Source: Prevotella sp.
Lineage (GTDB): Bacteria; Bacteroidota; Bacteroidia; Bacteroidales; Bacteroidaceae
Length of the DNA: 47,651 nucleotides
Direction: 5' to 3'
NCBI GenBank assembly: GCA_017458125.1
Contig: JAFTGB010000061.1
Coordinates: forward strand, 1-47,651
Shown: positions 1-47,651 of the stretch, piece after piece
How positions within the stretch are numbered: position 1 is the stretch's first letter
How the letters are laid out: each line of letters opens with the position of its first letter
Notes under the pieces: model-generated
Seen by the model: only the letters and a program-made list of their open reading frames with translations
Told to the model about the DNA's origin: nothing
Databases searched by the model: none
Translations under genes and position numbers: made by a program

Positions 1-1
1 C

Positions 2-193
2 CGCCTGAAGGTGGTACTTGCAGAGAAGGGAATGACCAACAAACAATTGTCGGAAATCCTTGATAAAGATCCTGCTGTCATATCAAAATGGGTGACTAAT
101 GCCGCCCAGCCCAATGTAGAAATGTTCATCCAGTTATCAAAAATATTGGGTGTGAGTGTAGATGATTTACTTTGGACAGAAGAAGATGACTAA
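2..193 (+). CDS. XRE-family HTH regulator, 5' end outside the window
   Basis: The reading frame is open to the left edge of the window, so this is the C-terminal 63 or so residues of a small Cro/CI-type DNA-binding protein. The visible part has the classic helix-turn-helix pattern: NKQLSEILDKDPAVISKW (recognition helix around AVISKWV), then a capping stretch QPNVEMFIQLSKILGVSVDDL. The frame begins with RLKVVLAEKG, which matches the usual start of this family a few residues after Met, so little is missing. Its stop codon overlaps the start of the next gene by 8 nt, implying translational coupling. It probably regulates itself and the downstream BRO-N gene, in the manner of phage or island regulators; that role is inferred. 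Confidence 0.85.
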   Translation, partial: RLKVVLAEKGMTNKQLSEILDKDPAVISKWVTNAAQPNVEMFIQLSKILGVSVDDLLWTEEDD

Positions 194-1037
194 AAAACAA
201 GCGATACAACTGTTCCAAGAGCGCAAAGTGCGCACCGTGTGGGACGACCAAGAAGAGAAGTGGTACTTCTCTATAGTGGATGTCTGTGGAGTGCTGACAG
301 ATAGTAAGGATGCGCTAACGGCACGTAAGTATTGGAATAAGCTAAAACAGCGCCTGAAAGATGAGGGAAATGAAACGGTGACAAATTGTCACCAGTTGAA
401 ACTCCGCGCTGCTGATGGCAAGATGCGTTTGACGGATGTAGCTGATACAGAACAGCTTTTCCGCATCATCCAGTCCATACCTTCACCTAAAGCTGAGCCT
501 TTCAAGCAATGGATGGCTCAGGTGGCCAGCCTTCGCATCGACCAAATGCAAGACCCGGAACTGAGTATCGACCAAGCCATTATCGACTACAAGTGCTTAG
601 GATATAGTGATGCTTGGATCAATCAACGCATCAAGAGCATCGAAGTGCGCAAGGAGTTGACTGACGAATGGAAACGGACGGGCGTAAAAGAAGGACTGGA
701 ATATGCTTCGCTGACTGACATCATCACCCGTGAATGGAGCGGCTTCACGACCAAGCAGTACAAACATTTCAAAGGATTGAAGAAAGAGAACCTACGAGAC
801 AATATGACCAACCTTGAAATAGCTTTCAACATTCTTGCGGAAGCCTCAGCTACAGAACTCTCCAAACAGCGCGACCCTCACGGCTTCCATCAGCAGGCCC
901 AAGTGGCAAAAGATGGCGGCAGCGTAGCAAAGGCAGCCCGCAACCAACTGGAAAGCCAGTTGGGCCATAGTGTTATTTCGCCTGCCAAAGCCAGCGACTA
1001 TCTGTTGCCGGAAGAATCGAAAGATGATATGGGCTAA
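186..1037 (+). CDS. BRO-N domain (phage antirepressor-like) protein
   Basis: A 283-residue protein if translation starts at the ATG at 186, preferred over the ATG at 162 because it follows a purine-rich AGAAGAAG and overlaps the upstream stop as coupled genes do. Residues of about 20-115 look like a BRO-N domain: KWYFSIVDVCGVLTDS, then ARKYWNKLKQRLKDEG, and a run of basic and aromatic residues ending SPKAEPFKQWMAQVA. The C-terminal half is helical and matches the long BRO-family proteins common in Bacteroidetes (RKELTDEWKRTGVKEG, FTTKQYKHFKGLKKEN). BRO-N domains bind DNA and occur in prophage antirepressors. Paired with an XRE repressor, it may act as the antirepressor of the adjacent island; the function is inferred from family and context. 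Confidence 0.8.
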   Translation: MTKKQAIQLFQERKVRTVWDDQEEKWYFSIVDVCGVLTDSKDALTARKYWNKLKQRLKDEGNETVTNCHQLKLRAADGKMRLTDVADTEQLFRIIQSIPSPKAEPFKQWMAQVASLRIDQMQDPELSIDQAIIDYKCLGYSDAWINQRIKSIEVRKELTDEWKRTGVKEGLEYASLTDIITREWSGFTTKQYKHFKGLKKENLRDNMTNLEIAFNILAEASATELSKQRDPHGFHQQAQVAKDGGSVAKAARNQLESQLGHSVISPAKASDYLLPEESKDDMG

Positions 1038-1139
1038 TGGATTGTTCTCTAAATAGTCATTTTAAGTTCATGAGGCTTTGAATATAGCGAACGAGAGTGT
1101 TGACAAATCAGGGCTTGTACCAGTAAATATATAGTAACT

Positions 1140-1454
1140 ATGGATATACAGAAAATACATCAATACAAGTCGGCCTTCGACTTGATAGCGAAGAGCATCA
1201 AGGATGATGAGGGAAACACCATCGAAGTATGGTATGCACGTGAGTTACAACAAGTGTTGGGCTATACCCGATGGGAGAATTTCGTGGTAGCCATTGGTCG
1301 TGCCATGGAATCGTGTAAGACATTGGGAGTCAATGTGGATGATCATTTTCGTGAGGTCACGAAAATGGTCCAAGTTGGCAGTGGTTCACAGCGTGAAGTT
1401 CAAGACTTCATGCTTACGCGATATGCCTGGTATCGCCAAAGATGGGAAGAGTAA
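1140..1454 (+). pseudogene. dinD: Truncated dinD-like (DNA damage-inducible protein D) gene
   Basis: The 104-residue frame matches the N-terminal third of DinD: YARELQQVLGYTRWENFVVA, then DDHFREVTKMVQVGSGSQRE and FMLTRYAWY. In intact DinD the last motif continues as LTRYACYLIAQNGDP. Here the frame runs into WYRQRWEE and stops, while the neighbouring frame reads GIAKDGK just downstream, as expected from a small deletion and frameshift. The remaining 170 or so residues of the family are absent before the next gene at 1500. DinD genes often accompany restriction-modification genes in Bacteroidetes, so this looks like a decayed member of the adjacent RM locus. A short functional BRO-N-like product cannot be excluded. 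Confidence 0.75.
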
Positions 1455-1499
1455 GCAAAAGGACACATCGAAACTTCCAAAGAAATAAGAATACAGACC

Positions 1500-4469
1500 A
1501 TGCGTAAACATTCAGAAATAAAAAGGGCAGCTAAAGACTTTGTCAAAAAATGGGATGGCAAAGGAAAAGAGCAACAAGATGATAAAACATTCTGGGAAGA
1601 TTTCTTGGAGGATGTATTTGGCATCCCAAGATCAAGAAACGAGATAGAGGTTCAGCGTCCTGTAAAGTTTAATGGTACGACAAAGAAGATTGATGTTTAT
1701 TTGAAAACATCAAAAGTTGTCATTGAACAGAAAAGTCATGATATAAATCTCGATAAGCCAGAAAAGCAAAGTGATGACGAAATGCTTACTCCAATGGAAC
1801 AAGGTATTCGCTATTTCGAGAAGATGGATAAGCCTGACTCCGGTCGTTATGTGATTGCTTGCAACTTTCAAGAATTTCGTATTTGGGACAGTTTCCATAA
1901 AAATCTCTCACAGAGAATTATACCATTGAAAGACCTTCCTCTGCGGTGGAAGGAACTTCTTTTCTTAATCAAGCCATACAATGACGCACCTGTGCAGAAA
2001 GATGAGAAGCGTGAGAAAAGAGTATCAAATACTGCAAGTGACTATGTCAGAGATTTGTACAAAGCTTTATTAGCGGTAAATAAAGACAAAAATGTACTGC
2101 AATCGCTCAATGTCTTTTGTGTACGTGTTGTATTTTGCCTATACGCTGAGGATGCCGGATTATTTGATGATGCGCAATTCAGTACTTTCTTGGAGAAATC
2201 CTCTCCCGACGATTTAAGTGAGAGGTTTACTGCACTGTTCCAATGGCTTGATACAGACGAAAAAGAGAGGGCAAAGTCTGGCAATATGGTAGAAAAGACC
2301 ATACGCCAGTTCCCATACGTTAATGGAGGCTTGTTTAATAACAAAAAAGCATATAAAACTCCTACTATCGACGATAAAGTCTATCAACATCTACTTCGTG
2401 CATGGGATTTGGTAGTGAAGGGGACAAAGGATAAATTCTCATGGGAAGAAATCTCACCTACGAATTTCGGTTGTATTTTTGAGAGCACTGTAGCGAAAGA
2501 CGTCCGTGATTCTGGTGGAATGCACTACACCACACCCACTAATATCCACAGAGTTATTGACCCTCTTTTCTTGAATGATTTGACAACAGACTTAGAGAAT
2601 ATTCTAAAGATGCCTACAGATACACAAAAAGGGAAAGAGGCTCAGTATGGACTATTAGAGGCATACCGAAAGAAACTCGCAAGTCTTCGCTTTCTTGACC
2701 CTGCTTGTGGTAGTGGAAACTTTCTCACGGAAATTTACAAGTCAATACATGAATTAGAACTCAAGGCAATTGTACAAGAATTTGAATTGAACTATTCCAC
2801 ACGGACAGACAATACAGATCCCTGTAAAGTGGGTATCAATCAATTCTTTGGGATAGAGATTGACCATTTCGCAGCATCGGTGGCGCGTGCATCAATGTGG
2901 ATTGCGTCATGCCAATTGCTACAGGAGACGGAAAAGGTGCTGCATTACTCAATAGCTCCTTTACCTCTTGAAAAGAACGATAATATCCTGTGTGCCGATG
3001 CTTTGACTGAAGACTGGGGTAATCTTCTGAAACGCAAGTCCAATTCGCCTACCTATATCATTAGTAATCCTCCCTTCCAAGGATATAGCAAAATGACGAA
3101 AGCTCAGAGAACCTCCATTTTGTATGCCATGCCGAAGAAGATTGGAAAAACCAAAGTATGGAAGAACCCAGGAAAGATGGACTTTGTGTGCGGATGGTAT
3201 GCCAAAGCTGCCGAATACATGCAGTCACGTTCGAATGTGTCCTGTGCTTTGGTTTCTACCAACAGCATCACCCAAGGCGAGCAGGTGGCACTCCTTTGGA
3301 AACCATTAGTGCAACACTACAATCTTCACATCACGTTTGCATGGAAGACATTCCGCTGGAATAATGAGGCTGATGATATGGCGCATGTCCATTGCGTGAT
3401 TATAGGTTTTAGCAAACAGAAAAAAATAAGCAAGCGCTATATCTATCAAGAGAATGCTCCAGCAATTGAAGCCGTGAACATCAATGGATATCTGCTAAAT
3501 GCTGAGAACATCTTTATTGAAAGCCGAACTGAGCCATTGGTGAAAGTGCCTAAGATGTGTAAGGGAAGCATCCCTGTAGATGGCGGAAATCTGATTATAG
3601 GAAAGGAAGACTACTGGGACTTTATCAAGAAAGAGCCTGCTGCGGAAAAGTATATTAGCAGACTGATGGGAGCAAGGGAATTCCTCTACAATGAAGAACG
3701 TTTTTGTCTGTGGATGCCTGATGGGATTTCCTCGTACGAGTTGGACAGAATGCCTTTGGTAAAGAAGCGAATTAGGGCAGTTGAGGAATTTAGATTGAGA
3801 AGTCCTAAAACAGCAACAATAGAGTTTGCGGATGAAGGGAATCGGTTTATGGAAATCAGGCAGCCTATCCAAGAATACATTCTTGTGCCGAGACATTCAT
3901 CAGAGAATCGCAAATATATTCCAATGGGGTTCGTTGATCCTTCTATTATCAGTACAGATGCCAACCTTATCATTCCGTCTCCCTCTAAATGGCTGTTTGG
4001 CATCATACAGTCACGCATTCACATGATATGGGTGAAATATATATGCGGACGACTGAAAAGTGATTTTCGCTATTCTGCCAATATTGTCTATAACAGTTTC
4101 CCTTGGAAAGATTTGGACGACGCTCAAAAACAAGCAATAGAAGAAACTGCCACAGAAATACTTGAGGCAAGACGCGAGGACGCATCTTGTCTTGCCAGCC
4201 AGTATGACTTGTTGCAAGGCCGACTTGCAAAAGCACACAAGTCGAATGACAAAGTAGTGGCTGAAGTGTATGGTATAGACTCTGACATGAGTGAAGAGGA
4301 GATTGCCCTTGAACTGATGCGACGAAGTGTAAAGATGGCAAAGGCCAAAGAAAAAAAGAAGAAAAAAAGAAAAGTTCTGCAGAAGAAAGAACCCCAAAAA
4401 ACAGAAATCGAACCCGACATGGAGGAATTACCTTTTGCAGAACAAGGTGACAGTCTGGAAAAAGGTTAA
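1500..4469 (+). CDS. MmeI-like (Type IIL) fused restriction-modification enzyme
   Basis: A 989-residue single-chain DNA methyltransferase with an N-terminal nuclease, close in length and order to MmeI (919 aa). The nuclease motif is visible as D65-X10-E76-Q-K78 (KIDVYLKT...VIEQK). A helical linker follows, then the amino-methyltransferase core: SAM motif I at 399-408 (LDPACGSGNF) and catalytic motif IV NPPF at 523-526, followed by GYSKMTKAQ, a typical MmeI-family continuation. The C-terminal 350 or so residues should hold the target-recognition domain; the tail (about 935-965) is very Lys-rich. Enzymes of this class methylate one adenine on one strand and cut about 20 bp away. All motifs are intact, so it may be active. 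The truncated dinD upstream suggests a locus under decay. The recognition sequence cannot be read from sequence alone. Confidence 0.9.
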   Translation: MRKHSEIKRAAKDFVKKWDGKGKEQQDDKTFWEDFLEDVFGIPRSRNEIEVQRPVKFNGTTKKIDVYLKTSKVVIEQKSHDINLDKPEKQSDDEMLTPMEQGIRYFEKMDKPDSGRYVIACNFQEFRIWDSFHKNLSQRIIPLKDLPLRWKELLFLIKPYNDAPVQKDEKREKRVSNTASDYVRDLYKALLAVNKDKNVLQSLNVFCVRVVFCLYAEDAGLFDDAQFSTFLEKSSPDDLSERFTALFQWLDTDEKERAKSGNMVEKTIRQFPYVNGGLFNNKKAYKTPTIDDKVYQHLLRAWDLVVKGTKDKFSWEEISPTNFGCIFESTVAKDVRDSGGMHYTTPTNIHRVIDPLFLNDLTTDLENILKMPTDTQKGKEAQYGLLEAYRKKLASLRFLDPACGSGNFLTEIYKSIHELELKAIVQEFELNYSTRTDNTDPCKVGINQFFGIEIDHFAASVARASMWIASCQLLQETEKVLHYSIAPLPLEKNDNILCADALTEDWGNLLKRKSNSPTYIISNPPFQGYSKMTKAQRTSILYAMPKKIGKTKVWKNPGKMDFVCGWYAKAAEYMQSRSNVSCALVSTNSITQGEQVALLWKPLVQHYNLHITFAWKTFRWNNEADDMAHVHCVIIGFSKQKKISKRYIYQENAPAIEAVNINGYLLNAENIFIESRTEPLVKVPKMCKGSIPVDGGNLIIGKEDYWDFIKKEPAAEKYISRLMGAREFLYNEERFCLWMPDGISSYELDRMPLVKKRIRAVEEFRLRSPKTATIEFADEGNRFMEIRQPIQEYILVPRHSSENRKYIPMGFVDPSIISTDANLIIPSPSKWLFGIIQSRIHMIWVKYICGRLKSDFRYSANIVYNSFPWKDLDDAQKQAIEETATEILEARREDASCLASQYDLLQGRLAKAHKSNDKVVAEVYGIDSDMSEEEIALELMRRSVKMAKAKEKKKKKRKVLQKKEPQKTEIEPDMEELPFAEQGDSLEKG

Positions 4470-4484
4470 TGATTATCCGTTTAC

Positions 4485-4531
4485 GAGTTAGTGGGTAACT
4501 ATAATATACTTCTTGGGTAACTCGAAAAGAG
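4485..4531. repeat. 47-bp intergenic element, copy A
   Basis: Starts GAGTTAGTGGGTAACTATAA and ends GGGTAACTCGAAAAGAG. Its outer 7 bp form an inverted pair, CGAGTTA at 4484-4490 and TAACTCG at 4518-4524. A second 47-bp copy lies at 5208-5254 (about 39 of 47 positions the same), an expanded copy at 6430-6508, and a partial right end at 8742-8762. Each copy lies directly before a gene or gene stub of the island. Confidence 0.8.
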
Positions 4532-4558
4532 GGGGGGTCAGAAGAAATCAGAAACGAT

Positions 4559-5188
4559 ATGGAAGAAGACAAAGATTTTCTAAGGCAAGACAACAACTAC
4601 CGTTCATTGAAGGCATTCCAAAAAGCGGAGTGCATCTACGATGTGACGTTCTATTTTGCCCATAAGTATCTGAAGCCAGGCGACCGAACCATTGACCAGA
4701 TGGTGCAGGCGGCACGGTCGGGAAAGCAGAATTTAGCGGAGGGGAACATTGACGGCATCACATCGCGAGAAATGGAACTGAAACTGACCAACGTGAATCG
4801 TGCATCGCTTCACGAACTGCTGCTTGACTACGAGGACTATTTGCGTGTGCGTGGGCTGGAGCAATGGAAGTATGATGATCCCCGCTGTATCCAGGCACGT
4901 GCTTTCTGCAAGGCTCATCTTGACTCTGCTGTCTATCGGGAGAAAATCAAGGAGCGTTCCGACGAGACCATCGCCAACATCGCCATCACGCTTATTCATC
5001 AGTGTGATGTACTTATTAGAGGTCTCATAGAATGGAAGAAGCGAGACTTCAAGGAGAGGGGCGGCATCAAAGAGGAGATGTACCGAGTCAGGAGAGACTG
5101 GCAACAGAAAAACGGGTATAATGGGCGATATGGGACTAATGGGCAACCGCCCAATAACCCCATTAAGTCCAATAGCCCCAAAGAGTAA
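4559..5188 (+). CDS. Four-helix-bundle protein with suffix domain (S23/IVP-related)
   Basis: A 209-residue protein of the group annotated as 'four helix bundle suffix domain-containing', related to the S23 proteins encoded by 23S rRNA intervening sequences. The bundle core is seen in YRSLKAFQKAECIYDVTFYF, then MVQAARSGKQNLAEGN (the conserved turn where most relatives read ARSG..NIAEG) and later NIAITLIHQCDVLIRGLI. The extra C-terminal tail (about 155-209) is basic, then rich in Asn, Gly and Pro. No enzyme motif is seen; such bundles are proposed to bind RNA or DNA. The gene sits between two copies of the 47-bp element, which suggests it moves or moved as a unit with them. Confidence 0.8.
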   Translation: MEEDKDFLRQDNNYRSLKAFQKAECIYDVTFYFAHKYLKPGDRTIDQMVQAARSGKQNLAEGNIDGITSREMELKLTNVNRASLHELLLDYEDYLRVRGLEQWKYDDPRCIQARAFCKAHLDSAVYREKIKERSDETIANIAITLIHQCDVLIRGLIEWKKRDFKERGGIKEEMYRVRRDWQQKNGYNGRYGTNGQPPNNPIKSNSPKE

Positions 5189-5207
5189 GTTACTGCTTAA
5201 CTCTCAG

Positions 5208-5254
5208 GAGTTAGTGGTTAACTACAATACAAATAGTGGGTAACGCGAAAAGAG
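5208..5254. repeat. 47-bp intergenic element, copy B
   Basis: Reads GAGTTAGTGGTTAACTACAA at its start and GGGTAACGCGAAAAGAG at its end, in the same orientation as copy A at 4485-4531. The preceding 17 nt (AGTTACTGCTTAACTC region, about 5189-5204) are a rough inverted match to its left end. It precedes the DUF4062 stub. Confidence 0.8.
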
Positions 5255-5276
5255 ATGTTTTTATAAAGGAAGAATT

Positions 5277-5366
5277 ATGGCAGGAGTAAATATATTTATA
5301 AGTTCCACATGCTATGACTTGTCGCAAGTCAGGCAAGACTCGCGTGACTTTACAATCATGCACTAG
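5277..5366 (+). pseudogene. DUF4062 N-terminal stub (29 codons)
   Basis: A short frame with a good ribosome site (AAAGGAAG, 6 nt before ATG) encodes MAGVNIFISSTCYDLSQVR followed by QDSRDFTIMH and a stop. The segment IFISSTCYDLSQVR is the signature start of DUF4062 proteins, where it is normally followed by a long domain (several hundred residues). Only the start is left, so this is a remnant. DUF4062 proteins are often found with NTPase or nuclease domains in defence islands. Too short to be found by length-based gene calling. Confidence 0.7.
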
Positions 5367-5412
5367 CCTATGATTAGTTCATAATAATAAAATGTGTAAT
5401 TTTGCAAACGAC

Positions 5413-6441
5413 ATGAAGAAAGAAGTAAAGAAGATAATCAGCAGCACTGATACTTTTGTCGGCGAGATTCGGTCCATTATCGACAAAGCTCGCTCTACGG
5501 CAGTACGAAGTGTGGACTTCTGCCGTGTACAGATGTATTGGAATATCGGCAAGCGAATATTTGAAGAGGAGCAGCAGGGCAAGGAGCGTGCTGACTATGG
5601 TGCGTACCTCATTAAGAACCTTGCCAAAGAATTGGAACCTGAATATGGCAGCGGATTTGGTGAGCGACAATTGAAATTCTGTCGCCAGTTTTATAGAACT
5701 TACCCAATTGGGAACACACTGCGTTCACAATTGAACTGGAGTCAATATCGGTTGCTAATTCAGATACCAGATCCCGATAAGCGTGAATACTATGAATTGG
5801 AATCTGTGAACAACGCTTGGACAGCAAGGGAAACGGAGCGGCAGATTAATTCGATGCTCTACGAGCGACTGTTGCTGAGCAATGACAAAGAATCGGTGTT
5901 AGCTGTTGCGAGAAGAGAGAGGACTCCGGAAAAGCCAGTCGAGATTATCAAAGACCCGATGGTGTTGGAGTTTCTGGGGCTGGAGCGAAAAGCGTCTTAT
6001 TATGAGAAAGACCTGGAGAGTGCTATCATCTCTCACATTGCAGACTTCTTGCTGGAAATGGGTAAAGGCTTCTCGTTTGTAGCGAGACAAAAGCGAATTT
6101 TATTAGAAGATGATGAGTTCTTTGCAGATTTGGTTTTTTACAATCGTCTGCTGCGCTGCTTTGTAATAGTGGAATTGAAAACGGAAAAGTTGACGCACCA
6201 AGACCTAGGACAATTGCAAATGTATGTAAACTATTATGACCGTTGTGAGAAACTGGAAGATGAGAACCCGACTATTGGTATTTTGTTGTGTACGGACAAG
6301 AATGACACAGTAGTAAAGATGGCTCTGCCAGAGAATAATACGACGATTCTTGCCAGTAAATACCAACTCTATTTGCCAACGACAGAAGAACTAATTAAAG
6401 AAATAGACGAGGTAAAACTATTGGCTCATGTTAGTGGGTAA
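5413..6441 (+). CDS. YhcG/DUF1016-family PD-(D/E)XK nuclease
   Basis: A 342-residue protein counted from the ATG at 5413 (MKKEVKKIISS); an in-frame ATG at 5392 is possible but overlaps a TAATTTTG promoter-like box at 5397-5404. The N-terminal half is the DUF1016 region (DFCRVQMYWNIGKRIFEEEQ, then GFGERQLKFCRQFYRTYP and LNWSQYRLLI). The C-terminal half is a PD-(D/E)XK nuclease: FFADLVFYN with D239, then CFVIVELKTEKL with E254-x-K256, followed by GQLQMYVNYYD. These proteins are widespread in defence and mobile islands and often sit by Type I or Type II RM genes. The last three codons and the stop lie inside the next repeat copy, so the C-terminus may have been reshaped by that element. Confidence 0.88.
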   Translation: MKKEVKKIISSTDTFVGEIRSIIDKARSTAVRSVDFCRVQMYWNIGKRIFEEEQQGKERADYGAYLIKNLAKELEPEYGSGFGERQLKFCRQFYRTYPIGNTLRSQLNWSQYRLLIQIPDPDKREYYELESVNNAWTARETERQINSMLYERLLLSNDKESVLAVARRERTPEKPVEIIKDPMVLEFLGLERKASYYEKDLESAIISHIADFLLEMGKGFSFVARQKRILLEDDEFFADLVFYNRLLRCFVIVELKTEKLTHQDLGQLQMYVNYYDRCEKLEDENPTIGILLCTDKNDTVVKMALPENNTTILASKYQLYLPTTEELIKEIDEVKLLAHVSG

Positions 6442-6508
6442 CTACAATACACTTCTTGGACGAGCCAAGCGACCGTAGGTCGAGCGAGTGGTTAACTCTA
6501 CAAAAGAC
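6430..6508. repeat. 47-bp intergenic element, expanded copy C
   Basis: Begins GTTAGTGGGTAACTACAATA like copies A and B, but about 30 bp (ACGAGCCAAGCGACCGTAGG and onward) interrupt it before the right end, GTGGTTAACTC followed by AAAAGAC. It covers the stop codon of the YhcG-type gene and leads directly into the rhuM stub. Confidence 0.7.
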
Positions 6509-6517
6509 TATTTTGCA

Positions 6518-6802
6518 ATGAACAACGAGATACAATTTATATTATACCAGTTGCCTGATGAGGAAGGCAGGGTACAGGTGGTGATAAAGGATGAGACGAT
6601 ATGGGCTACGCAGAAAGCGATGGCACAGTTGTTTGGCGTGGGTGTACCCGCCATCAGCAAACATCTGGCTCACATATTTAAAGAGGGAGAACTGGATAAA
6701 GATGTGGCTGTTTCCAAAATGGAAACAACCACTCAACATGGTGCTATTGAAGGCAAAACGCAGACAAATGAAACGGCATTTTATTCGCTTGATGCCATCT
6801 AG
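6518..6802 (+). pseudogene. rhuM: RhuM-family gene, truncated after 94 codons
   Basis: From the ATG at 6518 the frame gives a RhuM-type start: IKDETIWATQKAMAQLFG, then GVPAISKHLAHIFKEGELD and TNETAFYSLDAI. Intact RhuM proteins of about 330 residues continue after SLDAI into a conserved region. Here the frame stops at the exact left border of the mobile element at 6803. The missing part is not found on the other side of the element (after 7160), so insertion was accompanied or followed by a deletion. RhuM was named from a Salmonella pathogenicity island and is common in RM-type islands; its biochemical role is unknown. Confidence 0.8.
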
Positions 6803-7160
6803 ATCAGGGGACGGTTCTCTGATCTGTTATAAATCATTAAAGGTTTACGAAGTATGCTGACATATTACAATAATTATGTACCTTTGGTGCAACTTAAAAC
6901 AATAAATATGCCCAGACAAGCACGCAAGACAAGCGGCACAGGTATCTACCACGTAATGCTGCGTGGTATTAATTGGCAAGACATCTTTGAGGATGATGAG
7001 GACTACATGAAGTTTCTGCAAAGTCTCCATCAGTTGGTGGAATGCTATGACGAGTGCGGCTACAGGATGCGAGCAGGATTCAGACAGCTGGCCCGAATAA
7101 CGGGCATCAGTTACGGGATTATTCAAAGAGTAGCAACGGATCAGAGAACCGTCCCCTGAT
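6803..7160 (+). mobile_element. 358-bp MITE-like element with perfect 22-bp inverted ends, derived from a RAYT transposon
   Basis: The left end at 6803-6824 starts ATCAGGGGACGGTTCTCTGA and the right end at 7139-7160 is its exact reverse complement. The ends contain GGGGACGG, a core seen at the borders of REP-associated tyrosine transposase elements in many genomes. The inside holds a promoter-like TACCTTTG (6879-6886) and a transposase gene that has lost its middle (see 6908-7159), so this is a non-autonomous deletion derivative. No clear target duplication is visible. Confidence 0.8.
6908..7159 (+). pseudogene. Internally deleted REP-associated (Y1/IS200-like) transposase
   Basis: The 83-codon frame begins MPRQARKTSGTGIYHVMLRG, the hallmark start of RAYT/transposase_IS200-like proteins, continues DIFEDDEDYMKFLQSLHQLV, then jumps to GFRQLARITGISYGIIQRV, which is a C-terminal helix-turn-helix of the same proteins. 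The region between, which carries the His-x-His metal site and the catalytic tyrosine, is missing. The frame is still open across the join, as expected for an in-frame internal deletion. The stop codon lies inside the right inverted repeat. It could not transpose alone but might bind the element's ends. Confidence 0.8.
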
Positions 7161-7181
7161 TTATTTGAAGAGTATTAAAAT

Positions 7182-8351
7182 ATGAATACTATTTACAATC
7201 AACTGAAGGAGTCTCCATTGTTGTACCTGTCTGGAGGTTCTAAAGAGCTGTTTCACAGTAATTTCCTCTATTGGCTGGGAATGAACTACCGCCAAGTTTT
7301 CGAACAACTGATGAGCCGGATGCTTGGTATTAGCGGGGTGTGGCCACAGGGCTGGACTGTGAAGCGCGAATACTACCATCTGGACCTTTGTGTCACTTAC
7401 TCCAAAGACACAGGAAAGACCCACAAGGGCTGTCCTGTTGTTAGAGAGTGTGCTTTCCTCATTGTAGAAAACAAATTAAAAAGTCTGCCGAACATTCTTC
7501 AATTAAAACGCTACGAACAAGTGTTTTTGAAGTCTGACATCGGATGCTCATATAGCGTTTTGACACTCGTCAAGGAGTTTCCTGACAGGAAAAACATCGT
7601 AGAGAATACTCGCTGGCAGGTGCATCACTACGACGAACTGGCACTGCTACTGGAGGAATGCAGCAAGAATGTTGTCATCCGAAAGGAGCACCAGTTCTAT
7701 ATCAGCGACTATTGTCGGTATGTTAGCAATCTGAGTGCCATTGCTGAGCAGTGGACCATAGACGCTGGCATGCCTTTCCTTCACCAAGAGCCATTATTGC
7801 ACGACTTGAGGCTGAACGATATTTATGAAAAAGTGCGTTATGCCCAGATGGGAACTATGCTTGCCGAACAACTGGGAAAGCTGATGCCTCAGCAGGAAGA
7901 GGAAACAAGAGTCGTGTTGGGCATGAGTGACTTTGATGTCATCGTGCGACGAAATCCTCAGAAGGCCGATTCCATTCTGGCTTTTTACGGCTGTCCCGAA
8001 GCCAAGCCATTGCAACAGATTTTCATTGGTAGCGGTATGAGTCATGCCGTCGGATTGTTAGAAGCCAAAATTAAAGTCTCCGACGATTGCTGCCTCGTCG
8101 TACAGGTGCAAGGCAATCGTTATTGTCACGGTTTTGAGTGTGAAGGCATCCTAAAAAGCACTGATCGTCTCAGTCCTGACCAACTGCGATTCCTGAACTT
8201 TGAAGGGAGCCGTCTGCCTGGTAAAGAGGCCAAGGCCGACTCCAGACTCTGCCGTTACAATGCCAACTTCATTTATAAGTCGCAGAAAATTCTTCCTACG
8301 CATACCATTGGCGACATTCTGAATACCATGATCGCCGACTGTCAGATTTAA
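7182..8351 (+). CDS. PD-(D/E)XK nuclease family protein
   Basis: A 389-residue protein like the PD-(D/E)XK families found in Bacteroidetes defence regions. The N-terminus has the conserved FHSNFLYWLG. The active-site pattern is visible: HLDLCV with D68, then CAFLIVENKLKSLPN with E96-N-K98, and Q107 in ILQLKRYEQ. The rest (120-389) is a mixed fold with no recognised motif and may bind nucleic acid. It starts just after the right end of the 358-bp element and ends 8 nt before the WG-like gene. Its target is unknown; a restriction or anti-phage nuclease is the likeliest role. Confidence 0.75.
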   Translation: MNTIYNQLKESPLLYLSGGSKELFHSNFLYWLGMNYRQVFEQLMSRMLGISGVWPQGWTVKREYYHLDLCVTYSKDTGKTHKGCPVVRECAFLIVENKLKSLPNILQLKRYEQVFLKSDIGCSYSVLTLVKEFPDRKNIVENTRWQVHHYDELALLLEECSKNVVIRKEHQFYISDYCRYVSNLSAIAEQWTIDAGMPFLHQEPLLHDLRLNDIYEKVRYAQMGTMLAEQLGKLMPQQEEETRVVLGMSDFDVIVRRNPQKADSILAFYGCPEAKPLQQIFIGSGMSHAVGLLEAKIKVSDDCCLVVQVQGNRYCHGFECEGILKSTDRLSPDQLRFLNFEGSRLPGKEAKADSRLCRYNANFIYKSQKILPTHTIGDILNTMIADCQI

Positions 8352-8359
8352 GTCGTAAT

Positions 8360-8728
8360 ATGGAGAAAAAGATAATACTATTAATGCTTATGGCACTCTT
8401 TTCTATGTTTGCCAACGCCCAGCAGATATCGTATATCAAGGCCGACGGGGCTTGGTATCAGGTGTATGATGAGGCTGGGAAGAAGGTCACCACGCTGTCG
8501 AAAAGTTCAATTGGAGAAGTGGTCGGCTGGGGCAGTGATTTCTTCGTGTCTGTAGACGGGGCTTGGGTGAAGACCTACGACATCAATGGCAAGAAGATAT
8601 GCACACTCTCAAAGCAGACTGTAGGAGAGGTCATAGGCGTTTCCGGCAATACGTTTACCAGCCGCCAAAGCGCTTGGATATACATCTGGAACAAAGAGGG
8701 CAAGAAACTACAAACAAGGTCAGCGTAA
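8360..8728 (+). CDS. Secreted protein with three WG-like repeats
   Basis: A 122-residue protein with an N-terminal signal peptide (KKIILLMLMALFSMFANA, cut before QQIS). The mature part is three copies of a repeat of about 38 residues: ADGAWYQVYDEAGKKVTTLS, VDGAWVKTYDINGKKICTLS and SAWIYIWNKEGKKLQTRS. The pattern recalls WG or KWG repeats, which form small beta units. Function is unknown. It starts 8 nt after the nuclease gene and could be cotranscribed, though an envelope protein is an odd partner for a nuclease. Confidence 0.7.
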   Translation: MEKKIILLMLMALFSMFANAQQISYIKADGAWYQVYDEAGKKVTTLSKSSIGEVVGWGSDFFVSVDGAWVKTYDINGKKICTLSKQTVGEVIGVSGNTFTSRQSAWIYIWNKEGKKLQTRSA

Positions 8729-9115
8729 TCTGAATCGTTTCGAGTAACTCAAAAGACATTTTGCTATATGCCGATTTCGTATGAATATGAACAGATGGAT
8801 ACGTCTGTCTTTGTTTCTTGTATTCGGCTTCTGCCGACGGTCTTGGCAGGGTGTCCAGAGGGGTGCAACACCTTGGCCTATTGGGGATTTTCAATCTTCC
8901 CAGATTTGCGTAGAGCCTTCCTACCGCCTTACTTCGTTTTTCCTCGAAATGCCTTTGTCTATGCACTTTGTTGCGTTAATTCTCCAAAAACGCTTTACGA
9001 AGTCAGCGTTTTTTCGTAACTTTTCCTTCTGAGAAGTTACTGTCACTCGGAAGTGAGCAGAAAAGCAAGCTTTCCTTTTGCATTTCTCTCGTTTTTTCGT
9101 AACTTTGCCGCCATT
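8729..9115. other. Gene-poor spacer between the island and the DUF4450 gene
   Basis: No convincing gene is seen in these 387 bp. A right-end fragment of the 47-bp island element lies at 8742-8762 (GAGTAACTCAAAAGAC, then ATTTTGC). The rest is of mixed composition with short frames on both strands that have no recognisable protein features. The spacer ends in the promoter of the downstream gene. Confidence 0.5.
9077..9107 (+). promoter_or_regulatory. Bacteroidetes sigma-type promoter
   Basis: TTTG at 9077-9080, 19 bp, then TAACTTTG at 9100-9107: an exact match to the TTTG-N19-TAnnTTTG consensus. The ATG of the next gene is only 8 nt past the -7 box, so the transcript has almost no leader. Confidence 0.8.
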
Positions 9116-12010
9116 ATGAAGAATACGCTCATCTTGCTGTTCCTTGTGCTCTCACTTGGAGCTTCTGCGCAGAACTATCGTCCCGACGGCCGGGCCTTTG
9201 TCAGTGTCAATGGTCATCATAAGTACACCCGTGCACTTTATGGCGGTCCTACCGAATGGCGTTTGGAAACCAGTGACCGTCCCGTGTTTGCCATCTATAA
9301 GAAGCGGGACAGCCGGCATGTGCAGTTTTTTGTTGACGACACTCCCCTTGATGCCCTTGACTATTGCGAGGCCCGTTATGAAGACGGCATGCGCAGCTAT
9401 GTCCTGCGTCATGGTACGTGGGCTCCCGATGCGGTGTTGCGAGTGAAAGTCGTGGCCTCGCTGAATGGCGAGCAGGCGTTGTGGCGTATCCAGTCTTCTG
9501 GTCTCGACTCGTTGACTACCGTGACCGTTGTGGTGTCGGGCACCAAACAACCCAAGCTCTCTCGCAATGGCGACTTGGGCGTAGACCCCCGTGATGCCTT
9601 TGATGCTGACGGCAAGGCTCCTGTCCAGCAGTTTACGGTCTACCTTGACGACGTGTGTTACATCGGCTGTAACGGTGTAGAGCTGCAGGCGATGGACCGC
9701 AGGGATGGCGAGGAGCGCTTCGACGAGGCTGAGGCTGCCATGAAAGCCTTGGCATCACGTATAGAGCTGAACACCCCCGACCCTTACATCAACACGTTAG
9801 GCGGAGCCCTTGTGGTCGCTGCCGACGGCGACTGGGACGGGAAGACATGGTTGCACGGCTGTGTGGGCTGGCGCATGCCGCTGGCAGGCTGGCGTGCCGG
9901 CTATTTAGGTGATGTCCTGGGGTGGCCGGAGCGTGCCGTCAGTCATTTCGACGCATACGCTCAGAGCCAGGTTACCCGTGTGGCTCCAAAGCTGGGACAT
10001 CCCACGCAGGACGAAGCACAGCATCTTGCCCGTGCCAGGAAGGAGTGGGGAACACAGATGTATTCTAACGGATACATTTGCCGCAATCCCGAGCGTAACG
10101 ACCAGATGCACCACTATGACATGAACCTGAACTACATCGACGAATTGCTGTGGCACTTCCAGTACGACTGCGATTCCGCCTATATAGCTAAGATGTGGCC
10201 GGTACTGAGGAACCATCTGAGGTGGGAGAAGCGCAATTTCGACCCAGACGGTGACCATCTTTATGATGCATATTGCTGTATATGGGCTTCCGATGCACTC
10301 TACTACAGTGGCGGTGCTGTCACCCATTCGTCAGCCTATAACTATCGGGCAAACCTTTTGGCAGCGCGCATAGCTGAGCTGATAGACGAAGACCCGCGTC
10401 CTTATCGGCGCGAAGCCGAAGCCATACTGGAGGCGATGAACTCACGTCTTTGGCTGTCGGACAAAGGGCACTGGGCTGAATATCAGGACCTGTTGGGACT
10501 GCAGCGCCTACACGAGAGTGCTGCCGTATGGAGCATCTATACACCTATTGACTGCGGAGCCTGCACGCCATGGCAGGCTTATCAGGCTACCCAATACATA
10601 GACCGTCAGATTCCCCACATTGATGTCGGCGACGGTCTTCAGACCATTGCTACCTCTAATTGGTTGCCCTATTCGTGGAGCATTAACAATGTGGCAACGG
10701 CAGAGGTGATGCACACCGCCCTGGCCTACTTCCTTGCTGGTCGGGCTGATGACGGCTTCAGCTTGCTGAAAGCCAATGTGATGGACCAGATGTATTGCGG
10801 ACAGTCGCCTGCCAACTTCGGCCAGCTCAGCCAGTACGATGCTGCGCGTGGCGAGTGCTATCGTGATTTTGGCGACTGTATCGGCATCTCTGCCCGCACG
10901 CTGCTGCAAGGACTTTTCGGTATTCAGCCCAATGCCCTGGACGGTCAGTGCATCATCCGTCCCGGTTTTCCTGAAGAGTGGGACTCCGCCTCCGTCCGTA
11001 CACCTTATATATATTATAGGTATCAGCGGCAGGGTGACGAGTCGGTCTATGAGGTCCGTCAGAACTTCCGTCAGCCCTTGAAGATTATTATCCGCCAGAA
11101 CCTGGACAAAGGCAGGTACCGCGACATAGAAGGCACGGCAGAACCCTATCAGGTCATCCGTGTCAAGCAGCCGGCCCGTCTGCCGGAGGTGCATTTCAGC
11201 AACAATCTGCTGCTGTCTTCTCCTTCAGTGCAGACAGCAACAGAGCAGACGGAGGAAGTCGACGACAAGTATCGTCCCCAAAAGATGGAGCGCCTGTTCA
11301 ACGCCAACGTCACCGACATCTTCCAGAACGAGTATCTGTCGCCTCGTCCGCCTTATACGACATTGCAGATTCCCGTGCAGGGAGTGGGCGACTGGTGTCA
11401 TCCCGCCTACCTGCCGGAAATTGACGATACTGGTTTCCGTTCGCTCATTGTCAAGGACGAGTTCACCGTAGCAGGTGTGCCTTTCCGTACACCGGCTGTT
11501 GGTCACAACATAGCCTACACCTCTTTGTGGGACAACTATCCTGACAGCCTTGTCGTCCCCATGAGTGGAAGTGCTTCAGTGGCTTGGCTGCTGATGGCTG
11601 GCTCCACTAACCACATGCAGAGCCGCATAGACAACGGATGGGTCATAGCCCAATATAAGGACGGTACGGCAGACACCCTGCGTCTGGTCAACCCTGACAA
11701 CTGGTGTCCCATTGAGCGCGACTACTACGTTGACGGAAAGGCATTCCGTGCCGCCCAGCCCCGTCCCTATCGCGTAGCCCTTGCCTCTGGTAAGGTGAGC
11801 CGTCATCTTGCAGCGGACTTAAACGTTCCCTTTGCCAATGCCCAGGGGGGCGAGATAGGTCCCAAGGGTGCCGACGGCGGCGTCATTCCCGGCGGTGCGG
11901 CCACCATGCTGCGCATGCGCCTGAACTCGCGCAAGAAGTTACGCTCGCTCACGGTTCGCACGCTGTCCAACGATGTTGTCATCGGACTGATGGGCGTCAC
12001 GTTGCAGTAG
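9116..12010 (+). CDS. DUF4450 secreted protein, likely a six-hairpin glycosidase relative
   Basis: Read from the ATG at 9116 (not the upstream in-frame ATG at 9053, which precedes the promoter), it is 964 residues with a signal peptide (KNTLILLFLVLSLGASAQ). The N-terminal part matches DUF4450 proteins of Bacteroidetes. The middle (about 230-600) is rich in aromatic and acidic motifs such as DWDGKTWLHGCVGWRMPLAG and HHYDMNLNYIDELLWHF, as in alpha/alpha-six-barrel glycoside hydrolases. The C-terminal third is beta-rich (VGDWCHPAYLPEIDDTGFRS). It probably acts in the periplasm or at the cell surface on a carbohydrate, but no substrate or catalytic residue can be named. It begins a co-directional run with the HAD and kinase genes (21 nt gap). 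Confidence 0.75.
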   Translation: MKNTLILLFLVLSLGASAQNYRPDGRAFVSVNGHHKYTRALYGGPTEWRLETSDRPVFAIYKKRDSRHVQFFVDDTPLDALDYCEARYEDGMRSYVLRHGTWAPDAVLRVKVVASLNGEQALWRIQSSGLDSLTTVTVVVSGTKQPKLSRNGDLGVDPRDAFDADGKAPVQQFTVYLDDVCYIGCNGVELQAMDRRDGEERFDEAEAAMKALASRIELNTPDPYINTLGGALVVAADGDWDGKTWLHGCVGWRMPLAGWRAGYLGDVLGWPERAVSHFDAYAQSQVTRVAPKLGHPTQDEAQHLARARKEWGTQMYSNGYICRNPERNDQMHHYDMNLNYIDELLWHFQYDCDSAYIAKMWPVLRNHLRWEKRNFDPDGDHLYDAYCCIWASDALYYSGGAVTHSSAYNYRANLLAARIAELIDEDPRPYRREAEAILEAMNSRLWLSDKGHWAEYQDLLGLQRLHESAAVWSIYTPIDCGACTPWQAYQATQYIDRQIPHIDVGDGLQTIATSNWLPYSWSINNVATAEVMHTALAYFLAGRADDGFSLLKANVMDQMYCGQSPANFGQLSQYDAARGECYRDFGDCIGISARTLLQGLFGIQPNALDGQCIIRPGFPEEWDSASVRTPYIYYRYQRQGDESVYEVRQNFRQPLKIIIRQNLDKGRYRDIEGTAEPYQVIRVKQPARLPEVHFSNNLLLSSPSVQTATEQTEEVDDKYRPQKMERLFNANVTDIFQNEYLSPRPPYTTLQIPVQGVGDWCHPAYLPEIDDTGFRSLIVKDEFTVAGVPFRTPAVGHNIAYTSLWDNYPDSLVVPMSGSASVAWLLMAGSTNHMQSRIDNGWVIAQYKDGTADTLRLVNPDNWCPIERDYYVDGKAFRAAQPRPYRVALASGKVSRHLAADLNVPFANAQGGEIGPKGADGGVIPGGAATMLRMRLNSRKKLRSLTVRTLSNDVVIGLMGVTLQ

Positions 12011-12031
12011 TACCCAACGTTCCTTGCCGTT

Positions 12032-12736
12032 ATGAAGCAATATCCCGATTTGTTCATCGATTTCGATGATACTTTGTACGACACCCACGGCAATGCCGTA
12101 TTGGCATTGCATGAACTGTTCGACGCCATGCAGCTGGAACGCTGGTTCCCCGACCCTCAGGTGTTCTATGACCGCTACTGGGAGGCTAACATCGACCTAT
12201 GGACGAGCTATTCACGGGGCGAGATAACTCGCGACTACCTCATTGTCGAGCGTTTCCGCCGCCCGCTCAGTTACGGTCGCGGCTTGCAGCCTACCGAGCA
12301 GTTGTGCCTTGAGGCCAGCGACCGTTTCCTGGACTTTTGTTCGACTAAGCCGGGACTGGTGGAAGGTGCCCGCACACTGGTGGACTACCTCTTACGGCAG
12401 GGCTATCGCCTCCATCTGTGTTCCAACGGCTTCCACGAGGTGCAGTATAAAAAACTGCGGGCCTGCGGATTGGACGGATGCTTCGACCATGTCATCCTGA
12501 GCGAGGACGCAGGACACAACAAACCCGCACCGGAGTTCTTCGACTATGCCCTGCGCCAGTCCGGGGCTGTGCGTGAGCGTACGCTGATGATTGGCGACAA
12601 CTTCCAGACCGACATTCTGGGAGCCAAGCGGGCTGGTCTGGCTACAGCCTACTACAACCGCTTCCCGGAGTTTCCAGCCCCTGAACCCGTGGACTACGAG
12701 GTGACCAAACTGACGCAACTGATGCGAATACTATAA
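12032..12736 (+). CDS. YjjG-family HAD nucleotidase
   Basis: A 234-residue haloacid-dehalogenase phosphatase. Motif I is at residues 10-14 (DFDDT, nucleophile D10 and acid D12), motif II is CSNGFH, motif III is the lysine in AGHNKPAPEFF, and motif IV is GDNFQTD. A helical cap lies between motifs I and II. The pattern and length fit the YjjG 'noncanonical pyrimidine nucleotidase' group, which removes phosphate from odd or damaged pyrimidine nucleotides in the cytoplasm. It sits 21 nt after the DUF4450 gene and 8 nt before the sugar-kinase fusion, so it is likely cotranscribed. Confidence 0.9.
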   Translation: MKQYPDLFIDFDDTLYDTHGNAVLALHELFDAMQLERWFPDPQVFYDRYWEANIDLWTSYSRGEITRDYLIVERFRRPLSYGRGLQPTEQLCLEASDRFLDFCSTKPGLVEGARTLVDYLLRQGYRLHLCSNGFHEVQYKKLRACGLDGCFDHVILSEDAGHNKPAPEFFDYALRQSGAVRERTLMIGDNFQTDILGAKRAGLATAYYNRFPEFPAPEPVDYEVTKLTQLMRIL

Positions 12737-12744
12737 ACAGAACT

Positions 12745-14295
12745 ATGCAGAAACTTGTAGCACTCTATAAGCAATGGAGTGGGGCAGAGCCCTATAACAT
12801 GACGAAACTGCCCGGAGCAGGCAGCAACCGTGAGTATTACCGCATGACCTCGGCGACGGGCGAGAGCGTGGTGGGTTGCATCGGCACCAGCCGCGACGAG
12901 AACCACGCCTTTGTCTACCTGGCACGCCACTTCACCAAGCGTCAGCTGCCCGTTCCTAAGGTGTTGGCAGTCAGCGACGACGAACTGCGCTACCTGCAGA
13001 CCGACCTGGGCAGCGTGTCGCTCTTCGACGCCATCCGTGGTGGTCGCGAGGCCGGTGGCCGTTATACGCTCAAGGAGCAGGAACTGCTGCGCCGTACCAT
13101 CCGCGAGTTGCCGAACATCCAGCTGCGCGGTGCCCGCGGGCTGGACTTCTCCAACTGCTATCCGCAGCCGGCCTTCGACATCGACTCCGTGCTTTTCGAC
13201 CTCAACTACTTCAAATACTGCTTCCTGAAAGCCACCGAGCTCGACTTCCACGAACTGAAGTTAGAGGCCGACTTCCGCCTGCTGGCCAAAGACCTGACGG
13301 CAGCCGACGACACCCAGTGTTTCCTCTATCGTGACTGTCAGGCCCGCAACGTCATGCTGGCGTCTTCGTCGCAGGGCAGTCCGGAGGTGCCTTTCTTCAT
13401 TGATTTCCAGGGTGGTCGCCGCGGTCCTTACTACTACGACCTGGCCTCGTTCCTGTGGCAGGCCTCAGCCAAATATCCGCACAAGCTCCGCCGTGAACTG
13501 GTCTATGAGTATTATAACGCCCTGAAACATTACACCGAAGTGCCCAGTCCCCACCGTTTCGTGGAGCGCCTGTCGCTCTTCGTCCTGTTCCGTCAGCTTC
13601 AGGTGTTGGGGGCATACGGCTTCCGGGGCTACTTTGAGCGCAAGCAGCACTTCATCCAGTCCATACCTCCCGCCATGCAGAACCTGCGCGAGATGCTTGC
13701 TGAGCGCAACTTCCCTTATCCTTATCTGGTCGATGTGCTCAACCGGCTCGTCGCGCTGCCGAAGTTCTGTCAGATAGAGGCTACGGCCTCGCGTGCCGAC
13801 GGCTATAAGACAACTGACAACAACCCCTATAAGCCCCATCCGCAGGATGGCCCCGCCACGTTCTCCAAGTACGACGCTCAGGGCCCGTTGGTGGTCAAGG
13901 TCTTTAGTTTCTCTTACCGCAAGGGCATTCCCGACGACGAGTCGGGCAATGGCGGTGGCTACGTCTTTGACTGCCGTTCCACTCACAACCCAGGCCGTTA
14001 CGAGCCTTACAAGCAGCTGACGGGACTTGACGAACCCGTCATCCGCTTCTTGGAAGACGACGGCGAGATACTTACTTTCCTCGATAGCGTCTACCGCCTT
14101 GCCGATGCCCATGTGCGCCGCTATATGCAGCGTGGCTTCACCAGTCTGATGTTCTGCTTCGGCTGCACGGGCGGTCAGCACCGTTCGGTCTACAGTGCCC
14201 AGCATCTGGCCGAGCACATCCACCAGAAGTTTGGCATCGAGGTGCGCATCTGCCATCGTGAGCAGGGCATCACCCAGACGCTTCAGGTGCTTTAG
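12745..14295 (+). CDS. amgK: AmgK-like sugar kinase fused to a RapZ C-terminal domain
   Basis: A 516-residue fusion. Residues of about 1-330 are an aminoglycoside-phosphotransferase-type kinase: the catalytic loop is YRDCQARNVML (D197, N202) and the metal motif is DFQ at 220-222, the DFQ form seen in AmgK, which phosphorylates MurNAc or GlcNAc at C1 during peptidoglycan recycling. After a linker, residues of about 370-516 match the C-terminal half of RapZ (FSFSYRKGIPDD, FDCRSTHNPGRYEPY, GCTGGQHRSVY at 473-483), the half that binds glucosamine-6-phosphate in E. coli; T475, G476, H479 and R480 of the site are kept. The N-terminal P-loop half of RapZ is absent. The MurU-like gene lies 1.45 kb downstream on the same strand, supporting an AmgK-MurU recycling route. 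The regulatory use of the RapZ part is inferred. Confidence 0.85.
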   Translation: MQKLVALYKQWSGAEPYNMTKLPGAGSNREYYRMTSATGESVVGCIGTSRDENHAFVYLARHFTKRQLPVPKVLAVSDDELRYLQTDLGSVSLFDAIRGGREAGGRYTLKEQELLRRTIRELPNIQLRGARGLDFSNCYPQPAFDIDSVLFDLNYFKYCFLKATELDFHELKLEADFRLLAKDLTAADDTQCFLYRDCQARNVMLASSSQGSPEVPFFIDFQGGRRGPYYYDLASFLWQASAKYPHKLRRELVYEYYNALKHYTEVPSPHRFVERLSLFVLFRQLQVLGAYGFRGYFERKQHFIQSIPPAMQNLREMLAERNFPYPYLVDVLNRLVALPKFCQIEATASRADGYKTTDNNPYKPHPQDGPATFSKYDAQGPLVVKVFSFSYRKGIPDDESGNGGGYVFDCRSTHNPGRYEPYKQLTGLDEPVIRFLEDDGEILTFLDSVYRLADAHVRRYMQRGFTSLMFCFGCTGGQHRSVYSAQHLAEHIHQKFGIEVRICHREQGITQTLQVL

Positions 14296-14340
14296 TAACA
14301 GTTAAGTAACCGTTAAAAAATAAATTGGTATGATTTGACT

Positions 14341-14425
14341 GAACACAAAGACACAAAGACACAAAGTTTGGTCTTCTTGACACTGCGACCAGCTTAATTC
14401 TTTGTGTCTTTGTGTCTTTGTGTTC
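14341..14425. repeat. Perfect 26-bp inverted repeat made of 8-nt tandem units
   Basis: The left arm 14341-14366 (GAACACAAAGACACAAAGAC and on) and right arm 14400-14425 are exact reverse complements around a 33-nt loop. Each arm is a tandem of ACACAAAG units. A transcript would form a strong hairpin, but no U-run follows, so it is not a standard terminator. It follows the kinase-RapZ gene by 45 nt. Confidence 0.85.
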
Positions 14426-14489
14426 CATAAATAATTTCGTCCCAAGTTATTTTTTTAATCATTACTAAATATTTCCCTTTCATTTGCTA

Positions 14490-14685
14490 AAAACATCAGC
14501 GCCGCGATGGCAAAACATCAGCGGCGGTGGTAAAAAACATTGGCGGTGGTGGCGAATTTGATGCCCCGCGGTTCCAAATTTGATTGCCCGATTTACCAAA
14601 GCGGCTGATACTTTTTGGTGCCGCGGGGCATAAAATTCGGTGCCGTCGGGCATAAAATTTCAACGCCGTGTGTATCAAATAGTTA
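14490..14685. repeat. Array of 21-22-nt units with alternating AT-rich and GC-rich blocks
   Basis: Units at 14490, 14512, 14533, 14555, 14576, 14598, 14619, 14641 and 14664 share a plan: an A-rich head, then a GC-rich tail. The first reads AAAACATCAGCGCCGCGATG and the second AAAACATCAGCGGCGGTGGT. The later units lie in reverse: GGTGCCGCGGGGCATAAAAT (from 14617) is a near-complement of the unit at 14555. The array therefore has head-in and head-out halves. No coding potential or known repeat class is recognised. Confidence 0.7.
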
Positions 14686-14772
14686 TAAACCCGAAATTTC
14701 CGTGCTTTTCTGGAAGCGGAGTTTTTGAAGCTATAGGTAAAAAATTCCGCATTCATGCAAATTTTGGAGGAA

Positions 14773-15288
14773 TTATTCGTCAACCTCCATCATGTCATAG
14801 AACATCAAGCGTGTATGCTCATCCTCGTCCTTCTTAGTGAGATGTACAAATCCATTCTTCTCATAGAAGGGAACAGCCGAAAGGTAGGCATCTACGGTGA
14901 TATAGCGAAATGCAGAATGAGCAGGCTGCCCGTGAAGCAAGTCTTTGATAAGAGCCATTAACTCAGTACCAATGTTCCTACCACGATAATCTTTGGAAAC
15001 TGCAAAACGGCCAATCTTTATAGTCGGATAACTACGGAATTGTTTGTCTTTAGGAAAGTTTGCCTTTATCTTTTTCCATCTGCTTCCAATAATCTCATCC
15101 TTACTCACCTTATCATTGAGCAGGCAGAAATAGGCAACTATACGTCCATCATCTTCAAGAATGAACGTATTTGCTATACGTAGCTCAAGTGACGGCTTTG
15201 CATCCTCGAACAGGAACTTGTTAAGTTGGTCGTCACCACAATCAAAGGAAGTCAATTCGTAGTCAGAACTCAGACGAACAAGATTCAT
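14773..15288 (-). CDS. GNAT acetyltransferase, probable toxin of a toxin-antitoxin pair
   Basis: A 171-residue GCN5-type acetyltransferase. The acetyl-CoA site is seen in IGRFAVSKDYRGRNIGTELM (the R-G-x-x-I-G turn) and the C-terminal fold in YITVDAYLSAVPFYEKNGFV. The start NLVRLSSDYELTSFDCGDDQ with LNKFL is typical of GNAT toxins of the TacT/AtaT type, which acetylate charged tRNAs and stop translation. Directly upstream, with a 3-nt gap, is a 56-codon gene in the position of the antitoxin. It is transcribed against its neighbours and sits in a stretch that splits the kinase and murU-like genes, which suggests it was acquired. The target tRNA is unknown. Confidence 0.8.
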   Translation of the reverse strand: MNLVRLSSDYELTSFDCGDDQLNKFLFEDAKPSLELRIANTFILEDDGRIVAYFCLLNDKVSKDEIIGSRWKKIKANFPKDKQFRSYPTIKIGRFAVSKDYRGRNIGTELMALIKDLLHGQPAHSAFRYITVDAYLSAVPFYEKNGFVHLTKKDEDEHTRLMFYDMMEVDE

Positions 15289-15291
15289 TGC

Positions 15292-15462
15292 TTATATGCA
15301 TACATTTATATATTCCCTCGCCTTGTCAGCCAGTTCCTTTAACTTGCGGTAGTTCTCTTTCCGCTGCTCCTTACTCATGTGGTCTACCGTCAACCGTCGC
15401 CATTCGAAGTTGAAAGCGTCTTCGCCTTTTAGCACAGGTGTTTCTCTAATTGGTCTTGCCAT
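15292..15462 (-). CDS. Small probable antitoxin (56 aa) for the GNAT toxin
   Basis: A 56-codon gene too short for usual length cut-offs. It encodes MARPIRETPVLKGEDAFNFE, then WRRLTVDHMSKEQRKENYRK and a helical end LKELADKAREYINVCI. The MARPIRETPVLKG start is found in small Bacteroidetes proteins that precede GNAT genes. It has a good ribosome site (AGGAG, 15471-15475 on the complement) and a TAATTTTG -7 box at 15490-15497. Its stop is 3 nt before the toxin start. A short N-terminal DNA-contact segment followed by a toxin-binding helix would be usual for an antitoxin; this is inferred. Confidence 0.75.
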   Translation of the reverse strand: MARPIRETPVLKGEDAFNFEWRRLTVDHMSKEQRKENYRKLKELADKAREYINVCI

Positions 15463-15489
15463 ATCTATGTCTCCTATTTATCCTTGGTG

Positions 15490-15497
15490 CAAAATTA
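15490..15497 (-). promoter_or_regulatory. -7 box of the GNAT toxin-antitoxin pair
   Basis: On the minus strand this reads TAATTTTG, a match to TAnnTTTG, 27 nt before the antitoxin start. No clear -33 TTTG at the right distance is visible. Confidence 0.55.
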
Positions 15498-15609
15498 GTA
15501 AAAATACTCTAAGGATGCAAGATTTTGGCGGGATTTCAGTCAAAATGAAAGAAAATCATGGCTATATTTGAAGAAAAATGGCGAAAAGGTGTATGGATAC
15601 AAGAAACAA

Positions 15610-15655
15610 CCAGCCCTTCCCACACTGACGTTCAGTACGGGAAGGGCTGGCCGTT
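15610..15655. terminator. Strong GC-rich hairpin followed by T5
   Basis: CCAGCCCTTCCC (15610-15621) pairs exactly with GGGAAGGGCTGG (15639-15650); the loop holds a second 5-bp stem (ACTGA/TCAGT). CCGTTTTT follows, as in a factor-independent terminator on the plus strand. No plus-strand gene ends just upstream, so it may shield the murU-like gene or be a leftover of an insertion. Confidence 0.65.
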
Positions 15656-15725
15656 TTTGGTTAACTAAACATACATGGTTTGGAAAAAAGTTCAGGAAGA
15701 CGGCCACGGTTAGCATTTTTATTTG

Positions 15726-15733
15726 TAACTTTG
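15726..15733 (+). promoter_or_regulatory. -7 box for the murU-guaA genes
   Basis: TAACTTTG, 15 nt before the ATG at 15749. The -33 region is not a clear match. Confidence 0.6.
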
Positions 15734-15748
15734 CAACGCAAAGAAAAG

Positions 15749-16552
15749 ATGATGAGACAAGCAATGATATTAGCCGCCGGCCTCGGCACGCGCCTGAAGC
15801 CTCTCACCGACACCATGCCCAAGGCACTGGTGCCCGTTGGAGGCACACCGCTGCTCGACTTGAACATCCGCCGACTGATGGCCCAGGGCTACGACCGCTT
15901 TGTGGTCAATGTGCACCACTTTGCGCAGCAGATAGTCGACTATGTCGGGCAGCAGGACTACGCACCGCTGGTCAGCTTCAGCGACGAGACCGCCCAACTG
16001 TTGGAGACTGGCGGCGCACTGAAGAAGGCCGCCCCTCTGTTTCGCGACGACGAACCCTTGCTCATCCATAATGTCGACATCTTGGATAATGTTGACTACC
16101 AGTGGTTGCGCAACCAGCACGAGGCCGACGAGGACGCCGTGCTGTTGGTCAGCCGTCGCAAGACTAAGCGCTATCTGCTCTTCGACAGCGGTATGCGACT
16201 CATGGGCTGGAAGAACATTGAGACAGGCGAAGTGAAGTCACCTTTCCCATGGCTGCGTGAGTCTGCGCTCACCATTGACGATGACTTGAAGGTTGTGGCG
16301 GACGCAAATTCTTCACTCTTCCCTCTTCACTCTACACTCCATGCCTTTGCTTTCTCTGGCATCCACAGCTTCTCGCCCCGTCTGTTTCCGCTGATGGAGC
16401 GTTTCCCTGACCGCTTCGGCATTGTCGACTTCTACCTCTCCGTCTGTCACCGTTCGCGCATCGTAGGCCTCCCCAAGGACGACCTGCGTGTCCTCGATGT
16501 AGGTAAGCTCGACTCTTTGGCTGAAGCCGAAGCCTTCCTCTCTGAACTCTAA
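15749..16552 (+). CDS. murU: MurU-like sugar-1-phosphate nucleotidyltransferase
   Basis: A 267-residue protein from the ATG at 15749, chosen because a TAACTTTG box lies just before it. The nucleotide-binding start is unmistakable: ILAAGLGTRLKPLTDTMPKA, then LVPVGGTPLLDLNIRRL. The fold and size fit MurU, which makes UDP-MurNAc from MurNAc-1-phosphate in peptidoglycan recycling; the AmgK-like kinase upstream would supply the substrate. Substrate specificity could also be another sugar-1-phosphate. Residues 187-197 (NSSLFPLHSTL) are encoded by degenerate 7-nt repeats rich in CTCTTCA, inserted in frame in a surface stretch before FAFSGIHSFSP. The guaA gene follows after 25 nt and is probably cotranscribed. 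Confidence 0.82.
   Translation: MMRQAMILAAGLGTRLKPLTDTMPKALVPVGGTPLLDLNIRRLMAQGYDRFVVNVHHFAQQIVDYVGQQDYAPLVSFSDETAQLLETGGALKKAAPLFRDDEPLLIHNVDILDNVDYQWLRNQHEADEDAVLLVSRRKTKRYLLFDSGMRLMGWKNIETGEVKSPFPWLRESALTIDDDLKVVADANSSLFPLHSTLHAFAFSGIHSFSPRLFPLMERFPDRFGIVDFYLSVCHRSRIVGLPKDDLRVLDVGKLDSLAEAEAFLSEL
16304..16338 (+). repeat. In-frame heptad repeat inside the murU-like gene
   Basis: The units read TTCTTCA, CTCTTCC, CTCTTCA, CTCTACA, CTCC, matching the spacer at 18864-18891 (TTCTTCA, CTCTTCA). They encode residues of about 187-197 and keep the reading frame. Confidence 0.65.
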
Positions 16553-16577
16553 GCGCTAAACTCTCAACTAAATAAAC

Positions 16578-18278
16578 ATGCAAAAGATTATCATTCTCGA
16601 TTTCGGGTCGCAGACCACACAGCTCATTGGACGGCGTGTGCGCGAACTCGACACCTTCTGCGAGATTATGCCCTACAACAAGTTCCCCAAGGACGACCCC
16701 TCTGTCATCGGTGTCATCCTTTCGGGTTCACCTTATTCCGTCCACGACCCGGAGGCCTTCAAGGTAGACCTCTCGCAGTTTGTGGGACGCGTGCCGGTGT
16801 TGGGCATCTGCTACGGGGCACAGTTCATCAGTCACACCCTTGGCGGTAAGGTGGAGAAGGCTGACTCCCGTGAGTACGGCCGCGCCAACCTGCAGACTGT
16901 AGACACCGCCAACCCCCTGTTCCAGGGTTTCGAGCAGCACTCGCAGGTGTGGATGTCGCACGGCGACACCATCACCGCCATCCCCGACGGCTTTGAAGTC
17001 ATTGGCAGCACAAAGGATGTGAAGAACGCCGCCTTCTGGTGTCCGGCAGAAAAATTGGCAAATTGTCAGTCCGTCAGCGGCAGCCAGATTGTCAATAGTA
17101 AATCGTTAAATAGTAAATCCATTTGGGCTGTCCAGTTCCATCCCGAAGTGTTCCACACCCTGCAGGGCAGTCTGCTCCTGAAGAATTTCGTTGTCGGCAT
17201 CTGTGGTTCGCGTCAGGAGTGGAGTGCCGCCTCGTTTGTCGACAGCACCGTGGCCGAACTGAAACAGGAGTTAGGCGACGATGGCGTTATCCTCGGACTC
17301 TCTGGAGGTGTCGACTCCTCCGTGGCTGCTGTCCTGCTCAACCGTGCCATCGGTGAACGCCTCACCTGCATCTTCGTCGACCACGGCATGTTGCGCAAGA
17401 ACGAGTTCCAGCAGGTGATGCAGGACTATCAGGGACTGGGGCTGAACGTTATCGGCGTCGATGCCTCGGAGAAGTTCTTTGCCGACCTGGCAGGTGTCAC
17501 CGACCCTGAACAGAAGCGTAAGATTATAGGCCGCGACTTCGTTGAAGTGTTCAACGCAGAAGCCCAAAAAATAGTAAATGGTAAATCCGTAAATAGTAAA
17601 TCGCCATGCCGCTGGCTTGCTCAGGGCACCATCTACCCTGACCGTATCGAGTCACTGAACATCACTGGCAAGGTCATCAAGAGTCACCACAACGTGGGAG
17701 GACTGCCCAAGGAGATGAACCTCCAGCTGTGTGAACCCCTCAAATGGCTCTTCAAGGACGAGGTGCGCCGCGTGGGGCGTCAGCTCGGCATGCCTGAGCA
17801 CCTCATCACCCGTCATCCCTTCCCTGGTCCGGGACTGGCCGTACGTATCTTGGGCGACATCACGCCGGAGAAAGTACGTATCCTCCAGGACGCAGACGAC
17901 ATCTACATCCGTGGACTGCGCGACTACAAAGTGAAACTCAGTGGCGAGGAGTCTCGCCGCGTATTGGCTGCCGGTATACCTGCCGCCATGCAAGACGGCG
18001 AAATAGAAGTGTCGCTCTACGACCAGATATGGCAGGCAGGCGCCATCCTGCTCTCCACAGTCCGCTCGGTGGGTGTCATGGGCGATGAGCGCACCTACGA
18101 GCATCCGGTGGCTTTACGTGCTGTCACCTCTACCGACGCCATGACTGCCGACTGGGCCCACCTGCCCTACGACTTCATGGCCAAGGTGTCCAACGAGATT
18201 ATCAACAAGGTGCGCGGTGTCAACCGCGTCTGCTATGACATCTCCTCAAAGCCACCCGCAACGATAGAGTGGGAGTAA
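16578..18278 (+). CDS. guaA: GMP synthetase (glutamine-hydrolysing), with inserts
   Basis: Makes GMP from XMP, ATP and glutamine. The N-terminal glutaminase domain has GICYGAQ with nucleophile C78 and QFHPEV. The ATP-pyrophosphatase loop is SGGVDSS at 242-248, and the C-terminal dimer domain ends with the family's KPPATIEWE. At 566 residues it is longer than most (about 507-525). Three extra segments explain this. One, at about 155-181, ends in NSKSLNSKS; a second, at about 330-343, reads [10 protein letters not shown]; both are encoded by AAATAGT-type heptads in frame. A third, at about 450-476 ([20 protein letters not shown]), has no visible repeat. The essential motifs are all intact, so the enzyme is likely active. 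It follows the murU-like gene by 25 nt. Confidence 0.95.
17091..17120 (+). repeat. In-frame heptad repeat in guaA, site 1
   Basis: AATAGTAAATC occurs at 17094-17104 and again at 17109-17119, 15 nt apart. The stretch AATAGTAAATCGTTAAATAG is nearly the same as the intergenic repeat before mutB (from 43265). It encodes NSKSLNSKS and lies between the glutaminase core and its QFHPE motif. Confidence 0.8.
17569..17603 (+). repeat. In-frame heptad repeat in guaA, site 2
   Basis: Units AAATAGT, AAATGGT, AAATCCGT, AAATAGT, AAATCG in tandem encode [10 protein letters not shown] between EAQK and [10 protein letters not shown], where related enzymes have a short link. Confidence 0.8.
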
Positions 18279-18315
18279 GAGAAATGAGTAGTGAGAAATG
18301 AGTAGTGAGAAATGA
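18279..18315 (+). repeat. Tandem 14-mer (double heptad) spacer before the HTH-like gene
   Basis: GAGAAATGAGTAGT is repeated at 18279 and 18293, and GAGAAATGA follows at 18307. The ATG of the next gene is itself part of the third unit. The whole spacer after the guaA stop is made of this repeat. Confidence 0.85.
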
Positions 18316-18863
18316 AACTGCCATTTCATATCATCGAACTGTTGAAGCGCAAGTCGAAATCCGACTTGCGCTTACCTTCTGACTGCGAACTGCTGTCGCT
18401 CGACATCGAGAGCAAGACGGGAGTCCGCATCGGTGCCACTACGCTCAAACGGTTGCTCGGCTTCGCCCAAGACGAGCGCCAGCCGCACACCAGTACGCTC
18501 GACGCTATTGCCCACTATTTAGGCTATGCCCATTGGGATGAACTGGCAAAGATTGAAGATCAGGGGAACTCCGATTTCGACAGTCCTGACGGTGAGGTGC
18601 GCTCTGCCGACTTGCAGGTCGGCTGTGAGTTGGAGATTGCCTATCTGCCCGACCGCCGGGTGGTGCTGTCCTATCTGGGTAATAACCGCTACAGGATACA
18701 GCAAAGTGAGAACAGCAAGCTGCTGGTGGGCGATGAAGTGGAGATACTTAGTTTCGTGCTGCATCACCCGCTGCTGGTCATGCAGGTATGGCGCAGTGGC
18801 CAGTCGCTTGGCCAGTTCACGGCAGGCCGTATATCGGGCTTGTCTTCCGTAAGGGTTATTTGA
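18312..18863 (+). CDS. HTH-like protein of unknown function, upstream of a Ser/Thr kinase
   Basis: A 183-residue protein. The N-terminal 80 residues resemble a small helical DNA-binding module seen in Bacteroidetes signalling genes (CELLSLDIESKTGVRIGATT, LKRLLGF, TSTLDAIAHYLGYAHWDELA). The C-terminal 85 residues are beta-rich (LEIAYLPDRRVVLSYLGNNR) with no recognised motif. A near-palindrome, GCCGACTTGCAGGTCGGC (18606-18623), encodes SADLQVG at the join and may be an in-frame repeat. The gene is bracketed by heptad spacers on both sides and precedes the kinase by exactly four heptads (28 nt), so the two are likely cotranscribed and the protein may be a kinase partner or target. Function not known. 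Confidence 0.6.
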   Translation: MKLPFHIIELLKRKSKSDLRLPSDCELLSLDIESKTGVRIGATTLKRLLGFAQDERQPHTSTLDAIAHYLGYAHWDELAKIEDQGNSDFDSPDGEVRSADLQVGCELEIAYLPDRRVVLSYLGNNRYRIQQSENSKLLVGDEVEILSFVLHHPLLVMQVWRSGQSLGQFTAGRISGLSSVRVI

Positions 18864-18891
18864 TTCTCAATTCTTCACTCTTCACTTAACT
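18864..18891 (+). repeat. Four-heptad spacer between the HTH-like gene and the kinase
   Basis: The gap is exactly TTCTCAA, TTCTTCA, CTCTTCA, CTTAACT. Its complement (TTGAGAA, TGAAGAG) resembles the TGAGAAA/TGAGTAG units at 18279-18315, so the gene between is flanked by inverted-type heptads. Confidence 0.75.
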
Positions 18892-20163
18892 ATGGAGTCG
18901 TCGCAGTTTTCTGATGGTCAGTCACCTTTCGAGAGCATCGAACAGATAGATGCGCATGGAGCCACCTGTGACAGCTTTCGGGTGAAGCTCTATGGCAAGC
19001 TGCACTTCCTGAAACGCCTGAAGCCAGCTTTTACAGGCGACATCCGCTATCAGGAAGCCCTCCGCAAAGAGTTCGAGGCGGGTTATCGGCTGGAGCATCC
19101 TAACCTCGTGCGCTATATTTCGCTGACCGATGACGGCATACTGATGGAGTATATTGACGGCGAGACACTTAGCCGGCGGATAGCCGCACATCCGGAATAT
19201 TTCACCAAGCAGAACACCGATAAGTTCTTGCACCAGCTGTTGGATGCCGTGGTCTGTCTGCACAGCCATCAGGTGCTCCACCTCGACCTGAAACCAGATA
19301 ATGTCCTGTTGACCCGTATCAACAGCGATGTCAAGCTGATAGACCTTGGTTGTTGTTATACAGACACGTTTGCCGACACACAAGGCCGTACGAATGCTTA
19401 TGCTGCCCCAGAGCAGTTATCGGGCGGTAGTGTTGATGAGCGTACGGACATCTATGCCATCGGAAAGATACTCGAAAGGCTGCCTCACCATGATATATAT
19501 AATAAGGTGATAGGAAAATGTACGGCTCAGCTTCTTGAGAATCGCTATCAGAACATTGCCGATTTGCGGGAGGCTCTCTTTCCTAAGCGTAAGTCTTGGC
19601 AATGGGCATTGTTGCCCCTTTTCCTTGTCATGTCCTTCTTGGGCTATCTGCTGTTTGCCAACCATGAAAGTCCTTCTTCAGAACCAATGGAATCTCCAGT
19701 GGTAAACAAGTCCGTTCAAGAGCAGTCCCTGCCGCCAACGCAAAGTGTGCCATATGCTACGGTAAAGAAGAGTAAGTCCACAAAAGAGCAGCAAACAGCT
19801 CCGTCGGCACTCCCTCCAATAAAGAAAGAACTGTCTGAAGAGGAACAAGCGTTTCTGGATCAGCCCCATCTGAGAGTCGTTGGAACAGATGAGTTCTCAC
19901 GCTACAAACAGCAATTGGCCGAATACTATCGTGAGGCAAATGCTTTTCTCAACGACTCGGCGAACTATCGGAAATATCCTTCCCGCCAGGCCTATTTGAG
20001 GCGCTATCAAGATATTGTGTATGAGATCCTGCAGCGAATCAAGGCTGATGATTGGTTTTATCCGCTATACAACAGCCCCATGAATCCTATCAGTTCCTAC
20101 ACACGGGAATACAAAGACGATCTGGAGCATCGCTCCTTTGTCAACAGTAATCAACTGCCATAA
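18892..20163 (+). CDS. Membrane-anchored Hanks-type Ser/Thr protein kinase
   Basis: A 423-residue protein. Kinase features: ATP lysine K41 in LHFLKRLK, catalytic loop HLDLKPDN at 130-137 with D132 and N137, DLG in place of DFG at 151-153, and APE at 172-174. The glycine-rich loop is not conserved. The domain ends near 230, followed by one membrane segment at about 237-256 (WQWALLPLFLVMSFLGYLLF). An outer region of about 165 residues is first Pro/Ser/Lys-rich, then helical and charged (EEEQAFLDQPHLRVV, YKQQLAEYYREANAFLND). This layout is that of receptor-like bacterial kinases sensing an envelope cue. The likely substrate or partner is the HTH-like protein just upstream. Its promoter is not visible; it probably shares the guaA-side transcript. 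Confidence 0.88.
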   Translation: MESSQFSDGQSPFESIEQIDAHGATCDSFRVKLYGKLHFLKRLKPAFTGDIRYQEALRKEFEAGYRLEHPNLVRYISLTDDGILMEYIDGETLSRRIAAHPEYFTKQNTDKFLHQLLDAVVCLHSHQVLHLDLKPDNVLLTRINSDVKLIDLGCCYTDTFADTQGRTNAYAAPEQLSGGSVDERTDIYAIGKILERLPHHDIYNKVIGKCTAQLLENRYQNIADLREALFPKRKSWQWALLPLFLVMSFLGYLLFANHESPSSEPMESPVVNKSVQEQSLPPTQSVPYATVKKSKSTKEQQTAPSALPPIKKELSEEEQAFLDQPHLRVVGTDEFSRYKQQLAEYYREANAFLNDSANYRKYPSRQAYLRRYQDIVYEILQRIKADDWFYPLYNSPMNPISSYTREYKDDLEHRSFVNSNQLP

Positions 20164-20165
20164 CA

Positions 20166-20196
20166 TTTGATTCTTGTAAAAAAACATGTACCTTTG
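20166..20196 (+). promoter_or_regulatory. Promoter for the PIN toxin-antitoxin pair
   Basis: TTTG at 20166-20169, 19 bp, TACCTTTG at 20189-20196: consensus match. A second -7-like box, TATCTTTG, lies at 20242-20249, 27 nt before the antitoxin ATG, so transcription may start at two sites. Confidence 0.75.
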
Positions 20197-20275
20197 CAAA
20201 AAATTACAGTTCTTGGTGAACGCCATTTGGAAATAAATGCTTATCTTTGTACCGATAACTATAATTGATAGGGAT

Positions 20276-20506
20276 ATGTTGTACAATCAGATTGCTCAAA
20301 TGGAATTAATGAATGCTATTAACAGCATAAACTCTGAAATAGAATTGAATGAGTTCAGAGATATGTTGGCACAGTATTTCGCAAAGAAAGCCCAAAAGGC
20401 TATTGATGCTTTGTGGGATGATGGCATAATCAATAGTAGCACTATAGAGAAATGGGGTGAAGAACACATGCGTACTCCTTATCGCTATGAGACGAATCGT
20501 TCTTGA
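20276..20506 (+). CDS. Probable antitoxin partner of the PIN toxin
   Basis: A 76-residue protein from the ATG at 20276 (the upstream ATG at 20237 lies in the -7 box and is unlikely). It reads as helical and acidic, with INSINSEIELNEFRDMLAQY then KKAQKAIDALWDDGIINSS and IEKWGEEHMRTPYR. The form is common for small antitoxins next to PIN_3 toxins in Bacteroidetes. Its end overlaps the toxin start by 20 nt, which couples their translation. It would bind and hold the PIN nuclease and may repress the promoter; this is inferred from position and size. Confidence 0.75.
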   Translation: MLYNQIAQMELMNAINSINSEIELNEFRDMLAQYFAKKAQKAIDALWDDGIINSSTIEKWGEEHMRTPYRYETNRS

Positions 20507-20897
20507 TACAAACTGTCTTTTACAGTCACTACCCTCAAATAGTCCCTATCACAAGATATGGACTGATGTCTTTAATGGGCAAATTCAATTATGTGTTAAC
20601 ACGGAGATTTTAAACGAGTACGAAGAAATTCTGTCGAATAAGACCACAAAGGAAATCGGACATAGCGTCGTTGAGGCCATAGCCAGACTGAGTACTACTT
20701 TCTTTCAAGATTCCTATTTCCATTTTGGATTAATAACAGCTGACCCTGATGATAACAAGTTTGTAGATTGTGCTGTTGCGGCAGATGCAGAATACATAGT
20801 AACAAACGACAAGCATTTCGAAGTATTGAAGACTATTCCGTGGCCTTCTATTTCGATTATTAAGATAAAGGACTTTATAGTTCAGATATCTCATTAG
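20487..20897 (+). CDS. PIN-domain toxin ribonuclease
   Basis: A 136-residue PIN protein of the 'putative toxin-antitoxin system toxin component, PIN family' group. The start is the ATG at 20487 (MRRIVLDTNCLL), not 20457, because family members begin just before LDTN. Acidic site residues visible are D7 in LDTN, E40 or E44 in NTEILNEYEE, D94 in DDNKFVDCA, and D108 in IVTNDKHF. PIN toxins cut RNA in a metal-dependent way. It overlaps the antitoxin by 20 nt and is followed by a hairpin terminator, so the pair is a self-contained cassette at the start of the accessory stretch. Confidence 0.87.
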   Translation: MRRIVLDTNCLLQSLPSNSPYHKIWTDVFNGQIQLCVNTEILNEYEEILSNKTTKEIGHSVVEAIARLSTTFFQDSYFHFGLITADPDDNKFVDCAVAADAEYIVTNDKHFEVLKTIPWPSISIIKIKDFIVQISH

Positions 20898-20914
20898 AGA
20901 GCTAATTTTTCCGG

Positions 20915-20951
20915 AAATGGAAGAAATGGTCGCGCCGTTTCTTCCATTTTT
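20915..20951 (+). terminator. Terminator of the PIN cassette
   Basis: AAATGGAAGAAATGG (20915-20929) pairs with CCGTTTCTTCCATTT (20935-20949) with one G-U-type mismatch and a 5-nt loop, followed by TT. It lies 17 nt after the toxin stop. Confidence 0.7.
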
Positions 20952-20964
20952 CGATATTTATCCC

Positions 20965-20972
20965 TACCTTTG
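20965..20972 (+). promoter_or_regulatory. -7 box for the small secreted protein
   Basis: TACCTTTG, 40 nt before the ATG at 21013, with no clear -33 box at 19 bp. Confidence 0.55.
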
Positions 20973-21012
20973 CCGCCAGAAAGAATGTCTAACATTTTAA
21001 AACAAGAAGACG

Positions 21013-21303
21013 ATGAAGAGACTATTGTTGTTATTCGTGTTAGCAGGCCTTATGCTTACAGCTATGGCCGACTGGACCTACGGTACAGCCTATTTTCAGG
21101 GCTCTCAACCCTCCAACTGCCTGAGTCATGGTGGCGTGCTGATTTGGTATGACGGCGAACTTAAACAGACCGGCCTCAACGGTGGTGTAGAGATTTGGGA
21201 AGGCACCGGAGACATCTGTGTGGTCTACCCCAAGAACTATCGTGGCCCCCAGATGCGGTTTATGTCCAAAGGCGGCAGTGTGCAGATACAAACACTGAAA
21301 TAA
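21013..21303 (+). CDS. Small secreted protein of unknown function
   Basis: A 96-residue protein with a signal peptide (KRLLLLFVLAGLMLTAMA, cut before DWTYG). The mature part of about 77 residues is rich in Gly, Tyr and Trp (GTAYFQGSQPSNCLSHGGVL, IWYDGELKQTGLNGGVEIWE) and likely beta-stranded; it has two cysteines, C38 and C69 or so, that could pair in the periplasm. No family was recognised. It is monocistronic, with its own -7 box upstream and a likely RNA gene downstream. Confidence 0.65.
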   Translation: MKRLLLLFVLAGLMLTAMADWTYGTAYFQGSQPSNCLSHGGVLIWYDGELKQTGLNGGVEIWEGTGDICVVYPKNYRGPQMRFMSKGGSVQIQTLK

Positions 21304-21365
21304 ATTTTGTTAAAACACAGCCCACAGCGAACGTTATTGCTAAATAATCCTTATCTTTGCATTGT

Positions 21366-21555
21366 CGTTCAGTAATGGGCGATAAACATTGAAGGAAGCG
21401 TTTAGCTTTCATCTGTACCGAAAAGTCTGGTAAACTTCAACGTAAAGCAGATGTAGAGTGAACACGTTCCCTCCTTGGATGGAATATATCTTGTGCAGCC
21501 ATCATTGGCTCACGCCCAATATATCCTCCAAGGGTGTGGGCTGTTTCTTTTATCT
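21366..21555 (+). ncRNA. Probable structured RNA of about 190 nt, identity unknown
   Basis: The spacer 21304-21643 holds no gene but a clear transcript plan. TATCTTTG at 21352-21359 is a -7 box. Then come nested stems: CATCTG (21410-21415) with CAGATG (21448-21453); GGAAGCGTT (about 21394) with AACACGTTCC (about 21460); a long arm CCTTGGA (21473-21479) with TCCAAGG (21527-21533), extended by AATATAT pairing and capped by AGCCA-TCAT-TGGCT (21497-21510). GGGTGTGGGCTGTTTCTTTT ends it. Size and lack of a coding frame suggest a stand-alone RNA; the length is like 6S RNA, but its closing stem and bubble are not seen. A second small hairpin (about 21570-21602) precedes the next gene. Confidence 0.5.
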
Positions 21556-21643
21556 CTTTACAGGTTTTACCAGAGCCTTCGGTAGGATAGACTGAGAGGC
21601 TCACACCTTCCGTTGTGTTTATTGATAACTAAAATTTATTGAA

Positions 21644-22129
21644 ATGAAGAAGATTCCTAAAGGAGACTACACTAAAAGACTCGATGCAATCTATGATGCG
21701 TTACATTTTAACACTGATGAGCGTTTCTTTGCAGATGTTGTTTTTAGTAACTTTGTCTGTGTGACAGAAGAGGTCGATTCCATTTTTGATTGTGGACATG
21801 AGCCTGGTGAGTTTCATCAAATGATGAAAATCCTTTCGCAGTTTGATGACTTTATGGAGTTATTAGAAGAAAAGAAAGGGAATAAGACTTTTGAATTATT
21901 AAATGATATTTTGGCGTTGAAGACAAATCTTCGGCACGATTTCTTTGAAGATGTTTGGCGTATCATCTATGTAGAGGATCCTCTGATGAAAAGTGATGTC
22001 GCTAAACTGCGTTCTTATGATCAGGAATTTGACAAGATAGGAAGAAAAGATGTATGGTATGATTATCTTAAAATGATAGGTATGTTTAAAGATTATTCGA
22101 ATACACTAAATAGTAACCCTCAAAATTAA
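21644..22129 (+). CDS. Unknown acidic cytoplasmic protein
   Basis: A 161-residue soluble helical protein with no signal peptide or membrane segment. It is rich in Asp, Phe and Lys (HFNTDERFFADVVFSNFVCV, FHQMMKILSQFDDFMELLEE, NLRHDFFEDVWRIIYVEDP). I do not recognise a family. Base composition is notably AT-rich compared with the flanking housekeeping genes, as in the following seven genes, which points to transfer. It precedes the VanZ-like membrane gene by 18 nt and may share its transcript. Confidence 0.6.
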   Translation: MKKIPKGDYTKRLDAIYDALHFNTDERFFADVVFSNFVCVTEEVDSIFDCGHEPGEFHQMMKILSQFDDFMELLEEKKGNKTFELLNDILALKTNLRHDFFEDVWRIIYVEDPLMKSDVAKLRSYDQEFDKIGRKDVWYDYLKMIGMFKDYSNTLNSNPQN

Positions 22130-22147
22130 TGCATCAAGTCTGATAAT

Positions 22148-22612
22148 ATGCGATTACGAGTGACAGTGCACCAAAAGGTTGCATTAGGAATTTCTTTCTT
22201 AGTCTGTGGCTGTGCAATCTATCTGCTGTTCAGGAGCAAAACGCTGAACATATATAGTTGGTGCTCAGCCTTAGGACTTTCATCTTTTATTGACACTCTT
22301 CGCATTTGGGTTCGGAATTGGAATATACCAGATTTTGTGAGGTTTTGTCTACCTGATGGTCTGTATTGTGCGGCTTACATTCTTCTCATTGATGCCATTT
22401 GGCATAAAGACAAGGGTATAATCAAGATCATCATTATTTTACTTGTTCCCTTGGTGACAATCAGCAGTGAATTGCTGCAACTCTTTGGAAAAGTTAGAGG
22501 AACATTTGATATATACGACTTGGTTTGTTATAGCTTTCCTCTACTTGTTTACTTATCGATAATTTGCTATCAACATTACACGGTTAAAATGCAAAAACAA
22601 GCATGTGTATGA
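22148..22612 (+). CDS. Small polytopic membrane protein, VanZ-like
   Basis: A 154-residue protein with about five membrane segments (VALGISFLVCGCAIYLLF, GLSSFIDTLRIWV, LYCAAYILLIDAIW, IIKIIIILLVPLVTIS, CYSFPLLVYLSIICYQ). Between the fourth and fifth is SELLQLFGKVRGTFDIYDLV, an E..Q...RGTFD..D pattern like that of VanZ-family proteins. VanZ-like proteins are linked to glycopeptide resistance and sugar or lipid processes, but most are uncharacterised. Its stop overlaps the next ATG as ATGA, so translation of the secreted protein after it is coupled. Confidence 0.6.
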   Translation: MRLRVTVHQKVALGISFLVCGCAIYLLFRSKTLNIYSWCSALGLSSFIDTLRIWVRNWNIPDFVRFCLPDGLYCAAYILLIDAIWHKDKGIIKIIIILLVPLVTISSELLQLFGKVRGTFDIYDLVCYSFPLLVYLSIICYQHYTVKMQKQACV

Positions 22613-23070
22613 AAAAGTATTACTTTACAATCTGTGTGATAGTACTATTTGCTGTTGGCTTTTCTGCATCAAATAGTAAAAGCGCCGAAGTTGATTTTGG
22701 CTCTGAACAATTTGTAGGCAAAAAAGAAATAGTAAAAAGTATAACATCTATTGATGAGATGAAAAAGGTTATTGAAAATACAACATGGACACATTCAAAA
22801 AAAGACTATCTGTGGTATAAACTGCATTTTAAAGATAATCAAGTAAAGCAATATACAGCACTATTATCTGATTCCCCAAAATGGAATTATTTGGGCTGTA
22901 GTCCATATACTTTGAAAAAGGGAAATTATTCTGATGGGGCAGAATATATCTCCGCTATCTTCACTTTTGCAGAAGGCAATGCCTCGGCAGAATTCAATTT
23001 TAATAATTGCCATTTGTATTTGTTGGGCATTGATTTCGGAGTTTTCGACAACATCGATATTGAGTGGTAA
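22609..23070 (+). CDS. Secreted protein, first of a family with a shared signal peptide
   Basis: A 153-residue protein starting at the ATG that overlaps the upstream stop. Its signal peptide (KKYYFTICVIVLFAVGFSAS) is close to those at 23104 and 23642. The mature part is Lys/Tyr/Asn-rich with a beta pattern (WTHSKKDYLWYKLHFKDNQV, GAEYISAIFTFAEGNASAEF) and ends YLLGIDFGVFDNIDIEW. No known domain is recognised. A 31-codon remnant at 23489 ends in a similar way (YLNGQDMGDFVMADYEW), so the family may have been larger. Its function is unknown. Confidence 0.6.
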   Translation: MKKYYFTICVIVLFAVGFSASNSKSAEVDFGSEQFVGKKEIVKSITSIDEMKKVIENTTWTHSKKDYLWYKLHFKDNQVKQYTALLSDSPKWNYLGCSPYTLKKGNYSDGAEYISAIFTFAEGNASAEFNFNNCHLYLLGIDFGVFDNIDIEW

Positions 23071-23103
23071 TCCTTATTTTTTTAATCAAAAGTTATAATA
23101 ATT

Positions 23104-23514
23104 ATGAAAAAGTTTTTCTTTTTAATTTTCGTGTTAAGTATCTGTGTTATTGGTTTCAGCGCTTGTACTTATCGCTACAAAGTTCCTGGAACATATAACA
23201 TAGAAGGAGGGTACGTCTTAACAATAAGTGATGAATTAGCTGTTAGATTAAAGGCTCCTAATGGTAAAGTTTTCAAAGGTTCTCTGGAGTATGGTATGAC
23301 AGTTGGTGATTATCTCGCTGAAATAAAGTTTAATGAAAAAGTGTCTATTAAGCATTTAAGTTGTGTTAATTGGATAATTGACGACAAAATAAAATATATC
23401 TATGCAACAGGAGGTTTTGGTGAATACAGAGAAGCTTTTGAATCAAAAGATGAAGACAAAAGATTAAAAATAGAATCTTATACTATAAATGATAGCTTCT
23501 GGTGGTTTCACTAA
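23104..23514 (+). CDS. Small lipoprotein of unknown function
   Basis: A 136-residue protein with a lipoprotein signal (KKFFFLIFVLSICVIGFSAC, lipidation at the Cys). It resembles its neighbours' signals but with Cys in place of Ser at the end. The mature part is of mixed beta character (GTYNIEGGYVLTISDELAVR, WIIDDKIKYIYATGGFGEYR) and ends in NDSFWWFH. The adjacent frame continues with coding-like sequence after this stop, so the gene may have lost its true C-terminus through a frameshift. Not assigned to a family. Confidence 0.6.
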   Translation: MKKFFFLIFVLSICVIGFSACTYRYKVPGTYNIEGGYVLTISDELAVRLKAPNGKVFKGSLEYGMTVGDYLAEIKFNEKVSIKHLSCVNWIIDDKIKYIYATGGFGEYREAFESKDEDKRLKIESYTINDSFWWFH

Positions 23515-23584
23515 TAGCTATTATCATTACCTCAATGGTCAAGACATGGGAGACTTTGTCATGGCTGATTATGAGTGGGATTAA
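23489..23584 (+). pseudogene. Frameshifted remnant (31 codons)
   Basis: In the +1 frame relative to the lipoprotein gene, an ATG at 23489 opens GGFTNSYYHYLNGQDMGDFV and then MADYEWD. The end resembles that of the secreted protein at 22609 (YLLGIDFGVFDNIDIEW). It is either a relic of a paralog or the shifted tail of the lipoprotein gene. Similarity was judged by eye. Confidence 0.35.
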
Positions 23585-23641
23585 ATTATAAACAGAATTG
23601 AATTTTTTTTACATAAGTCTAACAAATTACAATCAATGGTT

Positions 23642-24067
23642 ATGAAAAAGTATTTTTTGACAATGGCAACAGTTGCACTCTTTGCCATTGGTTTTGCAGC
23701 ATCAGATGAGGAAGAAAGTTCACGTAACGAATTCTCTGCTACACAGACAGAGCAAAAGCAGGAAACAGAGGCTGAACGCCAAGCCCGAGAGCAAAAAGAG
23801 GAGGCTGAGCGGGAAGCTCGTGAACAGAAGGAGAAAGAAGAACAACAAGAGAACAAAAAGAAGGAAGTTGCAGAATATGGGTATAAACGTGGCTACGAAT
23901 ATGGGTTTGAAGGCCAAAGCGATGTTATTGGAAGCCCCAAAACCATTATTTTCACTAATAAATATGGAGCACCAACAAATAGTGAAGAGAAAGAGCTATT
24001 TAATATATTCAGAGAGAACTTTGATAAAGGTTACACAGAAGGTAATAAAATGAGGTATGGTAATTAA
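23642..24067 (+). CDS. Secreted coiled-coil protein with the same signal-peptide type
   Basis: A 141-residue protein from the ATG at 23642. The signal (KKYFLTMATVALFAIGFAAS) is nearly that of the gene at 22609. A highly charged helix of about 45 residues follows (EAERQAREQKEEAEREAREQ and on), probably a coiled coil or single alpha helix. The last 55 residues have a glycine/tyrosine repeat (YGYKRGYEYGFEGQ, later DKGYTEGNKMRYGN), as in small envelope proteins. No family is recognised. It lies within the AT-rich secreted-protein run. Confidence 0.6.
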   Translation: MKKYFLTMATVALFAIGFAASDEEESSRNEFSATQTEQKQETEAERQAREQKEEAEREAREQKEKEEQQENKKKEVAEYGYKRGYEYGFEGQSDVIGSPKTIIFTNKYGAPTNSEEKELFNIFRENFDKGYTEGNKMRYGN

Positions 24068-24081
24068 ACACATTCAGAGAT

Positions 24082-24330
24082 ATGGGATACATAGAAAAGA
24101 ACGAACTAATTGAGAGATTAAAAGCAAGCCTTTCTTTTTCAACGGAGGAGATTGATCTCTTAAACCGTCTTATTGAAAAAGATAGAATCAGAGAAAACGA
24201 GGCTGTTCTTAAAGAATGGGCTATTTCTGAATTGGAAGAAAACAATCTAAGAGATAAATTTTTCAATTTCTGCGAAGCTAATGGCTTATTTCCTCAATGG
24301 GTAGATAATGCCAAAAAAGGAATTGACTAA
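24082..24330 (+). CDS. Small helical cytoplasmic protein, unknown
   Basis: An 82-residue, charged, helical protein (KNELIERLKASLSFSTEEID, NRLIEKDRIRENEAVLKEWA) with no signal or membrane segment, ending NGLFPQWVDNAKKGID. It follows the coiled-coil gene by 14 nt and precedes a hairpin at 24368, so it is probably the last gene of this transcript. Not recognised; a small immunity-type or regulatory protein is possible but there is no evidence. Confidence 0.5.
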   Translation: MGYIEKNELIERLKASLSFSTEEIDLLNRLIEKDRIRENEAVLKEWAISELEENNLRDKFFNFCEANGLFPQWVDNAKKGID

Positions 24331-24367
24331 TTGGGGAAGAACGTGCCCTTTAATAATTTTCATCACA

Positions 24368-24407
24368 AGCCAGATGGTGTTGCCTCTAAGGTTAGCACCA
24401 TTTGGCT
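24368..24407 (+). terminator. Hairpin after the secreted-protein run
   Basis: AGCCAGATGGTG (24368-24379) pairs with CACCATTTGGCT (24396-24407) over 12 bp with one G-U pair. No strong T-run follows directly, so terminator function is probable rather than sure. Confidence 0.55.
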
Positions 24408-24448
24408 ATTGCATAAACATTCTATTTTAAAGCAAAGAAACTTATAAT

Positions 24449-25060
24449 ATGGCAAATAAAATAATAGACGTTATTTCGACTGTATCAAATGCCCAATGTT
24501 TACATATTGATGACTTTATAAGTGCGTTGCTGGAGGTTGAAGAGTTTTATTATACATACACAACTCAGAAACAGGCGAAAAAATATCCTGAGAGAGTGTT
24601 TGCGTACGAATTATATCATCAGTTCAGGAAAATAATGGAGAAAAACCCGGAGAAATATCATAGTATATATCTTAATGGTGAACAACAAAAATCTAAACAG
24701 GTTGTTGAGGACTTAGAGAAATGTGCTCCTGATTTGGTTTTACATGATTGCATTTACGACGTAAGACCTGATGGCCAATTTTGGGCCAGTGAAATAAAGA
24801 TGAAGGGTAACCCTGACGCAATGTCCGATTTTGATAAGTTTTATAGGATGGAAGTACTTGGCTTTAAATGTTACATATTTTTATATGCAGGTGTTACATT
24901 TGAAGAGATGGCGGAAGAAATCAGAAAGCTAAAGGTAAGAACAGATACGGCTGTGTATGAGAAAACCATTTGCATTTCAACATATAATGAGAATGGTATA
25001 AAGCAAATTCATTGTCATAGCCTGAAAGATATTGTAGAAGACAAAGTGAGGAACAGTTGA
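24449..25060 (+). CDS. Putative PD-(D/E)XK-fold nuclease-like protein
   Basis: A 203-residue soluble protein. A PD-(D/E)XK-like signature is seen by eye: PDLVLHDCIYDVRPDGQF with D95, then WASEIKMKG with E115-I-K117, followed by a helix and FKCYIFLYAGVTFEEMAEEI. The N-terminal helices (DFISALLEVEEFYYTYTTQK) could bind DNA or RNA. No family was recognised. The AT-rich setting and nearby toxin-antitoxin cassettes fit a defence or mobile-element nuclease. The assignment is tentative. Confidence 0.5.
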   Translation: MANKIIDVISTVSNAQCLHIDDFISALLEVEEFYYTYTTQKQAKKYPERVFAYELYHQFRKIMEKNPEKYHSIYLNGEQQKSKQVVEDLEKCAPDLVLHDCIYDVRPDGQFWASEIKMKGNPDAMSDFDKFYRMEVLGFKCYIFLYAGVTFEEMAEEIRKLKVRTDTAVYEKTICISTYNENGIKQIHCHSLKDIVEDKVRNS

Positions 25061-25142
25061 ACGGGAAATTTCATTGTAATGTTATATTTTAGAAAAGGAT
25101 AGTTTGAGGTGATAGAATGGAGGCTGTAAGAAACGGTAATCT

Positions 25143-25568
25143 ATGGTAGCCAACCAGCATAACATGCAATTCGCGTTCAATGAGTACAACGAGAAGTACT
25201 TTGAGGGCAAATTGCCCATCCCGATGTTCGACCTGCTGCACTCCTTTAGGACGTGCGGCTACTTCAATTGCGACTATGAGCAGGGGTGGTTTAGCAGGAC
25301 GCTGTATAACTTCCGTATATCAATGACGGACTATTATGATTTCACTCCGAGACAGTTTGAAGACATACTGGTGCATGAGATGATTCATTACTACCTGGCA
25401 TATTTTGGAATAGACAAGGGCATAAGTCATGGGCGGGAGTTCAAGAAGATGGCTAAACGGCTAAATCAGACATACGGCCTGAATATCACCAAGACATTGG
25501 ACATTTCGCAATATAAAAGAAGAGAAGGCACGCCGACGATCTCGTATTGGTTGGCACAATGGTTATGA
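25143..25568 (+). CDS. SprT-like zinc metalloprotease
   Basis: A 141-residue protein of the SprT-like family. The zinc motif is HEMIH at 78-82 (H78, E79, H82), with a third ligand likely H96 in ISHGREFKKMAKRL. The start LHSFRTCGYFNCDY region precedes the usual PRQFEDILVHEMIHY. It lacks the C-terminal zinc ribbon of longer SprT proteins. Relatives such as SPRTN cut DNA-protein crosslinks; the role of the bacterial short forms is not settled. Its stop overlaps the next small membrane gene as ATGA. Confidence 0.85.
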   Translation: MVANQHNMQFAFNEYNEKYFEGKLPIPMFDLLHSFRTCGYFNCDYEQGWFSRTLYNFRISMTDYYDFTPRQFEDILVHEMIHYYLAYFGIDKGISHGREFKKMAKRLNQTYGLNITKTLDISQYKRREGTPTISYWLAQWL

Positions 25569-25729
25569 GTATGAGGTTTTTCAAAGAATTTAAAGGCTTC
25601 TTTATCGAGTTCAATTCGCTTGGAGAGTATCTTGAGTTCTTGCTTGGCAGGCTTGTCGGTGCCATATTAGGCATTGGCGTATTGTTCCTGATAGGCTATC
25701 TCCTCTATTTGTATGGGCAACAAGCATAG
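25565..25729 (+). CDS. Small single-span membrane protein
   Basis: A 54-residue protein whose ATG overlaps the SprT-like stop. It has a basic, Phe-rich N-terminus (MRFFKEFKGFFIEF) and one membrane helix (LVGAILGIGVLFLIGYLLYL). Its end overlaps the start of the broken gene at 25713 by 17 nt, so the genes from the SprT-like gene to the LRR gene form one coupled unit. Function unknown. Confidence 0.5.
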   Translation: MSMRFFKEFKGFFIEFNSLGEYLEFLLGRLVGAILGIGVLFLIGYLLYLYGQQA

Positions 25730-26232
25730 TTCTTTGATTGACAGGCTGGACGCGCTGAAGGTGTTTTGCGGGGAGCAGGGGATGGATGCGCCAGAGTTTT
25801 GGATGATCAATCCGGATAGGTATGTTGACCCATAGGGTGGGTGTCTCATGCCTTATGCTGCTGTGCTTCATCTGTCTGGGAAGGATCGCTGGGAGGAGTT
25901 CGAGGCGAGCGCAATCTTCCTGCTGACGGATTTCTCTGAAAGGGAGAATCGCGAGATGGAGCAATCGAAACTGGAAATCGCATTCAGGGATTTTGGCGAG
26001 CCTGTTGTGCTGACGACAAGGGTGCCTGAGGGGCTGAGTCGGCAGAGGAATAATCTCGATTTCTACAGGAGCGTGGGAATGACAAGGATGCCCGTCACTT
26101 GGGGAGGACGAGGTTCAGCATGAGTATGAGGTGTATGTGAAAGGGCATATCGGCATGGGACCGTTTGCGAACCTGATGGAGCGGTTGGAGTATATCGGAA
26201 AGGGAATCGTGTATAGGTATTATGAGTTATGA
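25713..26232 (+). pseudogene. Broken gene with an in-frame TAG and a frameshift
   Basis: Coding-like sequence starts at the ATG at 25713 (GNKHSSLIDRLDALKVF), meets TAG at 25833-25835, and goes on in the same frame with AVLHLSGKDRWEEFEASAIF. It shifts by one base near 26100 to continue as GEDEVQHEYEVYVKGHIGMG and ends YRYYEL at a TGA (26230-26232) that overlaps the next ATG. The joined product would be about 170 residues. A copy of the segment encoding VKGHIGMGPFANLME is repeated at 27519-27566. Either the gene is dead or the assembly has errors here. No family is recognised. Confidence 0.55.
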
Positions 26233-26783
26233 CAGAGGATGCGAGATTGTGGATAGACAGTTACGGATTCGTGTATTCTGGCGATGGGAAGCGGTTGCTG
26301 AAAGGAACGAGCGTGGAAGGTGCTTATTGGATTCCTGAAGGGGTGGAGGAGATAGAGCCTGGGGCACTGATTGGGTGTAAGATAGGTACGTTACACGTTC
26401 CCTGGACGGCTCATGTGCATGAATATGACCAGTTGGTGTTCTGCGAAGATCCTGAGGAAAACGAGGAAATGATGCCCGCAGTCTATTTTTGGACGAAAGA
26501 ATACGCTAACCGTGACGAGGAGACTTGTGCGTTTGAGGATGAGGGAGAGTTCCGCATTGATGAGCATGGTATAGCTTATAGTTTGGATGGTCATCGGCTC
26601 TTGTTTGCGCGTGTGGAGTTCAAGGCGGAAGAATATCGTGTGCCAGATGGCGTAGTGACTATTTGTTCGATGGCCTTTGCTACGTGCCGTCAGTTTGTCA
26701 CGCTGCATATCCCTCGTACTGTGCGTCTGATAGGTGATTTCGTGTTCGGGACAGGTGGGGGCAAGATCGTGATCGACTCATAA
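26229..26783 (+). CDS. BspA-like leucine-rich-repeat protein, cytoplasmic
   Basis: A 184-residue protein with two halves that begin alike: IDSYGFVYSGDGKRLLKGTS and IDEHGIAYSLDGHRLLFARV. Each is followed by an LRR_5-type segment (YWIPEGVEEIEPGALIGCKI; YRVPDGVVTICSMAFATCRQ). BspA-type repeats mediate protein binding in Prevotella, Treponema and Tannerella surface proteins, but this one has no signal peptide. Its ATG overlaps the end of the broken gene, and a strong terminator follows its stop. The role is unknown. Confidence 0.65.
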   Translation: MTEDARLWIDSYGFVYSGDGKRLLKGTSVEGAYWIPEGVEEIEPGALIGCKIGTLHVPWTAHVHEYDQLVFCEDPEENEEMMPAVYFWTKEYANRDEETCAFEDEGEFRIDEHGIAYSLDGHRLLFARVEFKAEEYRVPDGVVTICSMAFATCRQFVTLHIPRTVRLIGDFVFGTGGGKIVIDS

Positions 26784-26791
26784 GAAATTCT

Positions 26792-26820
26792 GCCGATAGT
26801 TTGGAACTTTCGGCTTTTTT
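26792..26820 (+). terminator. Factor-independent terminator, overlapping the next promoter
   Basis: GCCGATAGT (26792-26800) pairs with ACTTTCGGC (26806-26814) with one mismatch, then T6. The loop includes the -33 TTG of the MntA-HepT promoter. Confidence 0.8.
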
Positions 26821-26831
26821 GTTTACTTTTG
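26800..26831 (+). promoter_or_regulatory. Promoter of the MntA-HepT pair
   Basis: TTTG at 26800-26803, 20 bp, TACTTTTG at 26824-26831, one base longer than the usual spacing. The gene starts 22 nt on. Confidence 0.65.
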
Positions 26832-26852
26832 CAACGAGAAAAGTATATCGGT

Positions 26853-27146
26853 ATGAAGAAAGACGAGTGTATCACAATGCTCAAAAAGTATATGAACATA
26901 CTTAAAGAAAAGTATGGCATTACTTCTCTGTCTCTTTTTGGCTCGACGGCGAGGGATGAGCAAAAAGAGAATAGCGATATTGATTTGTTTGTAGATACAG
27001 AGACACCCAATCCTTTTCTTCTGATGGATGCCAAAGAGTTTCTTGAGAAAGCAACAGGGGCTTCTGTTGACATTGTCCGCAATCATCAGAATCTGAATCC
27101 TCGATTGAGAAAACGCATATTGAAAGATGGAATCTTTGTCTTCTGA
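26853..27146 (+). CDS. mntA: MntA-type nucleotidyltransferase antitoxin
   Basis: A 97-residue minimal nucleotidyltransferase from the ATG at 26853. The GSX10DXD motif is exact: G30-S31 then D42-I-D44 (LFGSTARDEQKENSDIDLFV), followed by the third acid in ASVDIVRNH. MntA proteins transfer AMP groups to a tyrosine of the HepT toxin and so switch it off. The HepT gene overlaps the end of this gene by 20 nt. It has its own promoter within the preceding terminator, so the pair is an independent cassette. Confidence 0.9.
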   Translation: MKKDECITMLKKYMNILKEKYGITSLSLFGSTARDEQKENSDIDLFVDTETPNPFLLMDAKEFLEKATGASVDIVRNHQNLNPRLRKRILKDGIFVF

Positions 27147-27516
27147 ATCAAAGAGTATTGCTTTAGATATTCTTGAGGATATTCTATCAGCAATAGAGAA
27201 ACTTGAGGAGCGTACTAAAGATATTCATTCTGTTGACGATTTCCTTTGTTCGTCTTCTGGCATGGTGCTGTTGGATGCGACCTGCATGTTGCTTATTGCA
27301 ATAGGAGAAAGTCTGAAAAACCTCGATAAAACCACGAACGGCGTGCTTCTGCCAATGTATCCTTCCATACCTTGGAAGAATGTCAAAGGGCTGCGCGACA
27401 TTATAGCTCATCATTATTTTGATATTGATGCTTCACAAATCCTTTGGATTATTAAGGACGAGATTTCGCTGTTAAAGGATGCGATCAAGTTCTTTATAAG
27501 AGAATTGAGTAAATGA
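27127..27516 (+). CDS. hepT: HepT-type HEPN ribonuclease toxin
   Basis: A 129-residue all-helical HEPN protein. The active motif RX4HXY is present as R90-DIIA-H95-H-Y97: R and H form the RNase site of the dimer, and the tyrosine is the residue AMPylated by MntA. The middle reads LLDATCMLLIAIGESLKNLD and the end is helical. It overlaps the mntA gene by 20 nt. After its stop lies a 48-bp copy of part of the broken gene at 26136-26180, which suggests that the LRR-MntA-HepT block was inserted or duplicated into it. Confidence 0.9.
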   Translation: MESLSSESKSIALDILEDILSAIEKLEERTKDIHSVDDFLCSSSGMVLLDATCMLLIAIGESLKNLDKTTNGVLLPMYPSIPWKNVKGLRDIIAHHYFDIDASQILWIIKDEISLLKDAIKFFIRELSK

Positions 27517-27972
27517 TGTGAAAGGGCATATCAACATGGGGTCGTTTGCGAACCTGATGGAGCCTCAAAATTTTCCATAAGTTCTTGTGTCTTTAAAAAG
27601 AAATGGCTGTCTTTTGGAGGATTTGTGGTCGAATTGCCAAAAATCCGTAATGTAGATAGTTGTGGAACGAGATAAAAGTCAGTAAAACTTTCATATAAAC
27701 CTCAGCGAAACATGTTGTTTCCTGCCTGTTACTATGGCACATGGGCACTGTAAATATGATAGTTAGCGACCTTATTCATTATACTTTTATGATTAAGGAT
27801 TAAACATTAAGAGAAAATCCTGTTTGTTGGGCTTCACAGTGAGTATATAAGGTGACGGAAAAAGAATGAATGCCTACCTAAAAATGGTGATTTTGTGTTC
27901 GATATGTTGTTGAATTAGATAAAAATGATTACTTTTGCAACGCTTTATTAATATATAAATAGGTGTAGCGAG
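27517..27972. other. Gene-free spacer before the hemerythrin-LuxR gene
   Basis: No gene is seen in 456 bp. At 27519-27566 the sequence repeats the segment encoding VKGHI.MG.FANLME of the broken gene (GTGAAAGGGCATATC and TTTGCGAACCTGATGGAGC shared). The remainder is AT-rich and unremarkable until the promoter at 27907. Confidence 0.5.
27907..27937 (+). promoter_or_regulatory. Promoter of the hemerythrin-LuxR gene
   Basis: TTG at 27907-27909 (20 bp) or 27910-27912 (17 bp) before TACTTTTG at 27930-27937; the ATG is at 27973. Confidence 0.6.
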
Positions 27973-28932
27973 ATGAAAAATCTGAAGATGTATGAGCCTA
28001 CGGACAAGATGATTATGCTCATCAAGGACAACTATAGCGTGCTGCAGGCTTTAGGGGCTTTCGGCATTAATCTGGGATTTGGTGACAAGACGGTCAACGA
28101 GACATGCCAGATGAACGGTGTTGACACGTACACCTTCCTTGCTGTGGTCAACTTGCAGCTGAATGACATCAGCAACTATGAGGATGACGAGCGCATCAGC
28201 GTGGAAACACTGCTGCACTATTTGGAGGCCAGCCACGCTTATTATCTTGACTTCCAGTTGCCTTTCATCCGCAGGGAGCTGGCCGAGAGTTTCAACGACA
28301 CGGACGCATTGGGAAGGCTCATCATGCGTTTCTACGATGACTACGCGCAGGAGGTGCGCCGTCACATGAAGTATGAGGAGAAGACGCTCTTCCCCTATGT
28401 GAAGTCGCTGCTGGACGGTCAGCCTAAGAATGACTATAACATTGACACGTTCTCGAAGCACCACGAGGCTACGGACAAGAAGCTGCGTGAGCTGAAGCTG
28501 ATGATTATCAAATATCTGCCTACCGACGCCCACCATAATAACAAACTGACGGCCACGCTCTACGACATCTACAACAACGAGGAGTGGCTGCGCCAGCATG
28601 CGGAGGTGGAGGACCACATCTTTACACCCGCCATCCGCCGCTTGGAGCAGAAGGTGAAGCAGTCGGATGTGACGAAGAACATCTCGGCGATGGTGCTCAA
28701 GGGCGGCCAGGACGGCAGTGAGGCGTTGAGCGACCGCGAGAAGGATGTGGTCGTCAGTGTGGTTCAGGGGTTACAGAACAAGGAGATTGCCGACCGCCTG
28801 TGCATCAGCACGAACACGGTCATCACGCACCGTCGCAACATAGCGCGCAAGTTGCAGATACGCAGTGCTGCCGGACTTACCATTTATGCCATTGTCAACG
28901 GCCTGGTGGATATTTCCAGCGTTAAGTTATAA
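27973..28932 (+). CDS. Hemerythrin-like sensor fused to a LuxR-type DNA-binding domain
   Basis: A 319-residue regulator. Residues of about 10-70 resemble the ScdA/RIC N-terminal part (NYSVLQALGAFGINLGFGDK). Residues of about 80-235 are a hemerythrin four-helix bundle with candidate iron ligands in ASHAYYLDFQLPFI, RRHMKYEEKTLFPYV, FSKHHEATDKKL and LRQHAEVEDHIFTPAI. The C-terminal LuxR/FixJ HTH is LSDREKDVVVSVVQGLQNKE then ISTNTVITHRRNIARKLQIR. RIC-type di-iron proteins react with nitric oxide or oxygen and repair Fe-S clusters, so this is probably a redox- or NO-responsive regulator. It faces a LuxR protein with a similar HTH, 16 bp away. Confidence 0.85.
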   Translation: MKNLKMYEPTDKMIMLIKDNYSVLQALGAFGINLGFGDKTVNETCQMNGVDTYTFLAVVNLQLNDISNYEDDERISVETLLHYLEASHAYYLDFQLPFIRRELAESFNDTDALGRLIMRFYDDYAQEVRRHMKYEEKTLFPYVKSLLDGQPKNDYNIDTFSKHHEATDKKLRELKLMIIKYLPTDAHHNNKLTATLYDIYNNEEWLRQHAEVEDHIFTPAIRRLEQKVKQSDVTKNISAMVLKGGQDGSEALSDREKDVVVSVVQGLQNKEIADRLCISTNTVITHRRNIARKLQIRSAAGLTIYAIVNGLVDISSVKL

Positions 28933-28948
28933 ATGGTTTTAGGGGTTT

Positions 28949-29539
28949 CTAAATTTTATTGATGTCGACGTAACCGTGCATGACGGCGTAGATGGTGAGT
29001 GCTGACACGCTCTTCATGCCCAGTTTGTCCATGATGTTCTTGCGGTGAGTGATGACAGTGGAGAGGCTGATGTTCAGCAACTCTGCTATCTGCTTGTTGA
29101 TGTAGCCCTGCACGATGAGTGCCATGACCTCAATCTCGCGGTCAGTCAGAATCTTTTGTTGCAGTACCTGGGGTATGGGAGGCAGGTTACGGCCTCCGCC
29201 GTGGGCGTGTTGTGCTAAGGCGAGCAGCTGCCGGATGAGCATCGGCTCTGGCTGGTTGATGCAGAGGCAGTGGAAGTTGGAGAGTTGTGACGACGTGGTG
29301 AGCGACAGCGTGAGGACGATGGTCTTGCGCGGTTGTTCGGTGAAAAAAGCGCGGTGAGCCAGCACGATGTCCATGGCTACGAAGTAGTGGGCGTAGCTGT
29401 CGGGGTGGTTAGCCTCCAGTTCGGCGAAAGAGCCGAAGGTGTCGACGGTCATGAACGGCATGACGTGCTGAAGCACCTGCTTCAGTCCCAACACTGCCAA
29501 GGTGTTGGCGTCTACTACGGCTACTTTTGGTCTCTCCAT
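28949..29539 (-). CDS. LuxR-type regulator with a degenerate receiver domain
   Basis: A 196-residue protein. The N-terminal 120 residues have the outline of a response-regulator receiver (KVAVVDANTLAVLGLKQVLQ), but the acidic pocket and phospho-Asp are not clear (AMDIVLAHRAFF), so it may not be phosphorylated. The C-terminal HTH (LTDREIEVMALIVQGYINKQ, ISLSTVITHRKNIMDKLGMK) is paralogous to that of the convergent hemerythrin-LuxR gene. It lies 12 nt after the RelA/SpoT gene and is likely the last gene of that operon. Possible interplay with the hemerythrin regulator (shared sites or heterodimers) is inferred. Confidence 0.82.
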   Translation of the reverse strand: MERPKVAVVDANTLAVLGLKQVLQHVMPFMTVDTFGSFAELEANHPDSYAHYFVAMDIVLAHRAFFTEQPRKTIVLTLSLTTSSQLSNFHCLCINQPEPMLIRQLLALAQHAHGGGRNLPPIPQVLQQKILTDREIEVMALIVQGYINKQIAELLNISLSTVITHRKNIMDKLGMKSVSALTIYAVMHGYVDINKI

Positions 29540-29551
29540 GCCTCTTGCTTC

Positions 29552-30649
29552 TTACTTGTTGGTCATGAAGGCAAGACGGCTGGCCTGTTCGTAGACGATG
29601 GCGGCCAGAGTCTTGTTGTAGTCGGACTTTCCGTTGACGCAGTCGAACAGGCGCTGCAGTCCGAGGCGTCCTCCGCCGTTCTTCAGGATGCAGACGATGC
29701 AGAGGTTTTGCAGCCCTACGCTTTCGGAGAGGATGTCGATGTCGGTGCTGCCCAACTGGAACAAGGCCAGCTGGTAGGCGTCTTCGTATTGTTCGGTAAT
29801 CATTTTTTCCACGTCGGCCAGCGTCTTCATGCCCATTTGGAGCAGCACGGGGAGGTAGGGCATGAGCGATGTCTCTTGTAGTTCGGCCTGTGTGATGGCG
29901 GCTATCTGGTGGTTCAGCCTGTCGAAAGGTTTCAGCTCCAGATAGTTCTTGAAGGTGTCGCCGTCCAGTGATACTTCCTGCAGTTGTCCGCTTTCGACGA
30001 GGCTTTTAGCCCTGCGGCGGTATTCGTTGATGGCGAAGCGCAGGCGGCTGAACTCGTTGTCGGCCAGCTCTAACAGTCCCGCCAGTCGGCTCAGGCTGCG
30101 GTGGTACTCTGTGGGGGTTTCTATCTCTGTCTTGTATCCGCTGTCGTGCTGTATGGCTGACCACACGTGTTGCAGTGCAGTGCGCATCTGCAACTCGAAG
30201 CGTATGTCGTTGAGTTCTGGGTGCTGCGGGTTGTAGTAGAGTGACTTGGGCAGCTGGCAGATGTAGTGCAGCGAGTTGTAGCCGAAGCTGTCATACTCGT
30301 GCATCTTACGCTTGTCTACGGAGTTGCCCCAGTCTATAGTGAACAGCATCTCAGCCATGGCGGCAATGCGGTCAACATCCTCGTTGTAGTAGGTGATGAT
30401 GCGTGTGCCGTAGATGTCGGTAATGTCAGTCAGCGACGCATACTTGTGTCCTTTGCGCTCCAACTTCCTGGCTAATGAGGCTTCCTGCTTGATGCGCGAC
30501 TCCATGGTATTGATTTCGATGCCGCTCTGTTTGACGAGTTCCCCCAACTTCTCGGTGACGACACGCTGCAACTCCTCGAAGAGCGGCAGCTTGCTGCGGT
30601 ACTCTTCGAGGATAGTGGTGGCGTGCAGGTCCAGCCTGTAGTCTTCCAT
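29552..30649 (-). CDS. RelA/SpoT synthetase-domain protein (small alarmone synthetase-like)
   Basis: A 365-residue protein with a (p)ppGpp synthetase-type domain at about 30-215. Typical motifs are HKYASLTDITDIYGTRIITY, the GYNSLHYIC strand and FELQMRTALQHVWSAIQHDS followed by GYK. There is no HD hydrolase domain before it, nor TGS/ACT domains after it. The C-terminal 140 residues are helical and not recognised. It may make (p)ppGpp or a related nucleotide from GTP/ATP. It lies 7 nt downstream of the STAS gene and 12 nt upstream of the LuxR gene, linking alarmone metabolism to a partner-switching module. Confidence 0.85.
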   Translation of the reverse strand: MEDYRLDLHATTILEEYRSKLPLFEELQRVVTEKLGELVKQSGIEINTMESRIKQEASLARKLERKGHKYASLTDITDIYGTRIITYYNEDVDRIAAMAEMLFTIDWGNSVDKRKMHEYDSFGYNSLHYICQLPKSLYYNPQHPELNDIRFELQMRTALQHVWSAIQHDSGYKTEIETPTEYHRSLSRLAGLLELADNEFSRLRFAINEYRRRAKSLVESGQLQEVSLDGDTFKNYLELKPFDRLNHQIAAITQAELQETSLMPYLPVLLQMGMKTLADVEKMITEQYEDAYQLALFQLGSTDIDILSESVGLQNLCIVCILKNGGGRLGLQRLFDCVNGKSDYNKTLAAIVYEQASRLAFMTNK

Positions 30650-30656
30650 TCCAGCG

Positions 30657-30959
30657 TTAGCGGATGTCGAAAAGATTAAAGAAGCCAGTCATCATGAACA
30701 CTTTCTTAATTTCGTCGTTGATGTTCTGGATGATGACTTTGCCGCCTTTTGTCGAGGCTTCCTTGCGGATGGTGAGGAACAGTCGCAGGCCAGAGCTGCT
30801 GATGTATTCCAGATTGGTGCAGTCGAGCGTAATCTCTTTGTCGGCGTTCTCCAGCAGCGGCGTGATTTCCTGCTGGGCTTTGACAGCGGCAGGAGTGTCG
30901 AGGCGGCCGTTTACCATGGCCAGAATGCCTCCGTTCTGTTCTTTAATGTCGAAAATCAT
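30657..30959 (-). CDS. STAS-domain anti-sigma factor antagonist
   Basis: A 100-residue STAS protein of the SpoIIAA/RsbV type. The phosphorylation site is in TNLEYISSSGLRLFL, with S55 the likely phospho-serine (the -S-S-G-L- position). Its kinase partner lies just upstream in the same operon. In partner switching, the unphosphorylated STAS protein binds the kinase and frees the kinase's other target. Bacteroidetes lack SigB, so the output is unknown. The alarmone-synthetase-like gene starts 7 nt downstream. Confidence 0.9.
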   Translation of the reverse strand: MIFDIKEQNGGILAMVNGRLDTPAAVKAQQEITPLLENADKEITLDCTNLEYISSSGLRLFLTIRKEASTKGGKVIIQNINDEIKKVFMMTGFFNLFDIR

Positions 30960-30998
30960 GTCTTTATTCTATTTAATGATGTTTATAATATGCTATTG

Positions 30999-31433
30999 TT
31001 ACAGTTTCTTGGTCAGTGTCAGCACGTTCTGCCCTTCGGTGTAGCTGTAGCTGACGTGGTCCATGATTTGGCGTACCAGATGGATGCCCAGTCCGCCAAT
31101 GGGACGTTCCTCGACACCCAGGTTGGTGTCGACGGCTTCCTTACTGGTGGGGTCGAAGGGAGTGCCGGAGTCTCTGATGGTGAAGACGGTTTCGCCCTCG
31201 GCAGCCACGGCTTCGATACTGACATCGCCCTTGGTGCCTGCGGGGTAGGCGTAGCTCATGACGTTGACCACTGCTTCCTCTAAGGCCAGATTGAGGCTCA
31301 TGGACACGGACATGTCGAGTCCCGCTTCCTCAGCAAAGCTGTCTACAAACTCGTTCAGCTGTGGAATGGTCTCAATGTCGTTGGGCAACGTGAGGACGTG
31401 CCTGATGTGCTTATTTGTTCCAGCGTCAGTCAT
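30999..31433 (-). CDS. RsbW-like anti-sigma/serine kinase
   Basis: A 144-residue GHKL ATPase of the RsbW/SpoIIAB type. The N-box is LNLALEEAVVNVMSYAYP, the G1 region is FTIRDSGTPFDP and the G2 region is GGLGIHLVRQIMD. It should phosphorylate the STAS protein encoded next. It is the first gene of a four-gene run (kinase, STAS, RelA/SpoT, LuxR) under a promoter at 31457-31488. Gaps are 39, 7 and 12 nt. Confidence 0.9.
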   Translation of the reverse strand: MTDAGTNKHIRHVLTLPNDIETIPQLNEFVDSFAEEAGLDMSVSMSLNLALEEAVVNVMSYAYPAGTKGDVSIEAVAAEGETVFTIRDSGTPFDPTSKEAVDTNLGVEERPIGGLGIHLVRQIMDHVSYSYTEGQNVLTLTKKL

Positions 31434-31456
31434 TCTGATGTGTTTTGTTCAGAATG

Positions 31457-31488
31457 CAAAGATAATCAAAAATATTCTTCTTAACAAA
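31457..31488 (-). promoter_or_regulatory. Promoter of the kinase-STAS-RelA/SpoT-LuxR operon
   Basis: On the minus strand TTTG (31488-31485), 20 bp, TATCTTTG (31464-31457); the start codon is 23 nt on. Confidence 0.7.
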
Positions 31489-31521
31489 AAATGAAAGGTT
31501 TTTTAATGCTAAAATAAAGGA

Positions 31522-31554
31522 AAACGTGCCCATCCACCCGGGATAGGCACGTTT
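31522..31554 (-). terminator. Terminator of the lipoprotein gene
   Basis: On the minus strand AAACGTGCC pairs with GGCACGTTT over 9 bp, with a 15-nt loop holding CCCGGG, followed by TTCCTTTATTTT. Confidence 0.75.
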
Positions 31555-31580
31555 CAACGTGCAGTTGTGTTGTATCTCTC

Positions 31581-32384
31581 TTACTTGATGATGGCCTTGC
31601 GGGCGGCAGCAATCTTGTCCTTTGCCTCATTCATCTGAGTCTTCAGTTCGGCAACGGTGGTGGCGTTGAGCACGTCTAACGGAGCCAGAGCCTCGGCGAT
31701 GGGCTTGATGTCAGGATCGTACTGCGACAGACGGTTGACGGCGTCCAGTATGAGGACGATGCGGAACGACACGTTGCCGGCAGCCTCGTCGTCGAAGGAA
31801 CTGAGGAACTTGTCAGTGTTCTGGCTGACCACGTAGAGTTGCTCGGCCAGTGCTGCAGAAGCCAGTTGCCAGAAGTAGTTGATGCGCTTGTTCTCGTTCA
31901 TGGCATCATACAGCTGCGAGGTGGTCTCGAAGATGGTGTTGGCGTTGTCGATGCTCTTGAACGACGGGTCGTTGATGTCGGCAGCCAGCTTGGAGATAGC
32001 CTTGTCGTAGTCTTCGGTAGGCATCTCATAGAGCTCGGCAATCTTGCGGTCGACGTTAAGTGCGCTCAGTACGCGGTACTTCTCAGCCAGCGTGGTGACC
32101 TCTTCGGTGGCATTGGGGTTCAGCAGGTAGTCGGGCTTCACCTGTTTCTCCTCCTTGGTCAGTTCCAGCTTGCCGTTGCTCTCCTGTACGATGGGGAACT
32201 GCTTGAGCTTGCCAATCTCGGAAGCGATGCTGTCGAAGTGCATCTTGATGCTGGCCTCAATCTGCTCCTGTTCAAAACTCTTCAGGCTGTCGGCTTCTTC
32301 ACTGACAGGTGCGGTTTTCTTACCTCCACATGCTGCAAATGCTACTGCTGCAAATGCGATGGCTAAAATAGATAATTTTTTCAT
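31581..32384 (-). CDS. Lipoprotein of unknown function, linked to an ABC transporter
   Basis: A 267-residue lipoprotein (signal KKLSILAIAFAAVAFAACGG, lipid Cys at 19). The mature protein is helical and acidic (EADSLKSFEQEQIEASIKMH, EKYRVLSALNVDRKIAELYE) with no enzyme motif. It follows the ABC transporter gene by 63 nt; no promoter-like box is seen in that gap, so it is probably cotranscribed and may help the transporter. A terminator lies just downstream. Family not recognised. Confidence 0.75.
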   Translation of the reverse strand: MKKLSILAIAFAAVAFAACGGKKTAPVSEEADSLKSFEQEQIEASIKMHFDSIASEIGKLKQFPIVQESNGKLELTKEEKQVKPDYLLNPNATEEVTTLAEKYRVLSALNVDRKIAELYEMPTEDYDKAISKLAADINDPSFKSIDNANTIFETTSQLYDAMNENKRINYFWQLASAALAEQLYVVSQNTDKFLSSFDDEAAGNVSFRIVLILDAVNRLSQYDPDIKPIAEALAPLDVLNATTVAELKTQMNEAKDKIAAARKAIIK

Positions 32385-32447
32385 TGTTGTTGTTTTTTTT
32401 ATAAATGATTAGTTATACTTGAATAATGATCTTATGTCAGCCAGCTT

Positions 32448-35339
32448 TCATTGCTGGTTTTTCCTGAGATACCGGCCTGGTGTGTCGGTGAGCAGCAGCA
32501 CGGTGGCCACGATGCTCATCAGCAGGAGCATGCACATGTTAAACCACAGCGTTTTGATGTGCCACGTTCCGACAACTTTCTCGCTGCTATAGAACGGGGC
32601 ACGTCCTATGGTGCTTTGAGGTGTCAGGAAGATGGTGCCCGTGCGGGGTACGATGTGCAGGTCGACGACGTCGAGCATGCGCTGCTGGTCGGCACCGATG
32701 ACGCAGTCCTCCAGCTTGATGTTGTAGTTGTCACGTTTAAGTTCTATCAGGGCCTCCTTGCCGTGCTCTCTGATGTACTGGCTCACCTGTGCGTCCATGG
32801 CCAGCGTGATGCGGTTGCCGCGTTCGGAGAGCAAGCGCTCAGCCTGCTTCATGTAGTCGTAGAGCGAGGTCTCCGAGTAGTCGCCTTTGTAAGGCTCCAT
32901 GCCGCAGAATGCCGTCAGCACGGGCAGGTTGGTGCGGATGACCTCTATATGCTCCGCCTTGACTTCCTTGCCGCGCTTCTTCTCGTCTTTGAGCGTCTCT
33001 AATTGCGACTGCAACTCGTCCAAGAACCCTATGTTATAGAACTGTGTCTCATACTTCTCCTTGTCGGCCTCGAAGAACATCCTCTCGTAGGTGTTGTCCG
33101 TGAACGAGGTGACGGCCAGTGCCTCGTACGACCAGCGCGAGGGTATGAGGTCGCCAATGACGGGCACGTTGCCCGTAGTGCTCTTGGGTGTCAGGTCAGA
33201 GAAGCTGACTACCAGTCCGCAGAGCAGAATCTGTGGTATGAGCAGTATGGGAATGCTGATGTAGATGGCCACGACGGAGTTCAGACACTGCGAAAGCAGC
33301 AGTCCCGTGAGTCCGGCTAAGTATGCTGTGGCAAACAGGACGAGCCACCATACTCCGAACAGCCCGTGCAGTCCCATGATGGTGTTTCCTATAAGGATGA
33401 AAAGAAGGGTTTGTATCAGCGAGACGACAGCCATATAGACTATCTTGGACCAGATGTAGCTGCCGTACGAGAGGTTGAGAAAGGCCTCGCGTTTCAGCAG
33501 GGCGCGGTCCTTGATGATTTCCTCCGCGCTGCCACTCATGCCGGTGAACGTGGCTACGATGACAGCCATGAAGAAGTAGCTGACCAGGTTCTTGTTGTCC
33601 ATGACGCTGTAGCCCTCGGGTGGGGCGTAGCGTGTCAGCAGTGCGCAGATGACAGCCAGCAGCGGGGCTACCAGCAGCGTGATGCTCAGGTATTGCACAT
33701 TGGTGACCTTGGTCTTGATGTTGCGCTGCAGGAAGATGGCAAACTGCTTCAGTGCGCTGGGCTTCTTCTGGTCTGACGGCGGTATGTCGCTGACAGCTAC
33801 CGGCTCCATCTTCTCCCGCTTCTTCAGGTACATCTCGTGCCAGTCCTGTGGTGTCATCTTACGCTCGTCCGAGGGCTGCCCGAGGTTGTTGAGGGCTTTC
33901 TCATCGATGATGTTCAGCACAATCTCCGGGTTCACGTTGCCGCATGTCGGACAGGCACTGGTCTCGGCATCGGCATAGTTGGCAGCTTCCTTGAAGTAGG
34001 TGATGGCATCAATGGGGTTGCCGTCGAAGACGGGGTAGCCGCCCTTATCGAGCAGCCACAGGCGGTCGAACAGCTTGTAGACGTCGCTCGACGGCTGGTG
34101 GATGTTGACAATGATGAGCTTGCCCTTGAAGGTCTGTTCCTTCAGCAGGTTGATGACTTTCTCGGTGTCGGCCGATGAAAGTCCCGACGTTGGCTCGTCC
34201 AAGAAGAGCACCGCCGGCTCGCGTATCAGCTCCAAAGCTATGTTGAGGCGCTTGCGCTGGCCGCCGGAGATGTATTTGTTGATAGGTGACCCAACTTTCA
34301 GGTCGCTGACGGCATCCAGCCCTAAGTCCTTGAGCGTCTTCTTGACGCGTCTGTCCATCTCGTCGGCTGCCATGCCCTCGAAGCACAGTTTGGCCGTGTA
34401 CCATAGGTTTTGGTACACCGTCAGCTCCTCAATGAGCAGGTCGTCCTGCGGCACGAAACCTATCAGTGCCTTCGCTGCCGGCTCCGCAATGTCGTGGCCG
34501 TTGATGGTGATGCTGCCTTGCTGTGGCTTCATGCTGCCGTTGAGCAGCGAGAGCAAGGTGGTCTTGCCCGTTCCAGAGCCTCCCATGATGGCCAGCAGGT
34601 CGCCGCTGCGCAGTGTGAAGCTCAAGTCGTGCATGCCGTTGTCGCTGTTGGGGAACCGGAAGTTGATGTCCCTGCCGCAGAACACCACGTCGCTCTTGCT
34701 GTCGTTCTCATGGCTGTAGGCACTGGCTATGGTCGAGTAGTAGAGGGGTACACCGCTACTGCTCTTGAGCACACTGCTCTGCAGCCACACCTGATAGGCA
34801 CCGGGCAACACGGGGACATCGTTCAGCAGCACCGTGTCGCTGCCCATGTAGGTGAAGATGAGCAGTCCGGTCTCGCTGTCCATCAGCGTCTTCAGCGTGC
34901 CGCTGAACCCTTCCGGGTGATGCAGCATGACACTGTCGTCCGGCTGGTCGGTCACGTAGTGGTAGAAACTGTCGTATTCTGCCTGAGGGATGCAGAATAT
35001 CTTGGCGATGGCCTTGAACATAGCGTCGGATTTCAGCCCGTCCACACTGCAGAACTCCATCAATCGCAGCAGCAGCAGCGACTCCTCGGTGGCGAGGATT
35101 TTGCCGTGCAGACTGCCACAGATGGAGGCTACGGTATCTTGGGTGTTGAGATCCTCCGTCATCTCGTAAGCACCACGCATGTCTGTATATAGGTCCAGGT
35201 AGATGTCTATGTTCCTGATACCAAAATGATGCCGCAAATAACTCACGAGCATTTCCTTTGCTCGTAGTTCATCCACTTGCTCTTCTTTGCCGAAAAGAGC
35301 AAACAGACTGATAAAACTGGATAATATGACGTCAGTCAT
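32448..35339 (-). CDS. ABCG-like transporter: ATPase and permease in one chain, with an extra N-terminal region
   Basis: A 963-residue half-transporter. Residues 1-130 are helical (TerB-like in look; not certain) and 140-215 a beta segment. The ATPase follows: Walker A GGSGTGKTT at 253-261, signature SGGQRKR at 358-364, Walker B LFLDEP at 378-383, with TSGLSSAD as in White/ABCG proteins. A CxxC (CPTCG) lies near residue 465. The ABC2-type membrane domain starts at about 545 (VTNVQYLSITLLVAPLLAVI) and has about six helices, with a long external loop before the last. ABCG-type proteins export lipids or hydrophobic compounds; the substrate here is unknown. A -7 box on the minus strand (TATATTTG, 35365-35358) lies 19 nt upstream. 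Confidence 0.88.
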   Translation of the reverse strand: MTDVILSSFISLFALFGKEEQVDELRAKEMLVSYLRHHFGIRNIDIYLDLYTDMRGAYEMTEDLNTQDTVASICGSLHGKILATEESLLLLRLMEFCSVDGLKSDAMFKAIAKIFCIPQAEYDSFYHYVTDQPDDSVMLHHPEGFSGTLKTLMDSETGLLIFTYMGSDTVLLNDVPVLPGAYQVWLQSSVLKSSSGVPLYYSTIASAYSHENDSKSDVVFCGRDINFRFPNSDNGMHDLSFTLRSGDLLAIMGGSGTGKTTLLSLLNGSMKPQQGSITINGHDIAEPAAKALIGFVPQDDLLIEELTVYQNLWYTAKLCFEGMAADEMDRRVKKTLKDLGLDAVSDLKVGSPINKYISGGQRKRLNIALELIREPAVLFLDEPTSGLSSADTEKVINLLKEQTFKGKLIIVNIHQPSSDVYKLFDRLWLLDKGGYPVFDGNPIDAITYFKEAANYADAETSACPTCGNVNPEIVLNIIDEKALNNLGQPSDERKMTPQDWHEMYLKKREKMEPVAVSDIPPSDQKKPSALKQFAIFLQRNIKTKVTNVQYLSITLLVAPLLAVICALLTRYAPPEGYSVMDNKNLVSYFFMAVIVATFTGMSGSAEEIIKDRALLKREAFLNLSYGSYIWSKIVYMAVVSLIQTLLFILIGNTIMGLHGLFGVWWLVLFATAYLAGLTGLLLSQCLNSVVAIYISIPILLIPQILLCGLVVSFSDLTPKSTTGNVPVIGDLIPSRWSYEALAVTSFTDNTYERMFFEADKEKYETQFYNIGFLDELQSQLETLKDEKKRGKEVKAEHIEVIRTNLPVLTAFCGMEPYKGDYSETSLYDYMKQAERLLSERGNRITLAMDAQVSQYIREHGKEALIELKRDNYNIKLEDCVIGADQQRMLDVVDLHIVPRTGTIFLTPQSTIGRAPFYSSEKVVGTWHIKTLWFNMCMLLLMSIVATVLLLTDTPGRYLRKNQQ

Positions 35340-35357
35340 CTTCTTATTTTAGGTCTG

Positions 35358-35365
35358 CAAATATA
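35358..35365 (-). promoter_or_regulatory. -7 box of the ABC transporter gene
   Basis: TATATTTG on the minus strand, 18 nt before the start codon; no clear -33 element. Confidence 0.5.
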
Positions 35366-35495
35366 TTAAAAATATCAGATTACTCTCCCTATATGCCCGT
35401 TAAAAATTATTAAATGCAAGCTAAACGTCTCTTGGACTCATGGCTTGCCCTGTCATAAAAAACTAAAAAAAGTACGTTCGCTCCCATTTATTTTG

Positions 35496-35503
35496 TACCT
35501 TTG
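35496..35503 (+). promoter_or_regulatory. -7 box of the basic secreted protein gene
   Basis: TACCTTTG, 18 nt before the ATG at 35522; the -33 region has only a partial match (TTCG). Confidence 0.6.
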
Positions 35504-35521
35504 CACCTCGCTTTAAACAAA

Positions 35522-36196
35522 ATGATGATGACAAGAACATATATTGCCGCTTTGCTCTTAATGCTCTCGCTGACAGCCAGAGCCGATGAACACACACAGC
35601 TTGTTGGGCTCTCGTTAGGACTTCCGCCTGAACAGCTTATGGAGCAGTTGGAGGCGAAAGGGCTGCAACGCGAAGACCGTTATGAGCTGTCGGGCACCAT
35701 TGCCGGCCTTGACGCGTGGGTCACGTTGAGCGTCAGCAGAGATTCCGCAGCCGTTAACCATATATTGCTGACCACGCAGGAACAGCAGGGCAACACGTTG
35801 AGCAACGATTACGCCGCCATACGCAGGTGGATGCAGAAGCATTACGGCGCGCCTACATGGGAAGGAACCGTCCGTTCGCACCCCTTCGCCCGCTGGTTTG
35901 TAGGGCTCGACCGTGATATTGTCCTCATAGCTACGGCCACGGCGGGCATCGAGGTGTGGTTTTACGATAACCACCGTTATCGCAACATCGACTATTACTC
36001 CATACTGAAGTATTGTGAGCGCAATCCGGCACCCGGCATTCCCTTCATGACGGCTCAGCAGCAGGTGACATGGAAGAGCACGGGCGACACGTCAACGGTG
36101 AAGAAACGGACTGCTCGCCACCATGTGCGCAAAGCTGCTAAAAACAAGCGACGTTCCAAGGCCAGAAAGTCCAGGAAACGTCGCCGTAGGAGGTAG
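35522..36196 (+). CDS. Secreted protein with a strongly basic C-terminal tail
   Basis: A 224-residue protein from the ATG at 35522, after the -7 box. The signal peptide is TRTYIAALLLMLSLTARA. The folded part (about 22-180) has no known domain (LGLPPEQLMEQLEAKGLQRE, IRRWMQKHYGAPTWEGTVRS, WFVGLDRDIVLIATATAG). The last 40 residues are nearly all Lys and Arg (RRSKARKSRKRRRRR at the end), which would bind polyanions such as nucleic acid, LPS or capsule in the periplasm or outside. It converges with the oadB gene, 12 bp apart. Confidence 0.65.
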   Translation: MMMTRTYIAALLLMLSLTARADEHTQLVGLSLGLPPEQLMEQLEAKGLQREDRYELSGTIAGLDAWVTLSVSRDSAAVNHILLTTQEQQGNTLSNDYAAIRRWMQKHYGAPTWEGTVRSHPFARWFVGLDRDIVLIATATAGIEVWFYDNHRYRNIDYYSILKYCERNPAPGIPFMTAQQQVTWKSTGDTSTVKKRTARHHVRKAAKNKRRSKARKSRKRRRRR

Positions 36197-36208
36197 GGCA
36201 GCTACGCT

Positions 36209-37360
36209 TTAGGACAGGAACCCTAACAGGGCACCGGCAGCAACGGCGGAGCCGATGACGCCGGCCACGTTGGGACCCATGGCGTGCATGAGCAGGAAGT
36301 TGTGGCGGTCGTACTCCAGTCCTAAGTTATTCGAGATGCGGGCAGCCATGGGTACGGCACTCACGCCGGCGTTGCCAATCAGCGGGTTCAGTTTCTTGTC
36401 TTTCGGCAAGAACAGGTTCATCAGCTTGACGAACAGCACACCGCTCATGGTGGCGATGATGAAGGCTCCGGCACCGATGGCGAAGATGTAAATGGTGTTG
36501 ATGGTCAGAAACTCCGAAGCCTGTGTCGAGCAGCCTACGGTCAGTCCTAACAGCATCACCACGATGTCGTTCAGCGCGGCACCGGCGGTCTTGGCCAGTC
36601 GTGTGGTCTTTCCACTCTCCTTCAGCAGATTACCGAAGAACAGCATGCCTAACAGGGGCAGACCGGACGGCACGATGAACGTCGTCAGCAGCAGGCCCAC
36701 TATGGGGAACAGGATGCGCTCCGTCTGGCTCACCTCACGGGCGGGCTTCATCTTGATGAGGCGCTCCTTCTTAGTGGTCAGCAGGCGCATCAAAGGGGGC
36801 TGAATTAGGGGCACCAATGCCATGTACGAATAAGCACAGACGGCGATGGCTCCCATCAGGTTCGGCGACAGCTTTGACGATAGGAAGATAGCCGTGGGGC
36901 CGTCGGCACCACCGATGATGGCGATGCCTGCTGCCTGGTTGGGCTCAAAGCCTAAAGCCAGTGCGAACATATAGGCTCCGAAGATGCCGAACTGCGCGGC
37001 AGCACCGATGAGCATCAGCTTCGGGTTAGCCAGCAGGGCCGAGAAGTCGGTCATGGCACCAATGCCTAAGAAGATGAGCGGCGGGTACCACCCCTGCTTG
37101 ACACCTTGATAGAAGATGTTCAGCACGGAGTTGTCTTCATACAGGCCAATCTCCAGTCCGGCATCGGCGCGGAAGGGGATGTTTCCTAAGATGATGCCCA
37201 GTCCGATGGGTACCAGCAGCAGGGGTTCAAAGTCCTTCTTGATGGCTAACCAGATGAAGAAGGCACCCACTGCTATCATGATGAGGTTGCCTGCCGTCAC
37301 GTTGGCAAAGCCCGTGTACGTCAGGAACTCATTGAAGTTTTCTACGATAAATTGCCACAT
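36209..37360 (-). CDS. oadB: Na+-translocating decarboxylase beta subunit
   Basis: A 383-residue polytopic membrane protein of the OadB/MmdB/GcdB family, which couples decarboxylation of carboxybiotin to Na+ export. Typical stretches are GIAIIGGADGPTAIFLSSKL, with the key Asp in the GGADGPT motif, and NPLIGNAGVSAVPMAARISN, then HAMGPNVAGVIGSAVAAG. With a biotin carrier, a gamma-like subunit and methylmalonyl-CoA mutase nearby, the likely enzyme is methylmalonyl-CoA decarboxylase of the succinate-propionate route. It is last in the operon, after a heptad hairpin that separates it from the biotin carrier gene. Confidence 0.93.
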   Translation of the reverse strand: MWQFIVENFNEFLTYTGFANVTAGNLIMIAVGAFFIWLAIKKDFEPLLLVPIGLGIILGNIPFRADAGLEIGLYEDNSVLNIFYQGVKQGWYPPLIFLGIGAMTDFSALLANPKLMLIGAAAQFGIFGAYMFALALGFEPNQAAGIAIIGGADGPTAIFLSSKLSPNLMGAIAVCAYSYMALVPLIQPPLMRLLTTKKERLIKMKPAREVSQTERILFPIVGLLLTTFIVPSGLPLLGMLFFGNLLKESGKTTRLAKTAGAALNDIVVMLLGLTVGCSTQASEFLTINTIYIFAIGAGAFIIATMSGVLFVKLMNLFLPKDKKLNPLIGNAGVSAVPMAARISNNLGLEYDRHNFLLMHAMGPNVAGVIGSAVAAGALLGFLS

Positions 37361-37371
37361 AATACTGTTTC

Positions 37372-37494
37372 TTAATTAGTAATGAGTAATTAGTAATGAG
37401 TAATTATGACTATTTTGCTATCGGGGGCTCCGTGTTGTGAACGGCGTGCAGGCATATCATAATTACTAATTTCTAATTACTAATTAATCATTAA
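37372..37494 (-). repeat. Heptad inverted repeat (hairpin) between the biotin carrier and oadB genes
   Basis: The left arm 37372-37409 is made of TAATTAG and TAATGAG units; the right arm 37457-37494 is its near reverse complement (TAATTAC, TAATTTC units). The loop is about 47 nt. The right arm covers the last codons and stop of the biotin carrier gene, and the left arm ends 11 nt before the oadB start. The mRNA would have a long hairpin exactly between the two reading frames. Confidence 0.8.
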
Positions 37495-37947
37495 TAATAC
37501 TGACCCTTCCATGACGGAGTCGCCTTGTGTGACATTGATAGCTGTCACGGTACCGGCATATTCGGACTCAATGTTGTTCTGCATCTTCATGGCCTCCAGC
37601 ACGACCACCACGTCGCCGACGGCAACAGTGTCGCCGACCTTCACATTGATGGCGTTGATGGTGCCGGGCAGGGGAGCCTTCACGGCATTGCCGGCACCGG
37701 CGGCAGGAGCGGCGGGAGCGGCAGGCCGAGGTTTCTCCACGGGCTGGACGGGGGCTGCGGGAGCAGCGGCTACCGGGGCCGTACGCTTGGTGGCAGCCAG
37801 TGCAGGGTGCTTAGCGGCATTGATGGGTTTCTGCATCTCTATCTCAAAGGGGATGCCGTTGACGTTTACTTTGGCTATTTTGCCTTCTACTTCAGCGATT
37901 TCTACTTCGTAGTCTACGCCTTGTACTTTATACTGATATTTTTTCAT
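37480..37947 (-). CDS. Biotin carboxyl carrier protein of the decarboxylase
   Basis: A 155-residue protein. The biotinylation motif is EAMKMQN with K121 the biotin site, in the usual C-terminal domain (GTINAINVKVGDTVAVGDVV). The N-terminal 50 residues form a small beta domain (YQYKVQGVDYEVEIAEVEGK), followed by an Ala/Pro-rich swinging linker (50-90). It carries CO2 from the carboxyltransferase to the beta subunit. The last residues (LLMIN) and stop are encoded by the heptad repeat, so the element has set the end of the protein. It lies 33 nt after the gamma-like gene. Confidence 0.95.
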   Translation of the reverse strand: MKKYQYKVQGVDYEVEIAEVEGKIAKVNVNGIPFEIEMQKPINAAKHPALAATKRTAPVAAAPAAPVQPVEKPRPAAPAAPAAGAGNAVKAPLPGTINAINVKVGDTVAVGDVVVVLEAMKMQNNIESEYAGTVTAINVTQGDSVMEGSVLLMIN

Positions 37948-37980
37948 GCTTGTTGGGAATTTAGTGGTAGTTAACAGACC

Positions 37981-39018
37981 TTAGTGCAGTTGTGGTGTTG
38001 TGGGTATGGACGGGGCGTTGTGGCTGGACGGAATGAATGCCTCGTGCAGATGCGTCATCTGGCTGTATTCATCATCCCAGTCGGTGTCCTTGGGCTTAAT
38101 GGTGATGATGCCGCTCTCCACGTCGTGGATATCGTCCTCATACTGGCGGAGGGCCAGACCGATGACGGCCATATATACCTCGCGGTCAATACCTTTCGAC
38201 TCTAATCCGTCCTTCAGGATGACACCCGTCTTGTGGCCCACCTCAATGGTTTTCTCGACCGTCAGTGTGATAGGCTTGATGGGTTGCTGGTTGATGACCT
38301 TCTTGGCCATCTCCTGGTGACGCATGAACATGCCGAAGAGGGTGAAGAACACCCACAACAGGGCCAGACAGAAGAAGACAATGCCCATGGCCATCAGTGC
38401 CATGCCGAAACCGTAGGGGTCTTCTCGCTTGAACTTAGCCACCTTCGACTCACTCACTGTTGTCTGGTTCTGAATGCCCGGTGTCACGCGGTCGGCCGAC
38501 TTTACCTCCCAGTCAGCCTTGTTGCCGTTGTTGGCGATGCGGGCAAACGACTGGTCGGCCTGAAGCACAGGAACGGTAACGGAGTCTATCAGCTGGGTGG
38601 CATTGCCGTTGTAGAGCGCAATCCATGTGGGCTTGTCGCTATTGACAGGTACGGACAGGTGCAGTGCTCCCTGGGCGGGCTGGCTGCCTAACTGAAACAC
38701 GATGAGCTGACGGGCGCTGAGGTTCGTGCGTACATCGCCATTGGGTATCTGGCTCATGCGCTTCACTCGCTCAGGGACGCTCATCTTTTTGTCGAGCACG
38801 GAGCGGTCGGTGGTCAGGTACATGCCACGGATGTTGTATGTCGAGTGCGAGATGTTGGCTATCTCCACCCACGCATGCCTTGCTCCGTATTCGTCAATCA
38901 GGCTCGTCTTGTTGTCGGTCATCACCTCGTTCAGCTTGATGCTGGCATCTATTTGTGCCATCATAGGCTGTGAGGCGATTGCAAACAGCAAGCCTGACAG
39001 GAGAACGATTTTTTTCAT
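37981..39018 (-). CDS. OadG-like subunit fused to a periplasmic lamin-tail-like domain
   Basis: A 345-residue protein. It has a signal peptide (KKIVLLSGLLFAIASQPMMA), then a beta domain of about 165 residues like a lamin-tail domain (IKLNEVMTDNKTSLIDEYGA, WVEIANISHSTYNIRGMYL). One membrane helix follows (GMALMAMGIVFFCLALLWVF), and a cytoplasmic tail of about 110 residues with no biotin site. The membrane and tail part matches OadG/gamma subunits, which hold the decarboxylase together at the membrane. The outer domain is an addition found in Bacteroidetes forms; its ligand is unknown. It follows the transporter gene by 49 nt. Confidence 0.8.
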   Translation of the reverse strand: MKKIVLLSGLLFAIASQPMMAQIDASIKLNEVMTDNKTSLIDEYGARHAWVEIANISHSTYNIRGMYLTTDRSVLDKKMSVPERVKRMSQIPNGDVRTNLSARQLIVFQLGSQPAQGALHLSVPVNSDKPTWIALYNGNATQLIDSVTVPVLQADQSFARIANNGNKADWEVKSADRVTPGIQNQTTVSESKVAKFKREDPYGFGMALMAMGIVFFCLALLWVFFTLFGMFMRHQEMAKKVINQQPIKPITLTVEKTIEVGHKTGVILKDGLESKGIDREVYMAVIGLALRQYEDDIHDVESGIITIKPKDTDWDDEYSQMTHLHEAFIPSSHNAPSIPTTPQLH

Positions 39019-39067
39019 TTGCTGTAGTTTATTCTGTATTATATGATGTTATTCTGTTACAACTGTC

Positions 39068-40762
39068 TCACCCGCAGAAGAACAGCACCACAATCTGTGC
39101 CGTGAAGATGCGCAGGAACATGCTGAGCGGGTACACCGTAGAGTAACCCACGGCGGGAGCCTCCTTCGAGCATACGCTGTTGGCATAGGCCAGTGCGGGC
39201 GGGTCGGTATATGTACCGGCTATCATACCCATGATGGTGAAGTAGTTGAACTTGTATTTCAGTCGGGCTATGGGACCAACGATGAGGATGGGGATGACCG
39301 TGATGAGGAAACCCGTCAGCACGTAGAGCAGTCCGTCACCGTCCACTACTGTCTCGAAGAAGTTGGAGCCAGCCTTGATGCCCACCGATGCCAAGAACAG
39401 CACCAGACCAATCTCGCGCAGCATCATGTTGGCCGACGTGGTGGTGTAGGTCACCAAGTGCATCTTGTAGCCATAGCGGCCTATCAGAATGGCGATAATC
39501 AGCGGGCCACCGGCAATACCGAGCTTCATGGGTACCGGCATGCCGGGAATGGCAATGGGCAGCGAACCGAAGATGATACCGATGATGATGCCCACGAAAA
39601 TAGTGGCAATGTTAGGAGCATTCAGACGGCGGATGCTGTTACCCATCTTGTTGGCCACACGGTCTACGGCATCCTCCGGGCCGACCACCATCACGCGGTC
39701 GCCGACCTGTAGGGGCAGGGTGGGGGTGGCAAAGATGTCCATACCCTGACGGGTGACTCGGGTCACGTTGACACCATAGACACTGGAGAAGTGCATGGAA
39801 CCTAACGACTTGCCGTTGATGCTGGGGTTGGTGATGAGTATGCGCTTCGACACTAAAGGCTGGTCGCTCTGCTCGAAGTCGATGTCAAGTTTCGGACCGA
39901 TGAAGGCCATGATGGCCTCCTGGTCGGCCTCGGCACAGACTATCAGCATCTGGTCGCCCAGGTGGAAGACGGTGTCGCGGTTGGGGATGCACAGCTCGCC
40001 TTGGTGCACCAGACGCGACACCACGAAGTCTCGGTTCAGGAAGTTGTGTACCTGCAGCAGCGTCTTGCCCTCCAGGTATTTGTTAGTCACCTCTAAGTGC
40101 ATCTTGTACGGTTTCTTGTTCGTGTTGGTCTCGTCAAGAGCCGTCAGTGCTTCCTCCTCCTTGTCCATGCTGATGCTGCATATATACCTTATTAATATAG
40201 TAGCACCGATGATGCCTAACACACCCAACGGGTAGGCGCAGGCGTAGGCTGAGGCTATGTGGGGAGCCTTGCCTATGCCGAAGACGGTGCCCAAAGCCTC
40301 GTTGGCAGCACCAAGTCCGGGGGTGTTCGTCACGGCACCGTACAGCGTACCTACCATCATGGGCAGGTTCGTCACGTTCGACGTGTCGAAGAAGATGAAG
40401 TAGCAGGCAAACATCACCAGGATGTTCAGCACGATGGCTGTGGCAGCAAGGCCGTTCAGCTTGATGCCGGCTTTGCCGAAGCTCTCGAAGAAGCCCGGAC
40501 CAACCTGCATACCGATCATAAACACAAAGAGGATGAGTCCGAAGTCTTGGATAAACGTCAGGATGGGCGTCGGAGCGGTAAACCCGAAGTGTCCGGCCAC
40601 GATGCCGGCAAACAGGACGAAAGTTACACCTAACGAGATGCCGCCAATCTTGATTTTACCCATGTAGACACCAGCGGCAATGACGATGGCATACAGCAAT
40701 GCTATATGAGCCACCGAGTCCGTCGCGGTGAATAAGTCTTTTAGCCATTGAAAGGATTCCAT
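39068..40762 (-). CDS. YidE/AspT-family transporter
   Basis: A 564-residue protein from the ATG at 40762 ([13 protein letters not shown]), chosen because a TAACTTTG box lies just before it; the more upstream in-frame ATG at 40840 precedes that box. Two membrane halves each have five or six helices ([37 protein letters not shown]). Between are two RCK_C/TrkA-C-type domains ([40 protein letters not shown]). AspT exchanges aspartate for alanine; YidE-like proteins have unknown substrates. The decarboxylase genes follow on the same strand, so a dicarboxylate or carboxylate substrate is possible. That link is inferred. Confidence 0.88.
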
Positions 40763-40786
40763 AAATACTATCGCATAATTTGGCTG

Positions 40787-40815
40787 CAAAGTTACAAAAT
40801 AATTGCGCAATCCAA
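40787..40815 (-). promoter_or_regulatory. Promoter of the transporter-decarboxylase run
   Basis: On the minus strand TTG (40815-40813), 18 bp, TAACTTTG (40794-40787), 24 nt before the start codon. Confidence 0.65.
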
Positions 40816-40864
40816 TAACTTTTGTGCAATTATTTTTCATAATAACGTAATAATTATTAAAAAC

Positions 40865-40895
40865 TTCGATAGTTCGGATTTATTTATTACCTTTG
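40865..40895 (+). promoter_or_regulatory. Promoter of mutA-mutB
   Basis: TTCG (near TTTG) at 40865-40868, 19 bp, TACCTTTG at 40888-40895. The leader of about 36 nt is too short for a cobalamin riboswitch. Confidence 0.7.
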
Positions 40896-40937
40896 TAAGC
40901 TAAAACTGAGAAACTTATATTATAATCATTAAATCGT

Positions 40938-42809
40938 ATGGCAAACAAAGAAAAACTCTTCACCGAGTTTCAAGCGCCAACCACACAGGAGTGGTTGGAC
41001 AAGATTGAAGTGGACCTGAAAGGGGCCGACTTCCAGAAACGACTCGTCTGGAGAACCAACGAGGGCTTCAACGTGCAGCCCTTCTATCGCCGGGAAGACC
41101 TGGCCAGTCTCAAGACGCCCGACTCCCTGCCGGGCGAGTTCCCCTTTGTACGTGGCAACAAGAAGGACTCCAACCAGTGGTATGTCCGTCAGAACATTGC
41201 CCTGAATGCTTCGGAGGATGCTCAGTCTGCCGCCAAGGAAGCCAACGCCAAGGCACTCGACATTCTGAACAAGGGTGTCGACTCGCTGGGTTTCCGTATC
41301 CCAAAGAGCATGGTGACGGCAGAGGTCATCGACACGCTGTTGGAGGGTATCTACTGCGAGATCGTCGACCTCAACTTCCGTACCTGTCCCTGTCACGCCC
41401 TCTTGCTGGCCGAACTCATCGACGCCTATTTCACGTGCAAGGGCTTCGACAAGCAGAAACTCTCGTTCACTGTGGGCTTTGACCCTATCGAAAACATGCT
41501 GCTCAAAGGCAAGGACATGACGGCACGCCTGGCCGACGGTCCCCAGATAGTGCAGCTGCTCAAGGACTATCCCAAGGCTCACGTGATGACCGTCCACACC
41601 GAGACGCTTAACAATGCCGGTGCCTACATCGTGCAGGAGTTGGGTTACGCCCTCAGCTGGGGCAACGAGTACCTGCAGCAGCTGGTCGATGCCGGCATCG
41701 ATGCTGACCTCGCCGCCCGTCAGATGAAGTTCTATATGGGTGTCTCTGAGAACTACTTCATGGAGATTGCCAAGTTCCGTGCCGCTCGTCTGCTGTGGGC
41801 CCAAATCGTCAAGCAGTATGAGCCCAAGTGCGATTGTGCATGCAAGATGTGCGTCAACGCCACTACATCTACCTACAACCAGACGGTGTTCGACTCCTAT
41901 GTCAACCTGTTGCGCTCACAGACCGAGGCTATGTCGGCAGCTCTTGGCGGCGTACACTCCATGGTGGTCACACCGTTCGACGCTCCTTACGAGAAAGCGA
42001 CTGACTTCTCAGAGCGCATCGCCCGCAACCAGCAGTTGCTCATCAAGGAGGAGAGCCACTTCGACCGCATTGTTGACCCCTCGGCAGGCTCCTACTACAT
42101 TGAGCACCTCACCGATGCCCTGGCTCAGGAGGCTTGGAAACTCTTCCTCAAGATGGAGGACGAAGGTGGCTTCTTAGAGGCTGTCAAGAAAGGCATCGTA
42201 CAGGACGACATCAATGCCACCAACCAGAAGCGTCATGGCGATGCCGCCAAGCGCAAGGAGTTCATCCTTGGCACCAACCAGTTCCCGAACTTTACGGAAA
42301 AGAGCGATGGCAAGCGTGCCGTAGCAGGTAAGTGCTGCTGTCATGGCGGCGACTGCGAGGCACCCTTCAAGAAGCTGGAGACCACCCGTCTGGCTGCCGA
42401 CTTCGAGGACCTGCGCATCCATACTGAGGAGACGCGCGTGCCCACAGCATTCATGCTGACCATCGGCAACCTGGCCATGCGTCAGGCTCGTGCACAGTTC
42501 TCGTGCAACTTCCTGGCCTGTGCAGGCTACAAGGTCATCGACAACCTCGGCTTCAAGACCGTCGAAGAAGGTGTCGACGCTGCCCTTGAGGCCAAGGCTG
42601 ACATCGTGGTCATCTGCTCTTCCGACGACGAATATGCCGAGTACGCCATACCGGCTTTCAACTACCTGAACGGTCGCGCCATGTTTGTCGTCGCCGGTGC
42701 TCCCGCCTGCATGGACGACCTCAAAGCCGCCGGCATCGAGAACTTCATCCACGTCCGCTGCAACGTTCTGGAAACCCTCAAAGAGTATAATGCTAAGTTA
42801 GGTATTTAA
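40938..42809 (+). CDS. mutA: Methylmalonyl-CoA mutase small (beta) subunit
   Basis: A 623-residue protein paired with the large subunit MutB; together they interconvert succinyl-CoA and methylmalonyl-CoA. The TIM-barrel part is clear (TQEWLDKIEVDLKGADFQKR, QMKFYMGVSENYFMEIAKFR, VDPSAGSYYIEHLTDALAQE). The C-terminal B12-type domain lacks the His ligand motif (VVICSSDDEYAEYAIPAF), as normal for the small subunit. Two Cys clusters are unusual: C298-x-C300-x-C302-xx-C305, and C466-C467-C468-H469 with C473 in the linker before the C-terminal domain. They could bind a metal or cluster. The gene is separated from mutB by the inserted four-helix-bundle element. Confidence 0.95.
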   Translation: MANKEKLFTEFQAPTTQEWLDKIEVDLKGADFQKRLVWRTNEGFNVQPFYRREDLASLKTPDSLPGEFPFVRGNKKDSNQWYVRQNIALNASEDAQSAAKEANAKALDILNKGVDSLGFRIPKSMVTAEVIDTLLEGIYCEIVDLNFRTCPCHALLLAELIDAYFTCKGFDKQKLSFTVGFDPIENMLLKGKDMTARLADGPQIVQLLKDYPKAHVMTVHTETLNNAGAYIVQELGYALSWGNEYLQQLVDAGIDADLAARQMKFYMGVSENYFMEIAKFRAARLLWAQIVKQYEPKCDCACKMCVNATTSTYNQTVFDSYVNLLRSQTEAMSAALGGVHSMVVTPFDAPYEKATDFSERIARNQQLLIKEESHFDRIVDPSAGSYYIEHLTDALAQEAWKLFLKMEDEGGFLEAVKKGIVQDDINATNQKRHGDAAKRKEFILGTNQFPNFTEKSDGKRAVAGKCCCHGGDCEAPFKKLETTRLAADFEDLRIHTEETRVPTAFMLTIGNLAMRQARAQFSCNFLACAGYKVIDNLGFKTVEEGVDAALEAKADIVVICSSDDEYAEYAIPAFNYLNGRAMFVVAGAPACMDDLKAAGIENFIHVRCNVLETLKEYNAKLGI

Positions 42810-43290
42810 TTTACGATTTTACTATTTACTATTTACGATTTATTTTCGATTTGGCTATTTAATTATTTATGACCAAGGAAGAATTGCGTGAGAGGATGAC
42901 TGTTTTTGCAGTTAGAATCGTGAAAATGGTTGATGCGATGCCTCAGACGGTATCGGGATTGGCTATCGCGCGACAGATAGTCCGCTCTGGTACTTCTCCT
43001 TCTGCCAACTATCGTGCAGCATGTCTGGCAAAATCCGACAAAGATTTTATCAACAAGTTAAAAATGGTAGAAGAAGAACTTGACGAAACTTGTCACTGGC
43101 TTGAGATTATCATGCGCAGTGAGATGGTAAAAGAGTCACGCATGAAACCCCTCCATCAAGAATGCTGTGAGTTACTGAATATCATTGCTAAATCGATAGT
43201 CACAACAAAGACAAGATTGACTTCGGATGAAATAGCTAAATCAAAAAAATCGTAAATAAATAGTAAATAGTAAATCGTCAAATAGTAAAT
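42806..43290 (+). mobile_element. IVS-like element: heptad inverted repeats around a four-helix-bundle gene
   Basis: The left arm 42806-42859 and right arm 43231-43290 are near reverse complements over about 50 nt: the complement of the left reads AATAGCCAAATCGAAAATAA and the right reads AATAGCTAAATCAAAAAAAT, both then going through AATCGTAAAT and AGTAAATAGTAAA. Each arm is built of 7-nt units (AAATCGT, AAATAGT). The outer left end covers the mutA stop; the right arm covers the last codons of the enclosed gene and ends 7 nt before mutB. The RNA would fold as a long stem with the gene in the loop, as in 23S rRNA intervening sequences. Confidence 0.75.
42869..43255 (+). CDS. Four-helix-bundle protein (S23/IVP-like)
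   Basis: A 128-residue protein of the 'four helix bundle protein' group (TIGR02436-like), related to the S23 proteins of 23S rRNA intervening sequences. The hallmark turn is SGLAIARQIVRSGTSPSANY followed by RAACLAKSDKDFINKL; the third and fourth helices are KMVEEELDETCHWLEIIM and ECCELLNIIAKSIVTTKTRL. It has no enzyme motif; relatives form pentamers and the bAvd member binds RNA and DNA in diversity-generating retroelements. It sits between mutA and mutB, and its final codons (IAKSKKS) are part of the right repeat arm. No role in propionate metabolism is expected. Confidence 0.88.
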   Translation: MTKEELRERMTVFAVRIVKMVDAMPQTVSGLAIARQIVRSGTSPSANYRAACLAKSDKDFINKLKMVEEELDETCHWLEIIMRSEMVKESRMKPLHQECCELLNIIAKSIVTTKTRLTSDEIAKSKKS

Positions 43291-43297
43291 AAAGAAG

Positions 43298-45463
<2,166 letters not shown>

Positions 45464-46561
45464 ATGGGCGACATTAAGCGTATCGTACTGACAGGCGGAC
45501 CATGTGCAGGCAAGACGACTGCACTGGTCCGCATTGTCGACCATTTCTCCAACCTCGGCTTCAAGGTGTTCACCGTCCCCGAAGTGCCGACAATGTTCAG
45601 TCTTGGCGGCTGGAGCTATCTCACCAAGAACCCGAAGCTCTACTACGAGGGCGAGCTGGCCATCCTGCAGACGCAGCTGGCCTTGGAGGATGCTTTTATG
45701 CGTATGGCAGCCACCTGCACCAAGCCCGCAATCGTTGTCTGCGACCGTGGCACCATGGACATTTCGGCATACATCTCACCCGACATGTGGGACGACATCT
45801 GCCACCGCTGTCACACTGCCACCAACCAGCTGCGGCAGCGCTACGATGCCGTGCTCCACTTGGTGACCGCTGCCGACGGCGCCGAACAGTTCTATACCGT
45901 TGACACCAATGCCGCACGCTACGAGCAGGCCAACGAGGAGGGACTGCGCATGGCCTGCGAGCTGGACCAGAAGGTGCGGCGGGCCTGGACCGGCCATCCC
46001 CACCAGCGCGTCATCGACAATCACGACGACTTCGAGACTAAGCTCAACCACGTCATCACCGAAATCAGCAACGTCCTCGGACTGCCGCACTTGCTCACCC
46101 GCGAGCGCGTCTACATCGTGGAAGTCACTGGAGAACTGCCCGACTGCATCGAAAGCGAAATCACACAGACCTACCTCGTTGCCGAGCCCGACTGTGTGGT
46201 ACGTCTGCGCCGGCGCAGCTGGCAGGGCGAGGTGGCCAACATCCACAAGACGCAGAAGCACGTCACACCCACCGAGGTCATCGAGACCGAGCGTCACGTC
46301 TCCAACGCCCTCTATGAGTCGCTGCTACAGCAGGCCGACCCCTACCGCTCCACCATACGCAAGACGCGGCGCAGCTTCATCTGGCACGGGCAGTATTTCG
46401 AGCTCGACACCTTCCACGAGCCTGTCAGCGACCTCATGATCCTGCAGGCCAAGGGCATTGCCGAACAGGAGGAGGTCAACTTCCCGCCCTTCGTCCGCGT
46501 CGTGCAGGACATCACCGGCGACCAGCGTTACTTCAACTACAACATTGCACTGCGCAAATAA
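45464..46561 (+). CDS. Ttd14-like protein: P-loop NTPase plus CYTH-like domain
   Basis: A 365-residue protein whose ATG follows the mutB stop directly. The N-terminal NTPase (AAA_28/NadR-like) has Walker A GGPCAGKTT at 11-19 and a possible Walker B in AIVVCDRGTMD. The C-terminal 150 residues look like a CYTH/triphosphate-tunnel domain (ESEITQTYLV, CVVRLRRRSWQGE, EVIETERHVSNALYESLLQQ, HGQYFELDTFHE). This pair of domains occurs in the eukaryotic protein Ttd14 and in some bacteria. The tight link to mutB suggests, but does not show, a role with the mutase, for which MeaB-type G3E GTPases are the known helpers. Followed by a terminator. Confidence 0.8.
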   Translation: MGDIKRIVLTGGPCAGKTTALVRIVDHFSNLGFKVFTVPEVPTMFSLGGWSYLTKNPKLYYEGELAILQTQLALEDAFMRMAATCTKPAIVVCDRGTMDISAYISPDMWDDICHRCHTATNQLRQRYDAVLHLVTAADGAEQFYTVDTNAARYEQANEEGLRMACELDQKVRRAWTGHPHQRVIDNHDDFETKLNHVITEISNVLGLPHLLTRERVYIVEVTGELPDCIESEITQTYLVAEPDCVVRLRRRSWQGEVANIHKTQKHVTPTEVIETERHVSNALYESLLQQADPYRSTIRKTRRSFIWHGQYFELDTFHEPVSDLMILQAKGIAEQEEVNFPPFVRVVQDITGDQRYFNYNIALRK

Positions 46562-46582
46562 CGCCGTTCGCTGAACGAAATG

Positions 46583-46614
46583 AACCGTTGGCTGAAATCA
46601 TTCTGCCAACGGTT
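46583..46614 (+). terminator. Terminator of the mut operon
   Basis: AACCGTTGGC (46583-46592) pairs exactly with GCCAACGGTT (46605-46614), 12-nt loop, then AAACTTTTCTT. The -33 region of the next promoter lies in the hairpin. Confidence 0.75.
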
Positions 46615-46632
46615 AAACTTTTCTTACCTTTG
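46602..46632 (+). promoter_or_regulatory. Promoter of the DUF4890 gene
   Basis: TCTG (weak -33) at 46602-46605, 19 bp, TACCTTTG at 46625-46632. A 70-nt A-rich leader precedes the ATG at 46703. Confidence 0.6.
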
Positions 46633-46702
46633 TAGCGTCTTAAGAGTGTCAGTCAAGACAAACAACAACATAACAAAAACGAAATTTAAAAACAACAAAG
46701 GT

Positions 46703-47215
46703 ATGAAAAAGATTGTAATGACCATGGTAGCCCTCCTCGCCATGACGGCAGCAGTGGCACAACAGAGTGACAACAACAAGGAACGCAAGGCCTTCAAGAA
46801 GCCCACGCCCGAGGAGATGACCACACGTATGGCCAAGGACCTCAACCTCACCGATGCCCAGAAGACCAAGGTGCAAGCCCTCAACAAGGAGTACGAACAG
46901 GTACTCGGCGGCCCCGGCTTCCGCGGCCAGCGTCCCCCCAAGGGCGACTTCAAGAAAGGCGACAAGAAGAAGGGCGACTTCAAGAAGAAGACCGATGCCA
47001 ACACTGAAGCCTCAGCCCAGGACGGCAAGCGCGACGGCAAGCGTCCCGAGCTGACCGATGCCCAGAAGCAGGAGATGAAGCAGCACCGGGCCAAGCGCAA
47101 GGAGTATGACGCCAAGCTCAAGCAAATCCTCACCGACGACCAGTACAAGAGCTACCAGCAACAGCACCGTCGCGGTCACCGTGGTCCCCGTGGCCAGCGC
47201 CCCGACAACGACTAA
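46703..47215 (+). CDS. DUF4890 secreted protein (Spy/CpxP-like)
   Basis: A 170-residue protein from the ATG at 46703; the upstream in-frame ATG at 46580 lies before the promoter. The signal peptide is KKIVMTMVALLAMTAAVAQQ. The mature protein has two similar helical motifs, DLNLTDAQKTKVQALNKEYE and PELTDAQKQEMKQHRAKRKE, with the LTDAQK pattern of Spy/CpxP chaperone-like proteins, a Lys/Gly/Asp-rich middle (KGDFKKGDKKKGDFKKK, a short repeat), and a basic tail. DUF4890 is a Bacteroidetes family of envelope proteins; a stress or chaperone role is inferred. Monocistronic. Confidence 0.82.
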   Translation: MKKIVMTMVALLAMTAAVAQQSDNNKERKAFKKPTPEEMTTRMAKDLNLTDAQKTKVQALNKEYEQVLGGPGFRGQRPPKGDFKKGDKKKGDFKKKTDANTEASAQDGKRDGKRPELTDAQKQEMKQHRAKRKEYDAKLKQILTDDQYKSYQQQHRRGHRGPRGQRPDND

Positions 47216-47246
47216 ACTTACGTTCACCAATAAGGGCGTATCAAAA

Positions 47247-47296
47247 TTGAAGTGAACCCCGAAAGTTTTTTGTCTAACTTTCGGGGTTCACTTCAA
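47247..47296. repeat. Perfect 21-bp inverted repeat
   Basis: TTGAAGTGAACCCCGAAAGT (from 47247) and its exact reverse complement ending at 47296 enclose an 8-nt loop. It follows the DUF4890 gene by 31 nt and could end transcription in both directions, though no T-run follows. It may instead be a dispersed palindrome of the genome. Confidence 0.8.
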
Positions 47297-47307
47297 ATGG
47301 GCTAACT

Positions 47308-47392
47308 CCCCTCCTTGGCAAGGAGGGGCTGGGGGTGGTTGATTTCATCGACGAATATATTATATTTACCTGCGAATTATCAACCACCCCCA
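47308..47392. repeat. Nested palindromes: CCCCTCCTTG hairpin and GGGGGTGGTTGAT pair
   Basis: CCCCTCCTTGGCAAGGAGGGG-type hairpin at 47308-47328, then TGGGGGTGGTTGAT (47330-47343) and its exact complement ATCAACCACCCCCA (47379-47392). Similar C-rich intergenic palindromes are common in Bacteroidetes genomes; no function is known. Confidence 0.75.
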
Positions 47393-47418
47393 ACATTCAA
47401 CATTCAACACTCAACATT
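47391..47418. repeat. Four tandem heptads
   Basis: CAACATT, CAACATT, CAACACT, CAACATT in direct order, touching the preceding palindrome. Confidence 0.85.
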
Positions 47419-47450
47419 ATTATATTTCCCTGCGCTGCTTTCGGCTTGCA

Positions 47451-47516
47451 AGTATCATGTTTTCAGTGTCTTAGTATCATGTTTAGAGGGTCTAAACATC
47501 ATGTTTTGCCTGCTTG
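47451..47516. repeat. Three 22-nt tandem units
   Basis: Units at 47451-47472, 47473-47494 and 47495-47516 share ATCATGTTT at the same offset (for example AGTATCATGTTTTCAGTGTC and AGTATCATGTTTAGAGGGTC). The spacing equals that of the array at 14490. Confidence 0.8.
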
Positions 47517-47527
47517 TCCGACTCGTT

Positions 47528-47637
47528 TGTGAAGGTATGAAGGTAGAATATTAAACTTTATATATAGGAAAACATTTAGGTCGGGGGTAAATAATTTCTA
47601 TAATAAAAGTTGAAAAACCTACCTTCATACCTTCACA
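47528..47637. repeat. Perfect 19-bp inverted repeat made of 8-nt units
   Basis: TGTGAAGGTATGAAGGTAG (47528-47546) and its exact complement (47619-47637) flank 72 AT-rich bases. Each arm is a tandem of GAAGGTAT. The layout is like that at 14341-14425. No gene is seen from 47216 to the window end. Confidence 0.85.
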
Positions 47638-47651
47638 TTGTGTCATTCAGG

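Follow-up and report, generated by a model that had tools for sequence, protein, structure and literature searches.

Why does a small gene of the S23 type, enclosed by inverted arms, stand between the two genes for methylmalonyl-CoA mutase? The question is raised by a contig of Prevotella sp. (JAFTGB010000061.1), of which a stretch of 47,651 nt, here called the window, was analysed. The features under discussion are compiled in Table 1.

Table 1. The S23 element, its host genes and related unit arrays in the window
Feature	Position	Strand	Remark
mutA, methylmalonyl-CoA mutase small subunit, upstream host gene	40938-42809	+	TIGR00642
Left end, outer end first	42806-42864	+	inverted-repeat part 42806-42852
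S23/TIGR02436 four-helix-bundle ORF, 128 aa	42869-43255	+	PF05635 and TIGR02436 profile matches
Right end, inverted copy of the left end	43226-43293	-	inverted-repeat part 43247-43293
mutB, methylmalonyl-CoA mutase large subunit, downstream host gene	43298-45463	+	NF006944
Unit array in frame inside guaA (16578-18278)	17091-17118	+	same units as the ends of the mutA-mutB element
Second unit array in frame inside guaA	17574-17601	+	same units as the ends of the mutA-mutB element

The gene and its inverted arms had been recognised in an initial annotation, and both are confirmed. The ORF scores 55.7 bits against PF05635 (23S_rRNA_IVP; cut-off 33.8) and 81.4 bits against TIGR02436 (cut-off 24), and has a solved relative in 2rld (E 8.9e-17, 5 chains). 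The Pfam search yielded PF05635 only, i.e., neither a catalytic domain nor a Y1/HuH tyrosine transposase. The arms, each of 47 nt, are 87% complementary and separated by 394 nt. The right one had been thought to end at 43290; it extends to about 43293. Nor are the ends made of plain AAATCGT/AAATAGT heptads, as had been assumed. They are composite: the units of the left arm are spaced 7-8-7-7-11-8-8, the first five spacings being common to the right arm, and the inner part of the left end, CGATTTGGCTATTTAATTATTT, is similar to the inner part of S23-less miniature copies. A repeat search with a threshold of 12 nt listed no inverted repeat within a single arm. The element fits tightly into its place. 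The stop codon of mutA lies directly at the left end, mutB starts 4 nt beyond the right end, and the S23 ORF runs into the right arm with its final codons and its stop. A chance origin of the arms is ruled out by their complementarity, by nine sites of GTAAATMGTAAAT (up to one mismatch) in the window against a mean of 0.06 in 100 shuffles, and by the RNA fold of 42806-43293, which reaches -137.4 kcal/mol compared with -103.3 (sd 6.4) in 100 shuffles (z -5.3). The surroundings (40000-46000) had no match in Rfam at gathering scores, and phage records searched with 42700-43400 gave none either.

The spacers without an insert that the initial annotation had proposed to look for in Prevotella do exist. 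Between mutA and mutB there are 488 nt in the genome of the window (G000) versus 2-20 nt in 13 relatives of the same genus (three further ones could not be parsed), and G000 alone among the genomes compared has the insertion. The empty sites all come from other species, and their spacers are too diverged to establish a target-site duplication. Judged against them, the S23 unit is an insertion, and the idea of an S23 gene as a fixed member of this operon is ruled out. Nor is it a solitary copy, which would have spoken against the initial annotation: further S23 genes are present in G000, where matches total 13, and the arms recur there too. The further expectation that other S23 genes carry the same arms was not borne out; each locus has a unit of its own, which excludes a single arm sequence for all S23 genes. 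Inverted ends around an inserted S23 gene, together with copies throughout the genome, look like an unfamiliar mobile-element system. With a probability of about 0.6, the insert is a full-length copy of a mobile-element-like unit, in which the ends are moving or recognised and S23 may act in trans.

The ends are indeed dispersed. In G000, GTAAATNGTAAAT occurs at 108 sites, the reversed pattern at one, and the composite end has 73 BLAST matches at 40 places. Five inverted neighbours are found among the 100 sites listed, all oriented as in the S23 element; one holds S23 and four are S23-less miniature doublets. By exact pattern, solo ends account for 65 of the 75 clusters among the sites listed. 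Two arrays even reside in the coding sequence of guaA. The peptide around the first is missing in 18 of the 19 relatives aligned, the remaining one having a different insert, and the second array is missing in all 19. Dispersed ends and doublets exist in two genomes from two phyla, the other being the acidobacterial G421. There, one S23 arm is matched 62 times. The matches make up 20 inverted pairs, each in left-then-right order, and 19 solo clusters; 19 of the pairs have loops too short for S23, and one pair surrounds S23. Of six miniatures examined in the genus, two occupy spacers in which other genomes have full S23 elements: the etfB/etfA spacer (miniature L374, full elements L112 and L127) and the serA site (miniature L423, full elements L122 and L161). 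GTAAATMGTAAAT is found in 50 of 100 genomes of the genus and is abundant in few. Genome G109 (68% complete) has 35 array sites and no TIGR02436 match, which implies that ends can be retained or spread even where no S23 gene is detected.

All this is reminiscent of REP/RAYT (REPtron) systems. A RAYT gene is flanked by two inverted short repeats, the repeats are dispersed solo and as doublets, and the RAYT protein and its repeat ends vary together (PMC2817692, PMC3116915). G000 and G421 share with them a gene between inverted repeats of which further copies are scattered over the genome, and likewise REPIN-like doublets with short loops (at least four without S23 in G000, 19 in G421). There are differences too. 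RAYT is a tyrosine transposase, whereas S23 is a four-helix bundle (PF05635); S23 ends appear as tandem arrays of units of mostly 7-12 nt rather than as one palindrome, the form of REP; and S23 genes are co-directional in operon spacers.

Could S23 be a mere passenger, caught by happenstance between two heptad arrays that an unrelated process makes? Heptamer repeats have been described in Xanthomonas and Nostoc (GGGAATC, GGGGA(C/T)T), mostly intergenic and preferably between aligned ORFs (PMC4692102), and as TAACTGA in Beggiatoaceae and cyanobacteria (PMC4679880, PMC4692102). Neither S23 nor four-helix genes come up in the main texts of these two papers; further, solo arrays outnumber the elements, and G109 has arrays with no S23 match. 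The arrays at S23 genes, however, are matched locus by locus. In the genus, in Bacteroidota at large and in eight other phyla, many S23 genes stand between inverted arrays whose short tandem units are mostly 7-8 nt long; the unit sequences vary between loci, yet left and right of one locus match. For 107 S23 genes of the genus, the median left-right score is 27, compared with 10.5 in cross-locus pairs. A score of at least 20 is reached by 88 of them, but by 0 of 60 control ORFs (left after removal of duplicates from overlapping loci) and by 3 of 141 drawn from the S23 loci themselves. Both sides are periodic in 84 of the 107, with equal period in 73 (permutations: mean 26.8, maximum 42). Left-right matching is locus-specific, and the array period tracks the phylogeny of S23: it changes 12 times on the S23 tree versus at least 24 times in 200 shuffles. 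The picture is not perfect. Only 51 of the 107 elements exceed the 99th percentile of cross-locus pairs, a few S23 genes are devoid of matching ends (e.g., L097, L110, L011, L013), left-right similarity surpasses that to the closest relative at the same site in only 23 of 49 elements (equal segments), and the in-register gain of the arms is 0.145 within elements versus 0.138 between elements with similar units. Nevertheless, the locus-wise matching, which is seen at GxxExxY genes too (see below), the agreement of the period with the S23 tree and the recurrence in several phyla make the passenger hypothesis very improbable.

This recurrence is documented by three samples. S23 genes were found in 87 of 100 genomes of the genus and in 223 of 296 across the phylum. 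In a phylum sample of 50 loci, the left-right score is 16.25 versus 11 (p 2e-22), with only 25 loci above the 95th percentile and a period equal on the two sides in only 6 of 10 testable. A named set of 77 loci yielded 18.5 versus 10.5; the 95th percentile was exceeded by 30 of the 60 Bacteroidota loci and by 13 of the 17 others. Values of 25.5 versus 10 came from 29 elements of 14 non-Bacteroidota genomes, 14 of these elements being also in the named set; 25 of the 29 lie above the 95th percentile, and left and right period agree in 23 of 23 testable. The combination of S23 with inverted arrays thus recurs in several bacterial phyla.

S23 genes are co-oriented with their host genes, antisense insertions being nearly absent (151 '+S+' vs 2 '-S-'). 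A DNA transposon would not normally behave in this way, and an RNA-level life cycle would fit as well. Avd is the accessory protein of diversity-generating retroelements, and S23, as a presumed relative, might serve a reverse transcriptase in trans; element and miniatures would then be copied via RNA, which would explain the sense orientation in operons. The S23 protein of locus L001 reaches 30.6 bits against PF22296 (bAvd), below the cut-off of 40, but that of the window gave no bAvd match in the Pfam search, and dependence on a host promoter could also produce co-orientation. A retro-element is unlikely.

The initial annotation had favoured an RNA-based explanation of another kind, an intervening sequence. 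In Coxiella, the IVS of 23S rRNA comprises 428-444 nt with an S23p ORF and complementary ends and is cut by RNase III; S23 genes are stated there to have no known function (PMC4990558). The element of the window encodes a protein of the same family, is of similar size and has complementary ends forming a stem around the S23 ORF, so the structural part of that proposal holds. The element lies, however, between protein genes, outside rRNA, and therefore is not an rRNA IVS, and its ends are arrays of tandem units dispersed in the genome. An IVS-like element in mRNA would have its stem cut by RNase III, with removal of the S23 message; the host would tolerate it since both neighbouring genes are left whole, and pairing should be selected. 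As the initial annotation pointed out, such a cut would also split the mutA and mutB messages. The shared plan, the strong fold and the co-orientation with the host operon speak for it. Sense-strand mismatches of the arms, however, comprise 151 G.U and 188 A.C (per element, 34 vs 33). With G.U not in excess, selection for sense-strand RNA pairing was not detected, and the postulated action at the RNA level is unsupported. The hypothesis would also leave unexplained the arrays in guaA and the dozens of solo ends and doublets that lie apart from S23 elements. We consider this possibility unlikely, if somewhat less so than a retro-element.

How might the preferred mobile-end system work? A full unit consists of an S23 gene between two inverted ends, each of roughly 35-55 nt of short tandem units, the ends presumably being the recognised or moving part. 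Full elements (end-S23-end), doublets (end-short loop-end) and solo ends coexist in one genome like RAYT, REPIN and REP. An oligomeric S23 protein may bind the repeats that make up its cognate ends; a unit length that tracks S23 phylogeny would be accounted for if each unit took up one subunit. S23 would help to copy or insert ends in trans, while the chemistry would probably fall to the host or to another enzyme. Presumably dependent on the host promoter, the gene would be kept where the host operon reads through without disruption: immediately after a stop, immediately before a start and in the same direction.

A broader generalisation is tempting, although we rate it somewhat below even odds. 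S23 proteins could be the cognate factors of widespread, transposase-free, REP/RAYT-like elements with short tandem arrays as ends, which produce the heptamer repeats of bacterial genomes and spread them; the rRNA IVS would be a branch that came to rest in rRNA, and GxxExxY nucleases would head a sister class whose units are mostly of 9 nt. If true, S23 genes, as the coding half of a mobile-end system, gain a testable role, the intergenic heptamer arrays of the two 2015 papers find a source, and rRNA intervening sequences are tied to a general class of elements. The element is small and, as the named loci attest, present in culturable bacteria, which makes binding and movement directly testable. 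Among the open-licence papers listed by our searches, none connects heptad arms with genes of the S23 or GxxExxY type; an earlier description may exist elsewhere.

The heptamers of Xanthomonas and Nostoc resemble S23 ends in being 7-nt tandem units and mostly intergenic; for Xanthomonas, many convergent inverted pairs, 70 and 75, are reported (PMC4692102). A tripled GGGAATC unit did not occur in a sample of 274 genomes from the class to which genome G419 belongs. The GxxExxY genes (TIGR04256; PF13366, PDDEXK_3) of the same genus share with S23 the arrangement of a small single gene between inverted tandem arrays, whose period is equal on both sides in 12 of 12 testable. They differ in belonging to a predicted nuclease family, in unit sequence and in unit length, which is 9 in 11 of the 12 and 10 in one.

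In the window, the S23 gene (see table) separates mutA from mutB, the genes for the two methylmalonyl-CoA mutase subunits. Among solved structures its product resembles 2rld (five chains, E 8.9e-17). It is bracketed by inverted arms of 47 nt each, 87% complementary, and with the PF05635 and TIGR02436 matches these bear out the initial annotation, which had placed an S23-type gene between inverted arms here. The left end starts at the stop codon of mutA; the right end takes in the final codons of the S23 ORF and stops 4 nt upstream of the mutB start. As RNA, the complete 488-nt element folds 5.3 sd better than shuffles (n=100).

The element is an insertion. A search of 60 relatives for the mutA-mutB site yielded 30 loci, of which 17 (L044-L060, own genome included) form the same-genus set. 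The spacer, measurable in 14 of the 17, is 488 nt long in the window's own genome (G000) and 2-20 nt in the 13 others. These figures leave out L046, L047 and L060, which could not be parsed; the printed sequence of L046 and L047 is without insert between the two genes. Spacers with and without the insert, as supposed for an element inserted in this operon, were thus both found.

Features and their places
Feature	Place	Strand	Remarks
S23 ORF	window 42869-43255	+	128 codons; PF05635 and TIGR02436 matches above cut-offs
guaA	window 16578-18278		two in-frame array inserts within 17060-17610
Miniature L374	etfB/etfA spacer		full S23 elements at same spacer: L112, L127
Miniature L423	serA site		full S23 elements at same site: L122, L161
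L003, L007	G000 C77:43886-48847		prfB-like gene with an S23 gene on either side
L135	G118 C4:44070-51610		row of three closely related S23 genes
L377	G000 C62:35200-36500		dispersed unit within ~94-nt direct tandem repeat, at least 3 copies

TIGR02436 matches number 13 in G000; at least one occurs in 87 of 100 same-genus genomes (maximum 15 per genome) and, phylum-wide, in 223 of 296. The genus set comprised 103 loci: 13 own, 30 returned by the genus search and 60 regions fetched down the E-value ranking, which makes the sample poor in weak matches. Once duplicates and ORFs no more than 60 nt from an end were removed, it gave 107 S23 ORFs. The 250-nt flank upstream of each ORF was compared by alignment with the reverse-complemented 250-nt flank downstream. 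Left-right scores had a median of 27, against 10.5 for flank pairs from different loci; 51 of the 107 ORFs exceeded the cross-locus 99th percentile, and in 56 the own partner scored best of all flanks. A score of at least 20 was reached by 88 of 107 S23 genes, by none of 60 control ORFs from G000 and by just 3 of 141 ORFs other than S23 in these S23 loci. A tandem period (score at least 9) was present on both flanks of 84 ORFs, the same left and right in 73 of them (permutations: mean 26.8, never above 42); distant flanks reached that score in 14 of 103 cases. Among the 88 elements scoring at least 20 the best period was 7 (36), 8 (30), 9 (10), 10 (9), 11 (2) or 12 (1). Other S23 genes with the same arms had also been envisaged; this did not hold, the unit sequence differing from locus to locus, even inside one genome.

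Some loci of the genus are unusual. Of the S23 genes beside the prfB-like gene, L007 has matched 7-nt arms and L003 scores a mere 12.5. The S23 row of L135 is bounded by long arrays with many small palindromes of the GTTCAAAGGCGGCAAAGCCGC type. In the S23 clade whose units are of the GGAGTTA type (L095, L099, L106 and L109 among others) a GACAAATG- or GACATTAC-like motif seems to recur at the inner array end on both sides of the gene.

Matched ends extend beyond the genus. In the phylum set (50 loci, top-ranked plus hand-spread matches of the phylum search) the median score was 16.25 vs 11.0 (p 1.8e-22); 25 loci lay above the 95th and 12 above the 99th percentile, and left and right periods were equal in only 6 of 10 testable loci. 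The named set, 77 loci analysed from the 80 top-ranking among 566 relatives of one protein, scored 18.5 vs 10.5. Above its 95th percentile were 30/60 loci from Bacteroidota and 13/17 from other phyla: Planctomycetota 3/4, Acidobacteriota 2/3, Bacillota 2/2, and 1/1 each for Hydrogenedentota, Chloroflexota, Thermodesulfobacteriota, Nitrospirota, Pseudomonadota and an unplaced bacterium; Omnitrophota and Cloacimonadota each gave 0/1. Fourteen of these 17 loci were followed into their genomes, where 30 loci gave 29 elements (14 already in the named set), of median score 25.5 vs 10.0; 25 of the 29 exceeded the 95th percentile, and periods agreed in 23 of 23 testable cases.

The ends co-vary with the S23 protein. 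In a tree of 104 proteins, built from few columns and with many weak forks, the period changed 12 times among 71 elements (24-36 in 200 shuffles) and 11 times with one element per site (n=47; 14-19 in shuffles). The window protein groups with that of another G000 locus, L010, where the ends carry the window element's unit in an 8-nt variant. Pairs at different sites are alike in unit sequence mainly above 50% protein identity (Spearman 0.31). Recurrent sites were labelled sdhAB, recA, ackA, etfA, etfB, serA and prfB by reading the neighbouring peptides. Same-site pairs of 50-60% protein identity scored 21.2 left-right inside one element against 8.8 across genomes (the former larger in 48 of 51); the values were 26.1 and 19.9 at 60-70%, and 30.8 and 32.1 at 70% or more. 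Hence the ends turn over with left and right kept alike, unless one element has taken another's place at a site; element by element, left and right resemble each other more than they do the closest same-site relative in only 23 of 49. Among 18 sequences compared, certain Q, R, S, N and E positions never vary; they may form an end-binding or active surface.

Ends also occur without the gene. G000 holds 108 GTAAATNGTAAAT sites and 1 of the reversed pattern. The 100 sites listed form 75 clusters and include five neighbouring inverted pairs, all oriented like the ends of the S23 element and none the other way. One is the window element; the four others (L374, L375, L376, L037) are miniatures with 76-100 nt between matched sites, too short for S23. 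Since both window-element ends, miniature ends and solo copies align to one layout, ATTTACG-ATTTNACG-ATTTACG-ATTTACT, the dispersed end is a defined repeat, not free slippage; many copies run on into ATTTATTTACG. BLAST with one miniature gave at least 73 matches at 40 or more places in G000, from the 40 of 107 first-look candidates that were scored. Six of 22 arrays viewed in context fall inside open frames of 172 codons or more, that of L023 being probably spurious. All 19 relatives aligned lack the second guaA insert and 18 of them the first, L325 having a different serine-rich insert there. Two of six genus miniatures viewed (the four of G000 and L422, L423 in G080) sit in spacers that hold full S23 elements in other genomes. 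G032 is rich even in the reversed control pattern (42 + 71), which there represents another heptad family.

The same three forms recur in the acidobacterial genome G421. Matches to the left end of one S23 element there, L351, number 62 and fall into 59 clusters, with 20 inverted pairs, every one left-then-right (19 without room for S23 in the loop, one enclosing the S23 gene), and 19 solo clusters. Four miniatures read have arms of the L351 unit family; two of them, L424 and L426, share its variant second unit.

A gene between ends, doublets, solo ends and protein-linked ends are what RAYT/REPIN/REP systems show; PMC2817692 and PMC3116915 describe the three forms and ends varying with the protein. 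By this analogy we read the S23 elements as RAYT/REPIN/REP-like and infer mobility, with a four-helix-bundle protein where RAYT systems have a transposase. Several points count against this: no catalytic domain was found in the S23 protein, no target-site duplication was established, G109 (68% complete) has ends with no S23 gene detected, solo ends are many, and a few S23 genes lack matched ends.

The S23 gene is nearly always co-directional with its host genes. By a margin rule on flanking frames, in loci with long enough flanks, both neighbours run with it in 61/101 genus, 40/49 phylum and 50/71 named loci and both against it in 0, 1 and 1, the remainder being mixed or undecided; a cruder rule gave 87, 9 and 5 of 101, none fully antisense. 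The elements might instead act in RNA, as rRNA intervening sequences do, and be cut by RNase III, as first supposed. This reading keeps some weight because those sequences have the same protein and overall plan, and RNase III cutting was demonstrated for that of Coxiella, as a passage in PMC4990558 has it. A stem working in the transcript, however, should show more G.U than A.C mismatches, and the arms of 88 elements hold 151 and 188 (per element 34 vs 33), without a G.U excess. These counts speak against strong selection on RNA pairing and leave room for RNA roles.

A sister class of the S23 elements is formed by GxxExxY genes (TIGR04256), which 64 of 100 genus genomes carry and G000 lacks; two proteins tested match PF13366 PDDEXK_3. 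In 27 readable loci of 30 sampled from genus genomes (L294-L323) the median left-right score was 25 vs 11, and 19 exceeded the 95th percentile. The architecture is like that of S23 elements, but the units are mostly of 9 nt: periods were equal left and right in 12 of 12 testable loci, 9 in eleven and 10 in one.
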